NCBI RefSeq assembly: GCF_036023875.1
Contig: NZ_CP107931.1
Coordinates: 620,001 to 684,000 of the forward strand
From: Mycobacterium sp. NBC_00419
GTDB taxonomy: Bacteria > Actinomycetota > Actinomycetes > Mycobacteriales > Mycobacteriaceae
DNA length: 64,000 bases
Reading direction: 5' to 3'
Part shown: positions 1 to 64,000 of the stretch, one piece after another
Numbering within the stretch: position 1 is the first letter of the stretch
Layout of the letters: each line of letters opens with the position of its first letter
Notes under the pieces: model-generated
The model's input: only the letters and a program-made list of their open reading frames with translations
What the model was told of the DNA's origin: nothing
The model's database searches: none
Made by a program: the position numbers and the translations under genes

Positions 1-1
1 G

Positions 2-1036
2 ATCTTCCACGGCGAGCTCGAGTTCTACCGCAAAGACGGCACCGTCATGTGCGCCGATCTGCAGGTGATCCCCCACGTCAACGAAGACGGCGAGATGATC
101 GAGCTTCTCGGTGTCAGCCGCGATATCAGCGAGCGGAAGCTGGTCGAAGCCGAGTTGCGCAAGTCCGAAGAGCGGTCCCGGCTGATGGCCGAGAACGCCT
201 GGGAGATCATCTGGACCGCGGACCCCAACGGCCTGGTGACCTACGTGAGCCCCTCGGTCGAGCGGGTCCGCGGCATCACCGTCGAGCAGGCCAGGCAACA
301 ACCACTCGAGGAGATCTACCCGCCCGAGTCGGCCGCCAGCATCCGGGACTACTTCATCGCCGTGCACGCCGCGATCCGCGACGGCGCAGTACCGCCGGGG
401 TATCGGCAAGAGGTCGAGATGTACCGCAGCGACGGCACGATCATGGTCGCCGAGAATCAGGTCATCCCACACCTCGACGAGAGCGGCCGGGTGGTCGAAC
501 TCATCGGCGTGACACGGGATGTCAGTGAGCGCACGGCGTTCGAGGCCGAGTTGCGGCGGCTGGCGGTCACCGACCCGCTGACCGGAGTGTGGAACCGGCG
601 GCACGGCGAGGAGCTGTTCAACGCCGAGTTGAACCATGCGCACCAGAGCGGTCTGCCGCTGACCCTTTTCATGCTCGACATCGACCACTTCAAGTCGATC
701 AACGACCGGTACGGCCATCAGACCGGCGACCGGGTGCTGATCGAGGTGAGCCGTCTGCTGCAGGCGAACCTGCCTGGCACCGACGTGGTGGCGCGGTGGG
801 GCGGGGAGGAGTTCGTCATCCTGCTGCGCGGGGCCGACATCGACGACGCTCTGCCGACCGCCGAGAAGATCCGTGGGCAGATCGCCGACATGGTCTTCGC
901 CGATGCCGGTCCGGTGAGCGTGAGTATCGGCGCCGCCGAACTGTGGCCGGGTGACAAGCTCGACTCGTGGCTGGGGCGCGCCGACGAGGCGCTGTACCGG
1001 GCCAAGCGGTCCGGACGTAATGCGGTGCGCCGCTAG
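2..1036 (+). CDS. PAS-PAS-GGDEF diguanylate cyclase (5' end outside window)
   Basis: The reading frame is open from the window edge, so the N-terminus is missing. The visible part begins in the end of one PAS/PAC unit (VIPHVNEDG, then VSRDISERK). A second PAS/PAC repeat follows, ending in VTRDVSERT, and the last 165 residues or so form a GGDEF domain. The active-site loop reads RWGGEEF, the functional GGEEF form, so synthesis of cyclic di-GMP from GTP is likely. The PAS units should sense a signal or mediate dimerisation. No membrane segment is visible in the part present. Its stop codon overlaps the stop of the convergent ilvE gene in a shared CTAG. Confidence 0.9.
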
Positions 1037-2139
1037 CTGAGCCGGGCCATCCAGCCGTGGTTGTCGGCGAAGGTGCCGCGCTGGATTCCGGTGAGGGTGT
1101 CCCGCAAGGCCATCGTCACCTCGCCGGGTTCGCCGTCGGCGATGGTGAACTCGCCATCGCCGAACTTCACGTGTGACACCGGGGTGATCACCGCGGCGGT
1201 GCCGCAGGCGAACACCTCGGTGATTTCGCCGGCGGCCACGCCCTTACGCCATTCCTCGACGTCGATCTTGCGCTCCTCGACGGCGAAGCCGCCGTCGCTG
1301 GCCAGCTGCAGCAGCGAGTCACGGGTGATGCCGGGCAGCAGCGACCCGGACAGCTCGGGGGTGACCAGCCGGGCCGACCCACCGCTGCCGAAGACGAAGA
1401 ACAGGTTCATCCCGCCCATCTCCTCGACGTAGCGGCGCTCGATCGCGTCCAGCCACACCACCTGATCGCAGCCGTGCTCGGCGGCCTCGGCTTGCGCCAG
1501 CAGGGACGCCGCGTAGTTGCCGCCGAACTTCGCCGCGCCGGTGCCGCCCGGGCTGGCGCGCACGTACTCGGTGGACAGCCACACGCTGACCGGTTTGATG
1601 CCGCCCTTGAAGTAGGCGCCGGCCGGTGAGCCGATCACCAGGTACCGGTACTCCGAGGCGGGCCGCACACCCAGGCCGGGCTCGGTGGCGATGATGAACG
1701 GCCGCAGGTACAGCGACTCCTCACCGCCGGCCGGCGGCACCCACTGCTGGTCGATCGCGATCAGCTGCCGCAGCGATTCGATGAACACGTCCTCGGGCAG
1801 TTCCGGGATGGCCAGCCGGCGCGCCGAACTGCGCAGCCGCGCGGCGTTGGCCTCGGGGCGGAACGACACGACCGACCCGTCGGTCCACCGGTAGGCCTTG
1901 AGGCCTTCGAAGACTTCCTGGGCGTAGTGCAGGACGATCGCCGACGGGTCCAACTCGATCGGGCCGTAGGGCAGCACGCGGGCGTCATACCAGCCACGCT
2001 CGTGGGTGTAGAGCACCGACACCATGTGGTCGGTGTGGTAGCGGCCGAACCCGGGGTCGGACAGAATCTGTGCCCGTACCTCGTCAGTCACCGGGTTCGC
2101 GTTGCGCTCAACCGTGAATTCGAGGGGGCCGTTGGTCAT
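1033..2139 (-). CDS. ilvE: Branched-chain-amino-acid aminotransferase IlvE
   Basis: A class IV PLP-dependent aminotransferase of 368 residues, the normal length for mycobacterial IlvE. It interconverts leucine, isoleucine and valine with their 2-oxo acids using glutamate/2-oxoglutarate, in the cytoplasm. The PLP-binding lysine is K204 in AAKFGGNYA. The start is the ATG giving MTNGPLEF; the frame stays open far upstream, but that extension is low-complexity antisense of gcvT. It is transcribed in the same direction as gcvT with a 23-base gap, so the two may be cotranscribed. It is the start of the conserved core that parallels Rv2210c-Rv2240c in M. tuberculosis. Confidence 0.96.
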
Positions 2140-2162
2140 AGCCGAAATTGTAGACCGCGACG

Positions 2163-3278
2163 CTAGCGGGTTTTGACCTCGACGAAGGGCGGCTTGACGA
2201 CCTCGCACTCGATGCCGCGGCCCCGGACGTCGACGGTCACCGTCGCACCGTCGGAGATTCCGGCGTCGGCATCGATGAGGGCAAGAGCGATACCGACTTT
2301 CAGCGTCGGGGAGAACGTCCCCGACGTCGTCACGCCCACCGGCTCGGAGCCGTCGAGCACCGTGAGGTCGGGGCGCAGCACGCCCCGTCCGACGGCACGC
2401 AGGCCGCGCAGCAGCCGCCGCGGGCCGGCTTCCTTCTCCGCCAGCAGCGCATCGCGGCCCCAGAACGCATCCTTCTTCCAGCCGATCGCCCAGCCGCACC
2501 GCGCCTGCAGGGGCGAAATGTCCAGCGACAGTTCGTGGCCATGCAGCGGGTAACCCATCTCGGTGCGCAGCGTGTCGCGGGCGCCCAGGCCCGCCAGCTG
2601 ACCGCCGGCGTCGCCGACCGCAGCCACCAGGGCGTCGAACACCGTCGGCGAGGACGCCCAGGGCGGCAGCAGCTCGTAACCGTGCTCACCGGTGTAGCCG
2701 GTGCGGCAGACCCGAACCGGCACGCCGGCGTATTCCGCGTCGGCGTAGCCCATGTAGTCCATGTCGGTGGGCAGCCCCAGCGCGGCGAGCACCTCGGCGG
2801 ACCGTGGCCCCTGGACCGCGAGGACCGCATACGACCGGTGTTCATCGGTGACCGAAATACCTTGCGGAGCAAGCTTTTGCAGCTCGGCCACCACGGCGGC
2901 GGTGTTGGCCGCGTTGGGCACCAGGAAGATCTCGTCGTCGCTGACGTAGTAGGCGATCAGGTCGTCGATCACCCCGCCGCTCTCGGTGCAGCACAGGGTG
3001 TACTGGGCCTTGCCCGGCCCGATGCGGCCCAGGTCGTTGGTCAGCGCGGAGTTGACGAACTCCGCCGCGCCCGGACCCACCACCAGCGCCTTGCCCAGAT
3101 GGCTGACGTCGAACAGGCCGACCGCCTCCCGGGTGGCGGTGTGCTCGCCGACGGTGCCCCCGTAGGACACCGGCATGAGCCATCCGCCGAAGGGGGCGAA
3201 CGTGGCGCCCAGTTCGCGGTGCTGGTTCTCCAGAGGGCCGTGCAACAGCTCGGAAGTGTCGGTCACGGCCACCAACAT
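2163..3278 (-). CDS. gcvT: Aminomethyltransferase, glycine cleavage T protein
   Basis: The T protein of the glycine cleavage system, 371 residues. It moves the aminomethyl carbon from lipoylated H protein to tetrahydrofolate and releases ammonia. Family signatures include the N-terminal [12 protein letters not shown] and [11 protein letters not shown] stretches, and the C-terminal beta-barrel ending in VVKPPFV. The ATG giving MLVAVTDT is preceded by a strong Shine-Dalgarno run (GAGGGGGG), which rules out the much longer open frame upstream. Only 28 bases separate this start from the divergent pepB start, so the two promoters must overlap each other or the coding ends. No glycine riboswitch fits in that space. 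Confidence 0.95.
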
Positions 3279-3306
3279 TAATCCCCCCTCGTTAGGGTGA
3301 TTGCTC

Positions 3307-4848
3307 GTGAGCACCGAACCCGGATACCGCGCCCCTGTCGTCACCGTCGCCACCTCGCTGCCCAAGCGCGGGATCGGCTCCGCGGTGCTGGTCGTTCCCA
3401 TCGTCACCGGCAGCGTGACCGGGAGCGTGACCGGCGGCGACGCCGACGGCAGTCCCAAGGTAGTGGGCGGCCCGTTCCTTGACGCCGAGGCGATCGGTGA
3501 GATCGAGGTGGCGCTTCGGGCGCTGGGCGCCAAGGGCGGCGCCGAGCAGGTGACCCGCCTGCACGTGCCGTCACTTCCGGTGGGCAGCGTGCTGGCCGTC
3601 GGACTGGGTGCCGCGCGCGACGAGTGGCCTGCCGAGGTGATCCGGCGCGCCTCAGGCGTGGCCGCTCGGTCGCTGTCCGGCGTCGAGTCGATCATCACCA
3701 CGCTGACCGAACTGCACCTCGAGGCGGCGATCGAAGGCCTGATCCTGGGCGGCTACCGGTTCACCGAGTTCCGCAGCGCCAAGACCGCGCCCAAGGACCC
3801 GGCCCTGACCAGGGTCACCGCACTCAGCACCGCCTCCGGCGCCAAGAAGGCCGCCGCGCGGGCCACCGACATCGCCGTCGCCGTCAACACCGCGCGCGAC
3901 CTGGTGAACACCCCGCCCAGTCACCTGTTCCCCGCCGAGTTCGCCAAGCGCGCCAAGGCCCTCGGCGAGGCCGTCGGCCTCGAGGTCGAGGTGCTCGACG
4001 ACAAGGCGCTGGCCAAGGCCGGGTACGGCGGCATCGTGGGCGTGGGCAAGGGCTCCTCGCGGCTGCCCCGGTTGGTGCGGCTAACCCACCGGGGAGCCAA
4101 GGGCCGCAAGGCTAAGCGCGTCGCGCTGGTCGGCAAGGGCATCACCTTCGACACCGGCGGCATCTCCATCAAGCCCGCCGCCTCGATGCACCACATGACC
4201 TCGGACATGGGCGGCGCCGCGGCGGTGATCGCCACCGTGGTGCTGGCGGCCAAGCAGGACCTTCCGATCGACGTGATCGCCACGGTGCCGATGGCCGAGA
4301 ACATGCCCTCGTCGACCGCACAGCGTCCCGGTGACGTACTGACCCAGTACGGCGGGATCACCGTCGAGGTGCTCAATACCGACGCCGAGGGGCGGCTGAT
4401 CCTGGCCGACGCCATCGTGCGGGCCTGTGAAGACAAGCCGGACTACCTCATCGAGACCTCCACGCTGACCGGCGCCCAGACCGTCGCCCTCGGCGCGCGC
4501 ACGCCGGGGGTGATGGGCAGCGACGAGTTCCGTGACCGGGTGGCCGCACTGTCGCAGGCCGAGGGCGAGAACGCCTGGGCCATGCCGCTGCCCGAAGAAC
4601 TCAAGGACGACCTGAAGTCCTCGGTGGCCGATCTGGCCAACGTCAGCTCAGCGCGTTTCGCGGGCATGCTGGTCGCCGGGGTGTACCTGCGCGAGTTCGT
4701 CGCCGAGGGTGTCCAGTGGGCGCACATCGACATCGCCGGGCCGGCCTACAACACCTCGGGGCCGTGGGGCTACACACCCAAGGGCGGCACCGGTGTTCCG
4801 GCGCGGACCATGTTCGCGGTCCTGGAGGACATCGCCGCAAACGGCTAG
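3307..4848 (+). CDS. pepB: Leucyl aminopeptidase (M17)
   Basis: A cytosolic M17 aminopeptidase of 513 residues that removes N-terminal residues from peptides using two metal ions. The catalytic C-terminal domain carries the metal- and substrate-binding [10 protein letters not shown] and the family signature NTDAEGRL. The GTG start giving VSTEPGY was chosen because it matches the M. tuberculosis PepB N-terminus as I remember it. A TTG two codons upstream is also in frame. The N-terminal region has a short repeated segment ([11 protein letters not shown]) near residue 35. It is divergent from gcvT and convergent with ephD. Confidence 0.94.
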
Positions 4849-4871
4849 TCCGTTCGCCCGGGGTTGGGCCC

Positions 4872-6620
4872 CTAGAGCACCTTGCCCCGCGCCGCGCTGC
4901 GCAGGGCTTGCGGCGCGATCCTCGAGGTCCCGTACAACAGGTACGCCTCGGGGGTGACCGGGCGGATCGGCTTGTTCTTCTTGACCGCGGACACGATGGC
5001 TGCCGCCACCTTGTCCGGGGTGTAGCGCCGCAGCGCGAACATCTTCTCCAGTTGAGCGCGCCGGCCCGCGACCGCGTCATGGTTGTCCTGCGGGGCGTGC
5101 ATGGCGGTGGTCGACACGATGTTGGTGTTGACCACTCCCGGGCAGATCGTCGTGAGACCTATTCCGGCCGAGTCGAGTTCGGCGCGCAGGCAGTCGGAGA
5201 ACATGTACACCGCGGCTTTGGATGTGCAGTAGGCGTTGAGCGACTGCAGCGGTGCGTAGGCCGCCATCGAGGCGACGTTGACGATGTGGCCGCCGGTGCC
5301 ACGGTCGACGAGGCGGCGGGCGAAGGCACGACAGCCGTTGACGACACCGCCGAGGTTGACGTCGAGGACCTTGTCGAACTCCTCGGCCGGGGTGTCCAGG
5401 AACGCACCGGCGACACCGATGCCGGCGTTGTTGACGACGATGTCGGGCACCCCGTGGGCCGAGCACACCTGCTCGGCGAACCGTTCGACCGCCTCGGCGT
5501 CGGAGACGTCCAGCGGGTAGGCGTGCACGGGCGCGCCGAGCGCGGCGATGCGGCCGGCGGTCTCCTTGAGGCCGGCCTCGTCGATGTCGCTGATCACGAG
5601 TTCGGCGCCGTAGCGGGCGAAGGCCAACGCGGTCTCGCGCCCGATTCCGCTGCCCGCACCGGTCACCGACACGAGCGTGTCGCCGAACTGCTTGCGCGGC
5701 CGGTCGACCTGGGCCCGCAGCAGGGTGCGGGCGGCCGGCTTGCCGTCGAGGTGGTCGGCCAGTTCGGTGACCGCGGCGGCGAGCACCTGGGGGTGCGAGA
5801 ACGGCGACCAGTGCCCGGCCCGGATCTCGCGCCGCCACAGCCGCGGCACCCACCGTGAGGTGTCGTCGTAGACGTAGGGCCGCACGTAGGGATCGTCGAG
5901 GTTGACGATCAGCTGCACCGGGACGTCGACGTAGCGGTCGCTGCGGGCCCGGCGCAGCGACCGGAAGAAATTCGCGCGGTAGATCTTCATCCCGTTGGCG
6001 GCATCGGTGACGTAGGTGGCGCCGTCGTGCACCTGAGCCGCGGGTATTCCACGGATCATCAAGTGCCGCAGCCGCTTTGCTCCGACACGCATCAGCGCGG
6101 GGGCCACTACCGGCACGGAGAAGCCCGCCATGTAGCTGAGGTGAGCAGCCTGGGAAAGCGCGTGGGAGAACCGCTTTGGCCGGTAGGGCCGCTTGAGCCC
6201 GTCGCGCACGTAACGGCTGAAGTGGTCGGCACACGGGCCCGAGACCGACGTGAACGAGGCCACCCGGTCGGCGGCTCCGGGCCTGGCCACGTACTCCCAC
6301 ATACCCGCCGACCCCCAGTCGTGGGCCAGCACGTGCACCCGCTCGGCGGGGCAGACCTCGGCGACGACGGCCGCGAAGTCGTCGGCGAAGTTCGGCATCG
6401 TGTACGACGACGCCTTCTGCGGCGCCGTCGACGCCCCGGCCCCACGGTTGTCGTAGCGGATGATGCGGAACTTCTGCGCGAGCAGGGGCACCACACCGTC
6501 CCACAGCACGTGCGAGTCCGGCCAGCCATGTACGAGCACGAGCGTCGGGCCCTGGGGGTTGCCGTGCTCGTACACCGCGATGCGAGTCCCGTCATTGCTG
6601 TCGACGAAGCGCGTGGGCAT
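4872..6620 (-). CDS. ephD: EphD-type alpha/beta hydrolase fused to short-chain dehydrogenase
   Basis: A two-domain protein of 582 residues. Residues 1 to about 300 form an alpha/beta-hydrolase of the epoxide hydrolase type, with LVHGWPDSH near residue 30 and the nucleophile motif HDWGSAG. From about residue 310 comes a classical SDR domain with TGAGSGIG (NAD(P) binding), NNAG and the catalytic YxxxK in AYCTSKAAV. EphD of M. tuberculosis (Rv2214c) has the same fusion and has been linked to epoxide and keto modification of mycolic acids. The ATG giving MPTRFVDS fits the family. The position next to pepB matches M. tuberculosis. Confidence 0.93.
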   Translation of the reverse strand: MPTRFVDSNDGTRIAVYEHGNPQGPTLVLVHGWPDSHVLWDGVVPLLAQKFRIIRYDNRGAGASTAPQKASSYTMPNFADDFAAVVAEVCPAERVHVLAHDWGSAGMWEYVARPGAADRVASFTSVSGPCADHFSRYVRDGLKRPYRPKRFSHALSQAAHLSYMAGFSVPVVAPALMRVGAKRLRHLMIRGIPAAQVHDGATYVTDAANGMKIYRANFFRSLRRARSDRYVDVPVQLIVNLDDPYVRPYVYDDTSRWVPRLWRREIRAGHWSPFSHPQVLAAAVTELADHLDGKPAARTLLRAQVDRPRKQFGDTLVSVTGAGSGIGRETALAFARYGAELVISDIDEAGLKETAGRIAALGAPVHAYPLDVSDAEAVERFAEQVCSAHGVPDIVVNNAGIGVAGAFLDTPAEEFDKVLDVNLGGVVNGCRAFARRLVDRGTGGHIVNVASMAAYAPLQSLNAYCTSKAAVYMFSDCLRAELDSAGIGLTTICPGVVNTNIVSTTAMHAPQDNHDAVAGRRAQLEKMFALRRYTPDKVAAAIVSAVKKNKPIRPVTPEAYLLYGTSRIAPQALRSAARGKVL

Positions 6621-6722
6621 CAGACCCTCCCGAGAAGATTACCTGTAACGGCCAGTAGCTCATACCGTTGGTACCGAACAACTTTGACCCTGCCCGCCCC
6701 GGCGAGCCGCTGTCAAGACACC

Positions 6723-7067
6723 TCAGCGTTCGTCGAGTTCGTCCCGCAGCGCCCGGCGGCGCTCGATGCGGCGCTTGGCGTCATAGTTGCGCATGCGCTG
6801 GGGGTAACCCACTTTCTGCACGTCGTAGACCGGAATTCGCAGCTGCTCGCCGAGGCGGCGCGCACCGGCGGCACCGCCGCTCGGCCTGCGTGTCCACTCC
6901 CCGTCCGCGGCCACCAGCACCACGGTCATCGGCGTGACGCTGGTTTGGGGCTCGACGAAGGCTTCCACTCCGGTGCGTTCGGCGGCCCACTCCCGCAGGT
7001 GTTTCTGGTCGGCTGCCGACCCCGACACGCCGCGGCGGCCGGTTCGGAACCTGTCGAACAACCCCAA
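6723..7067 (-). CDS. Small conserved actinobacterial protein, TTG start
   Basis: A soluble protein of 114 residues with no recognised catalytic motif. The N-terminal half contains a conserved-looking EAFVEPQTSVTPMTV stretch, and the C-terminus is highly charged and basic (RRIERRRALRDELDER). The start is the TTG giving MGLFDRFRTG: it has an AAAGGAG ribosome-binding site 11 bases upstream, whereas the open frame further upstream is only the antisense of dlaT. It is divergent from dlaT across a 142-base gap that should contain both promoters. I recognise it as a family found beside dlaT in fast-growing mycobacteria, but I know of no assigned function. Confidence 0.72.
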   Translation of the reverse strand: MGLFDRFRTGRRGVSGSAADQKHLREWAAERTGVEAFVEPQTSVTPMTVVLVAADGEWTRRPSGGAAGARRLGEQLRIPVYDVQKVGYPQRMRNYDAKRRIERRRALRDELDER

Positions 7068-7209
7068 CTTTTGCTGAACTCCTTTCAACGGGCTTTCTTC
7101 GATGGTGCCAGAGAAAAAACATGCTTCGCCCTGAGTGCGTGCCAGCGGCCCGGTGATGACAGGATGGTCATAGACCCGCACGACTGACCGTTCTAGGGAG
7201 TCTTCACCT

Positions 7210-8970
7210 ATGGCCGTCTCCGTCCAGATGCCCGCACTCGGTGAGAGCGTCACCGAAGGGACCGTCACCCGCTGGCTTAAGCAAGAGGGGGACACCGTCG
7301 AGGTCGACGAGCCACTGCTGGAGGTGTCCACCGACAAGGTCGACACCGAGATCCCCTCGCCCGTCTCGGGTGTGCTGACCAAGATCGTCGCCCAGGAGGA
7401 CGACACCGTCGAGGTCGGCGGCGAGCTGGCGGTCATCGGAGAAGCAGGCGAAGCGGCCCAGTCCGCGCCCGCGCCGGAGCCGGCCGCGCAGGAGGAGCCC
7501 GCCGCCGAGCCCGAGCCCGAGCCTGAGCCCGCGGCCGTGGAGCCCGAACCCGAACCGCAGCCCGAGGCCGCACCACAGCCGGCTGCGCAGTCGTCGGGAT
7601 CCTCGACTCCGGTGCTGATGCCTGAGCTCGGCGAGTCGGTCACCGAGGGCACGGTGACGCGCTGGCTCAAGAAGGTCGGCGACGAGGTCGCCGTAGACGA
7701 GCCGCTCGTGGAGGTGTCCACCGACAAGGTCGACACCGAAATCCCCTCGCCGGTGGCGGGGACGCTGGTGAGCATCACCGCGGAAGAGGACGACACCGTC
7801 GCCGTCGGTGGCGAACTGGCCAAGATCGGTGACGCCGGCGCCGCGGCCGCCCCGGCGCCCGCGCCGACACCGGAACCCAAGCCCGAACCCAAGCCCGAGC
7901 CGACACCGGAACCCAAGGCCGCGCCCGCACCCGAACCGAAAGCCGAGCCCGCCCCCGAGCCCAAGCCGGCTCCGGCTGCCGCCCCGGCCCCGGCCCCGGC
8001 CGCCGAGAGCGACACCGGCGACGGCAGCCCCTACGTCACGCCGCTGGTGCGAAAACTGGCCGCCGAGAACGGGATCGACCTCGCGACGGTCAAGGGCACC
8101 GGCGTCGGTGGCCGCATCCGCAAGCAGGATGTGCTGGCCGCCGCGGAAGCCAAGAAGGCTCCCCCGGCACCCGCTCCCGCGGCAGCACCCGCCGCCTCGC
8201 CGGCGGCCGCTCCGGCCGCCCCCGCAGCCGCCTCCCCGCTGGCTCACCTGCGCGGCACGACGCAGAAGGCCAACCGGATCCGGCAGATCACTGCCAAGAA
8301 GACCCGGGAGTCGCTGCAGACCACCGCGCAGCTCACCCAGACCCACGAGGTCGATATGACCAAGATCGTGGCGCTGCGGGCCAAGGCCAAGAAGTCGTTC
8401 GCCGAGCAGGAAGGTGTCAACCTCACCTACCTGCCGTTCATCGCTCGCGCGGTGATCGACGCCCTCAAAGCGCATCCCAACATCAACGCCAGCTACAACG
8501 AGGACACCAAGGAGATCACCTACTACGACGCCGAGAACCTCGGTTTCGCGGTGGACACCGATCAGGGTCTGCTGTCCCCCGTCGTGCACAACGCCGGTGA
8601 CCTGTCGCTGGCCGGTCTGGCCCGCGCAATCCACGACATCGCCGATCGCGCGCGTTCGGGCAACCTCAAGCCCGACGAACTCTCCGGTGGCACGTTCACC
8701 ATCACCAACATCGGCAGCCAGGGCGCGCTGTTCGACACCCCGATCCTGGTGCCGCCGCAGGCGGCGATGCTGGGCACGGGTGCGATCGTCAAGCGTCCGC
8801 GGGTCATCGTCGACGAATCCGGCAACGAGTCGATCGGCGTGCGGTCCATCTGCTACCTGCCCCTGACCTACGACCACCGGCTCATCGACGGCGCCGACGC
8901 CGGCCGATTCCTCACCACGGTGAAGCGGCGGCTCGAAGAAGGGGCGTTCGAGGCCGACTTGGGGCTCTGA
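7210..8970 (+). CDS. dlaT: Dihydrolipoamide acyltransferase E2 (DlaT)
   Basis: The E2 core of 2-oxoacid dehydrogenase complexes, 586 residues. Two lipoyl domains carry the modified lysines K43 and K173, both in [11 protein letters not shown] peripheral-subunit-binding domain with [11 protein letters not shown] and [11 protein letters not shown] follows, then the acyltransferase domain with the active-site motif [12 protein letters not shown] near the end. The segments are joined by long flexible linkers rich in proline, alanine and glutamate (three stretches, roughly residues 80-130, 210-265 and 315-345). In mycobacteria this E2 serves pyruvate dehydrogenase and the AhpC/AhpD peroxidase chain. 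lipB and lipA just downstream supply its lipoate. Confidence 0.95.
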
Positions 8971-8974
8971 GGCA

Positions 8975-9886
8975 ATGGGCGAATCTGTTATCGCCATCGC
9001 CGGCTCGTCGGGGCTGATCGGCTCGGCACTGGTTTCGACGCTGCGCGCCGCAGACAACCGGGTGATCCGCATCGTGCGCCGCGCCCCGGCCAACGGCGAC
9101 GAACTGCACTGGAATCCCGGCAGTGGGGAGTTCGACCCGGCCGGGCTCGACGGCGTCGACGCCGTGGTGAACCTGTGCGGGGTCGGCGTGGGCGACAAGC
9201 GGTGGTCGGGTTCGTTCAAGCAGACGCTGCGCGACAGCCGCATCGACCCGACCGATGTGATCTCGGCGGCGGTGGTCGACGCCGGAGTACCGGTGCTCGT
9301 CAACGCCAGCGCCGTAGGGTTCTACGGTGACACCCGCGGCCGGGTCGTCGACGAAACCGCCCCTGCCGGAGCGGGTTTCCTGGCCCAGCTCTGCGTCGAC
9401 TGGGAGGCCGCGACACTGCCCGCCGAGGACGCCGGAGTGCGGGTGGTGCTGGCCCGGACCGGTCTGGTGCTCTCCCCCGGTGGCGGCGGGGTGCTGGGGC
9501 GGCTGCGCCCGCTGTTCGCGCTCGGGTTGGGCGGCCGGCTCGGCGGCGGCCGGCAGTACATGCCCTGGATCAGCCTGGAGGACCAGGTTCGCGCGCTGCT
9601 GTTCGCGATCAACTCCGAGGACGTGTCCGGTCCGGTGAACTTCACCGGGCCCGCGCCGGTGACCAATTCGGAGTTCACTGCGGCGCTGGGTCGGGCGCTC
9701 AACCGCCCCACTCCGTGGCTGGTGCCCGGAATCGCGCTGCGCACCCTTCTCGGCGAGTTCGCCGAGGAAGGCCTGCTCGGCGGCCAGCGCGCCATCCCGG
9801 CCGCGTTGGAACGGGCCGGCTTCGTGTTCCACCACAACACCATCGGCGAGGCGCTGGCGTATGCCACCTCCTCGGCGCAGGGCTAG
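8975..9886 (+). CDS. TIGR01777-family epimerase (NAD-dependent)
   Basis: An NAD(P)-binding protein of 303 residues with the extended SDR signature [12 protein letters not shown] at the N-terminus and the family-typical [10 protein letters not shown] around residue 112. The C-terminal domain (from PWLVPG onwards, about residue 247) corresponds to DUF1731. Family members are annotated as sugar-nucleotide-like epimerases, but no substrate is established. It starts four bases after dlaT and sits in the run dlaT - epimerase - lipB - lipA, as Rv2216 does in M. tuberculosis, so cotranscription is very likely. Confidence 0.88.
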
Positions 9887-9899
9887 TAGCGTCGATCAG

Positions 9900-10586
9900 G
9901 TGCGCCAGTCCATCCGGTCCAGCCCCGCACCAGTCGAGGTGCGGCAGCTGGGCGCGGTGGACTATCGCAGCGCCTGGCAGCTGCAGCGCGAGCTCGCCGA
10001 CGCCCGGGTGGCCGGCGGTCCTGACACCCTGCTGCTCCTGGAGCACCCGGCGGTCTACACCGCGGGAAAACGCACCGAGGATCACGAACGTCCCGTGGAC
10101 GGCACCCCCGTCGTCGACACCGACCGCGGCGGCAAGATCACCTGGCACGGGCCGGGCCAGCTCGTCGGCTATCCCGTGATCGGCATGGCCGAGCCGCTGG
10201 ATGTGGTGAATTATGTTCGGCGACTTGAAGAATCACTGATCGCCGTGTGTGCCGGCCTCGGAGTGCAGACCTTCCGCGTCGAGGGCCGCTCCGGGGTGTG
10301 GCTGCCCGCCTGCGACGGCCGCCCCGAGCGCAAGATCGCGGCGATCGGCATCCGGGTGGCCCGCGGCACCACCTTGCACGGCTTCGCGCTGAACTGTGAC
10401 TGCGACCTGTCGGCCTACTCCGCGATCGTGCCGTGCGGGATCGCTGACGCGGGGGTGACATCGCTGAGTGCCGAACTGGGCAGGCGAGTCGAGATCGACG
10501 ACGTCCGCGGGCCTGTTGCGCAGGCGGTGTGTGACGCACTCGACGGCCGCCTACCAGTGTCGACTCACGTAGCATCGACATCGTGA
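9900..10586 (+). CDS. lipB: Octanoyltransferase LipB
   Basis: Transfers octanoate from acyl carrier protein to the lipoyl domains of E2 and H proteins, the first step of endogenous lipoate synthesis. The protein has 228 residues. Motifs are [12 protein letters not shown], the substrate-pocket [17 protein letters not shown], the conserved lysine in ERKIAAIG, and the catalytic cysteine in [13 protein letters not shown]. The GTG at 9900 gives VRQSIRSS and a length close to the M. tuberculosis enzyme. An ATG 39 bases upstream is in frame but would overlap the epimerase gene. Its stop overlaps the GTG of lipA (GTGA). Confidence 0.93.
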
Positions 10587-11533
10587 GCGTCGACCCCGGT
10601 ACCCGCAAGCTGCTGCGCCTGGAGGTCCGCAACGCCGAGACCCCCATCGAGCGCAAGCCGCCGTGGATCAAGACGCGGGCCAAGATGGGCCCGGAGTACA
10701 CCGAGCTGAAGAGCCTGGTCCGCCGCGAAGGTCTGCACACGGTCTGCGAGGAAGCCGGCTGCCCCAACATCTACGAATGCTGGGAGGACCGGGAGGCGAC
10801 GTTCCTCATCGGCGGTGAGCAGTGCACCCGCCGCTGTGACTTCTGCCAGATCGACACCGGAAAGCCCGCCGAACTCGACCGCGACGAGCCCCGCCGGGTG
10901 GCCGAGAGCGTTGCCGCGATGGGCCTGAAGTACGCCACGGTTACCGGTGTCGCCCGTGACGACCTGCCCGACGGCGGGGCGTGGCTGTACGCCGAGACGG
11001 TGCGCGCCATCAAGGCCCTCAACCCGTCCACCGGTGTCGAGTTGCTGGCGCCCGACTTCAACGGCGAGCCCGCGTTGCTGCGCGAGGTGTTCGAATCGCG
11101 TCCAGAAGTGTTCGCGCACAACGTCGAGACCGTGCCGCGCATCTTCAAGCGGATCCGGCCCGCGTTCCGTTACCAGCGCAGCCTCGATGTGCTGACCGCC
11201 GCCCGCGAGTTCGGTCTGGTGACCAAGAGCAACCTCATCCTCGGGATGGGCGAGACCATCGACGAGGTGCACGACGCGCTGGCCGACCTGCACGGCGCCG
11301 GCTGCGACATCGTCACCATCACCCAGTACCTGCGGCCGTCGCTGCGCCACCACCCGGTCGAGCGCTGGGTTCACCCCGACGAGTTCGTCGCACTCGCCGC
11401 CCATGCCGAGGGGTTGGGTTTCGCCGGCGTGCTGGCCGGGCCACTGGTGCGTTCGTCGTACCGCGCGGGCCGGCTTTATGAGCAGGCCGCCCGCACGCAC
11501 CGGCTCGGCACGACGACCCCGGCTCCGCGCTGA
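10583..11533 (+). CDS. lipA: Lipoyl synthase LipA (radical SAM)
   Basis: A radical SAM enzyme of 316 residues that inserts two sulfurs into protein-bound octanoate, completing the lipoyl group begun by LipB. Cysteines for the auxiliary 4Fe-4S cluster are C55, C60 and C66 ([12 protein letters not shown]). Those for the radical SAM cluster are C81, C85 and C88 (CTRRCDFC). The C-terminal serine conserved in the family is present in VRSSYRAG. The GTG start overlaps the lipB stop, so translation is coupled. Target proteins include DlaT, encoded just upstream, and the glycine cleavage H protein that partners GcvT. Confidence 0.96.
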
Positions 11534-11557
11534 TCCGGCTTCCGTATCCTGCTAGCT

Positions 11558-12310
11558 ATGGCGAAATCCCGCACCCCCGCCGCAACCAAGGCCGCCAAGG
11601 CCGAGGCGAAGGCCGCCCGCAAGGTCGCGTCCAAGCAGCGCCGCAGTCAGCTGTGGCAGGCATTCCAGATGCAACGCAAAGAGGACAAGCGCCTACTGCC
11701 GTACATGATCGGCGCGTTTGTGCTGATCGTGGCCGCGTCGGTGGCCGTCGGCATCTACACCGGCGGGTTCACGATGTATCTGATGATCCTGCTCGGCGTG
11801 GTGCTGGGCGCACTGGTCGCGTTCATCATCTTCGGTCGCCGCGCCCAGAAGTCGGTGTACAGCAAGGCCGAGGGCCAGACCGGTGCCGCGGCGTGGGCAC
11901 TGGACAACCTGCGCGGTAAATGGCGGGTCACACCGGGTGTCGCCGCCACCGGGCATTTCGATGCGGTGCACCGGGTGATCGGGCGCCCCGGCGTGATCTT
12001 CGTCGCCGAGGGCTCGCCGTCACGGGTCAAGCCGCTGCTGGCCCAGGAGAAGAAGCGCACTGCCCGCCTGGTCGGCGAGGTGCCGATCTACGACGTGATC
12101 GTCGGTAACGGCGAGGGCGAGGTGCCGCTGTCGAAGCTGGAACGGCATCTGACGAAGCTGCCGGCGAATATCACCGTCAAGCAGATGGACGCCCTGGAGT
12201 CCAAGCTGGTCGCGCTGGGCTCGCGGATCGGCCCGGCCGCAATGCCGAAGGGTCCGCTGCCGGGCCAGGCCAAGATGAAGGGCGTGCAGCGCACCGTACG
12301 GCGGCGCTAG
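11558..12310 (+). CDS. DUF4191 integral membrane protein
   Basis: A protein of 250 residues with a basic, alanine-rich N-terminus (about 45 residues) and two adjacent transmembrane segments around residues 50-70 and 77-97. A soluble domain of about 150 residues follows, containing GRPGVIFVAEG and a basic end (VQRTVRRR). It matches the DUF4191 family and the position of Rv2219 downstream of lipA. No function is established. The gap to lipA is 24 bases, so it is probably the last gene of the dlaT-lipA transcription unit; the next gene is on the other strand. Confidence 0.85.
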   Translation: MAKSRTPAATKAAKAEAKAARKVASKQRRSQLWQAFQMQRKEDKRLLPYMIGAFVLIVAASVAVGIYTGGFTMYLMILLGVVLGALVAFIIFGRRAQKSVYSKAEGQTGAAAWALDNLRGKWRVTPGVAATGHFDAVHRVIGRPGVIFVAEGSPSRVKPLLAQEKKRTARLVGEVPIYDVIVGNGEGEVPLSKLERHLTKLPANITVKQMDALESKLVALGSRIGPAAMPKGPLPGQAKMKGVQRTVRRR

Positions 12311-12316
12311 CTCACG

Positions 12317-12781
12317 TCAGCGCCGCACCACGGCTGTCGCGGTGAAGCGGTCGTGCAGGCCGCGGCCATCGGCATCGGTGAACAACGGCGGGATCACCAG
12401 CGCGATCAGCAATCCCCGCACGATCGCTCGTCCGGTTCCCACGTGCACGCGGTTGTCGACCGGAACCACCATCAATCCCAGCGCGTACTGGCCGGGGGTG
12501 AACCCGAACAGCCGTACCGAAATCACCCCGAGCAGGAACCAGATCACCAGGACCGCGGTGGACAGCGTGGCGGTGCTCACCATCCCGGTCGCGATCGCCA
12601 GCCCGGCGAGCCCGTAACTGATGAACCAGTCGATGAGCAGTGCGGCGAATCGCCTGCCCATCCGTGCCAGCGACCGTGAGCCGGTCTCCGGCAGGCCGAG
12701 GTCCTGGCCCGGGTACCCAGTCCGTCCGCTGGGCTCGACAGATTCGGGTCCGGACAGCCATGAGCCGATTTCACGCGCCAT
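12317..12781 (-). CDS. RDD-family membrane protein
   Basis: A small membrane protein of 154 residues with about three hydrophobic segments after a polar N-terminus. The start of the RDD domain reads RMGRRFAALLIDWFISYG and a conserved aspartate follows the last segment (DNRVHVG). The ATG giving MAREIGSWL was chosen; a longer in-frame start 87 bases upstream would run into the glnA1 promoter region. It matches the position of Rv2219A. It is convergent with the DUF4191 gene and divergent from glnA1. Some RDD proteins act in ion transport, but nothing here shows a substrate. Confidence 0.82.
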   Translation of the reverse strand: MAREIGSWLSGPESVEPSGRTGYPGQDLGLPETGSRSLARMGRRFAALLIDWFISYGLAGLAIATGMVSTATLSTAVLVIWFLLGVISVRLFGFTPGQYALGLMVVPVDNRVHVGTGRAIVRGLLIALVIPPLFTDADGRGLHDRFTATAVVRR

Positions 12782-12850
12782 GGCCCCAGGATAGGTGGAC
12801 CCGACGTTCCCCTGCGGGCCGCCGATGCGTAACGTCGGCGCAACACGAGC

Positions 12851-12878
12851 TTGACTGGCGTGCAACATCAGCTACTTA
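12851..12878 (+). promoter_or_regulatory. Candidate glnA1 promoter
   Basis: A TTGACT hexamer is followed after 16 bases by TACTTA, about 75 bases before the GTG of glnA1. This is the best SigA-like pair in the 170-base gap between the RDD gene and glnA1. It is a pattern match only; glnA promoters in mycobacteria are usually nitrogen controlled and there may be more than one. Confidence 0.35.
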
Positions 12879-12951
12879 GCGTCACCTGCGGGTTAAGAAT
12901 GTGTGCCTGGACATGCATGACCGGCTGCAAAGCAAAGAATGGAGTGTTTAA

Positions 12952-14388
12952 GTGGCAGAAAAGAACGCTGACGACATCTTTAAGCTGATCAAGGACGAGG
13001 ACGTCGAGTACGTCGACATCCGGTTCTGCGACCTGCCTGGTGTCGTCCAGCACTTCTCGATCCCGGCCTCCGCGTTCGACAAGAGCGTGTTCGAGGACGG
13101 CCTCGCGTTCGACGGTTCGTCGGTTCGCGGCTTCCAGTCAATCCACGAGTCCGACATGATGCTGCTGCCGGACCCCGAGACCGCGCGCATCGACCCGTTC
13201 CGCCATGCGAAGACGTTGAACCTGAACTTCTTCGTCCACGACCCGTTCACCCGTGAGGCCTACTCGCGCGACCCGCGCAACGTGGCCCGCAAGGCGGAGA
13301 ACTACCTGGCCAGCACCGGCATCGCCGACACCGCCTTCTTCGGCGCCGAGGCGGAGTTCTACATCTTCGACTCGGTGAGCTTCGACTCGAAGATGAACGG
13401 CACCTTCTACGAGGTCGACTCCGAGTCGGGCTGGTGGAACACCGGCGAGCCGTTCGAGGCCGACGGAAGCCCCAACCTGGGCTACAAGGTTCGCCCCAAG
13501 GGCGGCTACTTCCCGGTGGCGCCGTACGACCACTACGTGGATCTGCGCGACGAGATGGCGACCAACCTGCAGAACGCCGGCTTCACCCTCGAGCGCGGTC
13601 ACCACGAGGTGGGCACCGCCGGCCAGGCCGAGATCAACTACAAGTTCAACACGCTGCTACATGCGGCCGACGATGTGCTGCTGTTCAAATACATCATCAA
13701 GAACACGGCATGGAAGAACGGCAAGACCGTCACCTTCATGCCCAAGCCGCTCTTCGGTGACAACGGCTCGGGCATGCACGCCCACCAGTCGCTGTGGAAG
13801 GACGGCAAGCCGCTGTTCCACGACGAGTCCGGTTACGCCGGCCTGTCGGATCTGGCCCGCCACTACATCGGCGGCATCCTGCACCACGCACCGTCGCTGC
13901 TGGCGTTCACCAACCCGACGGTGAACTCCTACAAGCGCTTGGTGCCGGGTTACGAGGCCCCGATCAACCTGGTGTACAGCCAGCGCAACCGGTCGGCGTG
14001 CGTGCGCATCCCGATCACCGGCAACAACCCGAAGGCCAAGCGCCTCGAGTTCCGCTGCCCCGACAGCTCGGGTAACCCGTACCTGGCGTTCGCGGCGATG
14101 TTGATGGCCGGCATCGACGGCATCAAGAAGAAGATCGAGCCGCTGGCGCCCGTGGACAAGGACCTCTACGAGTTGCCGCCGGACGAGGCCGCCAACATCC
14201 CGCAGGCCCCGACCTCGCTGGCGGCGGTGATCGACCGTCTCGAAGAGGACCACGAGTACCTCACCGAGGGTGGCGTGTTCACTCCCGACCTGATCGAGAC
14301 GTACATCGCATACAAGCGGGAGAACGAGATCCTGCCGATCCAGATCCGGCCGCATCCGTACGAGTTCGCGCTCTACTACGACGTGTAA
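12952..14388 (+). CDS. glnA1: Glutamine synthetase type I (GlnA1)
   Basis: A class I-beta glutamine synthetase of 478 residues that makes glutamine from glutamate, ammonia and ATP as a dodecamer. Recognisable elements are [10 protein letters not shown] near residue 50, metal-ligand stretches [12 protein letters not shown] and [12 protein letters not shown], and the ATP-site [12 protein letters not shown]. The adenylylation tyrosine lies in [10 protein letters not shown] near residue 405, so control by GlnE (encoded about 9 kb away in this window) is expected. The GTG start has a GGAG site just upstream and matches the N-terminus of the M. tuberculosis enzyme. Confidence 0.97.
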
Positions 14389-14411
14389 CCGCTTGTCGCA
14401 GTAGGCCGTTG

Positions 14412-14461
14412 GCGCCCATCCACTGCACGATCTCCTCCGAAATCGTGCAGCGGGTGGGCGC
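14412..14461. terminator. Long hairpin after glnA1
   Basis: Two 20-base arms (GCGCCCATCCACTGCACGAT and its near-perfect complement, 18 of 20 paired plus G-T pairs) enclose a 10-base loop, 23 bases after the glnA1 stop. There is no T-tract, as is common for mycobacterial terminators. It could end the glnA1 transcript or stabilise its 3' end. Confidence 0.65.
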
Positions 14462-14541
14462 TTCGGCATGTGGGAGCACTGTGTCCACGCAGCGGAAGGG
14501 CGGACTATCCGGACTGCGGTCCGAATAGTACGCTTTCAGCT

Positions 14542-14946
14542 ATGACACAGAAACTGGATGCTCGCCTGACCACCTACCACTCCCCCGTGCTCGGCGTGTT
14601 CCGCATCGTCGTCGGCTTCCTGTTCGCCATCCACGGCACGGTGAAATTGTTCGCCTGGCCGATCGACCAGGGCGGCGGCGCCGTGCCGGTGGGCACCTGG
14701 CCGTACTGGTACGCCGGCGTGATCGAACTCGTCGTCGGCGTTCTGGTCATCCTGGGACTGGGCGTGATCACCCGGATCGCCGCGATCATCGGCTCCGGCC
14801 AGATGGCCTTCGCCTACTTCACCCAGCACCAGCCGAACGCCCTGTGGCCCATCGATAATGGTGGCGAACTGGCGATCCTGTACTGCTTCTCGTTCCTGCT
14901 GATCGCGTTCGCCGGCGTGGGCGCGTTTGCCGTGCGCAAGAGCTAG
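14542..14946 (+). CDS. DoxX-family membrane protein
   Basis: A protein of 134 residues with four hydrophobic segments, typical of DoxX (GVFRIVVGFLFAIHGTVKLF at the first membrane segment). Members are associated with quinone or redox functions in membranes, but the role here is unknown. The ATG giving MTQKLDARL was chosen; a longer in-frame GTG further upstream runs back to the glnA1 terminator. Only two bases separate it from the acyl-CoA dehydrogenase that follows, so they form a transcription unit. Confidence 0.85.
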   Translation: MTQKLDARLTTYHSPVLGVFRIVVGFLFAIHGTVKLFAWPIDQGGGAVPVGTWPYWYAGVIELVVGVLVILGLGVITRIAAIIGSGQMAFAYFTQHQPNALWPIDNGGELAILYCFSFLLIAFAGVGAFAVRKS

Positions 14947-14948
14947 CC

Positions 14949-16100
14949 ATGGGCCGTAAGCACACGCCGTCCTGGCACGACGACGAAGTCGGTGCGCTCC
15001 ACGAACTGGCGCTGGGCTTCTTCGAGCGAGAAGTGGTGGCACACGTCGACACGTGGGACGCCCAGCGCCACATCGACCGCAGCGTCTGGCTGGAGGCCGG
15101 CAAGCTGGGCCTGCTGCTGTGTTCGGTTCCCGAGGAGTACGGCGGGGGCGGCGGCACCTTCGCACACGACCTCGCCGTACTCGACGCCCAGGGGTACGCA
15201 GGTGACCTGTCGCTGGGTATCGGCGTGCACAGCGGCATCGTTCCGCACTACATCGTCAAATACGGTTCGGAGGAACAGAAGCGCACCTGGCTGCCGCCGA
15301 TGGCCACCGGCGAGATGCTCTGTGCCATCGGTATGACCGAGCCGGGCGCGGGCTCGGACCTGAAAGCCATCCGCACCAGCGCGGTGCGCAAGGGCGACGA
15401 GTACATCGTCAACGGCTCCAAGACGTTCATCACCAATGGCGGCTCGGCAGACATGATCCTGCTCGCCGTCAAGACGGACCCCAAGGCGGGCGCGCGCGGA
15501 ATCTCGCTGCTGCTCATCGACCTGCACGACGCTCCTGGATTCCAGGTCACCAGGGTGCTCGACAAGGTGGGCCAGCACGGCGCGGACACCGCCGAGATGT
15601 CCTTCACCGACGTCCGGGTGCCGGTGGCCAACCTGCTCGGACCCGACGAGGGCCTGGGTTTCGGCCAGATGATCGACCAGCTCGGCCAGGAACGGCTGGT
15701 GGTCGCCGCCCAGGCGATCGGCGGCCTGGAACGCGCGGTCGACGAGACCGTGTCCTACACCAAGTCCCGGGAAGCCTTCGGGCACAGCCTGTTCGACTTC
15801 CAGAACACCGCGTTCGAACTCGCTGAGTGCGCCACGATCGCGCGTACCTGCCGCACCTTCTTCGACCACTGCGTCGAATCACACCTGCGCGGTGAGCTCG
15901 ACGGCAGCGACGCGGCGATGGCCAAGTACTGGATCACCGACCAGCAGTGTGCCGTCATCGACCGGTGCGTCCAACTGCACGGTGGGTACGGCTACATGCG
16001 CGAGTACCTGATCGCCCGGATGTACGAGGACGCCCGGGTGCAGCGCATCTACGCCGGCGCCAACGAGGTGATGAAGCAGATCATCAGCCGGTCGCTCTAG
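14949..16100 (+). CDS. Acyl-CoA dehydrogenase, long-chain type
   Basis: An FAD-dependent acyl-CoA dehydrogenase of 383 residues that makes 2,3-enoyl-CoA in beta-oxidation. Signatures are AIGMTEPGAGSDL, the flavin/substrate region TFITNGG, and QLHGGYGYMREY. The C-terminal RIYAGANEVMK lacks the glutamate found at this site in short- and medium-chain enzymes. The catalytic base is more likely the glutamate in GQERLVVAAQ, as in long-chain and isovaleryl types. The acyl specificity cannot be read from sequence. It is convergent with the carbonic anhydrase gene of the DAB operon. Confidence 0.9.
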   Translation: MGRKHTPSWHDDEVGALHELALGFFEREVVAHVDTWDAQRHIDRSVWLEAGKLGLLLCSVPEEYGGGGGTFAHDLAVLDAQGYAGDLSLGIGVHSGIVPHYIVKYGSEEQKRTWLPPMATGEMLCAIGMTEPGAGSDLKAIRTSAVRKGDEYIVNGSKTFITNGGSADMILLAVKTDPKAGARGISLLLIDLHDAPGFQVTRVLDKVGQHGADTAEMSFTDVRVPVANLLGPDEGLGFGQMIDQLGQERLVVAAQAIGGLERAVDETVSYTKSREAFGHSLFDFQNTAFELAECATIARTCRTFFDHCVESHLRGELDGSDAAMAKYWITDQQCAVIDRCVQLHGGYGYMREYLIARMYEDARVQRIYAGANEVMKQIISRSL

Positions 16101-16104
16101 CAGC

Positions 16105-16713
16105 TCAGACGCACTCCAGTAGCGAGTCACCCGCCTCACCGAGCGCACCGACGGTGGCGTAGGCCTGGATTCGTCCGCTGTGATCGGTTGTCGCGCAGAC
16201 GATCCCGCACAGTCCGGCGTCGACCCGCCGGGCGATCACCGGTGACTTCTCCAGCAGCGACATCCCGACCGAGACGATGTGGGCGGCAGCGACGGCGTCG
16301 ACGCTGTCCGCCGCCGATCCTCGCCGCACGATCGAGGTGAGTGCCTGTTCGATGGCCAGCCGGCTGGCGCCGTCCGGCACCTCGGCGGTGTCCCAGGCCC
16401 GCAATGCCGCGCGCATCGCGCTGCAGTTGTGGTGGCCGAGCACCACGATCAGCGGCACCTCGAACGTCTCGACCGCGTGCTCGAGGCTCCCGAGGACGCC
16501 GGTGTCGACGACGTGGCCCCAGGTGCTCAGGTCCAGCAGCGAACCCCAGCTCTGGCCGAACACCACCTCGTTGGCGACATCGGCGTCCGAGCACCGGAAT
16601 ACCGCGGCGACGGGCGGGCCGTCGTGGAAGTTCTGCCGCTGTGGGCGCAGCGGCCGGAAGAACAGCTCGTTGCCCGCACGCAGTCGCTGCCAGGCGCTCA
16701 TCGGATCAGACAT
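16105..16713 (-). CDS. Beta-carbonic anhydrase-like protein with an altered Asp-Arg dyad
   Basis: A beta-carbonic anhydrase fold of 202 residues. The zinc ligands C41, H94 and C97 are present (FRCSDADV and LGHHNCSA) and D43 is kept. The position two after D43, an arginine in the usual CxDSR motif, is aspartate (D45). The following RTAGH-type segment is changed to STWGH. The Asp-Arg dyad normally gates access to the zinc, so hydration activity is uncertain; it may instead be regulatory or bicarbonate-binding. It lies 31 bases downstream of the PII-like gene and is the last gene of the dabB-dabA operon. Confidence 0.85.
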   Translation of the reverse strand: MSDPMSAWQRLRAGNELFFRPLRPQRQNFHDGPPVAAVFRCSDADVANEVVFGQSWGSLLDLSTWGHVVDTGVLGSLEHAVETFEVPLIVVLGHHNCSAMRAALRAWDTAEVPDGASRLAIEQALTSIVRRGSAADSVDAVAAAHIVSVGMSLLEKSPVIARRVDAGLCGIVCATTDHSGRIQAYATVGALGEAGDSLLECV

Positions 16714-16744
16714 GGTGGTGAACCTTTCTTTTCAGTGGGCGAAA

Positions 16745-17068
16745 TCAGGAGAAGTAGTCGGGCCGGCTGACGTAGGTCTCGGTCACGAACATCACGCCGG
16801 ACGAGGCGTCGAGCAGGGGCCGCAGTCCGGCCAGCAGTGCATCGACCTTGTCTTCCGGCACCACCGTGATGAGCAGTTCCAGCGCGGCCTGCTGGTTGAA
16901 CAGCAGCCGGCCCTGGTGGTATCCGCTGTGCCCGAGCCCGGAGACCCCGGACAGGCTGGTGAAGCCGGTGGCGCCGACGCTCTGGATGAGCTCGCGCACC
17001 GCAGGCGCGTCACTTCCGGCGACGACGACCTCGATCTTGATCATCTTGGTCAGTGGCGGTGCGGTCAT
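16745..17068 (-). CDS. PII-like signalling protein of the DAB operon
   Basis: A PII-like protein of 107 residues. It begins the ferredoxin-like fold with KIEVVVAGSD and has a T-loop-like region around residues 38-58 (GVSGLGHSGYHQG) and a final strand MFVTETYVSRPDY. It lacks the classical PII uridylylation tyrosine context and looks closer to the divergent PII proteins encoded beside carboxysome and inorganic-carbon transport genes, some of which bind adenine nucleotides and bicarbonate. Its ATG overlaps the dabA stop (ATGA), so it is translationally coupled. The likely role is to report nucleotide or bicarbonate status to DabA/DabB; this is inference from context. Confidence 0.8.
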   Translation of the reverse strand: MTAPPLTKMIKIEVVVAGSDAPAVRELIQSVGATGFTSLSGVSGLGHSGYHQGRLLFNQQAALELLITVVPEDKVDALLAGLRPLLDASSGVMFVTETYVSRPDYFS

Positions 17069-19635
17069 GGAACCATCTCCTCTTCGTCGAGAACTTCTGG
17101 GGTGCTGTTGTTTTCGGTCCAGGATCGCCATCCCGCGATCGTCCATCGTTGCCATTCCTGCCCCGGCGTCTCGCGGGCTGCCATGCTGACCCAGCCGTTG
17201 CCGAAGAGCCGCTGCAGGATCGGGTTGCGCTGTACCACCATGTCGATCCGCTCCAGCGGGGCCTGGATGACCGCGAGCAGCCGCATGGGCTCGTGTGCCA
17301 GGCCCCGGCTGGTGGCCACCGACTGCCAGGGCAGCCCCAGCCGCAGGTCCCCTTCGTGGCCGGCGATGACACCGGCGGTGCCGACCACGTTGTGGATGGT
17401 CTTGGTGCCGGCGCCGAAGACCTCGGGTGCGACCGTGGAGAAGTAGTACTGGCAGTTGATCCACTGAGCGACCACCAGAGGTGCGGTCAGGATCGTCTCC
17501 AGTGCGCTGCCGTCCCGGTCGACCTCGGCGGAGTAGGAGTGCAGAAATGTCCTGCGCCGCAGGTCGATTCCGCGGGACATCTCGCGCGGGCCCACCAGGA
17601 AGGCGGCGTTGCCCGCCAGCGCCCACTCCGGGTACACCTGCGCCCAGTCCAGCGAGCGGCCCACGACGTGGCGGGCGGCCCGCGTCGGCGACATGTCCTG
17701 CGGAGCACCGGGCAGCAGCGCGCCGCGTTCGGCGGCCAGTGCCGCACCGGCGGTGGCCAGTGCACCCTGCAGCCGAACCACCTGATCGCGATGTGAGGCG
17801 GGGATCAGATGGTCGTCGAGCACCGTCACCCGGTCGGTGGCGGTGTCGTGCTGGGCGGCGAGAAACCAGGTGTGATCCGGGATGTCGATACCCAGCGGCC
17901 GCAACTCCTCGCGCACGTCGGCCTGGTTGAGGATCGCCGCGGCGGTGCGGGCGTTGGGGCCACCGGCCTGGCCTCCGCAGGCACCGCAGTCCAGTGCCGC
18001 CTGGTACGGGTTGTTCTCGGTCGTGCTGGCGTGTCCGCAGAGCACGACCAGCCGGCCGAACTGCCCCGTCAGGCCCATCGTGGTGAGCGCCACCTGGGCG
18101 AACAGGGCCCGCTGGTCCAGGGACAGGTCGGTGACGTTCAGCTCGGCCGGGGCCTGCGGAGCCACCAGGTCACGCAGCCGCCGGCGCAACCGTCCGCTGG
18201 TGGCGGGGGTCAGCGTCTTTGCCGCCGACAAGGGTGCCGCCGCCCAACCGGCCGCCTCGGCGAGAGTGAACGGCGCTGCCAGTGCATCTTTGGCGGCATG
18301 GAAGGCCGATTCGGCCGCGGCCAGTCCGCGGAACCCCGCCGCCCGGCGCGCGGCCGTGGCAGCCGCCCCGGGCGCCGGTGTCTCGTGGATCTCGTGGCTG
18401 GGCTCGATCAGTACCGGGCACAGATCGCAGGAGGCGCCACCGAGTAGGTCGGTGAACCGGATGGCGACCGCGAAGAAGCCGGCGAAGCCGAAGGTCTGGT
18501 ATCCCTCGGTCGACTCCAGGTGCCTGCGCAGCCCTTCGGAGCGGGTGTCGATGCAGGTGACCACCTGGGTGTGTGGGGTGGACGGCTCGGGCGCCTCGCC
18601 CGCGGCGCTCAGGGCGTCCAGCAGCTCATCGCGGTAATGACCCTCGAAGGCGTTCTGCCACAACATTTCCCGCGCAGTGACGGGCAGTGCGGCGAGCACC
18701 CGGGCGGCGGCGGTCAGCTCCGCTTCGGCCGCCTCGCCGACACCCCACACCTGGGCGAGGTGCACCGCACGCTGCCGTGCCGATGGGATGCGCTCGGCGG
18801 GCTGTTCGGCTGCACGCTCACTGCGGCGCCCGGCCAGCAGTGCCGCCTCATAGCTCAACCGCATGGCCAGGTAGGCCAGCAGGTCGATGCCCTTGTCGCG
18901 GCCGGCGCACCACTGGATGTGTGCCGCCCAGCCGGGCAGCCGGGTGAGGTGTGCCTGCAGGTATGCGGCACGGTCGGCGTCGTCCACGTCGAGCGCCGAA
19001 AGTGCCTGTAGGACCGCGTCATCAGGGCGTTCGGCTGCCGCGCGCAGTGCGGCCCTGGCCTTGCGGGACAGTGTCGGGTCGGCCGTCGCCAGTCCCCGCC
19101 ATGCCGTGTAGAAGCCGGCCTCGCGTCCCGGCATCGGCCAGCCGGCCTCGCCGAAGAATGCTGAGCACCACTTGGCGGCCTGCGCGTCGACGATCCGGGC
19201 CATCTCGGGAGCGCACTGTTCGGCGGTGGTGCGGAAGCGGCGGGCCGGTTGCGGCGTTCCGGTGCCGTGCAGCAGGTCGCCGCGCAGCAGGTCGGCGGGC
19301 GTGACGTCGCGAGCGCCCAGGCGCAGTACCGGTTGGGCCAGCAGGCTCGGATAGCGCCGTTGCAGCGCCCGGTCGAGGTCGGCGTCGGTGATGCGTCCCG
19401 CCCGATACAGGTCGCGGAAGCCGTCCTCGGCCAGTGTGCCCCGGGTCCCGTAGAGGTCCCCGGCGCGCCGGACTGCCTGCTCGAAGGGCAGGTTCTCCAG
19501 ACCGGCCAGCGGGTTGACCGCGATGAAGGTCTCCAGCGGGTAGTGGGTGGGCAGCACCCGGGCGGCGAGGGTGATGTCGCTGCGCAGCTGGGACCTGCGC
19601 TCGGCGAGGCTGGCTTCCAGGTGGGCGGTCGTCAT
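17065..19635 (-). CDS. dabA: DabA (DUF2309), catalytic subunit of inorganic-carbon uptake
   Basis: A protein of 856 residues of the DUF2309 family. DabA is a cytoplasmic, carbonic-anhydrase-like zinc protein that works with the membrane protein DabB, coupling cation flux to one-way conversion of CO2 to bicarbonate. The zinc and active-site residues are visible: C361, D363 and R365 in VTCIDTRSE, H535 in VLCGHASTTE, and C550 in ALDCGACGG. The 15-residue spacing from histidine to cysteine equals that recalled for Halothiobacillus DabA (H524/C539). The N-terminal LPTHYPLETFIAVNPL is also typical. It starts at the ATG overlapping the dabB stop (ATGA). Confidence 0.93.
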   Translation of the reverse strand: MTTAHLEASLAERRSQLRSDITLAARVLPTHYPLETFIAVNPLAGLENLPFEQAVRRAGDLYGTRGTLAEDGFRDLYRAGRITDADLDRALQRRYPSLLAQPVLRLGARDVTPADLLRGDLLHGTGTPQPARRFRTTAEQCAPEMARIVDAQAAKWCSAFFGEAGWPMPGREAGFYTAWRGLATADPTLSRKARAALRAAAERPDDAVLQALSALDVDDADRAAYLQAHLTRLPGWAAHIQWCAGRDKGIDLLAYLAMRLSYEAALLAGRRSERAAEQPAERIPSARQRAVHLAQVWGVGEAAEAELTAAARVLAALPVTAREMLWQNAFEGHYRDELLDALSAAGEAPEPSTPHTQVVTCIDTRSEGLRRHLESTEGYQTFGFAGFFAVAIRFTDLLGGASCDLCPVLIEPSHEIHETPAPGAAATAARRAAGFRGLAAAESAFHAAKDALAAPFTLAEAAGWAAAPLSAAKTLTPATSGRLRRRLRDLVAPQAPAELNVTDLSLDQRALFAQVALTTMGLTGQFGRLVVLCGHASTTENNPYQAALDCGACGGQAGGPNARTAAAILNQADVREELRPLGIDIPDHTWFLAAQHDTATDRVTVLDDHLIPASHRDQVVRLQGALATAGAALAAERGALLPGAPQDMSPTRAARHVVGRSLDWAQVYPEWALAGNAAFLVGPREMSRGIDLRRRTFLHSYSAEVDRDGSALETILTAPLVVAQWINCQYYFSTVAPEVFGAGTKTIHNVVGTAGVIAGHEGDLRLGLPWQSVATSRGLAHEPMRLLAVIQAPLERIDMVVQRNPILQRLFGNGWVSMAARETPGQEWQRWTIAGWRSWTENNSTPEVLDEEEMVP

Positions 19636-21188
19636 GAACGGGCTCCTGTCAGTCGGATGGAACGAGTCGGTGTGGGTGCTGCGATGTGGCCGGCGCTCAG
19701 GGCGCGGACGTAGAGGATCCGCTGCAGCCGGTCGGACCGCGGGGCCGCGCGCAGGACTGCCAGGCCGGCGAGCAGCGTCAGGGCGGCACCGGTGATGAGC
19801 CACGTCGCGCCGGCCGGGAGCACCGCGGCGGGCAGCGCCGGGGCCAGGAACCCGCTGACCGTGGTGATCAGCCAGACGTAGGCGATGCTCGCCGGCGCCA
19901 GGAAGGCGCCGGCCGCCAGCACTCCGGTGGTTCCCGGGCGGCGCTTGAGCCAGCCCCAGGTCACCGCGGCACCTGTCACCCAGGCGAAGAGCAGCAGCGC
20001 CCACTCGGCGGTGTGATCACCGGACCCCGCAGGCACCACCGTCACCGCCAGGCCGAGCGCGGCTGTCGGCATCCCCAGGGCTGCGATGAGTGCCCCGCGC
20101 CGCTGGCCATCAGTGGGTGCGGTGGGCGGCAGCATCGCCTTGCGGCGCCGGTAGGCGATGGCCGATCCGGAGGACAGGAACAGGGTGGCCTTGTAGAAGC
20201 CGTGGGCGACGAGGTGGAAGACCGCTGCGGCCCACAGCCCCAGCCCGCAGGTGAGGATCATGAAGCCCATCTGGGCCATGGTCGAATGTGCCAGCGCGCC
20301 TTTGATATCCGGCTTGACGAGCATGATGACCGCGCCGTAGCCGAGGGTGGCGATGCCCGCGCCGATCGTCAGTGCCTGGGCTGGGCCCGACGTGGCGGTC
20401 AGGGCGCTGAGCTTGATGAGCAGGATGCCGCCGGCGTTGACCACACCGGCGTGCAGCAGCGCCGAGACCGGGGTCGGAGCGGCCAGCGTGGCGGGCAGCC
20501 AGCGATGGAAGGGCATCTGGGCCGAGCGGGACAACGCGGCCACCACCACCAGGCAGGCGGCAATCGCCATGACCGGCCCGCCGAGCGGCTGCGAGGCCAG
20601 CGTCGCCAACTCGAGGCTGCCGCTGCGGGTCGCGGCCAGAACCACCGCGGTCCACAGTGCGAGGTCGCCGAGGAGGAAGGCGATGGCGGTACGCCGTACT
20701 CCGTCTCGGGCGGCGGGCAGATCCCAGTAGGTCGCCAGAAGCAGGCACAGGGCCAGCCCGGCCAGCGTCCAGCCGACGCCCAGGACCACGAGCGTCTGCG
20801 CGGTCATCAGCATGGCGGAGGCCGTGGTGAGCAGACCCGCACCCGCGGTGAACCAACCCGCTCGCGGGTCCTCGGCGAGGTAGCGGACCGCGAAGGCCTG
20901 CACGATCGTGCTGACGCCGAAGACCAGCAGCAGGAGCACCACCGCCAGCCGGTCTGCCGAAAGGGCGAGGATGGCGTTTCCGCCGGCGCCGGCCACTGTC
21001 ACCGACACCGTCTCGCCGCGTGCCGCCTCGACCGCCAGGGCGACCGCCGTCAGGAACCCGAATCCCGCAGCAGCGGCCCCGAGCCGGCCGACCAGCCGGG
21101 CGTGGCGCCGGCCTGCGGCCGCGGCGACCGCCCCGATCAGCACCGGTCCGAGCAGGCTGGCCACCAGCAGTGCGCTCATGTTCGACAT
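19632..21188 (-). CDS. dabB: DabB, membrane subunit (NuoL-like proton/sodium antiporter family)
   Basis: A highly hydrophobic protein of 518 residues with about a dozen transmembrane segments, belonging to the NADH-quinone oxidoreductase NuoL/MrpA superfamily. Family stretches include MPFHRWLPATLAAPTPVSALLHAG, cut here as MPFHRWLPA and APTPVSALLHAG, plus KPDIKGALAHSTMAQMGFM around residue 270. It should form the cation pathway that energises DabA. The ATG giving MSNMSALL was chosen because a promoter ends seven bases before it, implying a leaderless mRNA. ATG codons nine bases downstream and a TTG nine upstream are alternatives. The stop overlaps the dabA start. Confidence 0.92.
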   Translation of the reverse strand: MSNMSALLVASLLGPVLIGAVAAAAGRRHARLVGRLGAAAAGFGFLTAVALAVEAARGETVSVTVAGAGGNAILALSADRLAVVLLLLVFGVSTIVQAFAVRYLAEDPRAGWFTAGAGLLTTASAMLMTAQTLVVLGVGWTLAGLALCLLLATYWDLPAARDGVRRTAIAFLLGDLALWTAVVLAATRSGSLELATLASQPLGGPVMAIAACLVVVAALSRSAQMPFHRWLPATLAAPTPVSALLHAGVVNAGGILLIKLSALTATSGPAQALTIGAGIATLGYGAVIMLVKPDIKGALAHSTMAQMGFMILTCGLGLWAAAVFHLVAHGFYKATLFLSSGSAIAYRRRKAMLPPTAPTDGQRRGALIAALGMPTAALGLAVTVVPAGSGDHTAEWALLLFAWVTGAAVTWGWLKRRPGTTGVLAAGAFLAPASIAYVWLITTVSGFLAPALPAAVLPAGATWLITGAALTLLAGLAVLRAAPRSDRLQRILYVRALSAGHIAAPTPTRSIRLTGARS

Positions 21189-21195
21189 GCGACAC

Positions 21196-21225
21196 AAATT
21201 ACATGTGTTTAGTTTCCGGTGTCAA
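21196..21225 (-). promoter_or_regulatory. Candidate dabBA promoter (leaderless)
   Basis: On the minus strand TTGACA and TAATTT are separated by 18 bases. The -10 element ends seven bases before the ATG at 21188, so transcription would start at or next to the start codon. No Shine-Dalgarno sequence is present, which agrees with a leaderless transcript, common in mycobacteria. Confidence 0.5.
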
Positions 21226-21292
21226 TCTTCTGGAAACGGAAATCTTGTTTGTGTCGGCGGGTGTACGGACAAAACCGGAGATGGTTGTTTCC
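21212..21292. promoter_or_regulatory. Candidate operator half-sites between dabB and its regulator
   Basis: GTTTCC occurs at 21212-21217, its complement GGAAAC at 21232-21237 (arms of an inverted repeat overlapping the dabB -35 box), and GTTTCC again at 21287-21292 near the regulator start. A second short inverted repeat, ACACA/TGTGT, lies at 21192-21208. These are the obvious candidates for binding by the divergently encoded winged-helix protein. Confidence 0.4.
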
Positions 21293-21323
21293 TGTTACGG
21301 CGTTGCGGACCTAGGATTCCGGT

Positions 21324-21608
21324 ATGGCAGAGTGGACGTTTCTCACCAATCACGCCCACACGCTGCTGTGTATCGCCCGAGACCCCGGGATCCGGCTGCG
21401 CGATGTGGCCGAACGGGTCGGCGTCACCGAACGCGCGGCACAGCGCATCGTCAGCGATCTGGTCGAAGCCGGCTACCTGGACCGGCTACGTGAGGGCAGG
21501 CGTAACTACTACCGGGTCAAGGCCGACCGGCCGCTGCGGCACCCGGTCGAACGCGGCCACCACATTGGCGAGATCCTGTCGGTCCTGCACGAGGCGGATG
21601 CGACTTAG
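21324..21608 (+). CDS. Winged-helix (MarR/ArsR-like) regulator divergent from dabBA
   Basis: A compact DNA-binding protein of 94 residues. It shows helix-turn-helix text RLRDVAERVGVTERAAQRIVSDL (positions about 24-46), followed by the wing DRLREGRRNYYRV. There is no visible ligand domain. It is transcribed away from dabB across a 135-base gap containing repeated GTTTCC half-sites and is probably the local regulator of the carbon-uptake operon. A TAGGAT box six bases before the ATG suggests a leaderless mRNA. Its stop overlaps that of the convergent LLM gene. Confidence 0.82.
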   Translation: MAEWTFLTNHAHTLLCIARDPGIRLRDVAERVGVTERAAQRIVSDLVEAGYLDRLREGRRNYYRVKADRPLRHPVERGHHIGEILSVLHEADAT

Positions 21609-22465
21609 GCGTCCAGCCCCAGATCCTTGCGGAACCGCCGCATTCCGTCGATCTTGTCGGCTACCGAGGCGTCGGGCGCGCAGTAGAACACCCACGGCAT
21701 GGTGATGATGCCGTGGATTCCGGCAGCCGAGGCGCGTTCGTAGTGCTCGGGCAGGAAGGCGTCCGACAACGGGGTCACCACCGTGTAGCCGTCCATGGTC
21801 AGGCCCTTGTCGGCCCGTAACGCACGCACCTTCTCGACGCGCTCGATGGCCTGATCCAGCGTGATGAGATCGCCGATCCAGCCGTCGAGACCCGCCGCGC
21901 GGCGCAGTGCGATGTCCGACAAACCGCCGCTGTAGACGGGGATGGGTGGCGGCGTCGGGGTCATCTCCAAGCGTGGAGTCTGGTAGAACTCACCGTCGAA
22001 CTCCGTCCAGCCGGGCTGCCACAGCTCCCGCATCAGCCGGATCATCTCGTCAGTTCGCTTGCCCCGCTTGGCGAATTGCTGGCCCATCAAGGTGAACTCT
22101 TCTTCGCACCAGCCGACCCCGATACCCAGCTCCACCCGGCCGTCGGCCAGATAGGCAGCGGTGCCGATGGCCTTGGCCGCCGAGTAGGGGTCGCGCATCG
22201 CCGGAATGTAGACGGTGGTGAGGAACTTCAGCCGCTGCGTGGCCTGCGCCAGCGCCCCGACGAGCACCCACGGGTCGGGCCAGTCGGTGAACGGCTGCCA
22301 CCGGCGCTCGCCGTCGGGGGTGTACGGGTACGGGGTGGCAAGCGTCTCGAGGTTCACCACGTGGTCCGGGATGCCCAAGCCCTCGTAGCCGAGATCGTCT
22401 GCGGCCTTTGCGATCTCGATGACCTCACTGGTCTTCAGAAAAGCGCAGCTGACGTAGAATTTCAT
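21605..22465 (-). CDS. LLM-class F420-dependent oxidoreductase
   Basis: A luciferase-like TIM-barrel protein of 286 residues of the F420-dependent class common in mycobacteria. Features are the N-terminal MKFYVSCAF, DLGYEGLGIPDHV, the cofactor-site GIGVGWCEEEF near residue 120 and the C-terminal PWVFYCAP. The substrate is unknown. The ATG giving MKFYVS overlaps the stop of the thioesterase gene (ATGA), so the two are coupled, and glnE is five bases further upstream in the same direction. Confidence 0.88.
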   Translation of the reverse strand: MKFYVSCAFLKTSEVIEIAKAADDLGYEGLGIPDHVVNLETLATPYPYTPDGERRWQPFTDWPDPWVLVGALAQATQRLKFLTTVYIPAMRDPYSAAKAIGTAAYLADGRVELGIGVGWCEEEFTLMGQQFAKRGKRTDEMIRLMRELWQPGWTEFDGEFYQTPRLEMTPTPPPIPVYSGGLSDIALRRAAGLDGWIGDLITLDQAIERVEKVRALRADKGLTMDGYTVVTPLSDAFLPEHYERASAAGIHGIITMPWVFYCAPDASVADKIDGMRRFRKDLGLDA

Positions 22466-23094
22466 CCGGTTGCAACCCTCGCCCACGCTGGCATGATGAA
22501 AACCCCTTCTGCTTCAACAGTGGTCCCTTGCGCGTCGCCCAATGTGCCACGCGCATAGGTCTTGTGTCCCTCGGTGCGCTCCACCCATGCCCGCGCCCGC
22601 AGCGGCCCCAGCGGTGTTCCGCGAAGATACTTCAGCGTGATCGTGCCGGTGAACCTGGGCTTGCTGAGCTGGTTGGTCGCGACCTCACCGAGCAGCTGGT
22701 CGAGCAGCAGCGCGCAGATCCCGCCGTGCACCAGCCCGGGCGGGCCCTCGTAGAGAGGTCCGAGCGTGAACTCGCTCCAGCACCGGCCCGCACCGTCATG
22801 GTGTGTCGTCATCGGCGGCGCCAGCGGATTGTGCTGTCCCACAGCCGGATTGCGCCACACTACCGGCAGTCCGGTCTCGGCATGCCGCAGGATCCGCGGC
22901 CGGTCGGTCGCAGTGCGCTCGAGCACCTCACTGACCGCGTCGATGGCCTGGCGGGCCGCGACGATCGTCTCCTCGTCGGCCCCGCTGTGCAGGCTGGCGT
23001 CGACGAGCCTGCGCACCGCCTCGGCCAACGGCTCGTGCAGCGCCGCGATCCGGTCATGCTCTTCGGCACTGATGAAATCCCAGTCGACATCCAT
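22462..23094 (-). CDS. PaaI/hotdog-fold thioesterase
   Basis: A protein of 210 residues. The N-terminal 100 residues form a helical region. The C-terminal half is a hotdog domain with GPPGLVHGGICALLLDQLLG, the family's active-site helix, and FTGTITLKYLRGTPLG. It probably hydrolyses an acyl-CoA. The ATG giving MDVDWDFIS lies five bases after the glnE stop, so the run glnE - thioesterase - LLM oxidoreductase appears to be a single transcription unit. Confidence 0.85.
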   Translation of the reverse strand: MDVDWDFISAEEHDRIAALHEPLAEAVRRLVDASLHSGADEETIVAARQAIDAVSEVLERTATDRPRILRHAETGLPVVWRNPAVGQHNPLAPPMTTHHDGAGRCWSEFTLGPLYEGPPGLVHGGICALLLDQLLGEVATNQLSKPRFTGTITLKYLRGTPLGPLRARAWVERTEGHKTYARGTLGDAQGTTVEAEGVFIMPAWARVATG

Positions 23095-23099
23095 TGCCG

Positions 23100-26075
23100 T
23101 CAACCCCCGAACACTCGCAGCGCCACCGTCTTGGCCCTCCGGGTGACGCGAAGGTAGTTGTCCAGGAACTCTCCGCCGTCGTCGTTGTGCCAGCCGGCCG
23201 CCACCGCCACCGCATTGAGCTGACGGCCCGGCCCTGGCAGCTGGTCGGTGGGCTTGCCGCGCACCAGCACCAGCGCGTTGCGCGCCCTGGTGGCTGTGAG
23301 CCACGCCTGGCGCAACATGTCGACGTCGTCCTCGGCGAGCAGCTCGGCTGCGCCGATGACGTCGAGTGTCTGCAACGTCGAGGTGTTGTGCAGCGCTGGC
23401 ACCTCGTGTGCATGACGCAGTTGCAGCAACTGCACCGTCCATTCGATGTCGGCCAGGCCGCCGCGACCGAGTTTGGTGTGGGTGTTGGGATCGGCGCCGC
23501 GCGGCAGCCGCTCGGCGTCCACCCGGGCCTTGACCCGCCGGATCTCGTGCACGGCCTCGGCCGACACCCCACCGGCGGGGTACCGGGTCTTGTCCACCAT
23601 CAGCAGGAAGCGGTGGCCCAGTTCGAGGTCGCCGGCCACCCGGTGGGCACGCAGCAGCGCCTGAATCTCCCAGGCCTGCGCCCACTGGTCGTAGTAAGCC
23701 TCATAGGAGGCCAGGGTGCGGACCAGCGGACCCTGCCTGCCTTCGGGCCGCAGGTTGGCGTCGACCTCCAACGGCGGGTCCGCGCTCGGGGTGCCCAGCA
23801 GTGCACGGACCTGCTCGGCGATCGACACCGACCACTTGACTGCCCGGGACTCCTCCACTCCGGCGTTCGGTTCGCAGACGAACATCACGTCGGCATCCGA
23901 GCCGTAACCCAACTCGCCGCCGCCCAGGCGGCCCATGCCGATGACGGCGATCCTGGCCGGGACCGTGCCGTCGGCGGCGGTGTTCGCCCGGATCACCGCC
24001 TCCAGCGCCGACTGCAGCACCGCCACCCAGATCGAGGTGAGGGCGGCGCAGACCTGCCTGACCTCGAGCATCCCGAGTAGGTCGGCGGAGGCGATCCGGG
24101 CCAGTTCGCGTCGGCGCAACGTGCGGGAGGCACTGATGGCCCGCACCGGGTCGGGATGCCGCGCGGTCGAGGCGATCAACGACCGCGCCACACCGTCGGG
24201 ATCGACGTCGAGCAGTTTGGGCCCGGCGGGCCCGTCGGCGTACTGCTGGATCACCTCGGGGGCGCGCATCAGAAGTTCGGGTACGAATGCCGAGGTGCCC
24301 AGCACCCGCATCAGCCTTTTAGCAACGGCGCTCTCGTCACGCAATGTGCTGAGATACCAACGCTGTTCGGATAGCGCCTCACTGACGCGGCGATAGGCCA
24401 GCAGGCCGCTGTCCGGGTCGGGGGTGTCCGAGAGCCAGTCCAGCAGTCGCGGCAGCAGCACCGCCTGCACCCGACCGCGCCGGCCGTTCTGGTTGACCAA
24501 CGCGCCCAGATGGGTCAGGGCGCTCTGCGGACCCTCATAACCGAGTGCGGCAAGCTGCCTTTCGGCCGCCGCGGGAGTCAGGCCGGGGGCGAGGCCCACC
24601 GATGGACCGACCGACTCCAGCAGCGGCTGATAGAACAACTTGGCATGCAGCCGCGACACCCGCAGGTTCTGCCGCTTGATCTCCTCGCGCAGCACGCCCA
24701 GCGCGTCGTGGGTGCCGTCGGGTCGCATGTGGGCCGCACGCGCCAGCCAGCGCAGCGCCTCGATGTCGTCGGGTGCGGGCAGCATGTGAGTTCTCTTGAG
24801 GCGCTGCAATTGCAGTCGGTGCTCGAGCAGGCGCAGGAACTCATAGGACGCGGTGAGGTTGGCGGCGTCGTCACGGCCGACGTATCCCCCGGAGCTCAGT
24901 GCCGCCAACGCGTCCAGCGTCGAGGCCACGTGCAGCGAATCGTCGGTGCGGCCGTGCACCAATTGCAGCAACTGGACCGCGAATTCGACGTCGCGCAGGC
25001 CGCCGGTGCCCAGCTTGATCTCCCGGTCGCGCACATCCGCAGGCACCAGCGCCTCGACCCGGCGCCGCATCGCCTGGACTTCGGGCACGAAATCCTCACG
25101 CTCACAGGCGGTCCAGACCATCGGCATCAGCGCCGCGCGGTACTGCTCCCCCAGTTCGGCGTCACCCACGGCCGGCCGGGCCTTCAACAGGGCCTGGAAC
25201 TCCCAGGTCTTGGCCCAGCGCTGGTAGTAGGCGATGTGCGAGTCCAGCGTGCGCACCAGAGCGCCCTGCTTGCCCTCGGGTCGCAGTGCGGCGTCGACTT
25301 CGAAGAAGGTGTCCGATGCCAACCGCATCAGTTCACCCGCGACCCGGGTGGTGATCGCATCGGCGAACTCGGCGACGAAGATGACGTCGACGTCGCTGAC
25401 GTAATTAAGTTCGCGCGCACCGCATTTGCCCATCGCGATGACCGCGATGCGAGGTGCCGTCTCATCCTGTTTACACACGGCCGCCACCGCGACCTGCAAC
25501 GTGGCGTGCAGCGCGGCATCAGCCATGTCGGAGAGATGGGCGCCGACCGTCTGGAACTGCAGGACGGGTTCGTTCTCGACGGTGGGTGCCAGGTCAAGAC
25601 CGGCCAGGATCAGCAGCTGGTCGCGGTACAGAGTCCGCAGCTTCGGCATGATTGTGGCTGCGGCTGTTCCGAATTCGCCGATGCAATCGTCGAAGGCTCG
25701 CCGCAACTGCGCGGCATCGGGCAGCGTCACGGCCCCTTCGAGTAGATGCCAGGAGCGCGGGTTGGCCACCAGGTGATCGCCGAGTGCCGACGACGAGCCG
25801 ATCACGGCGAACAGTCGCCCGCGCAGACCACGATCCTTGAGTAGCGCAGAGTTCAGTTGCTGCCAGTCCGGGCCGAGCGCCTCGGCGAGTCGGACCATCG
25901 TGTGCAGCGCGACGTCGGCATCGGGTGACCGCGACAGCGACCACAGCAGCTCGACATGGGCATCGGTATCCCAGCCCAGTACAGCCAGGTCAGCGGGTGC
26001 AGTGCGTTCGACCAAACCGAGTCGGCCCACGCTGGGTACGCGTGGGCGCTGCGTCGCTGGTTTGGCCACGCCCAC
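23100..26075 (-). CDS. glnE: Glutamine synthetase adenylyltransferase/adenylyl-removing enzyme GlnE
   Basis: A bifunctional enzyme of 991 residues, full length for the family, that adenylylates and deadenylylates glutamine synthetase. Two nucleotidyltransferase modules are visible: the first with [13 protein letters not shown] (about residues 224-236) and the second with [13 protein letters not shown] (about residues 723-735). Each is followed by a helical GlnD/GlnE-like domain. The target is the tyrosine near residue 405 of GlnA1. The first of two GTG codons was used; the second begins two codons later. It is located between glnA1 and glnA2, as in M. tuberculosis, but separated from glnA1 by the inserted DoxX/DAB block. 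Confidence 0.95.
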
Positions 26076-26129
26076 GACGGTATCGCAGTGCCAATTCCCG
26101 AGTCGCTCCGCTCCTGCGCTCCGGGAGCA

Positions 26130-27470
26130 TCAGAGCGACAGGTAGGCCTTGAGCTCGTAGGGCGTCACGTTGCTCCGGTACTCCTCCCACTCCGCACGCT
26201 TGTTGCGCAGGAAGTAGTCGAAGACGTGCTCGCCGAGCGCCTCGGCGACGAGTTCGGAGTTCTCCATCTCCGACAGTGCGATGCCCAGGCTGGACGGTAG
26301 CTCCCGGTAGCCCATGGCGCGGCGCTCTTCGGGGGTCAGCATCCACACGTTGTCCTCGGCCTGGGGGCTCAGCACATAGTTCTTCTCGATGCCCCGCAAA
26401 CCTGCGGCCAGCAGAACCGCGAAGGTCAGGTACGGGTTGCAGGCCGAGTCGGGGCTGCGGACCTCGATGCGGCGAGAGGACGCCTTGCGCGGGGTATACA
26501 TCGGCACGCGCACCAGCGCCGAGCGGTTGGACGCGCCCCAGGAAGCCGCGGTCGGCGCCTCGCCGCCGTGCACCAGCCGCTTGTAGGAGTTCACCCACTG
26601 GTTGGTGATCGCACTGATCTCGCTGGCGTGCTCGAGGATGCCCGCGATGAACGACTTGGCGACATCGGACAGTTGCAGCGGGTCGTCAGGGCTGTGGAAG
26701 GCGTTGTTCTCACCCTCGAAGAGGCTCATGTGGGTGTGCATGGCCGAGCCGGGGTATTCGGCGAACGGCTTGGGCATGAACGACGCCCGCACCCCTTCTG
26801 CCAAGGCGACTTCCTTGACGACGTAGCGGAAGGTCATCACGTTGTCGGCCATCGACAACGCATCGGCGTAACGCAGGTCGATCTCCTGCTGGCCCGGCGC
26901 GCCCTCGTGGTGGCTGAACTCCACTGAGATGCCCATCTGCTCCAGGGCGTCGATGGCATGGCGGCGGAAGTTGGGGGCCGAGTCGTGCACGGCTTGATCG
27001 AAATAGCCGCCGTTGTCGGCGGGCACCGGCACGCTGCCGTCGTACGGTCCGGGCTCGAGCAGGAAGAACTCGATCTCCGGGTGCACGTAGCAGGAGAAGC
27101 CGAGATCACTGGCCTTGGCCAACTGCCTGCGCAGCACGTGGCGGCTGTCCGCCCAGGACGGTGAGCCGTCGGGCATGGTGATGTCGCAGAACATCCGCGC
27201 CGAGTGGTGCTGACCGCCGCTGGTGGTCCAGGGCAATACCTGGAACGTGGACGGGTCCGGACGGGCGACGGTGTCGGATTCGAAGACGCGGGCGAAGCCC
27301 TCGATCGAGGAGCCGTCGAAGCCGATGCCCTCCTCGAAGGCGCCCTCCAACTCCGCAGGTGCGATGGCGACCGATTTGAGGAAGCCGAGCACGTCGGTGA
27401 ACCACAACCGGACGAATCGGATATCCCGTTCCTCCAGCGTGCGCAGCACAAATTCCTTCTGGCGGTCCAT
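26130..27470 (-). CDS. glnA2: Glutamine synthetase GlnA2
   Basis: A type I glutamine synthetase homologue of 446 residues. It starts at the ATG giving MDRQKEFVLR, identical to the start recalled for M. tuberculosis GlnA2. Motifs FDGSSIEGF, HPEIEFFLLEPG, GAPGQQEIDLRY and SAMHTHMSLFEG are present. The adenylylation region differs from GlnA1 (MLTPEERRAMGY in place of DLYELPP), consistent with an enzyme not controlled by GlnE. It is 54 bases upstream of glnE in the same direction. The 211-base gap to the divergent secreted-protein gene holds its promoter. Confidence 0.95.
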   Translation of the reverse strand: MDRQKEFVLRTLEERDIRFVRLWFTDVLGFLKSVAIAPAELEGAFEEGIGFDGSSIEGFARVFESDTVARPDPSTFQVLPWTTSGGQHHSARMFCDITMPDGSPSWADSRHVLRRQLAKASDLGFSCYVHPEIEFFLLEPGPYDGSVPVPADNGGYFDQAVHDSAPNFRRHAIDALEQMGISVEFSHHEGAPGQQEIDLRYADALSMADNVMTFRYVVKEVALAEGVRASFMPKPFAEYPGSAMHTHMSLFEGENNAFHSPDDPLQLSDVAKSFIAGILEHASEISAITNQWVNSYKRLVHGGEAPTAASWGASNRSALVRVPMYTPRKASSRRIEVRSPDSACNPYLTFAVLLAAGLRGIEKNYVLSPQAEDNVWMLTPEERRAMGYRELPSSLGIALSEMENSELVAEALGEHVFDYFLRNKRAEWEEYRSNVTPYELKAYLSL

Positions 27471-27681
27471 GACGCGAGCGTATGCACCGGCTGTTAATTC
27501 TGTGTTACGTAGGCGGTACAAGCCGCCTCAGCAGGCAAATGCCGACGTCGCGCCGAGACCGCCGCAGACGGCTTCCCGGCGCCACCGGCAAGTAAATCTT
27601 TCCCTGTTGTCAATTCTGACCCGATCAAGCATTCCGGCTACTAAATTCCCTTACTACTGCAACGACCAGGGAGGCACCGGC

Positions 27682-28554
27682 ATGCGTACGCCCAAGATCA
27701 TCGGCTCAACCACACTCGGCGCCTTCGCCGCCGGGACACTGCTCAGCGTCGGCCTGGCGTCGGCGCCGGCGGCCAACGCCAGCTGTGCCTCGTTCTGGGG
27801 AATCGGGAACAGCGCGGACTGCACCAGCAGTATCGGCAGCGTCGCCATCGCGCTCGGCACGGGCGCCAAAGCCACCGCGACCGGACTCTTCGGCACCGCG
27901 TTCGCGGCCGGCGACAACGCGATAGCCACGAACCTGGGGTCCTTCACTTTCGCCATCACGGCGGGCAACTCGTCTGCTGCCTACACCACCGGCCTGTTCA
28001 ATATCGCCGCGCAGTTGGGCTCGGGCGGACAGGCCAGCGCCGAAGGCTTGAGCAGCGCAGGCAACCTCGGCTTCAACATCTCCCTCAATATCGGGCCGGG
28101 CGCCAATCCGTGGAGCTACGTTTCGACAAACGGCATCGGCAATATCGCAGTCAACCTGTTCGGCACCGGTACCGGCGCATTCGACACCAATAGCGTGACC
28201 GCCTCCGGAATCATCAACGTGGCGGCGAATCTCGGCGGCCAGAAGAATCACCTCACGGCGGTGGGCGGTAGCAGCGGTGCCTTCAACACCGCGTTCAACA
28301 TTGCGGGCAGCACCAATAACGTCACGGCCGGCACCGGGCCGTTCGCCATCGCCGGAACGATCCTCCAGAGCAACGCAAGCGTGGTGAAGTCCGGGCCCGG
28401 CTTCAACATCAACGGCATCGTCGTCGGCGGGGCATCCGCGGTGAACGCCCGCAAGGCCTCCCCTGCTGCAGCGTCGAAACCCAAGGCCGCCAACAGCTCC
28501 GCCGAGAACGCCAAATCCACCGGCGGGTCCAAGCGCGCCAAGAAGGCCGACTAG
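27682..28554 (+). CDS. Secreted Gly/Ala/Asn-rich repeat protein
   Basis: A protein of 290 residues with a clear signal peptide ending in AANA near residue 33. The mature N-terminus has two cysteines (SCASFWGIGNSADC). About 200 residues of degenerate repeats rich in Gly, Ala, Asn, Thr and Ser follow (for example GLFNIAAQLGSGG, NIAVNLFGTGTG, FNTAFNIAGSTNN), suggesting a beta-solenoid or PPE-tail-like fibre. The last 35 residues are lysine/alanine-rich and basic. A GGGAGG site precedes the ATG. I do not recognise a family; it is probably a cell-wall-associated or secreted structural protein. Confidence 0.75.
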   Translation: MRTPKIIGSTTLGAFAAGTLLSVGLASAPAANASCASFWGIGNSADCTSSIGSVAIALGTGAKATATGLFGTAFAAGDNAIATNLGSFTFAITAGNSSAAYTTGLFNIAAQLGSGGQASAEGLSSAGNLGFNISLNIGPGANPWSYVSTNGIGNIAVNLFGTGTGAFDTNSVTASGIINVAANLGGQKNHLTAVGGSSGAFNTAFNIAGSTNNVTAGTGPFAIAGTILQSNASVVKSGPGFNINGIVVGGASAVNARKASPAAASKPKAANSSAENAKSTGGSKRAKKAD

Positions 28555-28559
28555 AACCC

Positions 28560-30098
28560 TCAGCAGTGCAGGTCGCCCGGGACCTCCCGGTCGACGAAAT
28601 ACCGCACGATCGCCGAGTCGACGCACATATCACCGTTGAACACCGCCGTGTGCTGGGTGCCGGTGTAGGTGATCAGCGGGGCGTTCAACTGGTGGGCCAG
28701 GTTCACGCCCGACTCGTAGGGAGTGGCCGGATCGTGTGTCGTGGAGACGACGACGACGCTGCCCGGCGACGCCGGCGACGCCGGGTGCGGTGTCGAGGTC
28801 GGCGGCACCGGCCAGAACGCGCAGATGTCCCTGGGCGCGAACCCGGTGTACTGACCGTAGGACTGAAACGGCGCCGACTCGCGAGTGCGCCTGTCGATGT
28901 CGGCCCACACCGCAGGGTCGGTGGGCGTCGCGTTGTCCACACAGCGGATGGCATTGAAGGCGTCCTGGCCGTTGCTGTAACGGCCCCACGGATCGCGGCC
29001 CTGATACTCGTCGGCCAGCAGCAACAGGTCGCCGGCATCGCTGTGCCGCGCCAAGCCGAGCAGGCCGCTGGTGAGGAACTTCCAGTACTGCGGCGCGTAC
29101 AGCGCGTTGAAGGTGCCGGTGATCGCGTCCTGGTAGCTCAGTCCGCGCGGATCGGATGTCGGGCCGGGCGTGGTCACGAGCGGGTCGACGAGCTGGTGGA
29201 ACCGCGCGACCCACTGGGTCGGATCGGTGCCCAGCGGGCAGCCCCGCGACTTGGCGCAGTCGGCGGCGTAGTCGTCGAAGACCACCTGGAAGCCGTTCAT
29301 CTGCTGAATGATCGAGCCGACGGTGTCCTGAGCGGGGTCGATCGCACCGTCGAGAACCATGGTGCGCACCCGCTCCGGGTACCGCTCGAGGTAGGCGGTG
29401 CCCAGCTCGGTGCCGTAGCTGAAGCCCAGGTAGTTGATCGTGTCGTCGCCGAGCACCTGGCGAACGGTGTCCATATCCTTTGCCGCCGAGGCGGTTCCGA
29501 CGCCGGCCAGAAACGCACTGCCCATCTTGTCGGCGCACTCGGCGGCGTAGTCACGGTAGATCTGTTCGATCGCGGCGACACCCTCGGGGCTGTAGTCGAC
29601 CATCGGGTTGCGCCGCCAGGCATCGAACTCGGCGTCGGTGCGGCACCGCACCTCGGGTGTGGAGTAGCCGACCCCGCGCGGGTCGAACCCGACGAGGTCG
29701 AAATGCTCGTTGATGGGACTACCCGCCAGGGCGTACCCCATTGCCGCGGTGGCGTCGACCGCCGACGCGCCCGGACCACCGGGGTTGATGAACAGCGCGC
29801 CGATTCGCTGACCGGTTGCCGGGATCTTGATGACGGCCAATTGCGCTTGCGCGCCAGCGGGATCGGCGTCGTCGATCGGTACCGGGACAGCGATGCACAC
29901 CGCGTTGGGGACGTCACCGGACGCACCGCCGAGAAAGCGTTCACAGCTTCCCCAGAGAGCCTGCGGCGCCGTCGTCTGACCGGCTCCCGGTTCAGTGGCA
30001 GCAGCCGGTGGCACCGCGACACCGAGGGCAAGCACGGTGCACAGGAACCAGGAGGACAGGGCCGAGCCGACTCGACTCGTGCGTCCCATGGATGCCAT
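28560..30098 (-). CDS. Exported alpha/beta hydrolase, tripeptidyl-aminopeptidase-like
   Basis: A secreted hydrolase of 512 residues. A signal peptide (FLCTVLALGVAVPPAAA) is followed by an alpha/beta-hydrolase core with oxyanion FINPGGPGASAV, the nucleophile elbow LGFSYGTELG (serine about residue 235) and a C-terminal TAP domain carrying the late Asp/His residues (THDPATPY and GTQHTAVF). It corresponds to Rv2223c, paralogue of the next gene. Several cysteines suggest disulfides outside the membrane. The start giving MASMGRTSR was chosen because the homologue begins similarly; an ATG three codons later is possible. Confidence 0.88.
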   Translation of the reverse strand: MASMGRTSRVGSALSSWFLCTVLALGVAVPPAAATEPGAGQTTAPQALWGSCERFLGGASGDVPNAVCIAVPVPIDDADPAGAQAQLAVIKIPATGQRIGALFINPGGPGASAVDATAAMGYALAGSPINEHFDLVGFDPRGVGYSTPEVRCRTDAEFDAWRRNPMVDYSPEGVAAIEQIYRDYAAECADKMGSAFLAGVGTASAAKDMDTVRQVLGDDTINYLGFSYGTELGTAYLERYPERVRTMVLDGAIDPAQDTVGSIIQQMNGFQVVFDDYAADCAKSRGCPLGTDPTQWVARFHQLVDPLVTTPGPTSDPRGLSYQDAITGTFNALYAPQYWKFLTSGLLGLARHSDAGDLLLLADEYQGRDPWGRYSNGQDAFNAIRCVDNATPTDPAVWADIDRRTRESAPFQSYGQYTGFAPRDICAFWPVPPTSTPHPASPASPGSVVVVSTTHDPATPYESGVNLAHQLNAPLITYTGTQHTAVFNGDMCVDSAIVRYFVDREVPGDLHC

Positions 30099-30222
30099 CG
30101 TCGCACGGCTGGGCCGCGAACGTGCGGGCGAGCCGGTCACGCGTCGATCTCAGATGGAACCGACTTCGGTAACGCTTGTTGACGTAGGCGTAAAACTGTT
30201 GTCCCGCTGCGATTTTCAGTAC

Positions 30223-31776
30223 TCAGCAGGTAGCCCCGGGCGGCGGCACGGTGAGGTTCACGAGGTAGGCGGCGGCGTAGTTGTCCACGCAGGTGTTGCC
30301 TTGGAACACGACGGTGTGCTGGGTTCCGTTGAAGGTCAGCAGGGCCCCGCCGAGTTGCTTGGCCAGGTCGACGCCGGCCTGATAGGGCGTGGCCGGGTCG
30401 TTGGTCGTCGACACCACCAGCACCGGCGGCAGGCCGGGCGCGGCGACCAAATGCGGAGTGCTGGTCGGCGGGACCGGCCAGAACGCACACGTGCTCAGCG
30501 GCGCGTTGCCGGTGAACGCGCCGTAGCTCATGAACGGCGCGACCTCGCGCATCTTGCGGTCTTCCTCGATCACCTTGGTGCGGTCGGTGATCGGTGGCTG
30601 GTCGACACAGTTGACGGCGATGCGGGCGTCGGTGGCGTTGGTGTAGCGGCCTTGGGCGTCGCGGCGCATGTACATGTCGGCCAGCGCCAGCATGGTGTCG
30701 CCGCGACCGTCGGTCATCTCGCTGAGCGCCTGGGTCAGGTGCCGCCACAGGTTCGGTGAGTACAGCGCCATGATGGTGCCGATGATCGCGTCGCTGTAGG
30801 CCAGTCCGCGTGGGTCGGCGGTGGGCAGCGGCTTCTTCACCAGCGGGTCGACCAGGTTGCGGTAGACGTCGACGGCCTTGGCGGGATCGGTGCCCAGCGG
30901 GCAGGTCGGATCCTTGGCGCAGTCGGCGGCGTAGTCGTTGAAGGCCTGCTGGAATGCCGCCGCCTGGTCGATGTCGGCCTGGATCGGGTCGGCGTTGGGG
31001 TCGACGGCGCCGTCGAGGATCATCCCCCGGACCTTGTCCGGGAACGCTTCGGCGTAGGCCGCCCCGATGCGGGTGCCATACGAGTAGCCGAGATACGTGA
31101 TCTTGTCGTCGCCGACGGCCGCGCGCAGCGAGTCCATGTCCTTGACGACGCTGGCGGTGCCGATGTTGGCCAGGAAGTCCTTGCCCATCTTGTCGACGCA
31201 GCGCTGGATGAAGGCCTTGGTCTCGCCCTCGATGTGCGCAATGCCCTCGGGGCTGTAATCGACCTGCGGGTCGGCCCGCAGGCGGTCGTTGTCGGCGTCG
31301 GAGTTGCACCACAGTGCCGGAGTGGAGGATCCGACGCCGCGCGGGTCGAAGCCCACGAGGTCGAACTTCTGGCGCACGTTGGCGGGCAGGTTCTCGACGA
31401 TGCTCGCGGCCGCCTCGATACCGGACTCCCCCGGGCCGCCGGGGTTGATGATCAGCGAGCCGATCTTGTCGCCGGTGGCCGGGAACCGGATCAGCGCCAG
31501 GCTGGCGATGCCGTCGTCGGGCTTGGCGTAGTCCACCGGGACCGCGATCTTGCCGCACTGCGCGCCCGCCGGAATCGGCAGTGCGTTGCCGCCACCCCCG
31601 CCGGCCGCGCGGCACGGCCCCCACGTCACCGGCTGGCCGAGCCTGGGCTCGGCGATGACGGCCGTTCCCGACACCATGGTGCTGCAGCCGGCACTAGCGA
31701 CGAGTCCGGCCACGGCGGAAAGCACCAGTGCGGTGCGAAGGACGCGCGGGCGGTGGTACTGCCTCATGGCAAACAT
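30223..31776 (-). CDS. caeA: Hip1/CaeA-type serine hydrolase (lipoprotein-like)
   Basis: A cell-envelope serine hydrolase of 517 residues, homologue of Rv2224c (CaeA/Hip1), a protease that in M. tuberculosis cleaves GroEL2 and affects envelope and host responses. The N-terminal hydrophobic segment ends in LVASAGC, a weak lipobox. The core has IINPGGPGESG, the nucleophile LGYSYGTRIG (serine about residue 228), and late catalytic residues in TTNDPATPY and GTQHTVVF. It is similar along its length to the downstream neighbour, so the two are a tandem duplication. A start three codons later (MRQYHRPR) is equally possible. Confidence 0.92.
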   Translation of the reverse strand: MFAMRQYHRPRVLRTALVLSAVAGLVASAGCSTMVSGTAVIAEPRLGQPVTWGPCRAAGGGGGNALPIPAGAQCGKIAVPVDYAKPDDGIASLALIRFPATGDKIGSLIINPGGPGESGIEAAASIVENLPANVRQKFDLVGFDPRGVGSSTPALWCNSDADNDRLRADPQVDYSPEGIAHIEGETKAFIQRCVDKMGKDFLANIGTASVVKDMDSLRAAVGDDKITYLGYSYGTRIGAAYAEAFPDKVRGMILDGAVDPNADPIQADIDQAAAFQQAFNDYAADCAKDPTCPLGTDPAKAVDVYRNLVDPLVKKPLPTADPRGLAYSDAIIGTIMALYSPNLWRHLTQALSEMTDGRGDTMLALADMYMRRDAQGRYTNATDARIAVNCVDQPPITDRTKVIEEDRKMREVAPFMSYGAFTGNAPLSTCAFWPVPPTSTPHLVAAPGLPPVLVVSTTNDPATPYQAGVDLAKQLGGALLTFNGTQHTVVFQGNTCVDNYAAAYLVNLTVPPPGATC

Positions 31777-31845
31777 GCTGCCATGCTTTCGGGGGGCGGC
31801 TTACGCACCGACCCGCCGAGGACGGGCTTTCCGGTCAGCCGCGGT

Positions 31846-33276
31846 TCACTTCCGGCCTTGTTTGGCGGCCGGTTTCGTCGCGTCGAGCAGTTCCTTCATC
31901 CCGACGGCGAAGTCGTCGGCCATGTCCCACAGGTCCGGCAGCAGCTCGGGGCAGGAGATCAGTCCGACGTCGAGCTTGCCGTTGAGCGACATCACGGTGA
32001 TGTTGAGGCCAGAGCCGTGGAAGATCGGGCCCAACGGATACATCGCGGTCACTTCGGCACCCAGGAAGTAGAGCGGGATCTGCGGTCCGGGCACATTGGA
32101 GACGACGAGGTTGTGCACCGGACGCGATTCGGTAAGCCGGCTGCGGGCGTACACCCGCATCGCGACGCCGAAGATCGCCGGGCCGGCGAACTGACTCCAG
32201 TCCTGCAGCAGTGTCGCGCCGATCGCCGAACTGTGTTCCTTGGCGGTGTCGTTCGCCTCGGCAATGGCCGCCAGACGCTTTGCCGGATCCTCGATCTGGG
32301 TCTCGAGTTTGGAGAACATTCCCGACACCTGGTTGCGGCCCGGGCGGTCCGAACGGTCGTGCACCGACACCGGGATCATCGCCACCAGCGAGGAGTCGGG
32401 CAGTTCGCCGCGCTCGAGCAGGAACTGACGCAGCACTCCGGCGACCAGCGCCATCACCACATCGTTGACCTTGACCCCGAAGTGGTTCTTGACCTTCTTG
32501 ATGTCATCGAAATCGAGTTCGGCGAAGGCGACGTTGCGGTGCGCGGTGACGCTGGCGTTGAAGCGGGTCTGGGGTGCGGCGAACGGCGCGGCCATCGCGC
32601 GACCGCCGACCGCGCGTTTAACGGTGTCGAAGACCGTGGTGACGGTGGACGGAAGCACGTTGGTGGCCAGGTGCATCGGCCGGGACACGAAGTTGCCGAG
32701 ACCGCCGAGCGCGATGCGCAGCGGGTTGGCGTCACCCTGGCCCTCGACCGGGGCCGGCGGCGGCGCGTCGGGCTCGGTGGAACACAGCTGGGACATCAGG
32801 TTGGCGCCGGTGACTCCGTCGACGGCGGCGTGGTGCACCTTGGTCAGCACGGCCAGCCGGCCGCCGTTGCGGGCGTCGGTGCCGGCCACACCTTCGATGA
32901 CCCACATCTCCCACAGCGGGTAGCGGCGGTCCAGTGGCAGCGAGGCGAGATGACCGCAGATCTCCCCCAGTTCGACCCGGCCGCCGGGGGCGGGCAGGCC
33001 GATGCGGTGGAGGTGACGGTCGATGTCGAAGTGCTCGTCTTCCACCCACACCGGGTGGTCGAGGTTGAGGAAGCTGTTGGCCAGCTTCTCCCGGAAGTTC
33101 GGCATTGCCTTGACCCGCGACTGCAGCGCGGTGCGCAGCCGATCGAAGGTGTAGCCGCCCGGAATCGTGGCGGCGTCCAACTCGAGCACCGAGCACACAT
33201 GCAATGGCTGGGAAGGCGTTTCGAGATAGAGGAAACTTGCGTCGAGTCCGCTGAGCCGCTGCAGGTGTTGGACCAT
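31846..33276 (-). CDS. Wax ester synthase/diacylglycerol acyltransferase (WS/DGAT)
   Basis: A WS/DGAT-family acyltransferase of 476 residues making triacylglycerol or wax esters from acyl-CoA. The active-site motif HHxxxDG is present as [11 protein letters not shown] near residue 145, and the C-terminal domain has [16 protein letters not shown]. The ATG giving [15 protein letters not shown] is typical for the family; the open frame further upstream is unlikely to be translated. It is divergent from panB across a 203-base gap. Mycobacteria carry many such paralogues, so specificity cannot be assigned. Confidence 0.93.
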
Positions 33277-33479
33277 GCCGCCGATGGTATGTCTGCGCAG
33301 ATGCCGCCCGAGCCGGATTCGGCCAACGCCGCATACGCCGCCAGGTTTGTGGTGTGACAAAGTCCACTTCACTCGCCGTTCACCTTTGCCGGGTGGCGGT
33401 GGCAGACTTATCAGGTCAGACGAACCCGGGGACCCGGATGGGCCACGAGGATCGACAGAGACGATTACTAGGGACAATG

Positions 33480-34322
33480 ATGTCTGAGCAGACTGTTTAC
33501 GGTGGCTGTACTACGCCCGCTGTGGCCCGCGTCAAGGTACGTACGCATCACCTGCACAAGTGGAAGACCGAGGGCCACAAGTGGGCCATGCTGACGGTCT
33601 ACGACTATTCGACCGCCCGCGCCTTCGACGAGGCGGAGATTCCGGTGCTGCTGGTGGGTGACTCCGCCGCCAACGTCGTCTACGGCTACGACACCACGGT
33701 GCCGATCTCGGCCGACGAGCTGATCCCCCTGGTTCGCGGCGTGGTCCGCGGCGCCGAGCACGCCCTGGTCGTCGCCGACCTGCCCTTCGGCAGCTACGAG
33801 TCCAGCCCCGCGCAGGCCCTCGCGACCGCTACCCGGTTCCTCAAGGAGGCCGGCGCGCACGCGGTGAAGCTGGAGGGCGGCGAGCGTGTCGCCGACCAGA
33901 TCGCCACGCTGACCGCCGCCGGTATTCCGGTGATGGCCCACATCGGCTTCACCCCGCAGAGTGTCAACGGCCTCGGCGGTTTCCGGGTGCAGGGCCGTGG
34001 TGACGCCGCCGAGCAGACCATCCACGACGCGATCGCGGTCCAGGAAGCCGGCGCGTTCGCGGTGGTGATGGAGATGGTGCCCGCAGAGCTGGCCACCCAG
34101 ATCACCGGCAAGCTGACCATCCCGACGGTCGGCATCGGCGCGGGCCCGAACTGCGACGCTCAGGTGCTGGTGTGGCAGGACATGGCCGGACTCACCAGCG
34201 GCAAGACCGCCAAGTTCGTCAAGCGCTTCGGTGACGTCGGCGGCGAACTACGCCGTGCCGCAACGCAATACGCCACTGAGGTCGCGACAGGCGCATTCCC
34301 CGCCGAGGAGCACAGCTTCTAG
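33480..34322 (+). CDS. panB: 3-methyl-2-oxobutanoate hydroxymethyltransferase PanB
   Basis: The first committed enzyme of pantothenate synthesis, 280 residues, transferring a hydroxymethyl group from methylene-tetrahydrofolate to 2-oxoisovalerate. Key motifs are [17 protein letters not shown] (metal-binding Asp), [22 protein letters not shown] and the catalytic glutamate in MEMVPAE. The second of two adjacent ATG codons gives MSEQTVYGG, matching the M. tuberculosis protein. Its 2-oxoisovalerate substrate belongs to the valine pathway served by ilvE in this window. Confidence 0.96.
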
Positions 34323-34401
34323 GCGACCGTTCCCGCCCAAACCGACAAACGGGCGCGAAAGCGCGAGTGGAACCCGCCATTTCGTCGATCTGGGCGACGG
34401 G

Positions 34402-35184
34402 TCAACTGAACTTCGGCGCGCGCTTGTTGAGGAACGCGTCGATACCTTCTGCGCCGTCCGGGCTGTCGGCGCACGCGGCGATGAATTCGGACTCCAGATC
34501 CATCTGGGTTTCGATGTCATTGCCGAAGGTCGTCAACAGCAGTTTCTTGACAGCACTGCTGGAACCCTTTGCCGCCGAGGCGATCTGCTCAGCCAACGCC
34601 TGCGCTGTGGCCGCCAGGTCGGCGGCCGCAACGGTCTCGGTGACCAGACCCCATTCGACGGCTTCGGCCGCGCTCAGCGTGCGATTGGTCAGCATCAGTT
34701 CAGTGGCGCGGCGCACCCCGACCAGGCGCGGCAGGTAGTACGACGAGCTGCCGTCCGGGCTGAGCCCGGCCTTGGTGTAGGCCATGGTGAACGAGGCGTT
34801 GTCGGCGGCCAGCACCAGATCACCCGCGACGGCCAGGCTGAACCCGGCACCGGCGGCGACACCGTTGACCGCGGTGATCAGCACCGCGTCCATCCGGGCG
34901 AATGTCGCGATGGCGCGGTGCAGGTCGTCGGCGATGCCCTTGACGAAGCGGCCGGGCCCCAGCGGAGAGGCGGCCATCGCCTTGAGATCACCACCGGCAC
35001 AGAAGAACCGCCCCGCGCCGGTCAATACGACGACCTTGACGTCGGGCGCCGTGCAGTGTTGGGCGACCTCGGCCAATTCCCGGGTCATGGTGTCGTTCAT
35101 GCCATTGGCGGCTTCGGGGCGGTCCAGCACGATGCGCGCGATTGGCCCGCTCTGCTCGAAGCTCAGGCTCTCGTATTCGCTCAT
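34402..35184 (-). CDS. Enoyl-CoA hydratase/isomerase family protein
   Basis: A crotonase-fold protein of 260 residues. The oxyanion-hole segments are GRFFCAGGDLKAMA and NGVAAGAGFSLAVAGD. The usual hydratase glutamates are not clearly placed: the second site reads YTKAGLSPDG, with aspartate as in 2-(1,2-epoxyethyl)phenylacetyl-CoA isomerase-like or dienoyl isomerase members. The exact reaction is therefore open. The ATG giving MSEYESLSF was used. It is convergent with panB, and the TetR gene ends 10 bases upstream in the same direction, so they are probably cotranscribed. Confidence 0.85.
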   Translation of the reverse strand: MSEYESLSFEQSGPIARIVLDRPEAANGMNDTMTRELAEVAQHCTAPDVKVVVLTGAGRFFCAGGDLKAMAASPLGPGRFVKGIADDLHRAIATFARMDAVLITAVNGVAAGAGFSLAVAGDLVLAADNASFTMAYTKAGLSPDGSSSYYLPRLVGVRRATELMLTNRTLSAAEAVEWGLVTETVAAADLAATAQALAEQIASAAKGSSSAVKKLLLTTFGNDIETQMDLESEFIAACADSPDGAEGIDAFLNKRAPKFS

Positions 35185-35194
35185 TCGGCACACG

Positions 35195-35872
35195 TTAACC
35201 GGTGACCGCGGGCTCCTCGCGCCGGGTCTGCAGCCGGTCCGCACTGCGGTCGCGCAGGGCGGCGGTATCGCCGCGCCAGCCGAGGATCCGTACAGCGCCG
35301 TCGGCGATGATCCGCGGCGTCTCCGGCGGGCACACCCCGTCGTCGGAGCGCCGGTTGATCACCGACTCGACGAGCCGGAACGGAAGGTCGTCGGCGTCGG
35401 GGACACCGTCGCATTCGGCGATGACCTGGGCCGCCAGTTGCCGATAACGGTCGCGCAGTTGATCGCGGCTGATCCGGAACTGTTCGAAGCGGTCGACCCG
35501 CAACTCCGGGAGCAGGTAGAGCGCGCCGAGGTTCCAGCGCTTGGCGCACAGTTGCGACACGTCGCCGACCACCAGGGCGTGCAACCGTTCTGCGGCCGGG
35601 CCGTTTTGGCCGAGCAGGTCGGCCGCCAGCGCCAGTGGCTCGTCGACGGTGCCGGCCAGAAGCGCGTCGAGAATGTCGTCCTTGGTGGCGAAGTGGTGGT
35701 AGAGCGAGGCCTGCCGCATACCGACCGCGTCGGCGATCCGACGGGTGGACGTCGCCGCGTAGCCCACTGTGGTGAACAGTTCGGCCGCCGCGTCCAGGAT
35801 CTCCTCGCGGGCGGTATTGCCCGGTCGGCGGGACTGCTCGAGCCGCGGCCGGCCCCGGCCCTCGCTGCGCAT
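35195..35872 (-). CDS. TetR-family regulator
   Basis: A TetR regulator of 225 residues. The N-terminal helix-turn-helix reads ILDAAAELFTTVGYAATSTR through MRQASLYHHFATKDDIL (about residues 25-68), preceded by a basic arm (RGRPRLEQSRRPGN). The C-terminal ligand domain has no recognisable signature. It lies between the enoyl-CoA hydratase gene on one side and the divergent DUF1989/carboxylase operon on the other. The 155-base divergent gap contains a palindrome (35931-35942). It probably controls itself and the divergent operon; the inducer is unknown. Confidence 0.88.
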   Translation of the reverse strand: MRSEGRGRPRLEQSRRPGNTAREEILDAAAELFTTVGYAATSTRRIADAVGMRQASLYHHFATKDDILDALLAGTVDEPLALAADLLGQNGPAAERLHALVVGDVSQLCAKRWNLGALYLLPELRVDRFEQFRISRDQLRDRYRQLAAQVIAECDGVPDADDLPFRLVESVINRRSDDGVCPPETPRIIADGAVRILGWRGDTAALRDRSADRLQTRREEPAVTG

Positions 35873-35930
35873 AGGACATTGTTGCACTGCCCGGATGTGC
35901 CAATACCTGTCATTTGATAGAAATAGAGTC

Positions 35931-35942
35931 AACGCAAGCGTT
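35931..35942. promoter_or_regulatory. Candidate TetR operator palindrome
   Basis: AACGC-AA-GCGTT is a perfect 5-base-arm inverted repeat in the gap between the TetR gene and the DUF1989 operon. A second imperfect repeat, GTGAC/GTCAC (35949-35974), lies just downstream, and a TTGACA hexamer at 35988-35993 may be a -35 box for the operon. These are pattern matches only. Confidence 0.4.
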
Positions 35943-36027
35943 ACACCCGTGACACCCGACGGGAACGGGGTCACTTAAAACTTTCACTTGACAGTTAATC
36001 GGGTTCGTCCCGGACAGGAGTGACACC

Positions 36028-36780
36028 ATGACCACCGCGTCGACCGACGGCGCCCGCTCGCACGCCCGCTCCCAGGCCGCCGCCGCGGCCATGCGCATCC
36101 CGGCCGTGCCCGACGGCGTCGACGACACCCGCCTGGTGTGGTCGGAGGCTGTGCCCGCCGAGTCCTACGCCACCCGGGTGCTCGGCCGCGGAACCCGTCT
36201 TCGGTTCTCCGACCCCGATGGCGGAGCGTGCGCGCACCTACTGCTGTTCCGCGCCGACGCATCGTGGGAGCGGCTCAACGTCGCCGACACCATGAAGGTG
36301 CCGTGGCAGGCCTACCTCAGCGCCGGGCACCCGCTGCTGTCCGACCAGGGCCGGGTGTTGGCCACCGTCGTCGCCGACACCTCCGGTCACCACGACATGC
36401 TCTGCGGCCTGCCCCCGTCGGCACGTCCCACGATGCTGCTGGCGGCCATCAAGCACGGCATGGACATTCGTGACGTGGCACCGTCGGCGACGCTGTTCAA
36501 GGGTGCCCGGGTCGAAGAGTCCGGCGCCCTGACCTTCACCGGTTCCGCCGGTCCCGGCGCTGCGGTGGATCTGCTCATCCATCTGCCCGTGGTCGTCGCG
36601 GTGGTCAACACCGCCCATCCCCTCGACCCGGCACCGGCGGTCACCGGACTCGACATCGTCGCGTGGCGTGCCCCCGAAGAACTCACCACCCCGGTCAACG
36701 ACGACCCCGAGTATCTCAGGGCCTTGTTCAACACCGAATCAACATGGGCCGCAGAACAATCCAGTGAGGAACTTCGATGA
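36028..36780 (+). CDS. DUF1989 protein, urea-carboxylase-associated type 1 (carboxyguanidine deiminase-like)
   Basis: A DUF1989 protein of 250 residues resembling the urea-carboxylase-associated family 1 (TIGR03425): SYATRVLGRGTRLRF, NVADTMKVPWQAYLSAGHPL, RVLATVVADTSGHHDMLCG with likely metal-binding His and Cys. In guanidine-using bacteria two such proteins form the carboxyguanidine deiminase CgdAB, which acts after guanidine carboxylase. The next gene is the second partner and starts inside this stop codon (ATGA). An N-terminal extension of about 20 residues is rich in alanine. The function is inferred from family and operon. Confidence 0.83.
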   Translation: MTTASTDGARSHARSQAAAAAMRIPAVPDGVDDTRLVWSEAVPAESYATRVLGRGTRLRFSDPDGGACAHLLLFRADASWERLNVADTMKVPWQAYLSAGHPLLSDQGRVLATVVADTSGHHDMLCGLPPSARPTMLLAAIKHGMDIRDVAPSATLFKGARVEESGALTFTGSAGPGAAVDLLIHLPVVVAVVNTAHPLDPAPAVTGLDIVAWRAPEELTTPVNDDPEYLRALFNTESTWAAEQSSEELR

Positions 36781-37409
36781 CGACCGCACTACCGACGGTG
36801 ATCCGAGACGAAGTCGTGGCGGCCTGCGCGCCGTGGTCGGCGATCCTGCGCACCGGCCAGTCCCTGCAGATCATCGACCTGCACGGCAACCAGGCGGTGG
36901 ACACGCTGTTCTACGCCGTCGACGGCGACCGGGTCGATCCGGCCGGCCGCTACAGCGCCCAGGTCACCGTGGCCGCCCAGCGCAACATCTTCCTGACCAC
37001 CGGTTCGGTGCTGCGCGCCGCCGACGGCCGGCCACTGGTGTCGATCGTCGCCGACGAGGTCGGTAACCACGACACCATCGCCGGCGCCTGCTCCAAGGAG
37101 TCCAACACCCTGCGCTACGGGCACCACACCGTGCACCAGCACGCCTGCGCCGAAAACTTCCTGGCCGAGGCCGCGACTTGGGGAATGGGCAAGCGCGACA
37201 TCGTCTCCAACGTCAACTTCTTCATGAACGTGCCGGTCGAACCCAACGGCACGCTGGGCATCGTCGACGGCCTCTCCGCCCCGGGCAAGTCACTGACGCT
37301 GCGCGCCGAGAGCGACACCCTGGTGCTGGTGTCGAACTGCCCGCAGATCAACAACCCGTGCAACGGATTCGACCCAACGCCGGTGCGGATGGTGATCACC
37401 GCATCATGA
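36777..37409 (+). CDS. DUF1989 protein, urea-carboxylase-associated type 2 (carboxyguanidine deiminase-like)
   Basis: The second DUF1989 protein, 210 residues, of the urea-carboxylase-associated family 2 (TIGR03424). Motifs are [35 protein letters not shown] and [14 protein letters not shown], with His and Cys residues in the metal-binding stretch. It presumably pairs with the preceding protein as a heteromeric deiminase. It overlaps both neighbours by ATGA junctions, so the three genes form a tightly coupled operon. Confidence 0.83.
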
Positions 37410-39406
37410 CGAGCCTCCAGGTCGTCCGGCAGGGCATGCTGACCACCGTCCAGGACTGGCCCGGCCGGATCGGTTACTGGCATGTCGGGGTGCCGCCGTC
37501 GGGACCGATGGACGACCTGTCGTTCCGGATCGGCAACCGAGTCCTGGGCAATCAGGAGGGTGCAGCCGGGCTGGAATGCACCAAAGCCGGCCCGGCCCTT
37601 CGGTTTCCCGACGGTGGACGGGTGTGCGTCACCGGCGCTCCGGCACCGGTCACCCTTGACGGAGTTCCGGTGGCGCAGTGGCAGTCGGTCACCGTACCGG
37701 CCGGCGGTCTGCTCGACGTCGGGATGGTCGACGGCCCCGGGATGCGCTGCTACATCCTGATCGCCGGCGGCCTGGAAGAGCCCGAATATCTCGGCAGCAC
37801 AGCCACCTTCACGCTCGGCACGTTCGGCGGCCACGACGGGAGGCCGCTGCGCGAGGGCGACGAGCTGACCGCCGGGCACGATCCGGGTCCGCTGTCGAGC
37901 CGGCCCGCCCGCGCGGCCATCGAGGAACAGCCCGCGATCGGCCATCGCTGGGAGGTCGCCGTCACCGAGGGCCCGCACGCCGCGCCGGAGTTCTTCACCC
38001 GCGCTGACATCGACACCCTGGTCAACACCGACTACACCGTGCACTTCAACTCCGACCGCACCGGCGTGCGCCTGGAAGGCCCCAAGCCACAGTGGGCCAG
38101 GACCGACGGCGGCGAAGCCGGCCTGCACCCGTCGAACATTCACGACAATGCTTACTGCGTCGGCACTTTGGACTTCACCGGCGACACCCCGATCCTGCTC
38201 GGGCCGGACGGACCGAGCCTGGGCGGCTTCGTCTGTCCGGTCACCGTGGTGCGCGGCGACCGCTGGAAGCTCGGCCAGATGGCGCCCGGTGACAGCGTTC
38301 GCTTCGTTCCGGTGCGGGCCGATCGCGCACCGTCGCTGGGCAGCATCGACGCCGACCGGCGGGCCTCGCTACCGCTGGTGATCTCCACCTCCGGTGACGC
38401 CGACGACGGCGTGCTGACGCGATTCACTGCCGCCGACGACATCGCGGTGACGGTGCGCCGCGACGGCGACGGAGGCTTGCTCGTCGAGTACGGCGCGATG
38501 GTCCTCGACCTGGCTCTGCGCGCGCGGGTCCACGTGCTGTATGAGGCCATGCTGGCCAGCCGGGTTCCCGGCGTCACCGAACTCACCCCGGGCGTGCGCT
38601 CACTGCAGGTGCAGTTCGATCCCGCCGTGATCTCGATGCCCGAACTCGTCGACCTGCTGGCCCGTACCGAGGAAACACTGCCTGCCACAGACGAACTCGT
38701 GGTCCCCAGCCGCACCGTGCAATTGCCGCTGTCCTGGGACGACCCGTCGACCCACGAGGCGATCCAGCGCTACATCCACGGTGTGCGCGCCGACGCGCCG
38801 TGGTGCCCGTGGAACATCGAGTTCATCCGCCGCATCAACGGACTCGCCGACGTCGAGGCCGTCCACGACATCGTCTACCAGGCGCAGTACTTGGTACTCG
38901 GTCTGGGCGACGTGTACCTGGGTGCGCCGGTGGCCACCCCACTAGACCCGCGCCACCGGTTGGTCACGACCAAGTACAACCCGGCTCGGACCTGGACACC
39001 GGAGAACGCCGTCGGCATCGGCGGGGCATACCTGTGTATCTACGGGATGGAAGGCCCCGGCGGCTACCAGTTCGTCGGGCGTACCACCCAGGTGTGGAAC
39101 CACCAGCACCCCAACGATTCTCAATCGTTCGAACCCGGAACACCGTGGCTGCTGCGCTACTTCGACCGCATCAGCTTCTACCCCGTCAGCGCTGAGGAAC
39201 TTCTCGATCTGCGGTCCGACATGGCGGCGGGCCGGGGCAACGTCGACATCCGCGACGGCGAGTTCTCGATGTCTCAGTACCAACGGTTCCTGGCCGGCAA
39301 CGCAGACAGCATCGCCACCTTCCGTGGGCAACAGGCCGAGGCGTTCGCCGCTGAACGGCAGGCATGGGACAAGGCCGGCGAGTTCTCCGGTCAGCTGGCC
39401 AGTTAG
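37406..39406 (+). CDS. Carboxyltransferase-only homologue of urea/guanidine carboxylase (no BC or BCCP domain)
   Basis: A protein of 666 residues. Residues 1 to about 320 match the AHS2/KipA-PxpC unit ([21 protein letters not shown], cut here as [15 protein letters not shown]). About 330-560 match the AHS1/KipI-PxpB unit, followed by the urea-carboxylase-specific tail with [16 protein letters not shown]. In full urea or guanidine carboxylases this part sits between an N-terminal biotin carboxylase and a C-terminal biotin-carrier domain. Here the protein starts and ends at those borders and neither domain is encoded nearby. It either partners separate biotin subunits or does a different reaction. 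It is convergent with the fatty acyl-AMP ligase, stops overlapping. Confidence 0.82.
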
Positions 39407-41244
39407 CGGCTGCCGAGGACTCCGGCCAGGTATTCGGCGCGGCAGGCCCGCCGGGCGAGCTTGCCGCTGGTGGTGCGCGGGATCGCGCCGGCGGCGACCA
39501 GTCGCACGTCGGCAACCGGCAGCGCGTGCTGGCGGGAGACGGCCGCCCGGATGGCCTCGACGACCGGCCCGGGGTCGGCCTTGCCGGCACCCGGGCCGCG
39601 CTCGGCGATGATCACCAGCCGCTCGCCTGCGCCGTCGGGTCCGGGCACCGAGAAGGCGGTGACGAACCCGGGGCGCACCGCGCTCGAGGACTCGGCCACG
39701 GTGGCCTCGATGTCCTGCGGGTAGTGGTTGCGGCCGTCGAGGATCACCAGATCCTTGATACGGCCGGTGATGTAGAGCTCGCCGCCGAGATAGACACCCA
39801 TGTCGCCGGTGCGAAACCACATGCCGTCGGCCGCGACACCCTCGGCATGGGTGCCGCTGTCCAACCGCACCTGCAGCTTGTTACGGAAGGACAGCTCGGT
39901 TTCGCGCTCGCGGCCCCAGTAGCCGCGCCCGATGTTCTCGCCGTGCAACCAGATCTCGCCCACCCCGCCGTCGGGCAGCTCGGCCCCCGAGCCTGGGTCG
40001 ACGATGACCGCCCACTGGCTGCGGGCGACGTGGCCGCACGACACCTGCGGGACGGCGTTCGGCGCGTCGCGCGACACCGGAACGGCACGGCCCAGGCCGA
40101 GTTCTTCGCGGTCCAGGTAGATGGCGGTCGCCCGGGCATCGGAACCGATCGTGGAGACGAACAGCGTCGCCTCGGCCATGCCGTAGGACGGTTTGACCGC
40201 GGTGGGCGCCAGCCCGTAGGGCCCGAACACCGCGTTGAACTTGTCGATCGAGGCGATGTTCACCGGCTCGGAACCGTTGATCAGCCCGGCGACATTGCTC
40301 AGGTCGAGGTCCTCACCGGCCGGCGGCAGCCCGCGCTGCGCAGCCAGCTCGAAGGCGAAGTTGGGTGCCGCGGCAAAGGTTCGGCCCCATTTGGCTTCCG
40401 CGGCAAGCTCTTTGATCCAGCGATGCGGCCTGCGGACGAACGCCGTCGGCGACATCAAGGTCAGGTGACCGCCGAACAGGGCCGGGAACATGATCATCAG
40501 CAGACCCATGTCGTGGAACAGCGGCAGCCAGCTGACGCTGGCGGTGTCCCAGTCCAGCCCGACCGAGATGATCATCTGCACGACGTTGGTCAACACCGCG
40601 CGGTGGGTGATCTCGACGCCGGCCGGGGTGCGGGTCGATCCCGAGGTGTACTGCAGATAGGCGATTCCGTTGCTCTCCAGCGGCGCGGGCACGAACGTCT
40701 CCCCGACCGAATCGGGCAGCGCGTCGATCGCGATCACCCGCGGTCGGCGCGAGTGCGGCAGCTTGCGCACGAAAGCCTGCGCGGCCTCGGCGGCCGCCGT
40801 GGTGGTCAGCACCGCAGAGGGCAGCGCGTCGGTCAGCACCGCGTCCAGCCGCTCGGCGTGGCCGGGCAGTTCCGGGGCGAACAACGGCACCGCGATATTG
40901 CCCGCCTGGATCGCCGCGAAGAAACCGACGACGTAGTCGACACCCTGCGGGGCCAGGATCGCCACCCGGTCACCGGGTGAGGTGACCTGTTGCAGCCGCG
41001 CCCCCACGGCGCGCAGCCGCGCCCCGAGCTCCCGCCAGGTCAAGTTGATCGTGATTCCTGCGGAGTCGTGGTCGAAGTCGAGGTAGCGGTAGGCGGCGGT
41101 CTCGCCGAACTGGGCGATGTTGTGGTCGAGGAAATGCGTGATGGTCAGATCGGCGGGAAGTGCGATGTTGCCGCTGTCGTCGAGATAGTCCTCGAGCCTC
41201 AGCCGGACACCCTGGTCGGCGGCGGATGCGGGTTCGCGGCTCAT
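39403..41244 (-). CDS. Fatty acyl-AMP ligase (FadD32-like)
   Basis: An ANL-superfamily enzyme of 613 residues that activates a fatty acid as acyl-AMP, typically for a polyketide synthase. Motifs are [13 protein letters not shown] (P-loop), [16 protein letters not shown], the long [12 protein letters not shown] and [18 protein letters not shown], with the C-terminal lysine in TSGKLARR. It is similar along its length to FadD32-type fatty acyl-AMP ligases, which release acyl-AMP rather than acyl-CoA. No polyketide synthase gene is nearby, so its acceptor is not clear. It is divergent from the CYTH-CHAD gene. Confidence 0.92.
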
Positions 41245-41418
41245 GATCGAATTTTACGATCGGCCAGCACATTTCCCCGGTCCGCACGCGGCGCGCCGCC
41301 GAATCCGCGGTGGCTCCGGCGGCGGCCGCCGACATCGCGGCGCGGCGTCGTGTTCACTTGGATGTGACACCCTGTGCGGCAAGACGGACTACACGGTGGG
41401 TCGCGAGCGAAGGTGGAA

Positions 41419-42939
41419 ATGGCTGCTAAAGCTGCGGGTTCGACCCGCCACGTGGAAGTGGAGCAGAAGTTCGACGTCCCGCCCGAGACGGTGTTTCCGT
41501 CGTTCGAGGGGCTGACGTTCGTCTCCCGGGTCGAGCGGCTTCCGTCACAGTCTCTCGACGCGGTGTATTACGACACATCAGGCCAGGATCTGGCGCGACG
41601 GCGTGTCACGCTGCGCCGCCGCACCGGCGGTCCGGACGCCGGTTGGCACCTCAAGTTGCCTGCCGGACCGGATGCCCGCACCGAGGTCCATGCGCCGCTG
41701 GACGGCGGTACGCACGCCGCGGACAGCGAGGTTCCCACCGAACTCGTCGACATCGTGCTGGCAATCGTGCGGGATCGTCCCCTGGTCCCGGTCGCGCGGA
41801 TCTCGACCACCCGCAATGTCGTGCTGGTCTACGGGACCGACGGTGCCGCGCTGGCCGAGTTCTGTGACGACCAGGTCAGCGCGTGGGCCATCGATCCCGC
41901 CGACGGCGCCAGCGGCGAGGAGCAGGGCTGGCACGAGTGGGAGCTGGAACTGGTCGACGGCGAGGCCGACGGCGGCAAGGATGTGCTCAGGCGGCTGGCC
42001 AACCGGCTGCTCGACGCCGGTGCGGCCCCGGCAGGGCACGGCTCGAAGCTGGCCAAGGTTCTACAGGCCGGGCTGCCGGCAGCCCCCCGTCCCGAGCCGT
42101 CCCCCGATCCCGTGCACCGAGCGGTCGCCGAACAGGTCGACCAGATGCTGGAGTGGGACCGGGCGGTGCGCGCCGACACCTGGGATTCGGTGCATCAGAT
42201 GCGGGTGACCACCCGCAAGATCCGCAGCCTGCTGCAGGCGTCCGAGGACTCCTTCGGCCTGACCGACGACGCGTGGGTGCTCGACGAACTGCGTCAGCTC
42301 GCCGCCGTGCTGGGCGTGGCCCGCGACGCCGAGGTGCTCGCGGAGCGCTATGAACGCTCCCTGGACGAACTGGCTCCGGAATTGGTCCGCGGCCCGGTGC
42401 GCGAGCGCCTGGTGGACGGGGCCAACCGGCGCTACCAGGCCGGACTGCGACGGTCGCTGGCCGCGATGCGCTCGCCGCGGTACTTCCGCCTGCTCGACGC
42501 GCTGGAGGCTCTCGTCGCCGCCGAGCCGACGCCGCCCGCTCCTGGTGAGGAGCATCCGCCGGTGAGTATCGACTCGGCCTACAAGCGGATCCGCAAGGCG
42601 GCCAGGACGGCCGCGCACGCCGAAGAAGACCACAAGGACGAAGCGCTGCATCGAATCCGCAAGGGCGCCAAGCGTCTTCGCTACGTCGCAGCGGCAACGG
42701 GCGAGCCAAAGGTGTCCGACCGGGCCAAGGTCATCCAGACCCTGCTCGGCGACCACCAGGACAGTGTCGTCAGCCGCACCCACCTGAGCCAGCAGGCCGA
42801 GGCCGCCTACGCCGCCGGTGAGGACACGTTCACCTACGGCCTGCTCTATCAGCAGGAAGACGATCTTGCCGAGCGGTCCCGCGAACAGCTCGAGGACGCG
42901 CTGCGCGCGCTCAAGCGCGCCGTCGACAAGGCGCACTGA
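41419..42939 (+). CDS. CYTH and CHAD domain protein
   Basis: A two-domain protein of 506 residues matching Rv2226. The N-terminal CYTH domain (about residues 10-215) has the ExExK motif as EVEQKF and acidic and basic tunnel residues, indicating a triphosphate-binding tunnel. The C-terminal CHAD domain (about 230-500) is helical with conserved histidines (VHQMRVTTRKIRSL, HRIRKGAKRLRYV) and binds polyphosphate in characterised relatives. Together they point to polyphosphate or inorganic triphosphate metabolism. The ATG giving MAAKAAGST has a GAAGGTGG site; upstream in-frame starts lie in the promoter region. Confidence 0.9.
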   Translation: MAAKAAGSTRHVEVEQKFDVPPETVFPSFEGLTFVSRVERLPSQSLDAVYYDTSGQDLARRRVTLRRRTGGPDAGWHLKLPAGPDARTEVHAPLDGGTHAADSEVPTELVDIVLAIVRDRPLVPVARISTTRNVVLVYGTDGAALAEFCDDQVSAWAIDPADGASGEEQGWHEWELELVDGEADGGKDVLRRLANRLLDAGAAPAGHGSKLAKVLQAGLPAAPRPEPSPDPVHRAVAEQVDQMLEWDRAVRADTWDSVHQMRVTTRKIRSLLQASEDSFGLTDDAWVLDELRQLAAVLGVARDAEVLAERYERSLDELAPELVRGPVRERLVDGANRRYQAGLRRSLAAMRSPRYFRLLDALEALVAAEPTPPAPGEEHPPVSIDSAYKRIRKAARTAAHAEEDHKDEALHRIRKGAKRLRYVAAATGEPKVSDRAKVIQTLLGDHQDSVVSRTHLSQQAEAAYAAGEDTFTYGLLYQQEDDLAERSREQLEDALRALKRAVDKAH

Positions 42940-42944
42940 GCGGG

Positions 42945-43347
42945 GGCGGACGAGCTGGCCTGTAAGCCGGATTCTGTTCCGCCCTGCCCCGGTTGACCGT
43001 GACAAGGCGGCGGCGACCATCCATCTGGGCACACCGTCGCCGGGTGCCTCGAGCGGCCTACCCGCAGGCTCGGGCGAGCAGCCCTCGGACGCCTGCGCAG
43101 CCGCACCAGGTGCGGCCTCTTGGCCTTGCTTCGGGTGGGGTTTACCGAGCCACTCCGGTCACCCGGAATGCTGGTGCGCTCTTACCGCACCTTTTCACCC
43201 TTACCACCCTGACGGGTGGCGGTTTGTTTTCTGTGGCACTGTCCCGCGAGTCACCTCGGATTGCCGTTAGCAATCACCCTGCTCTGTGAAGTCCGGACTT
43301 TCCTCGACTCACAAGTGAGCCGCGGCCGCCCGGCCAACTCGTCCGCC
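42945..43347 (-). ncRNA. rnpB: RNase P RNA (M1 RNA)
   Basis: Bacterial type A RNase P RNA on the minus strand, about 403 bases. The 5' and 3' ends are complementary (GGCGGACGAG...CTCGTCCGCC, helix P1). The universally conserved GAGGAAAGTCCGG (5' part) and ACAGAATCCGGCTTA (3' part) are present. No credible protein is encoded on either strand here. It lies six bases after the convergent CYTH-CHAD gene and follows the divergent-facing methyltransferase gene, in the same direction as the latter. Confidence 0.95.
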
Positions 43348-43360
43348 TGAACACGGTAGC

Positions 43361-43981
43361 TCATCGGCGTCGCAGCTGGATCACGTTGTCGACCAGGGTG
43401 GTCTGCTCGCCGTCGGGTCCGACGGCCTCGCGCGGCACGGGTCCGACCCTGGTGGTCTCCCACCGGGCGGGGTCCAATGCCAACCCGTCGATCACCTCGT
43501 GCGGGGACTCGAACACGTGGTGGTGGACCTCCTCGGGTGCCCAGGGGGGCATACCGCCGTGGTCGACGATCAGCAGCGTGCCACCGGGTGCCACGGTCGC
43601 CGCTGCCCGGCGCAGGATGGCAGGCCGGTCCATCTCCACCAAGCTGTGGAAGAACTGCGCCGACACCAGATTGAACGGGCCCGCGGGCAGGGTCTGGGTC
43701 AGGTCGTGCTGCTGAAAGTCGATGTGGGACAACACCCCACGCTTGCCGGCCTCCTCGGCGGCGCGGGCCAGCGCGGTGGCGGACACGTCGACGGCCACCA
43801 CCTGCCAGCCGTGCTCGGCGAGCCAGATCGCGTCCCCGCCCTCCCCGCAGCCCAGGTCCAGCGCGACGCCGCAGTCGAGCTGCGGGGCGATCTCGGCGAG
43901 CTGGGCGTTGACCCGCCCGCTCCAGATCCGCGGTTTCTCGGTGTAGCGCTGCTCCCAGTGGGCCTGGTGTTCGTTGTCCAT
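43361..43981 (-). CDS. Class I SAM-dependent methyltransferase
   Basis: A methyltransferase of 206 residues with the SAM motif VALDLGCGEGGDAIWLAEHG (motif I DLGCGEGGD near residue 43), motif II VVAVDVS and a post-motif LVSAQFFHS. It resembles TehB/thiopurine-type small-molecule methyltransferases, but the substrate cannot be told. The ATG giving MDNEHQAHW was used. It is divergent from an XRE-cupin regulator whose start lies 46 bases away with repeated half-sites between, so that protein probably controls it. Confidence 0.87.
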   Translation of the reverse strand: MDNEHQAHWEQRYTEKPRIWSGRVNAQLAEIAPQLDCGVALDLGCGEGGDAIWLAEHGWQVVAVDVSATALARAAEEAGKRGVLSHIDFQQHDLTQTLPAGPFNLVSAQFFHSLVEMDRPAILRRAAATVAPGGTLLIVDHGGMPPWAPEEVHHHVFESPHEVIDGLALDPARWETTRVGPVPREAVGPDGEQTTLVDNVIQLRRR

Positions 43982-44011
43982 ACTCCGAGCTTGTCCCGAC
44001 CACCCGGAACT

Positions 44012-44038
44012 GGCAAGGTCTTTTGCCATGCAGGCAAA
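44012..44038. promoter_or_regulatory. Repeated GGCAA/TTGCC half-sites at the regulator start
   Basis: GGCAA (44012-44016), TTTGCC (44022-44027) and GGCAAA (44033-44038) form two overlapping inverted repeats. The last half-site lies inside the first codons of the XRE-cupin gene. The placement suits autorepression and control of the divergent methyltransferase. Confidence 0.45.
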
Positions 44039-44606
44039 CGGCGCCGACGGCGATGTCGACCGACGGGTGCGGCGGCGGCTACGTGAGCTGCGCACCCGGC
44101 TGAGCCTGACACTCGAGGAGGTGGCCACCCGCGCCGGTATCGACGTCTCGACCCTGAGCCGGCTCGAATCGGGCAAGCGGCGCCTGGCCCTCGACCATCT
44201 CCCCCGGCTGGCCGCCGCACTGTCGGTCAGCACGGACGAACTGCTGGGACCGCCGCAGGCTACCGACCCCCGGGTTCGGGCCCCGTCTCAGACGAGAGGC
44301 CTGGTCACGTATTGGCCGCTGACCCGCCACGGCGGCGCGGCGGGCCTTCAGGCCTTCAAGATCCGCATCAGCGCCCGCCGGCGCACACCGCCGGCGGAAC
44401 TGCCGACCCACGAGGGCCATGAGTGGCTCTACGTGCTGTCCGGGCGGCTGCAGCTGATCCTCGACGAGCAGCACTTCGTCGTCGACCCCGGCGAAGCGGT
44501 GGAGTTCAGCACGTGGACCCCGCACTGGTTCGGTGCCGTCGACTCCGCGGTGGAGGCCATCATCTTGTTCGGCGCCCACGGCGAGCGGGTGCACCTGCGG
44601 TCGTAG
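44028..44606 (+). CDS. XRE-cupin transcriptional regulator
   Basis: A protein of 192 residues with an N-terminal XRE helix-turn-helix (LSLTLEEVATRAGIDVSTLSRLE, about residues 23-45) and a C-terminal cupin domain (GHEWLYVLSGRLQLIL to PGEAVEFSTWTPHWFG). Such proteins sense small ligands, often through the cupin. The ATG giving MQANGADGD has no strong ribosome-binding site. An earlier in-frame start (43974) would overlap the divergent methyltransferase gene. It is convergent with the RNase H/phosphatase gene. Confidence 0.87.
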   Translation: MQANGADGDVDRRVRRRLRELRTRLSLTLEEVATRAGIDVSTLSRLESGKRRLALDHLPRLAAALSVSTDELLGPPQATDPRVRAPSQTRGLVTYWPLTRHGGAAGLQAFKIRISARRRTPPAELPTHEGHEWLYVLSGRLQLILDEQHFVVDPGEAVEFSTWTPHWFGAVDSAVEAIILFGAHGERVHLRS

Positions 44607-44609
44607 GGA

Positions 44610-45689
44610 TCAGCCCAGATATGACGTCTGGTTCACCAACCGGACCGAGGAGCCGCCATCGGGATAGAACTCGGCGATGCTCAGCGACGCCAGGTCCAGG
44701 TGCAGGCGGTGCAGGATGCTCGCCCCGGCGTCCAGCGCGAGGCGCAGCATCGTCTTGATCGGCGTCACATGCGAGACGACCAGGACCGTCTGGCCGGGAT
44801 GCGCGGCGATGATGCGGTCCTGGGCGCGCCGGACCCGGTGGGTGACGTCGTCGAAGCTCTCACCGGCGGGCGGACGCAGGCTGGTGTCGCGCAGCCACTG
44901 GCCGTGCAGGCCGGGGTCACGTTCGGCGGCTTCGGTGAAGGTCAGGCCCTCCCACGCGCCGAAGTCCGTCTCGATCAGGTCCTCGTCGACCACGACATCG
45001 CGGCCGAGCGCCGTGGCCGCCGCCGAGGCCGTCGCCACGCAGCGCTGCAGCGGCGAGCTGATCACCGCGTCGACCTCGCCCCGCTGCGCCAGGTAACGCG
45101 CCGCCGCGTCGGCCTGCCCACGGCCCGTCTCGGTCAGTTCCGGGTTGCCGCGGCCCGAATAGCGGCGCGCGACCGACAGCTCGGTCTGGCCGTGGCGCAA
45201 CAGCAGAAAGCGGGTCGGCTCGCCACGGTTTCCGGTCCAGGCCGCGGGCGGCACGGCCACCGCCCCCGCGGGCGGGTCGGCGATCGAGGCGGGCCCGTCC
45301 ATCGCCTCGTTGGCCAGCCGGTCGGCGTAGGAGTTCTGTTCGCGAGGGATCCACTCGTAGGTCACCGAGTCGAACGTCGACGCCAGGGCGCGGGCCTGCT
45401 GATGCAGCTCGGCCATCGCGGCATGCTTGACCTTCCAGCGCCCGGCCATCTGCTCGACGACGAGTTTGGAGTCCATCGACACCGCCACCTCGGTGGCGCC
45501 GACCCTGCGGGCTTCCTCCAACCCGGCGATCAGACCGCGGTATTCGGCGACGTTGTTGGTGGCCACGCCGATAGCGCTGCCGTGCTCGGCGAGCACGTGC
45601 TGCCGGTCGGCCGACCACACCACCACGCCGTAGCCCGCCGGGCCGGGGTTGCCGCGCGACCCGCCGTCGGCCTCGACGACTACTTTCAC
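44610..45689 (-). CDS. rnhC: Bifunctional RNase HI / acid phosphatase (alpha-ribazole phosphatase-like)
   Basis: A fusion of 359 residues, homologue of Rv2228c and M. smegmatis RnhC. Residues 1-140 form RNase HI with acidic catalytic residues in VVEADGGSRGNPG, NVAEYRGL and SMDSKLVVEQ, which degrades RNA in RNA-DNA hybrids. From about residue 160 is a histidine phosphatase domain with LLLRHGQTE and later VSHVTPIK; this domain has been linked to the cobalamin step catalysed by CobC. The GTG start overlaps the stop of the zinc-ribbon gene (GTGA), so the two are coupled. Confidence 0.93.
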   Translation of the reverse strand: MKVVVEADGGSRGNPGPAGYGVVVWSADRQHVLAEHGSAIGVATNNVAEYRGLIAGLEEARRVGATEVAVSMDSKLVVEQMAGRWKVKHAAMAELHQQARALASTFDSVTYEWIPREQNSYADRLANEAMDGPASIADPPAGAVAVPPAAWTGNRGEPTRFLLLRHGQTELSVARRYSGRGNPELTETGRGQADAAARYLAQRGEVDAVISSPLQRCVATASAAATALGRDVVVDEDLIETDFGAWEGLTFTEAAERDPGLHGQWLRDTSLRPPAGESFDDVTHRVRRAQDRIIAAHPGQTVLVVSHVTPIKTMLRLALDAGASILHRLHLDLASLSIAEFYPDGGSSVRLVNQTSYLG

Positions 45690-46423
45690 CGGCTGAACCC
45701 GTCGATGCGCAACAGGATTGCTCCGCACTCGGGGCAGCGCAGCACCTCGTCCTCGGCGGCGGCCGAAATCCGGGCCAGCTCACCGCGGTCCATCTCGATT
45801 CTGCAGGCCCCGCACCGGCCGCCAAGGAACCGCGCCGCACCGACCCCCGATGACTTGCGTTGCCGTTCGTAGAGTTGCGCGAGCGCGGTGTCCAGGCCGG
45901 CCACCACGTCGGCGCGGCGCGCGGCGTTCTCGGTGCGCAGCTTGTCGACGTCGCCGAGCGCTTCGTCGCGCCCGGCCGTCGCGGTGGCCAGATCATGCTG
46001 CAGCGCTTCGAGTTTCGACGCCGCGGCAGTCTGCTCGGCCACCAGTTGCTCGCGGCGTTCCATCACCTCCAGCAGGGAGTCCTCCAGGCTGGCCTGCCTG
46101 CGCTCCAGGGTCTGCAGCTCGTGCGAGAGCTCCTCGAGTTGTTTGGGGTTGACGGTGCCGGAATCCAGCAGCCCGCGATCGCGCTCCTCGCGCTGGCGCA
46201 CACCGTCGATCTCGGACTCGAACCGGGTCACCTGCGCCTCGAGGTCCTCGATCGCGATGGTCAGGGCGGCGAGGTGGTCGCTGGCGCCGCGGTGCTCGGC
46301 CAGCACCTGCTCGTATGCCTGCTGCTCGGGCAGATGCGCCGCGCGATGGTCGGTACGGGTCAGCTCGGCGTCCAGCTCTGCCAGCTCCAGCAGCGAACGC
46401 TGCTGTGTCACTTCAGCTTTCAC
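45686..46423 (-). CDS. Coiled-coil protein with C4-type zinc ribbon
   Basis: A protein of 245 residues. Residues 1 to about 185 form a long, charged antiparallel coiled coil. The C-terminus is a zinc ribbon with two CxxC pairs (GRCGACRIE and LRCPECGAI). It matches Rv2229c and the CdsZ-like family, thought to bind nucleic acid or act in RNA metabolism. The GTG giving VKAEVTQQR has an AAAGG site 8 bases upstream. It overlaps the Nif3 stop by 11 bases and the RNase H gene by 4, forming a three-gene unit. Confidence 0.9.
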
Positions 46424-47471
46424 AGCCTGCCTTTCGGGGTTGATGCTCGATGTTCCACGGGTCGGTACGGATGCCGCAGACGGTGACCGGCAGCACCGGA
46501 CCGAAATGCGAGCCCAGCAGTTCGGCGGCCTGGGTGCACCACGGGTATTCGCCGGCCCAGTGCGCGACGTCGACCAGTGCCGGCCCGCCGGCCCGGCGGT
46601 GTTCGTCGGCGGGATGGTGCCGCAGATCGGAGGTGACGTAGACGTCCACGCCGGCGGCCGAGGCCGCCCCGAGCAGCGAGTCGCCGGCGCCGCCGCAGAC
46701 CGCCACCCGCGACACCGGGGCATCCGGATCACCGGCGCCGCGCACGCCCCAGGTGGTCTGCGGCAGCACCGCGTCCACCCGGGCCACGAAGTCGGCGAAC
46801 CGCAGCGGTTCGGCGAGGCTGCCGATCCGGCCGATCCCGACACCCGCGGGCAGCGGTGCCAGCGTCAGCACGTCGAACGACGGCTCCTCGTCGGGGTGGG
46901 CGGCACGCAGGGCCGCCAGGATCTGGGCCCGCAGCCGCGCCGGGGCCACCACCTCGACGCGTTCCCCGGGACGGTGCTCCGTCGTGCCGATCGCCGGTAT
47001 GGCGCCGGCCGCGAGGACCGCCGAACGCAGCGCCTCGGAGTGCTCCGGCGGGACCAGGATCTCCCACTTGTCGGTGTCGGGCGCAGCCGCGGGATCCAGG
47101 ACGCCCTCGACGGACAACCCCAGCACGTCCGCCAGGGCGTCGGACACCCCGGGGTTCGCCGAGTCGGCGTTGGTGTGGGCGGTGAACAATGCGGAGCCGG
47201 CGCGGATCAACTGGTGGATCAACGCACCTTTCGGGGTACTGGCCGCCACGGTGTCCACCCCGCGCAGCAACAGCGGGTGGTGGGCCAGCAGCAGACCGCG
47301 CTGCCCCACCGTCGCGACCACCTCTGCGGTGGCGTCCACGGCCACCGTGACGGAGTCGACGACGTCGTCGGGGTCGCCGCAGACCAGGCCCACCGAGTCC
47401 CAGCTATGGGCCAGGCTGGGCGGGTAGGCCGCGTCGAGCACAGCGATGATCTCGGCGAGTCGTGCGCTCAT
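46413..47471 (-). CDS. Nif3-like dinuclear metal-centre protein
   Basis: A Nif3/YqfO-type protein of 352 residues. Metal ligands are in [12 protein letters not shown] and, near the C-terminus, in [13 protein letters not shown]-like insertion of about 110 residues (from [10 protein letters not shown]) sits in the middle, as in the longer members. The function is unsettled; it has been proposed as a GTP cyclohydrolase-I type 2. The ATG giving MSARLAEII was used. It matches Rv2230c. In M. tuberculosis the next gene is annotated cobC; here the next gene is the divergent HAD/ptkA homologue only 58 bases away. Confidence 0.9.
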
Positions 47472-47529
47472 CTCGACATCTCCACCACGCCAAGCACAGT
47501 ACCGCCGGGCGATCAGGGACAATGGAGCC

Positions 47530-48201
47530 GTGACCCGCACGGCCTCCGCCACCCGCCCGCAGTTGGTGATCTTCGATCTCGACGGCACCCTCACCGATTC
47601 CGCGGACGGCATCGTCGCCAGCTTCCGGCACGCGCTGACAGCCGTGGGCGCCGAGGTTCCCGGCGGTGACCTGGCAGGCCGGATCGTCGGGCCGCCGATG
47701 CACCAGACCCTGACCGCCATGGGGCTCGGCGAATTGGCCGACGACGCGATGGCCGCCTACCGGGCTGACTACACCACTCGCGGCTGGGCGATGAACAGCC
47801 TGTTCGACGGTATTCCGCAGCTGCTCGAGGACCTGCGGGCAGCCGGGGTGCGGCTGGCGGTGGCGACCTCGAAAGCCGAACCGACGGCGCGGCGGATCCT
47901 CGAGCACTTCGGCCTGTCCGAGGCGTTCGACGTGATCGCCGGCGCCAGCGTCGACGGGACCCGCTCCAGCAAGGCCGAGGTGGTGGCGCACGCGCTGGGT
48001 CAGTTGCAACCCCTGCCGCAGCGGGTGGTGATGGTGGGCGACCGTGCCCACGACGTGGAAGGCGCTGCCGAACACGGCATCGACACCATCGTGGTCGGTT
48101 GGGGTTACGGCGCAGGTGACTTCACCGATCCCGAGGCTGCGGCCGCAGCGGCCGCCCACGTCACCTCGGTCGCCGCGCTGCGCGAGGTGCTCGGTGTCTG
48201 A
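47530..48201 (+). CDS. ptkA: HAD-family hydrolase, PtkA homologue without the N-terminal extension
   Basis: A HAD protein of 223 residues with catalytic D16 and D18 in [11 protein letters not shown], the motif II threonine in VATSKAE and motif [14 protein letters not shown]. tuberculosis Rv2232 (PtkA), described as a protein tyrosine kinase acting on PtpA, is about 70 residues longer at the N-terminus; that extension is absent here. The protein otherwise looks like a phosphoglycolate phosphatase-type enzyme. The GTG has a GGAG site. Its last codons overlap ptpA, so the two are translationally coupled. Confidence 0.85.
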
Positions 48202-48697
48202 GACCACGGAAATACTGCACGTCACCTTCGTCTGCTCGGGCAACATCTGCCGCTCGCCGATGGCCGAGAAGATGTTCGGCCACCAGATCGCCGAGCGCGG
48301 TCTGGCCGACGTGGTGCGGGTGAGCAGTGCAGGGACCGGGCACTGGCATGCCGGTGAAGGGGCCGACGCGCGCACCAATGCCGTGCTGCGCCAGCACGGC
48401 TACCCCACCGAGCACCGGGCGGCGCGTCTGGCCGACGACCATCTCGGCGCCGACCTGGTGATCGCCATGGGCCGCAACCACCTTCGTTTTCTCACCGACC
48501 TCGGAGTGGAACCCGAACGGCTGCGCATGCTGCGGGCCTTCGATCCCCGCTCCGGCGCCCACGCCCTCGACGTCGAAGACCCGTACTACGGGACGCACGC
48601 CGACTTCGAGGAGACGTTCACCGTCATCGAGGCGTCGTTGCCGGGCCTACACGCCTGGGTCGACCAGCGACTGGCCGCCGAGGGTCTGGCGGGCTAG
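48194..48697 (+). CDS. ptpA: Low-molecular-weight protein tyrosine phosphatase PtpA
   Basis: An LMW-PTP of 167 residues with the P-loop CSGNICRS (nucleophile C14, R20) close to the N-terminus and the general-acid aspartate in VEDPYYG. In M. tuberculosis the orthologue Rv2234 dephosphorylates host proteins and is itself phosphorylated by PtkA. Secretion is not encoded by any signal peptide here. The GTG start overlaps the end of the HAD gene by eight bases, and the SURF1 gene starts directly after its stop. Confidence 0.94.
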   Translation: MSETTEILHVTFVCSGNICRSPMAEKMFGHQIAERGLADVVRVSSAGTGHWHAGEGADARTNAVLRQHGYPTEHRAARLADDHLGADLVIAMGRNHLRFLTDLGVEPERLRMLRAFDPRSGAHALDVEDPYYGTHADFEETFTVIEASLPGLHAWVDQRLAAEGLAG

Positions 48698-49519
48698 ATG
48701 AAGCGCTGGTCGTTCCTGCTCAAACCCGGCTGGTGGGCACTGGGCCTGGTGGTGGTGGCGTTCGCCTACCTGTGCTTCACGGTGCTGGCCCCGTGGCAGC
48801 TGGGCAAGAACACCAAGACCGAGCGAGAGAACGACCAGATCCAGTCGTCACTGACGGCTGCTCCGGTTCCGGTGCAAACCTTTCTTCCGCAACAGAATTC
48901 GTCGGCACCCGACGCGCAGTGGCGGCAGGTCACCGCGACCGGGCGCTACCTGACCGACGCTCAGGTGGTGGCTCGGCTGCGGGTGGTGGGCGGCGAGCCC
49001 GCCTACGAGGTGCTGGTGCCGTTCGCCGTCGACGGCGGCCCCACCGTGCTGGTCGACCGCGGCTACGTCCGTCCGGTGAAGGGCACCGCGGTACCCGAGA
49101 TCCCGGCTGCGCCCGGCGGCACGGTGTCCATCACCGCCCGGCTGCGTGACTCCGAGACCGCACCGCCGGACAAGCCGGCGTTCACCGAGAACGGCGTCAC
49201 CCAGATCTATGCGATCGACACCCGTGCGGTGTCGGCCGCCACCCGGGTGCCGGTGGCAGGCTCGTATCTCCAGCTCACCGAGAACCAGCCCGGGGTGCTC
49301 GGCGTCGCCGAACTGCCGCACCTCGACGCCGGGCCGTTCCTGTCGTACGGCATTCAGTGGATCGCGTTCGGCATCGTCGCGCCGATCGGCCTCGGCTACT
49401 TCGTGTATTCCGAGGTCCGGGCCCGGCGCCGCGACGCCGAAGCGGACGCGGCCAAAGTGCCGTCCGAGCCGGTCACCGTCGAGGACAAGCTCGCCGACCG
49501 CTACGGCCGGCGACGCTGA
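48698..49519 (+). CDS. SURF1-family membrane protein
   Basis: A protein of 273 residues with transmembrane segments at about residues 13-33 and 215-240 flanking a periplasmic domain, the SURF1 pattern. Family motifs are APWQLGKNTKTE and VLVDRGYVRPV. SURF1 proteins help assemble the haem a centre of cytochrome oxidase. It corresponds to Rv2235. The ATG abuts the ptpA stop with no gap. The last 47 bases overlap the convergent cobD gene. Confidence 0.9.
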   Translation: MKRWSFLLKPGWWALGLVVVAFAYLCFTVLAPWQLGKNTKTERENDQIQSSLTAAPVPVQTFLPQQNSSAPDAQWRQVTATGRYLTDAQVVARLRVVGGEPAYEVLVPFAVDGGPTVLVDRGYVRPVKGTAVPEIPAAPGGTVSITARLRDSETAPPDKPAFTENGVTQIYAIDTRAVSAATRVPVAGSYLQLTENQPGVLGVAELPHLDAGPFLSYGIQWIAFGIVAPIGLGYFVYSEVRARRRDAEADAAKVPSEPVTVEDKLADRYGRRR

Positions 49520-50438
49520 GCCCGACCGCCACACCGGCCGCGGCCACCTGAACCACCCGCGAGAGCGCCACCGACCGGCGCAGGTCCTCGACCTGCGGCA
49601 CCCGCCCGTCGCCCAGGGTGGGCCGGATCTCCAGCTCGTGCCGGTACTGCGTCGGGCCGCCGAGCCGCACCCCCAGCGCCCCGGCGAACGTCGCCTCCAC
49701 CACCCCGGCGTTCGGGCTGGGGTGACGGGCGGCGTCACGGCGCCAGGCCCGCAGCGCCCCCGACGGCGACCCCGCGACCGCCGGCGCGCACAGCACCACC
49801 AGCGCGCCGGCCAGCCGGGCCGCGACATAGTTGGCGATGTCATCCAATCGCGCTGCCGCCCAACCGAATCGGGCGTAGCGCGGCGACCGGTTGCCGATCA
49901 TCGCATCGAGGGTGTTGGCGCCGCGGTAGACCAGCACCCCCGGCACTCCCCCCAGCGCGGCCCACAGCAGCGGGGCGACGTGGGCGTCAGAGGTGTTCTC
50001 GGCCACCGACTCCAGCGCCGCTCGGGCCAGACCGTCGGAGTCGAGCACCGAGGGATCTCGCCCGCACAGCGACGGCAGCAGGTCGCGGGCGCCGTCGATG
50101 TCACCGGCGTCGAGCAGATCGGCCAGCCGGGTCCCGGTTCGGGCCAGCGTCGTACCGCCGAGTGCCACCCAGGTGGCGGCCGCCGTCACCGCGCCCAGAG
50201 CGGGACCACCACGGGCGCCCCGCTGCGCCGCCGTGCCCGCCAACGCCAGCCCACCCAGCAGGACGGCGACGTGCACGGCGCCGGCGGCGCGGCTGTCGCG
50301 GTAGGTCCTGGATTCGAGTGCGGCTGCGCACCAACCGAACCCCGCGACCGGATGGTGGCGCTGCGGGTCGGCGAACGCGACGTCGGCCAGTTGACCGAGC
50401 ACGATTCCGGTGGCCCGCCACGGTCTGCGCACAAACAC
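49473..50438 (-). CDS. cobD: Cobalamin biosynthesis protein CobD/CbiB
   Basis: A membrane protein of 321 residues that attaches aminopropanol (or its phosphate) to adenosylcobyric acid to give cobinamide. Motifs are FADPQRHHPVAGFG, RDPSVLDSDGLARAALES, VAENTSDAHVAPLLWAALGG (cut here as AENTSDAHVAPLLWA) and RFGWAAARLDD. It starts at a GTG, with another GTG two codons later. It is convergent with and overlaps the SURF1 gene by 47 bases, and is divergent from the amidohydrolase with 34 bases between starts. Confidence 0.92.
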   Translation of the reverse strand: MFVRRPWRATGIVLGQLADVAFADPQRHHPVAGFGWCAAALESRTYRDSRAAGAVHVAVLLGGLALAGTAAQRGARGGPALGAVTAAATWVALGGTTLARTGTRLADLLDAGDIDGARDLLPSLCGRDPSVLDSDGLARAALESVAENTSDAHVAPLLWAALGGVPGVLVYRGANTLDAMIGNRSPRYARFGWAAARLDDIANYVAARLAGALVVLCAPAVAGSPSGALRAWRRDAARHPSPNAGVVEATFAGALGVRLGGPTQYRHELEIRPTLGDGRVPQVEDLRRSVALSRVVQVAAAGVAVGLSVAGRSGRRACPRR

Positions 50439-50472
50439 CTCGGCACTCTCTCACACGTGGTGTACTGCCCCC

Positions 50473-52185
50473 ATGTCCAGCCAGATCCTGACGGCAGGCA
50501 CCGTCATCACGATGGATCCAGCACGCCCGCGTGCCGAGGCCGTGGCCGTCACCGACGGCCGCATCGCCGCGGTGGGTTCGCTGGCCGAGTGCCAGGCGGC
50601 GTGCCCGGACGCCGAGGTCCTCGACACCGGGGTGGCCGCGCTGCTGCCCGGGTTCGTCGAACCGCACAGCCATCCGGTGATGAGCGGTGTGGCCACCCAG
50701 CCACCGGCGCGATCCATCGCGCCATGGGTCGCGCCGACCTGGGCTGATGTGGAAGCGATCATCGCCGAGGCGATCGCCGCGACCGACCCGGCGACCCCGC
50801 TGCTGTTCGCCGGATTCGACGCGCTGCTGCACGGCCGGCCCTCGCCGAAGGCCGACGAACTCGACCGGATATTCGGCGAGCGGGTCGCGGTGATCGCCGA
50901 CAACTCGGGCCACGGCGCGTATTTCAACACCGCGGTCATGAAGCGCAACGGCTGGGATGTCACCCCGCCCCCGGATCCGGCCGGTGCCCATTACGGCCGG
51001 AACGCCGACGGCAGTCTCAACGGCCAGGGCTTCGAAACGGCGGCCATCATGGCGATCGCCGCGCCGGTGATGGCCGAACTGGGCGGCAACCCGCTGTTCA
51101 GCGCCGCACAGTACTACGCGGAGATGGCGCGCGGCGGCTACACGTCCACCTCGGACATGACCTATGACCGCAATCTCAAGACCGCCTACGAGGCGCTGGC
51201 CGCCGCGCCGTCGTGTCCGCTGCGGGTCAGCATGTGGGAGATGTCGACCTCCGACAGCTTCGCCGACCCCGAGAGCTTCGCCGCGGGCGAGGCGTTGTTG
51301 GTCAAACGCGGCGTGAAGCTGTGGACCGACGGCTCGCCGTGGATCGGCAACATCGCGACCTCGTTTCCCTACCTGAGCAACACGACCACCGCCGACGCCG
51401 GTATCGACCCCGCGGTGGCCGGTGGGGCGCGCTCGTTGAACTACACCCGCGAGGAACTCGACGTCACCCTCGACAAGGCCGCTCCAGCAGGCTGGCAGAT
51501 GTCGTTTCACGCCAATGGCGACCTGGCGATCGAGTTGGCGCTCGACGCCTACGACGCGGCGCTGCACCGGCACAACCTGGTCGGCACCGACCATCGTTGG
51601 CGGCTGGAACACCTCGGTGCGGGCACCCGCGCGCAATTCGAGCGGGCCGCGGCACTGGGTGTCTACGTCTCGATGGCGCCGTTTCAGTACTACTACTGGG
51701 GTGACCTGCTCGACGGTCAGCTGTTCGACCACGAGCACGGCAGCCGCTGGCAAGCATTCGGTGACGCGGCGGCCGCAGGTGCGGTGCTGTCGCTGCACAA
51801 CGACGGGTCGGTGTCGCCGCCGACACCGGTGCTCAACATCGCGACGGCGGTGTCCCGGCGCACCAGGGCGGGCAATGTCCACGGTCCCGAGCAGGCGATC
51901 TCACTGGACCAGGGGTTGCGTGCACATACGATCGACGCCGCACGCACACTGCACCGGGAGGATCTCGTCGGTTCGGTCAGCGTCGGCAAGCTCGCCGATT
52001 TCACCGAACTGACCGCCGACCCCTACACAGTCGATCCGGCGGAATTGGCGCAGAAAGCTCAGGTGAGCGGAACGTGGTTGAGCGGCAAGCGAATCGACCT
52101 CGACGAGTTCCTGGGAGCCGTCGGAGGTGCCGACCCCGGCACGCATGCTCATCTGGCCGGTGAACCCCGGCACACCTGCTGCTGA
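50473..52185 (+). CDS. YtcJ-like amidohydrolase
   Basis: A metal-dependent amidohydrolase of 570 residues of the YtcJ/NfdA group. The first metal-binding motif is GFVEPHSHPV near residue 66, later ligands are in MSFHANGD and HRWRLEHLG, and the C-terminal aspartate is in LSLHNDGSV. The final SVGKLADF is the usual small beta-domain. It could act on N-substituted formamides or similar amides; the substrate is unknown. It ends in an unusual tail with HTCC. No relative is present in the M. tuberculosis block, so it marks the start of the variable region. Confidence 0.88.
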   Translation: MSSQILTAGTVITMDPARPRAEAVAVTDGRIAAVGSLAECQAACPDAEVLDTGVAALLPGFVEPHSHPVMSGVATQPPARSIAPWVAPTWADVEAIIAEAIAATDPATPLLFAGFDALLHGRPSPKADELDRIFGERVAVIADNSGHGAYFNTAVMKRNGWDVTPPPDPAGAHYGRNADGSLNGQGFETAAIMAIAAPVMAELGGNPLFSAAQYYAEMARGGYTSTSDMTYDRNLKTAYEALAAAPSCPLRVSMWEMSTSDSFADPESFAAGEALLVKRGVKLWTDGSPWIGNIATSFPYLSNTTTADAGIDPAVAGGARSLNYTREELDVTLDKAAPAGWQMSFHANGDLAIELALDAYDAALHRHNLVGTDHRWRLEHLGAGTRAQFERAAALGVYVSMAPFQYYYWGDLLDGQLFDHEHGSRWQAFGDAAAAGAVLSLHNDGSVSPPTPVLNIATAVSRRTRAGNVHGPEQAISLDQGLRAHTIDAARTLHREDLVGSVSVGKLADFTELTADPYTVDPAELAQKAQVSGTWLSGKRIDLDEFLGAVGGADPGTHAHLAGEPRHTCC

Positions 52186-52198
52186 ACCGTGCCCCGGG

Positions 52199-53503
52199 TC
52201 AGGCGGCCGGGCGGACCCGATCCGAACGCGCAGGCCGCCCTGTCGAGGCCACGGACTTGGCGGTGGACCGGCTCGCGGTCGGGCTGCCGGCATCCGTTGT
52301 GGACCGCGAGCTTCCCGAGGCAGCCGCCGTCCGGGGCTTGATCGGGACGACGGACGCACCGCGCACCTTGGCAGCCCCGGCGGTCCGCACCGACGTGAGC
52401 CGTGCGCCGGCGGTCTCGACCGCCGCCGGTGCGGCCGCAGGCGCCTGCGGCCGGATCGCGTCGACGATGGCATATCCGACGTCACCCAACACCTTGCCGG
52501 GCAGCACGGCGGTCGCTTTGATGACGGCGCCCACAGCTTCCACGGTCTTCTGCAGCACCAGGCCGGCATCCCCGGTCGCCAGCGCGAGCTGGACGTCGTA
52601 GACCGCCCGCGAACCCGCCAGCGCCCAGTCGCGATAGTCGACGAACAGTGCGGTTCCCAGTGCCGGATGTTCCGGCACCGCAACGCCATTCCAGCTCACC
52701 AGAGTCCAGCCGTCGGTCGGGTTGCCTCGGACCACCACGATTCCGGTGTTGCCGAGGAAGTTGTTGTTGACGAAGTCGAGGGTCGGCGGGTTCTTGACGT
52801 TCAACATCACCCAGCTGGTGATCGTGCCGTTGTGCGAGAACGCCAATGGGTTCGCGTCGGGGTTGAGGGCGTCGGCCGTGAAGGACGAGTACTTGTTCAT
52901 CTCGTCCCAGTAGATCTTCTGGATGGCGGCGTTGGTACGGTCGTAGAAGGCGATGCCGTTGACATCACCATTCGCCAAAGTGGGTGTGGGGCTTTGCGGC
53001 ATCGGGGTCAGCCAGCTGCCCAGCCTCCACTGGTCCTGAACATTGACGTAGGACGTCATTCGGGGGTCCACGAATTTTCCGTCGGGGGTCGTCACGGTGC
53101 TGGCCAACTCGTTGGCGCCGGCGCGGACCTCGAGCAGTCCGTTCAGGGCGACCGGCGTCAGTCCGGCGTACTGCGCGTAGGGCGCGGCGGTCTGTGAGGT
53201 TCGGATCAGGGTGGAGGTGTAAATGGCGTCGTAGTCAACGCCTTTCGCGATCAGGGTGTCTTTCAGAGCCTGCGCCTGGGTTTGGCCCAGCGGGCTCAGA
53301 TCGGGGCCCGGTGGAATCGAGCCGAGGATCTGCTCGACGTTCTCCATCGACTGGGCGTGCCGAACAAACGTCAGCGTCATCGAGGTGGCCGCCCAGGCCA
53401 CTGCCGAGGACGCGATGAACATCACGACCGCCAGCACGACGATCGCCAGGCGTTGGAGCCACCGGGACGGCTGACTGGTTGGCCACACACGAACAGCGGA
53501 CAT
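52199..53503 (-). CDS. Exported histidine phosphatase-family protein
   Basis: A protein of 434 residues. A signal/anchor segment (RLAIVVLAVVMFIASSAVAWA) at residues 18-40 is followed by a histidine phosphatase domain with TFVRHAQSMEN (catalytic His) and a second catalytic His in AFSHNGTITSW. After about residue 320 comes a tail rich in Ala, Ser, Thr and Arg with no predicted fold, typical of mycobacterial exported proteins. The substrate is unknown. It is convergent with the amidohydrolase and in the same direction as the DUF4185 gene upstream. Confidence 0.85.
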   Translation of the reverse strand: MSAVRVWPTSQPSRWLQRLAIVVLAVVMFIASSAVAWAATSMTLTFVRHAQSMENVEQILGSIPPGPDLSPLGQTQAQALKDTLIAKGVDYDAIYTSTLIRTSQTAAPYAQYAGLTPVALNGLLEVRAGANELASTVTTPDGKFVDPRMTSYVNVQDQWRLGSWLTPMPQSPTPTLANGDVNGIAFYDRTNAAIQKIYWDEMNKYSSFTADALNPDANPLAFSHNGTITSWVMLNVKNPPTLDFVNNNFLGNTGIVVVRGNPTDGWTLVSWNGVAVPEHPALGTALFVDYRDWALAGSRAVYDVQLALATGDAGLVLQKTVEAVGAVIKATAVLPGKVLGDVGYAIVDAIRPQAPAAAPAAVETAGARLTSVRTAGAAKVRGASVVPIKPRTAAASGSSRSTTDAGSPTASRSTAKSVASTGRPARSDRVRPAA

Positions 53504-53627
53504 CGGCACCCCTACGGTCGACGGACGAGACACGCGCGGGCCCTGAAACCCCCCGGCTGGGGCGAAGCATAACCGACCTCAACGTCCTCCAGGCGGTTTA
53601 CAGTGCAACGATTCCCAGACCCGTCGG

Positions 53628-55202
53628 CTACGCGAGCGTGGTCTTCATCAGGGCGACGTTGTAGTCACCCCATAGCGACATGTTCCAGTAGATGTCCTGG
53701 CCGGTGGACCACGGATCCATCATCGGCGCGTACAGGCCGGGATACTGCAGTGAATTCACCAGCGGGGTGGCCGACGACCAGGTGCCCTGCGGCGAATCAG
53801 CCGTCCGCATCACCACCGTGCCGGTGCCGTCGGAGTACATCGCCACGTACTTGTTCAGGTAGGTGTTGTACTGCACCGACATCTCGCTGACGTGGCCGTT
53901 GGGTCCGCCGACGCCGAAGACACCGGCGACCCAGCTGCCGAAGAACAGGCCGAGCTGGCCCAGGAATCCGCCGGCGTTCTGGTTCTGCGTAGTCGGCGGC
54001 AGGATCGGTATTGCGGCCGACGGGTCGTTGATCGTCCAGGATGCGCCGTTCCAGTACTCGTACTGGTCGAGGTCGAGGATGGCGTCCTGCTTGACCCGTG
54101 AGACGTAGGCCGAGCCCATCCGCCCCGACGGGGTGCCGAATGAGTAGACGTACCCGGCGTCGGCGGAGTCGGCGGGCGGCTTGACGTAGGCGCCCTGCTG
54201 AAAGTTCTGGTTGCCGTAGACGAATGATCGGCTGGATCGCAGCCAGCTGGCGGCCCGGATGGTCTGCGGGGCGACGGTCCAGTTCTGCCCGTTGTCATCG
54301 GAGTAGGCGATCGCCGAGTAGTTGGTGGTCCACTGGCCGCCGAAGTCCCACGATCGAACCGACATGAAGTTGACGTATTGCCGTGCACCATAGGTGTTGT
54401 CGTACGGCACGGAGATCGCCGCAGTCGGGATGATCGTCACCTCGGAGCCGAACAGCCCCAGGTAACTCGCGTTGCCCCGGATGACCTGTTTGGACATGCC
54501 GGTCGAACTCAGCGGCGAGCCGGCGAACGGGTTGGTCAACGAGCCGGTTGCGAACGTCCGGGCGATCGGGTCGGTGGTGCGCAGCAGCACGTTCGAGCGC
54601 CACGCACCGCTCATGTTCGGACCGCTGAAGGTGTCTCCGAAGATGATGAGCACCTGACGGTCCTGGCCGGTCATGCCGTTGTCCCACATGACGCCGACGT
54701 CGGTGCCGTAGATGCCGAACCGGGCCGAGGTGCCGTTGTTGGGTCCGGTAACCCAACCGACCTTGGTCGTGACGGGTGACGACGTCACCGCGGCCACCGA
54801 GGCGGTGGCCGTCGGCGTCGTGGTTGTGGCCTCGGTGTCGCGGCGCGTCCACGACGCCAGGGCCATCAGCGGAGCCGGATCCACCGGGGCAACCGGCCGG
54901 TTGGGGGCGAAGGAGCCGGCGGCCCGGGAATCTCTGCGCGGCAGCGCTTTCGGCACCTCGACGCTGTCGCGGGCCCCGGCGGCCGTCGTCGTCGCAGCGC
55001 TGGGCGCCGCGCTCGCGGGCTTCACCGTCGTGCGTGGCGAGGAGGCCCGCTGGTGGCGCGGCGAGTGCGCGGCCGAGGTTGAGCTCGGCGTGCCGTCACC
55101 GGACTCCGCTGACGCAATCCCCGAGCCGCTGGCCAGCGCGGTGCCTACACCGAGTGCTATCGCCAGGCCCCCGATTCGGCCCACATACGTTGCTCTGCGC
55201 AT
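53628..55202 (-). CDS. Secreted DUF4185 protein, probable endo-D-arabinanase (GH183)
   Basis: A protein of 524 residues. Signal peptide (residues 1-33, ending SGIASAES), a low-complexity Ser/Thr/Ala/Pro stretch to about residue 120, then a DUF4185 beta-propeller-like domain. Typical text is DRQVLIIFGDTFSGPNMSG, AYSDDNGQNWTV, and WNMSLWGDYNVALM at the end. DUF4185 proteins of mycobacteria have been described as endo-D-arabinofuranases (family GH183) cutting arabinan of arabinogalactan and lipoarabinomannan. A cell-wall remodelling role is therefore likely. Its start faces the first of three small secreted peptides across a shared 172-base promoter region. Confidence 0.85.
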   Translation of the reverse strand: MRRATYVGRIGGLAIALGVGTALASGSGIASAESGDGTPSSTSAAHSPRHQRASSPRTTVKPASAAPSAATTTAAGARDSVEVPKALPRRDSRAAGSFAPNRPVAPVDPAPLMALASWTRRDTEATTTTPTATASVAAVTSSPVTTKVGWVTGPNNGTSARFGIYGTDVGVMWDNGMTGQDRQVLIIFGDTFSGPNMSGAWRSNVLLRTTDPIARTFATGSLTNPFAGSPLSSTGMSKQVIRGNASYLGLFGSEVTIIPTAAISVPYDNTYGARQYVNFMSVRSWDFGGQWTTNYSAIAYSDDNGQNWTVAPQTIRAASWLRSSRSFVYGNQNFQQGAYVKPPADSADAGYVYSFGTPSGRMGSAYVSRVKQDAILDLDQYEYWNGASWTINDPSAAIPILPPTTQNQNAGGFLGQLGLFFGSWVAGVFGVGGPNGHVSEMSVQYNTYLNKYVAMYSDGTGTVVMRTADSPQGTWSSATPLVNSLQYPGLYAPMMDPWSTGQDIYWNMSLWGDYNVALMKTTLA

Positions 55203-55245
55203 TCCGTACTCCCTAGATCGCCCGTCCAGTATTGACCGCACAGGG

Positions 55246-55340
55246 GTCCACCGATCGGAGTACACGCGAATCATCCCCCACCGGGGCCGCTCGGTGGACA
55301 GACGCCGGTGTGGTGGCGGCGCAGTATTCATCTCGAGCCG
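55246..55340 (+). repeat. Promoter block duplicated upstream of peptide genes 1 and 3 (copy A)
   Basis: This 95-base block is about 35-130 bases before peptide gene 1 and is similar to 56175-56269 before peptide gene 3. Both begin with GTCCACCGAT and carry its complement TCGGTGGAC exactly 45 bases later, then shared GCCGGTGTGGT and TATTCAT.TCGAGCCG. The repeat spacing equals about four helical turns, as expected for sites bound on one face of DNA. Copy A also lies in front of the divergent DUF4185 gene. Confidence 0.7.
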
Positions 55341-55374
55341 CTCAAGCGAAGCGGACCCAGACTTGGAGGACACG

Positions 55375-55611
55375 ATGACTGCACAGATCTCGAAGCGCAC
55401 CGCAGGGCTGCTGGCCAGCGTCGTCGCCGCCGGCGGGCTGGCCCTGGGCTTGGGCTTCGCCCCCACCGCCAGCGCCGCCAACGGCTGCGGGTACGGCTAC
55501 CATCTCGACGGCGGCAGCTGCGTCGTCAACCTGCCCGGCCCCGGCGCCCAGGCCGACCCCGGTCACCCGAACTGCTGGATCAACGGCAACGACGATCAGC
55601 GTTGCTACTGA
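55375..55611 (+). CDS. Secreted four-cysteine peptide, copy 1
   Basis: A protein of 78 residues. Residues 1-34 form a signal peptide (LLASVVAAGGLALGLGF, ending TASA). The mature part of about 44 residues has four cysteines: NGCGYGYHLDGGSC, HPNCWINGND and QRCY at the very end. It is a paralogue of two further genes within 1 kb. Mature copy 1 is the most divergent (GYGYH for GIGFH, no final AP). A GGAGG site precedes the ATG. I know of no assigned function; two disulfides are expected after export. A strong hairpin terminator follows. Confidence 0.83.
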   Translation: MTAQISKRTAGLLASVVAAGGLALGLGFAPTASAANGCGYGYHLDGGSCVVNLPGPGAQADPGHPNCWINGNDDQRCY

Positions 55612-55630
55612 ACCATCCGACCCCCTTTTC

Positions 55631-55661
55631 ATCCCGCCCGGGCCACTGGCCCGGGCGGGAT
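55631..55661. terminator. Terminator hairpin after peptide gene 1
   Basis: ATCCCGCCCGGGCCA and its exact complement are separated by one base, 20 bases after the stop. The stem is very GC-rich and no T-tract follows. An almost identical stem occurs after peptide gene 2. Confidence 0.75.
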
Positions 55662-55807
55662 GACGTGTCTGTGAACGATCGGTTTCTCAGGGCGCTGAAC
55701 TGTCCCAACTTCGACTAAATCGCCCTGCGGCACAAGCGTTGCGGACGTACACTTGCTCGTCTCGCGCCCCGCTCATCCCGAGCGGGGGCACGCTCGGGAG
55801 GACACAC

Positions 55808-56044
55808 ATGACCGGATCGATTTCCACACGCGCCGCAGCGTTTTTCGCAGGCGCGCTCGCTGCTGGTGCAGTGACTGCGGGAATGAGCCTCGCCCCCAAC
55901 GCCAATGCTGCCGACGGCTGCGGTATCGGCTTCCACCTCGACGGCCCCAACTGCGTGGTCAACGTTCCCCCGCCAAACGCCCGCTTCGTCAGCCCCAACT
56001 GCTGGATCAACGACAACGGCGACGAGCGCTGCTACGCACCGTAA
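55808..56044 (+). CDS. Secreted four-cysteine peptide, copy 2
   Basis: A 78-residue paralogue with a signal peptide ending NANA near residue 34 and a mature part DGCGIGFHLDGPNC...SPNCWINDNGDERCYAP. The four cysteines are at the same places as in copies 1 and 3. Its mature half differs little from copy 3, mainly around the proline-rich centre (VPPPNARFV versus IPGPGAHFI). Its upstream region is not related to the duplicated block found before copies 1 and 3, so it may be regulated differently. A GGGAGG site precedes the ATG. Confidence 0.83.
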   Translation: MTGSISTRAAAFFAGALAAGAVTAGMSLAPNANAADGCGIGFHLDGPNCVVNVPPPNARFVSPNCWINDNGDERCYAP

Positions 56045-56066
56045 CTCGGCGACACCACCCAACCAC

Positions 56067-56104
56067 TCCCGTCCGGGCCACTTGGCTCGGGCGGGATTTT
56101 TCTT
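56067..56104 (+). terminator. Intrinsic terminator after peptide gene 2
   Basis: A stem TCCCGTCCGGGCCA / TGGCTCGGGCGGGA (one or two mismatches, two-base loop) is followed directly by TTTTTCTT, 23 bases after the stop. It is a textbook intrinsic terminator for the + strand. Confidence 0.88.
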
Positions 56105-56174
56105 GAACTATGTTGTGCTGCAATGCTTTTCGTTTGACAGTCGATGTCGGGGTGCAGTCCGAAAGGCGATCGGT

Positions 56175-56269
56175 GTCCACCGATTGGTGGACGCGCGATT
56201 CCCTCTCGATGCGGTCTGGTCGGTGGACATACAGCCGGTGTGGTTCAGCGCACTATTCATTTCGAGCCG
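56175..56269 (+). repeat. Promoter block duplicated upstream of peptide genes 1 and 3 (copy B)
   Basis: Matches 55246-55340. GTCCACCGA at 56175-56183 and TCGGTGGAC at 56220-56228 keep the 45-base spacing. Here a third site, TTGGTGGAC (56184-56192), directly abuts the first, giving a perfect 7-base inverted repeat with a four-base centre (56175-56192). The first codon of peptide gene 3 is 49 bases downstream. Confidence 0.7.
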
Positions 56270-56317
56270 CGCTCAACCCGAGCCGGCCCACAGAACCTGA
56301 ACAACCCGGAGGACAAC

Positions 56318-56554
56318 ATGGCTACCAAGATCACCAAGCGTGCTGCAGGACTTCTCACCGGCGCCCTCGCCACCGGCGCACTGGCCATGGGCCTGGGGCT
56401 AGCCCCGGCCGCGCAGGCCGCCGACGGCTGCGGCATCGGCTTCCACCTCGACGGCGGGAACTGCGTCGTCAACATCCCCGGCCCCGGCGCCCACTTCATC
56501 AGCCCGAACTGCTGGATCAACGACAACGGCGACGAGCGCTGCTACGCACCGTAG
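56318..56554 (+). CDS. Secreted four-cysteine peptide, copy 3
   Basis: A 78-residue paralogue. Signal peptide with hydrophobic core LLTGALATGALAMGLGL ending AQA, then mature DGCGIGFHLDGGNC...SPNCWINDNGDERCYAP with four cysteines. Its N-terminus (MATKITKRAAGLL) is closest to copy 1 (MTAQISKRTAGLL), while its mature part is closest to copy 2. That suggests duplication with some exchange between copies. A CCGGAGGAC site precedes the ATG. A terminator hairpin lies 29 bases after the stop. Confidence 0.83.
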   Translation: MATKITKRAAGLLTGALATGALAMGLGLAPAAQAADGCGIGFHLDGGNCVVNIPGPGAHFISPNCWINDNGDERCYAP

Positions 56555-56582
56555 CTCGCCGCAGCTGATCCCCCACACCCCT

Positions 56583-56613
56583 GAGCCCGCCCGTGACGTC
56601 ACCGGGCGGGCTC
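56583..56613. terminator. Terminator hairpin after peptide gene 3
   Basis: GAGCCCGCCCG and CGGGCGGGCTC flank a central TGACGTCAC, giving a strong stem 29 bases after the stop. Only a weak T-containing run follows. Each of the three peptide genes therefore has its own terminator. Confidence 0.75.
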
Positions 56614-56698
56614 TTGGTGTGTCGTGGGCGCGGCGCGTTGAACCGACCATCGAACGTGTGTTCTACTTGGCGCTCCATCGAGAGGAGATCACGTACCG

Positions 56699-57091
56699 AT
56701 GACCGTTGAGTTGATGACCGCAGACGCAGCCCCCACCACCATCGACACGTTCAATATCGAGCAGCCCGTCGAGCAGCCCGTCGCGGAGCCAAAGGCCCAG
56801 TCCAAGCGTGGGCCCGGCAAGAAAGCCAAGACGCTGGAGCTGACCCTGACGGTAACCGGCACCGCTGACGGCGAATGGCGCGCGGAGCTTAAACAGGGCA
56901 GCACCTACCTCGCGAAAGACCTCGCAGTCGCGGCCGCCGCCGTGTCAAGGGCGGCCAAGGAACTGCACGAGGATCTCTCGACCCCGATCGATGCGGTCAT
57001 CGAGGAGGCCCGCTCCCAGCAGGCCGCCCGGGTCGCGGCTCTGGAGGCCGAACTGGAAGCCGCCCGTAGGGCACTCGCCGAGCTGGACTGA
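56699..57091 (+). CDS. Small protein with helical C-terminus (DUF6319-like)
   Basis: A soluble protein of 130 residues. The first 45 residues are disordered with a repeated EQPVEQPV and a basic patch (KRGPGKKAK). A short beta region follows (LELTLTVTGTADGEWRAEL), then a long alanine/glutamate-rich helix to the end, probably coiled coil. It resembles actinobacterial DUF6319-type proteins as I recall them; the function is unknown. A GAGGAG site precedes the ATG. It has no signal peptide. Confidence 0.75.
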   Translation: MTVELMTADAAPTTIDTFNIEQPVEQPVAEPKAQSKRGPGKKAKTLELTLTVTGTADGEWRAELKQGSTYLAKDLAVAAAAVSRAAKELHEDLSTPIDAVIEEARSQQAARVAALEAELEAARRALAELD

Positions 57092-57121
57092 CGCTCGAGT
57101 CCGAGCGGATCTGTCGCATGG

Positions 57122-57841
57122 TCATTCCGGCGACACGGCTGCTCGATTCGCCGCGGCCTCTTCATCCCGGATCGAGCGCAGCAGAACCCACACCGTCGTG
57201 AGTAACCAAATGGAGAAGACAGTCAGTGGAATCCAGAACGCGAAAACACCGTTCCACGCCAGAGGGCCGTCGTTGAACAGCACCACCAGCGCACCGGGCA
57301 GGGTCAGCAGGGCGTACCAGATGTTGAAGTATGCGAACCAACGCGGGAACGTGGCTGGAGTGCCGCGGTCGATAAAGGCCGCGATCGCGAGAATGACCGC
57401 CTGAGCCACCGCGACCTCTGCGATACCGACGAACATCAGCCAGAAGTAATCGGTGAACGCCTGGGTGATCTCGACGGCCCGGGACTCGGGCCGAAAGAGT
57501 GCGGTCGACAATGACATCAGGGACACCCAGAATCCAGGAACGAAGAAGGCGCTCGCCAACACCTGGGTGGCCGTCAGCACACCGAACGTTCGCTCGATGC
57601 GGAATATCCGAACGCAGATCACGGCGAGGAACGGCAGCATCAGCGTGGCGCCGATCATCGATAGCGTCGCTCCGAGTCGAACGCGCAACTTGTTCTCGAT
57701 GAGGAAGCGGGCGATCTCGTCGGCCCCTGCCGTCGGATCGAAAGGTGGGATGAGCTTGCCGATGATCAAGAAGAACACCAGGAGCAGAACCACCATGATG
57801 AGGCCGGTCCACGCGGCACCGCGTTGCAGTTTCAAGTCCAC
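57122..57841 (-). CDS. Six-helix membrane protein (DUF4386-like)
   Basis: An integral membrane protein of 239 residues with about six hydrophobic segments: residues 11-30, 58-78, 87-107, 137-160, 170-190 and 203-222. Between helices 1 and 2 is a short soluble stretch (PTAGADEIARFLIENK). No catalytic motif is visible. It may belong to the DUF4386-type group of small membrane proteins, but I am not certain. It starts at a GTG. It is divergent from kmtR across 127 bases. Confidence 0.7.
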   Translation of the reverse strand: MDLKLQRGAAWTGLIMVVLLLVFFLIIGKLIPPFDPTAGADEIARFLIENKLRVRLGATLSMIGATLMLPFLAVICVRIFRIERTFGVLTATQVLASAFFVPGFWVSLMSLSTALFRPESRAVEITQAFTDYFWLMFVGIAEVAVAQAVILAIAAFIDRGTPATFPRWFAYFNIWYALLTLPGALVVLFNDGPLAWNGVFAFWIPLTVFSIWLLTTVWVLLRSIRDEEAAANRAAVSPE

Positions 57842-57959
57842 GCGGCGGAATATACAACTATATCGCTAAATAATTTATGTTTTAGATTGCATTTCACGAG
57901 TTGGCGACGACCACGTTCGGACCGGGGCCTCCAAGCGCGACGCGGCGCGCCTCAGCTAC

Positions 57960-57981
57960 TATCTGCGTATGAATGCAGATA
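57960..57981. promoter_or_regulatory. Candidate KmtR operator overlapping the kmtR start codon
   Basis: TATCTGC and GCAGATA are perfect 7-base arms separated by 8 bases that contain the ATG of kmtR. ArsR-type regulators bind 12-2-12-like imperfect palindromes of this kind. Its placement at the first codon indicates autorepression, and probably a very short or absent leader. Confidence 0.65.
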
Positions 57982-58367
57982 AGGGTGCTTGCCGGCGCCG
58001 GCTGCCCGACGATCAGGTCGACCTGGTGGTCGAAGTCTTCCGGATGCTGGCCGACGCGACCCGCGTCCAGGTGCTGTGGGCCCTGACGAGCCGGGAGATG
58101 TCGGTCAACGACCTGGCGGCCCACATCGGTAAGCCGGCTCCGTCGGTGTCACAGCACCTGGCGAAGCTGCGGATGGCCCGGCTGGTTCGCACCCGCCGCG
58201 AGGGCACCACGATCTTCTACAGCCTGGACAACGCTCACATCGCCCAACTGGTGACCGATGCCGTCTTCAATGCCGAGCACGCCGGGCCGGGCGTGCCCGG
58301 GCATCACCGCGACGCCGGCGAACTCGTGAGCCTGCACCCCGACACCATGATTGCCGAGGGCAACTGA
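57969..58367 (+). CDS. kmtR: ArsR-family nickel/cobalt sensor KmtR
   Basis: An ArsR/SmtB repressor of 132 residues, strongly similar to the KmtR sequence (Rv0827c) I remember: LPDDQVDLVVEVFRMLADATR, cut here as DLVVEVFRMLADATR, then GKPAPSVSQHLAKLRMARL (DNA-recognition helix) and FNAEHAGPGVPGHHRD (metal-binding His and Glu). In M. tuberculosis KmtR represses itself and a CDF exporter until nickel or cobalt binds. Here that CDF exporter is the next gene, starting inside the kmtR stop (TGATG), which supports the assignment. Confidence 0.9.
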   Translation: MNADKGACRRRLPDDQVDLVVEVFRMLADATRVQVLWALTSREMSVNDLAAHIGKPAPSVSQHLAKLRMARLVRTRREGTTIFYSLDNAHIAQLVTDAVFNAEHAGPGVPGHHRDAGELVSLHPDTMIAEGN

Positions 58368-59368
58368 TGGCCCACGAAGCCCACGCGGCCCATGGCCACC
58401 ACAGCCACGGTCACGACCACGACCACCCCACGGGGCTGCGCGGTGTGGTCAAAGAGATCTTCGCGCCGCACTCACATGACTCCGCCGACAGCGTCGACAG
58501 TGCGCTGGAATCGTCGGCCGCCGGTATCCGCGCCGTCAAGATCAGCCTGGTGGTCCTCGGCGTCACGGCGCTCGCTCAGATCGTCATCGTCGTGATCTCA
58601 GGGTCGGTGGCGCTGGCGGCCGACACCATCCACAACTTCTCGGATGCCTTGACGGCGGTGCCGCTGTGGATCGCATTCGCCTTGGGCACCAAGGCCGCGA
58701 CTCGCCGCTACACCTACGGGTACGGCCGCGCCGAAGACCTCGCGGGGCTGTTCGTCGTCGCGATGATCGCGCTGTCGGCGACCGTCGCGGGCTACGAGGC
58801 CATCATGAGGCTGATCCATCCGCAGCCGATCGAGCACCTCGGGTGGGTGGCAGTAGCGGGACTCCTCGGCTTCATCGGAAACGAGTGGGTGGCCCTGTAC
58901 CGCATCCGCGTGGGGCGTCGCATCGGCTCCGCCGCCCTGGTTGCCGACGGCCTGCACGCCCGCACCGACGGATTCACGTCCTTGGCCGTGCTGGTGAGCG
59001 CCGCAGGTGTGGCACTGGGTTTCCCGCTGGCCGACCCCATCATCGGCCTGGTCATCACGGTGGCAATCCTGGCCGTCCTGCGAACGGCGGTCCGCGACGT
59101 CTTCCGCCGGTTGCTCGACGGAGTCGATCCGGAGTTCGTCGACGCCGCCGAGAAGGCTCTGGCCGCTCACCCCGGCGTGCGTTCGGTTCGCAGCGTGCGG
59201 ATGCGCTGGATCGGTCATCGCCTGCACGCCGATGCGGAGCTGGACCTCGACCCTTCGCTCGATCTGGCGCAGGCGCACCGGATAGCGCATGACGCCGAGC
59301 ACGATCTCACCCACGCCGTGCCGAAGCTGACGACTGCACTGATCCACGCGTACCCGGCACATCAGTAA
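58367..59368 (+). CDS. Cation diffusion facilitator (Ni/Co/Zn efflux)
   Basis: A CDF transporter of 333 residues with six transmembrane segments and a cytoplasmic C-terminal domain (from about residue 245). The N-terminus is a histidine-rich metal-binding tail (HAAHGHHSHGHDHDH). Transport-site residues are in HNFSDAL (helix 2) and HARTDGF (helix 5). Cotranscription with kmtR points to nickel or cobalt export, like Rv2025c. It ends 11 bases before the tRNA-derived direct repeat that marks the island border. Confidence 0.93.
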   Translation: MAHEAHAAHGHHSHGHDHDHPTGLRGVVKEIFAPHSHDSADSVDSALESSAAGIRAVKISLVVLGVTALAQIVIVVISGSVALAADTIHNFSDALTAVPLWIAFALGTKAATRRYTYGYGRAEDLAGLFVVAMIALSATVAGYEAIMRLIHPQPIEHLGWVAVAGLLGFIGNEWVALYRIRVGRRIGSAALVADGLHARTDGFTSLAVLVSAAGVALGFPLADPIIGLVITVAILAVLRTAVRDVFRRLLDGVDPEFVDAAEKALAAHPGVRSVRSVRMRWIGHRLHADAELDLDPSLDLAQAHRIAHDAEHDLTHAVPKLTTALIHAYPAHQ

Positions 59369-59379
59369 CAGGGTCTTTC

Positions 59380-59425
59380 CTGGTGGGCGCGGAGGGTTTC
59401 GAACCCCCGACCGCTGGTGTGTAAA
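59380..59425. repeat. attachment-site repeat, distal copy (tRNA-Val 3' fragment)
   Basis: A 46-base exact copy of 62767-62812, covering CCA, acceptor 3' strand, T-arm and part of the anticodon stem of tRNA-Val read on the minus strand. It is not a functional tRNA because the 5' half is missing. It marks the left border of the island. Confidence 0.92.
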
Positions 59426-59428
59426 TCT

Positions 59429-59734
59429 ATGACCACTTATCTAACATGGTGGGTAGAGCACGGTGTTGCTGCGCTGAAGAACAATGCCGGTGCCCATCAC
59501 CACGAGTGGTCGGACTGTCCCGCAGGGCGAGCGACAGACGCCGATCCAACGGTTAAGGCGATGCGCACGGGCCTACTGCAATTCAGTCAGGGGTGCTTCG
59601 CAGCGATTCGCAACCCGGCGACCCACGGAACGACGGAGATGGCCCCGCACTTGGCGATGGAACAGCTCGCGATATTGAGCACTCTGTCGCGCTGGATCGA
59701 CCAGTGCGACCTCTTGGCTGTGGAGACCCCGTAG
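59429..59734 (+). pseudogene. C-terminal fragment of a TIGR02391/Ymh-like protein
   Basis: The frame is open from the attachment repeat and encodes about 101 residues. The recognisable part is GCFAAIRNPATHG followed by AMEQLAILSTLSRWID, the C-terminal pattern of TIGR02391 proteins, which are usually about 250-300 residues and occur near phage and defence genes. The N-terminal two thirds are missing and the fragment begins at the recombination border. This suggests it was cut when the island formed or was deleted. An ATG at 59429 could start a short product, but no ribosome-binding site is evident. Confidence 0.6.
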
Positions 59735-59814
59735 AGCGCGTCGACAACAGTTCTTTCTCAACGTCTGATGAGCCGAATAGAGCCCAAACACGGCATCGGT
59801 TGGCTCCAAACCAA

Positions 59815-59843
59815 CTGACGATGTCGTAGCAGCTTGCTAGAGT
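59815..59843 (+). promoter_or_regulatory. Promoter for the membrane HNH gene
   Basis: CTGACG and TAGAGT are separated by exactly 17 bases, 23 bases before the first ATG of the HNH gene. This is a good SigA-type pair for mycobacteria. Confidence 0.55.
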
Positions 59844-59865
59844 CCGGTCGCTCAAACAGGAGACG

Positions 59866-60831
59866 ATGCAGGAGGCCGCACTCGGCATGGAAGCTATTTT
59901 GGTCCTTGGGCTCGTGGCGTTAGCGGGATGGGGCTCGTACCGGCTCGGTCGCTACATACTTAAAGAGCGGTACTTCGCCAGCGAAGAGTTTCTGGCGCAA
60001 AAGAAGCGGATTGCGTCATTCGTTGGCGAGCACAACGAACTCGCCGGCTACATCTCGGAAATACGTGGCCAAGGCACTTTTGAGCTGGGTGCGTCGTATA
60101 CCGGATCGCATGCGCATCTGGCTTCGTTTCAGAATACAAGTCACTGGAATTATCAAAGAGATAGAAACGTGGCTAATTACCACGCTCCGAATGTCCATAA
60201 CTGTTCACTTCAGGTCGTCCGAAACGCCAGCGCCGATCCCATCAAATACGTCATGAAGTACTTCAATATCAAGGCTGACGAGACCCACCTCGCCGAGGTT
60301 GAGGAGCTCGGCGACGGCATCACCAGACTCGAAGATGCTGTCTATAACCTCCGGCAACGTGAAGTTAGCATCACGCAGGCGATCAATCCGCCTGCATTCA
60401 TCGTGAAGCACTACGCTGGCGAGTTCATGCAACACGTGGGGGTAGAGCTATCCCCGATCACGGTTCCCTACCCGGTCTACGTCTTTGAGTACGTCAGTGC
60501 AGGAGGAAACAGCTCGCAGCGCGCAACGGTCACGTTCGACACCCCGACCATCGATGCTCTGATCGGAACCCTATCGCAGAAGATCCGCTGGAGAAAAAGT
60601 GCTGCTGGCCAACGCGCGCTTATGACATCGCGGCTCCGTAGTTCCATCAAAGCGCGTGACAACCACACCTGTCGATACTGCTCGGTGTCGCTTGCAGCGG
60701 AACCCCACCTGCTTTTGGAGGTTGACCACATCATCCCGGTCTCCAAGGGTGGATTGTCAACATCGGAGAATTTGCAGACTCTTTGCTGGAAATGCAATCG
60801 GTCTAAATCGAACAAGCTCTCGCCTGCCTAA
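59866..60831 (+). CDS. Membrane-anchored HNH endonuclease
   Basis: A protein of 321 residues. One transmembrane segment near the N-terminus (ILVLGLVALAGWGSYRLG) leads into a central region of about 200 residues with no recognised domain. A C-terminal HNH nuclease domain (residues 253-321) has two CxxC zinc pairs, HTCRYCS and LCWKCN, around the catalytic VDHIIPVSKGG and ENLQTL. The membrane anchor places the nuclease on the cytoplasmic face. A role against incoming DNA or phage is likely but inferred. A second start (MEAILVLG, 59887) has a better-spaced AGGAGG site. Confidence 0.82.
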   Translation: MQEAALGMEAILVLGLVALAGWGSYRLGRYILKERYFASEEFLAQKKRIASFVGEHNELAGYISEIRGQGTFELGASYTGSHAHLASFQNTSHWNYQRDRNVANYHAPNVHNCSLQVVRNASADPIKYVMKYFNIKADETHLAEVEELGDGITRLEDAVYNLRQREVSITQAINPPAFIVKHYAGEFMQHVGVELSPITVPYPVYVFEYVSAGGNSSQRATVTFDTPTIDALIGTLSQKIRWRKSAAGQRALMTSRLRSSIKARDNHTCRYCSVSLAAEPHLLLEVDHIIPVSKGGLSTSENLQTLCWKCNRSKSNKLSPA

Positions 60832-60878
60832 TACCTGCTAACAGCCACGTTAACCCTTACACAGAAAGCCTACGCCCC

Positions 60879-61148
60879 ATGCATGTGAGCACCAGCTTCA
60901 CTGAATTTGATGTAACTCCCTACGTCGAGTCGTCGGCAACGGTCAATGAATACGGCACAGTGACGGATGCGTCCATCGCCTTATGGCCGTTCGGCCACTT
61001 TGAGCCACGCTTACGTGCGGGAAATCCGGCGCATCAGCCCGCCATAATCATGATGTCGGTGGAAGAAGCTGAGGCGATGGCGCACCGGTTGTTGGAGACC
61101 GTGTCGGGAGTCCGGCAAGGACGCTATGACACGGTCGACCGCGACTAA
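60879..61148 (+). CDS. Small hypothetical protein of the island
   Basis: A soluble protein of 89 residues with no recognised motif. It reads as mixed strands (ASIALWPFGHFEPRL, AIIMMS) followed by a helix (VEEAEAMAHRLLETV), and ends acidic. An AGAAAG sequence lies about 11 bases before the ATG. It follows the HNH gene by 47 bases in the same direction and could be its partner or inhibitor; that is speculation from position only. Confidence 0.55.
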   Translation: MHVSTSFTEFDVTPYVESSATVNEYGTVTDASIALWPFGHFEPRLRAGNPAHQPAIIMMSVEEAEAMAHRLLETVSGVRQGRYDTVDRD

Positions 61149-61355
61149 AGCGCCCGCCGGGCTCAGCGTTCTCTTGCACCGGCGCAGTGGCCGCAGCTCG
61201 ACAGGTTTCAGTCGTCCAGACTTTCAGTGAAGGTCGGCACCCACGCGCCGCAGTTCTCGCCGCCGAAGTAGCTCACCAGTGTCACCCGATCACGCACGCC
61301 TGGGAGCCCTAACCTGCCATTTGGACCAGCAACAGTGCGGTCATAGGCCCGCCCG
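61149..61355. other. Non-coding gap between convergent island genes
   Basis: A 207-base stretch between the small hypothetical gene and the convergent membrane protein gene. I see no convincing gene, hairpin or promoter. A short minus-strand open frame here is discussed among the rejected items. Confidence 0.4.
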
Positions 61356-62684
61356 CTATGCGCCTCTGCCGTGCTCGCCGTCTAGGTCGGTCGGCAGTTT
61401 GGACACCCAGTGCGCAAAGAGGTTGCCGGTACTGTTGCCCAACTCTTGGAGTCGCCGCATCACCTCATCAGGAGACATTTCATACTCGGCCTGAAGCTCG
61501 TTTGAGAGTTCAATTTCCTTCGATTTCAGGCGCTCAGCAAATTCACCAAACGCCGCGTCGTCTTTAGCATGCCGAAAACTGGCGATCACCTGCAACCCAA
61601 GCGCCAACAAGAATATTGGCCCGTAGAAAGCCGTCGCGGTGGCGATTAGCACCGCAACATCTCCGGACGCGGTTATCTGCGGAACCGTGTTGCCATACAA
61701 AGCAGCAGTTGCATAGTAGAGGAATTGAGGAAGCGTGGCCTCACCCTCGATTCGGAACAGATCTGGATCCGCCACGTAGACCGACAGGTTGATCAGCGTT
61801 AGGAGAATGGCCGATTGGACGAATAGCCACGCGTAGGACAGAAGGTTCAAAAAGACTAAGGCTTGACTCTTGCGGTATTGACGCAGTAGCGCGGCGTAAT
61901 AGGACAGAAGTTTGACCTGCACCAGCCCGTTTGAGACAGTGGCCGAGAACGTCTCCAGCTGCTCCTTCGTGAAGCGGACTATTTCGTCACTCTTGAGTTC
62001 CGGCTCGATGTAGGCGTTGAACTCCATTTTAGTGGCAACCCCGACTAGCTTCTCTTGATACTCTGAAAACTTCGATGCGCGGATTCCGGAAACCACCGTC
62101 ATGGTGTAGCGATAAATGAGCGCCGCTCCGAGCAGACACGCGCAGACTATGGATAGCCATTTACTTGAACTGAACAACGCAAGGACACCGGTAATGACTT
62201 CCAGCGAGCGGATCAGAAACCTCAGCTGGAACCGGTGAAACCACGATGCCACAAGGGACATAATGGCCAGAATTAGATTCCAGCTCCGAAGTTTCACCAA
62301 AGTCCTGGGAATTGTCCAGAACAGGAAAATAAGCGGGAATAGCGCAATGTAGATCAAAAGCGCCCAAGCTTTTCTGAATACCGCAATCAGCAGGGCGACT
62401 ACGCCGAGGATTACCAGGAAGCGGAATTGCACGATCAGATCGAACGGCGGGCCGAGCTTTTCTGCGATAAACCGGTCAAAGTCAAAAACGAACAACTTGG
62501 TCAGCGCGAGGCCCCAACAGAGCGCGCCGAGAACACCTCCAACGCGGGAAATACGACGCCAATTCCGCTTGCGCGGCTTCGCGCTTACCTCAGGCGAATC
62601 CTCTGCCTTGAGTTCCAGCACCGACACATCAACTTTGTCCCAAAGTGGAAGCGTCAACGCTCCCCCTTTCCGCCCGGCCTTCAC
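61356..62684 (-). CDS. Multi-pass membrane protein with channel-pore-like segment
   Basis: A protein of 442 residues. After a polar N-terminus (about 45 residues) come at least eight hydrophobic segments, with a helical cytoplasmic stretch at about 200-250. Near the C-terminus FLYYATAALYGNTVPQITAS (residues 319-338) followed by a hydrophobic helix resembles the pore helix, filter and last helix of two-TM ion channels, but the filter reads YGN where potassium channels have GYGD. The last 80 residues are charged and helical. The GTG start follows the family-free upstream; a TTG ten codons later has an AAAGGGGGAG run just before it. Confidence 0.72.
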   Translation of the reverse strand: MKAGRKGGALTLPLWDKVDVSVLELKAEDSPEVSAKPRKRNWRRISRVGGVLGALCWGLALTKLFVFDFDRFIAEKLGPPFDLIVQFRFLVILGVVALLIAVFRKAWALLIYIALFPLIFLFWTIPRTLVKLRSWNLILAIMSLVASWFHRFQLRFLIRSLEVITGVLALFSSSKWLSIVCACLLGAALIYRYTMTVVSGIRASKFSEYQEKLVGVATKMEFNAYIEPELKSDEIVRFTKEQLETFSATVSNGLVQVKLLSYYAALLRQYRKSQALVFLNLLSYAWLFVQSAILLTLINLSVYVADPDLFRIEGEATLPQFLYYATAALYGNTVPQITASGDVAVLIATATAFYGPIFLLALGLQVIASFRHAKDDAAFGEFAERLKSKEIELSNELQAEYEMSPDEVMRRLQELGNSTGNLFAHWVSKLPTDLDGEHGRGA

Positions 62685-62766
62685 CCCGCTGACCTATTCG
62701 TGGCCTAACGGGGGGTCGGCTACCAATGCTGATCTGGACCGAAACTGGCCCCTAACAGGGACTTCA

Positions 62767-62812
62767 CTGGTGGGCGCGGAGGGTTTCGAACCCCCGACCG
62801 CTGGTGTGTAAA
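62767..62812. repeat. attachment-site repeat, tRNA-proximal copy
   Basis: The 3' half of the intact tRNA-Val gene, identical over 46 bases to 59380-59425. It marks the right border of the island and the site at which integration preserved a functional tRNA. Confidence 0.92.
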
Positions 62813-62842
62813 ACCAGAGCTCTACCACTGAGCTACACGCCC
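62768..62842 (-). tRNA. tRNA-Val (anticodon TAC)
   Basis: Minus-strand tRNA. The acceptor stem GGGCGTG pairs with CGCGCCC, the D-arm contains GCTCAGTGGTAGAGC, the anticodon loop is TTTTACA in CTGGTTTTACACACCAG, and the T-arm is GGGGGTTCGAACCCC, cut by a regular GTTCGAA. CCA is encoded. The anticodon TAC reads valine codons. It serves as the integration target of the adjacent island and lies 47 bases from ahpE. Confidence 0.96.
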
Positions 62843-62889
62843 GTGCCCGGGCAGGTTACACGGACCGCGCGGGTGCAGGGAAATCCAGG

Positions 62890-63354
62890 TCAGGCCCTCA
62901 GCGCGGCCAGCGCCTCGGCCCACACCGACTGGTCACGGGCCTCGCCGGGCTCTTTGCACTCGGCGAAACCGATCATCCCGGAGCGGTCGACGGCGAAGGT
63001 GCCGCGGTTCGGATAACCGGCCTGCTCGTTGAACACTCCGTAAGCCTGGGCGACGGCGCCGTGCGGCCAGAAGTCGGACAGCACCGGGAACAGGAAGCCG
63101 CTGTGGACGGCCCAGATCTTGTGGGTGGGCGGCGGGCCCACCGAGATCGCCAGCGTGGCGGTGTCGTCGTTCTCGTAGACGGGCAGGTGGTCGCGAATCC
63201 CGTCGAGTTCGCCCTGACAGATTCCGGTGAACGCGAGCGGGAAGAACACCAGCAGGACGTTCTTGCGGCCGCGGAAGTCGCGCAGTGTGACGGGTTGACC
63301 GTTTTGGTCTTTGAGGGTGAAGTCAGGCGCCTCGGTACCGACGGCGGCGGTCAC
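62890..63354 (-). CDS. ahpE: One-cysteine peroxiredoxin AhpE
   Basis: A peroxiredoxin of 154 residues reducing hydroperoxides and peroxynitrite. The peroxidatic cysteine is C46 in [12 protein letters not shown]; no resolving cysteine follows at the usual site, as in the one-Cys AhpE class. The rest is very close to the M. tuberculosis protein ([31 protein letters not shown]). The GTG start overlaps the stop of the DUF3052 gene (GTGA), so the two are cotranscribed. Confidence 0.95.
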
Positions 63355-63779
63355 GAATGCCGTCCGGCAGCCTTCGACTTCGGTTGCACCAGTCGGCTGG
63401 CGCTCCAGTCACCCAGGTTGGCCGACGACGTCGGCATCAGGCCGGCGGTCGGGGCCGACTCGGCGATCTCCGCGGGAAGCACATGCCCAGGCTTGCCGGT
63501 CTTGGGCGTCAGGACCCAGATGATCCCGTCGTCGGCCAGCGGCGCGATCGCGTCCATCAGCCGGTCCACCAGGTCCCCGTCGCCGTCTCGCCACCACAGC
63601 AGGACCACGTCGACAACCTCGTCGGCGTCCTCGTCGAGCAGCTCACCACCACTGGCGTCCTCGACGTCGACCCGGATGTCGTCATCGGTGTCTTCGTCCC
63701 AGCCCAACTCCTGAACGACCTGGCCCTTCTGCACACCCAGCCTCTGGGCATAGTTCGGGGGGCCATCCTCCGCGACCAC
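63351..63779 (-). CDS. DUF3052 protein
   Basis: An acidic protein of 142 residues matching DUF3052 and Rv2239c: [20 protein letters not shown] at the start, a very acidic segment with [25 protein letters not shown] in the middle and [15 protein letters not shown]. The structure is probably a small alpha/beta fold and the function is unknown. The GTG start has an AAAGGAGG site. It is the first gene of the unit with ahpE. Confidence 0.9.
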
Positions 63780-63865
63780 CGTCGGGACCTCCTTTAATCG
63801 TCAGGGTCGGCTGTCTAGGGTTTATCGTCGCACGACACGGGCGAATGCATGCCGCGCGGTGGGGA

Positions 63866-64000
63866 CTAGTACGTCGCGTCGCACAGACTCAAGGCGTTAG
63901 ACCTGGTGTCGTTGAGGGCGCCGATCGTTGTGTTGAACTCCCCGGCAGGCGCCCGAGCGGTGATCGCCTTGGCCGTTGCGCGGGCACCGTCGATCCAGTC
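63866..64000 (-). CDS. C-terminal end of an uncharacterised protein (Rv2240c position)
   Basis: The frame is open from the right edge of the window to a TAG, giving 44 residues beginning DWIDGARATAKAI and ending SLCDATY. The codon use is normal for this genome, with G or C in most third positions. By position it would be the homologue of Rv2240c, a conserved hypothetical thought to be exported. Nothing more can be said from the fragment. The 86 bases between it and the DUF3052 gene should contain the promoter of that gene. Confidence 0.65.
   Translation of the reverse strand, partial: DWIDGARATAKAITARAPAGEFNTTIGALNDTRSNALSLCDATY

Follow-up and report, generated by a model that had tools for sequence, protein, structure and literature searches.

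A DAB-type pump, a CPII-type PII-like protein and a probable pseudo-carbonic anhydrase form a conserved cassette in Mycobacterium

DAB2 of Halothiobacillus neapolitanus, for which both subunits are available as structures (PDB 9rd0), is the closest described relative of the pump considered here. Passages of the 2026 structure paper report that replacement of its zinc-site, dyad, finger and proton-path residues by alanine impaired function, and that variants of its ion pairs lowered the growth yield by 30-60% and retained complementation (PMC13144422). The introduction of that paper names regulation against futile cycling as a key question for DAB-type complexes. For one group of organisms, an excerpt of a review of DIC toolkits (PMC10880623) describes the risk that bicarbonate leaks away via cytoplasmic carbonic anhydrase (CA). 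CPII of Thiomonas intermedia is a carboxysome-associated PII protein with several structures (5d4l, 5d4n-5d4p, 5drk and 5ds7). In CPII-type proteins, bicarbonate enhances adenylate binding. Here we describe a locus of Mycobacterium sp. NBC_00419 in which relatives of these proteins are encoded together with a relative of the carbonic anhydrase CanB. In our reading, a DAB pump supports heterotrophic carboxylation, a CPII-type sensor gates it and a pseudo-carbonic anhydrase is its non-enzymatic partner; we give this joint reading a probability of roughly 0.6.

The window, that is, the whole stretch of 64,000 nucleotides that was analysed, comes from a source genome of one contig and 5.6 Mb. Its relevant features are collected in Table 1. 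As the original prediction held, dabB, dabA, a PII-like gene and an atypical CA-like gene run in one direction, ATGA overlaps of 4 bases couple the first three, and a winged-helix gene is divergent. All five genes are intact frames, and their Pfam matches all lie above the curated cut-offs (25.7 for PF00484); DabB matches PF00662 as well. The CA-like gene starts 31 bases downstream of the PII-like stop codon, close to it and without overlap. The cassette is flanked by glnA1 and glnE, and the same interval also holds genes for DoxX, an acyl-CoA dehydrogenase, a luciferase-like monooxygenase and one thioesterase-like protein (a label given from appearance). To our knowledge, the glnA1-glnE interval of M. 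tuberculosis holds nothing.

Table 1. Coordinates of the cassette and of neighbouring features in the window
Feature	Position	Strand	Support
dabB, NuoL-like membrane subunit, 518 aa	19632..21188	-	PF00361, 124 bits
dabA, zinc carbonic-anhydrase-like subunit, 856 aa	17065..19635	-	PF10070, 804.6 bits
PII-like gene, CPII type	16745..17068	-	PF00543, 62.6 bits
CA-like gene, most likely a pseudo-carbonic anhydrase, 202 aa, CanB paralogue	16105..16713	-	PF00484, 67.6 bits
Divergent winged-helix regulator, 94 aa	21324..21608	+	HTH_24 / MarR_2 above cut-off
dabB promoter: TTGACA, 18 bases, TAATTT, 7 bases, ATG	21189..21225	-	conservation; leaderless start predicted
Operon dabB-dabA-PII-like-CA-like	21188..16105	-	
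ATGA overlap dabB/dabA	19632..19635	-	
ATGA overlap dabA/PII-like	17065..17068	-	
glnA1	12952..14388	+	
glnE	26075..23100	-	

The original prediction was made on this one mycobacterium. The operon is real, but it is not peculiar to the source genome: DabA occurs in 66 of 297 Mycobacterium genomes. Long stretches around dabA were compared for 60 of these 66 (left out were the source genome itself, G000, and G106, G212, G260, G268 and G288). In 57 of the 60 stretches the four genes keep this order and strand, so the arrangement is not due to chance; of the remaining three, L046 and L081 are contig ends and L099 is a decayed locus. The closest cassettes among the loci fetched are L072, L076 and L080. 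An overlap of 4 bases joins dabB and dabA in 56 of 63 placed loci and dabA and the PII-like gene in 42 of 62, where two genomes are counted twice and some deviations reflect automatic choice of the start codon. Two duplicates, L006 (the contig of L080) and L065 (the contig of L007), were dropped from the counts other than those on the 60 stretches L040-L099 and these junction counts. The PII-like gene is found in 63 of the 297 genomes and the CA-like gene in the identical 63, all of them with DabA; CA-like genes were defined by a score gap (at least 258 bits, versus at most 191 for the next, CanB-like group). The three DabA genomes that have neither partner are G139 and G212, where dabA lies at a contig end, and G074, where the locus is decayed.

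The location between glnA1 and glnE, on which the original prediction had remarked, is correct for the window but is one of several homes of the cassette. Of 62 distinct loci, 19 have at least one of the two genes close by and 13 have both; canB of the Rv3588c type lies inside the stretch in 15 of 60, and the remaining loci are at other sites. The whole four-gene cassette is also carried by a mobilizable MOBF plasmid of 23.7 kb in Mycolicibacterium aubagnense from mine sediment (L127, NZ_CP122998.1), together with TerC, CBS-domain and DUF6671 genes. The cassette has thus moved as a unit, with copies at various chromosomal positions and one on a plasmid, and this plasmid is a possible route of its spread. 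A Nocardia plasmid carries DAB genes and a PII-like gene, with no CA-like gene listed alongside in an incomplete gene table. Eight actinobacterial loci outside the genus include the PII-like gene in seven cases and a CA-family gene in one (L102), although four of these eight stretches extend just about 1.5 kb past dabA. The CA-family gene of L102 lies upstream on the opposite strand, and its motif, C-A-D-P-Q, likewise has no Arg. Since DAB-PII pairs outside the genus come without this CA-like gene, the CA-like partner seems, in this small sample, to have joined a DAB-CPII pair mainly in mycobacteria.

Several loci show further features. Two tandem CA-like genes follow the PII-like gene in genome G026 (L042:11600-13056); the second copy was dropped from the counts. 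In G074, dabA is broken and the PII-like and CA-like genes are missing, and in G165 dabA is split into two frames (L099 and L098, respectively); these are either signs of ongoing loss of the cassette or assembly errors. A DUF6671-like gene lies near dab in 22 of 63 clustered loci, including two plasmids (L127, L128), and also on a Mesorhizobium plasmid (L009:3229-4101; L127:3078-3896; L128:1031-1888; L133:6380-7243). Its product recurs with DAB across phyla, as judged from a cluster of which one member was Pfam-scanned. A DUF6671 search gave no match in the source genome and likewise none in the control genomes. Of 63 clustered loci, 14 have a gene for a TerC-family membrane protein close to the cassette, the M. 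aubagnense plasmid among them (L056:6050-7060; L127:1381-2367; one member Pfam-scanned).

Upstream of dabB, a pattern is conserved across loci: TTGACA (TTGACG in a few), 18 bases, a TANNNT hexamer, 7 bases and ATG. In 19 of 19 loci with a divergent regulator, this ATG starts 37 bases downstream of the first T in TTGAC, and in 18 of them it shares the reading frame of the called dabB. From this conserved distance, a leaderless dabB mRNA is predicted. A consensus promoter scan of positions 15900-22600 gave no hits (mean of 0.3 in shuffles); the dabB promoter is not listed by it, and TAATTT matches TATAAT at three of six positions. A single terminator-like site was found, inside dabA on the other strand (mean of 1.4 in shuffles). 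The MarR-like winged-helix protein probably controls the leaderless promoter. By eye, a palindrome, GTATTnnAATAC, stands between the -35 and -10 elements in part of the clade; it is absent from the window, and we therefore do not claim it as an operator.

The two pump subunits have clear structural relatives. DabA has a sole solved match, DabA2 (9rd0_A), which covers it nearly full length with an E value of 9.9e-107. The top solved match of DabB is DabB2 (9rd0_B, E 2.8e-39), nearly tied with chain 5 of complex I (3.1e-39), so DabB and NuoL are not separable by score alone; DabB is set apart by its position before dabA. Among the aligned mycobacterial DabA sequences, from which those of 800 aa or less were dropped, C361, D363, R365 and H535 are invariant (61 of 61), and a single sequence lacks C550 (60 of 61). 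All seven proton-path residues of DabB2 are kept in 62 of 62 DabB sequences. In a pairwise alignment, the finger Glu appeared to be replaced by Lys449 (61 of 61). This was rejected, as a multiple alignment that includes DabA2 indicated a misalignment and has the Glu in 15 of 15 rows. The ion pairs differ from those of DabB2: all 62 sequences have Arg for K235, and R182 is mostly Leu. With these two changes, the coupling in DabB may differ from that in DabB2; since the published ion-pair variants still complement, we regard the change as a difference of degree. A PF10070 DabA and a PF00361 DabB in one operon, with the zinc ligands, the Asp-Arg dyad, the proton path and the finger Glu, make the assignment to the DAB family safe. 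The activity, the coupling ion and the end use we infer.

Of the four operon proteins, the PII-like one varies least, with 74-92% identity to the window copy in 25 aligned relatives and a dN/dS of 0-0.11 (the alignment sets, 26 PII-like and 31 CA-like sequences, are a subset of those found). The partner named in the original prediction is present, and profile and fold place it with the CPII type rather than the nitrogen type. Its profile matched CPII with E values of 7.6e-21 and 9.2e-21, the former over the full length without a gap, and other PII proteins were far behind (0.02 or worse). In the fold search with a model of pLDDT 81.9, the top matches were CPII chains, the first of them with ADP, AMP and bicarbonate, followed by another PII-like protein and then by SbtB. 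Both in sequence and in fold, CPII is thus nearer to the protein than GlnB/GlnK and SbtB are. Within the T-loop, residues 46-52 have low model confidence, yet several of them are invariant, as would be expected for a loop that folds on a partner. Given its family and its conservation, the protein may bind the ligands of CPII and dock on the pump.

The CA-like protein matches the Rv3588c structures 2a5v (E 2.6e-30) and 1ym3 (2.7e-30), and its model (pLDDT 88.6) has 1ym3 as top match with a TM score of 0.85, consistent with the beta-carbonic anhydrase fold and the PF00484 match. In place of the CxDxR motif, the window has C-S-D-A-D. Across the window and 59 loci, the catalytic position holds Arg in 5 of 60 and otherwise Asp, Gly, Ala, Pro, His, Glu or others. 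Beyond these five, the plasmid copy also has Arg, and Arg is found in none of 120 database relatives (the best 120 of 967). The entropy of this column ranks fourth among 157 (residues 33-189), whereas Arg is fixed in 13 CanB sequences. The CanB copies in the same stretches, a control within the same loci, have CxDSR in 15 of 15. Of the 60 sequences, 54 retain the zinc ligands Cys-His-Cys (C41, H94 and C97 in the window) and 58 retain the Asp. Ser replaces both zinc Cys residues in five of the 60, which form one clade, and the second Cys alone in one; both are Ser in 2 of the best 120 of 967 database relatives. A comparison of 61 CA-like with 13 CanB sequences shows that the Gly after the second zinc Cys is mostly lost, with Trp for Ala65, Ser for Arg63 and Arg for Gly40, and that 35 positions are fixed as in CanB, including P4, W8, L11 and G14 of the N-terminal arm. 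Within the CA-like family, conservation of R40 and W65 reaches 90% or more. The two families are unmixed in the drawn tree; an automatic check for CanB monophyly returned False, which we attribute to rooting. Arg-bearing CA-like sequences, the plasmid copy among them, are nested with mixed support among relatives that have no Arg, so Arg comes and goes within the family.

The setting of the cassette bears on what the pump may serve. It is one without RuBisCO: no PF00016 match was found in the source genome, a single contig, by a search that was positive in 5 of 14 control genomes, and DAB and RuBisCO are uncorrelated in the 297 genomes. RuBisCO is present in 42 of these, namely in 10 of the 66 DabA holders (9.3 expected; Fisher p 0.84) and in 32 of the other 231. 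A search for other carbonic anhydrases, proposed along with the original prediction, yielded three further PF00484 genes in the source genome, all with intact C-x-D-[S/A]-R and H-x-x-C motifs. Taken together, the missing RuBisCO match and the three other enzymes make a Calvin-cycle role unlikely, and the pump is not the sole likely source of bicarbonate. Carboxylases that serve lipid and anaplerotic metabolism are the likely users of the bicarbonate. A Methylocystis rosea plasmid (L136:5821-8502) has bioD, ccrA (crotonyl-CoA carboxylase/reductase) and cysD after its dab genes; a dab pair near bioD and ccrA fits such users and hints at bicarbonate consumers other than RuBisCO.

Other readings of the pump and of its PII-like partner can be weighed against these data. 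DAB and CPII were described from chemoautotrophs, which could place the cassette in an autotrophic CO2-concentrating mechanism, but the missing PF00016 match and the lack of a DabA-RuBisCO association in the 297 genomes make this extremely improbable, and the link to autotrophy was rejected. In other bacteria, GlnE-type enzymes are under the control of PII proteins, and in the source genome the PII-like gene does lie between glnA1 and glnE. That it serves nitrogen control is nevertheless highly improbable: the gene occurs solely with DabA (63 of 63 genomes), most loci have neither gln gene nearby, the protein matches CPII and not GlnB/GlnK, and in 4 of 4 genomes of the phylum outside the genus that have the PII-like gene a dabA match lies 101-124 bases away. 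The nitrogen link was rejected on this co-occurrence and on the varied neighbours. For the pump itself, a passage of the structure paper notes that MpsAB of Staphylococcus aureus has been proposed as a sodium-bicarbonate symporter (PMC13144422). DabBA could, in the same way, move bicarbonate with sodium or another cation rather than carry out pmf-driven CO2 hydration, and its ion-pair residues, unlike those of DabB2, would be in keeping with this. We consider cation symport unlikely, as the zinc site and the finger Glu of DabA and the seven proton-path residues are all kept.

For the CA-like protein, decay as the cause of the lost residues was rejected: dN/dS is 0.05-0.17 in 14 chosen pairs, so the gene is not a decaying pseudogene. 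That the protein is a functional carbonic anhydrase whose active site has been rebuilt, using for instance Arg40 or Trp65, is a doubtful alternative. The conservation of R40 and W65 and the widely kept zinc ligands and Asp would suit it, and part of a study of MpsAB (PMC8552792) describes, for B. subtilis, B. anthracis and S. sciuri, a putative carbonic anhydrase directly downstream of MpsAB. Against such an enzyme stand the clade with Ser at both zinc Cys positions, which is itself under purifying selection (dN/dS 0.05-0.11 in three pairs), the same change in database relatives, and the frequent loss of the Gly after the second Cys; an active enzyme beside the pump would also be expected to waste its product. 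The protein that the original prediction called atypical is indeed so, but the lost residues and the dN/dS values make it, most likely, a pseudoenzyme and paralogue of CanB. Its sequence, which has lost catalytic residues while remaining under purifying selection and in strict co-occurrence with the pump, suggests an inactive protein with a role of another kind. Because most members keep the zinc ligands, zinc binding, weak or altered activity, or ligand sensing may persist.

In the reading of pump, sensor and pseudoenzyme that we prefer, DabA would hydrate CO2 at its zinc site and DabB would couple this hydration to ion movement across the membrane. Bicarbonate would accumulate in the cytoplasm and feed carboxylases in a cell without RuBisCO. 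The CPII-type protein would read bicarbonate and adenylates and, by way of its short conserved T-loop, dock on the pump. The CA-like protein, derived from a CanB-type enzyme, would no longer hydrate CO2 and would act as a regulatory or structural partner of the pump. Use at low CO2 and self-regulation of the operon, both part of the original prediction, we likewise infer. The three other carbonic anhydrases of the genome would short-circuit the bicarbonate pool unless restrained. One tentative and rather unlikely possibility is that the pseudo-carbonic anhydrase, being produced along with the pump, forms mixed oligomers with CanB and silences it, preventing the dehydration of pumped bicarbonate to CO2; it draws on the shared fold, the conserved N-terminal arm and the lost active site. 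If true, such a brake and the CPII-type sensor would give a heterotroph two-sided control of inorganic carbon, with the pump on and the leak off. Poisoning of CanB is the bolder reading, and it is most likely that the dead enzyme regulates or scaffolds, as the loss of catalytic residues in a protein kept by selection points to regulatory use.

The DAB pump is of a known kind and is common rather than special in mycobacteria. The fixed combination of DAB, CPII-type protein and pseudo-carbonic anhydrase appears to be new, as far as the literature matches listed show: among those from the open-access literature, no title or abstract start concerned DAB or a DAB-linked pseudo-carbonic anhydrase in mycobacteria. 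The terms DUF2309 and mycobacteri were found together in PMC13144422 alone in the open-access literature searched, and a mycobacterial passage of that paper concerns Rv1284. From the original prediction, the operon, its partners and the divergent regulator stand; the cassette proves to reach beyond this genome and this site, and the types of the PII-like and CA-like proteins have been revised. A pump, a CPII-type sensor and a selected, apparently dead carbonic anhydrase form a fixed cassette in about one fifth of the sampled Mycobacterium genomes. This cassette extends CPII-type proteins to cells without RuBisCO and could serve as a compact test case for how a pseudoenzyme may regulate a bicarbonate pump.

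Compared with the known systems, the cassette combines close likeness with specific departures. It shares both subunits, the zinc site, the Asp-Arg dyad, the finger Glu and the seven proton-path residues with DAB2 of H. neapolitanus. Unlike DAB2, it resides in a mycobacterial genome without a RuBisCO match, its operon adds the PII-like and CA-like genes, and in the DabB ion pairs Lys has become Arg and Arg has mostly become Leu. According to excerpts on MpsAB of S. aureus (PMC8552792), DAB in heterotrophs has a precedent there, and the MpsAB neighbourhoods of Bacillus and S. sciuri described in them likewise have a CA-family gene just downstream. Here, in contrast, the PII-like gene lies in between, and the CA-family gene has lost catalytic residues. 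CPII of T. intermedia matches the PII-like protein over the full length without gaps and is its best fold match, at 36% identity; the mycobacterial protein differs in being a fixed partner of DAB in a genome with no RuBisCO match. The CA-like protein resembles CanB of the Rv3588c type (1ym3, 2a5v) in whole-chain homology, with 34-37% in the fold match and the 35 positions fixed alike, and departs from it in that R45 and G98 are free to vary and A65, R63 and G40 have become W, S and R.
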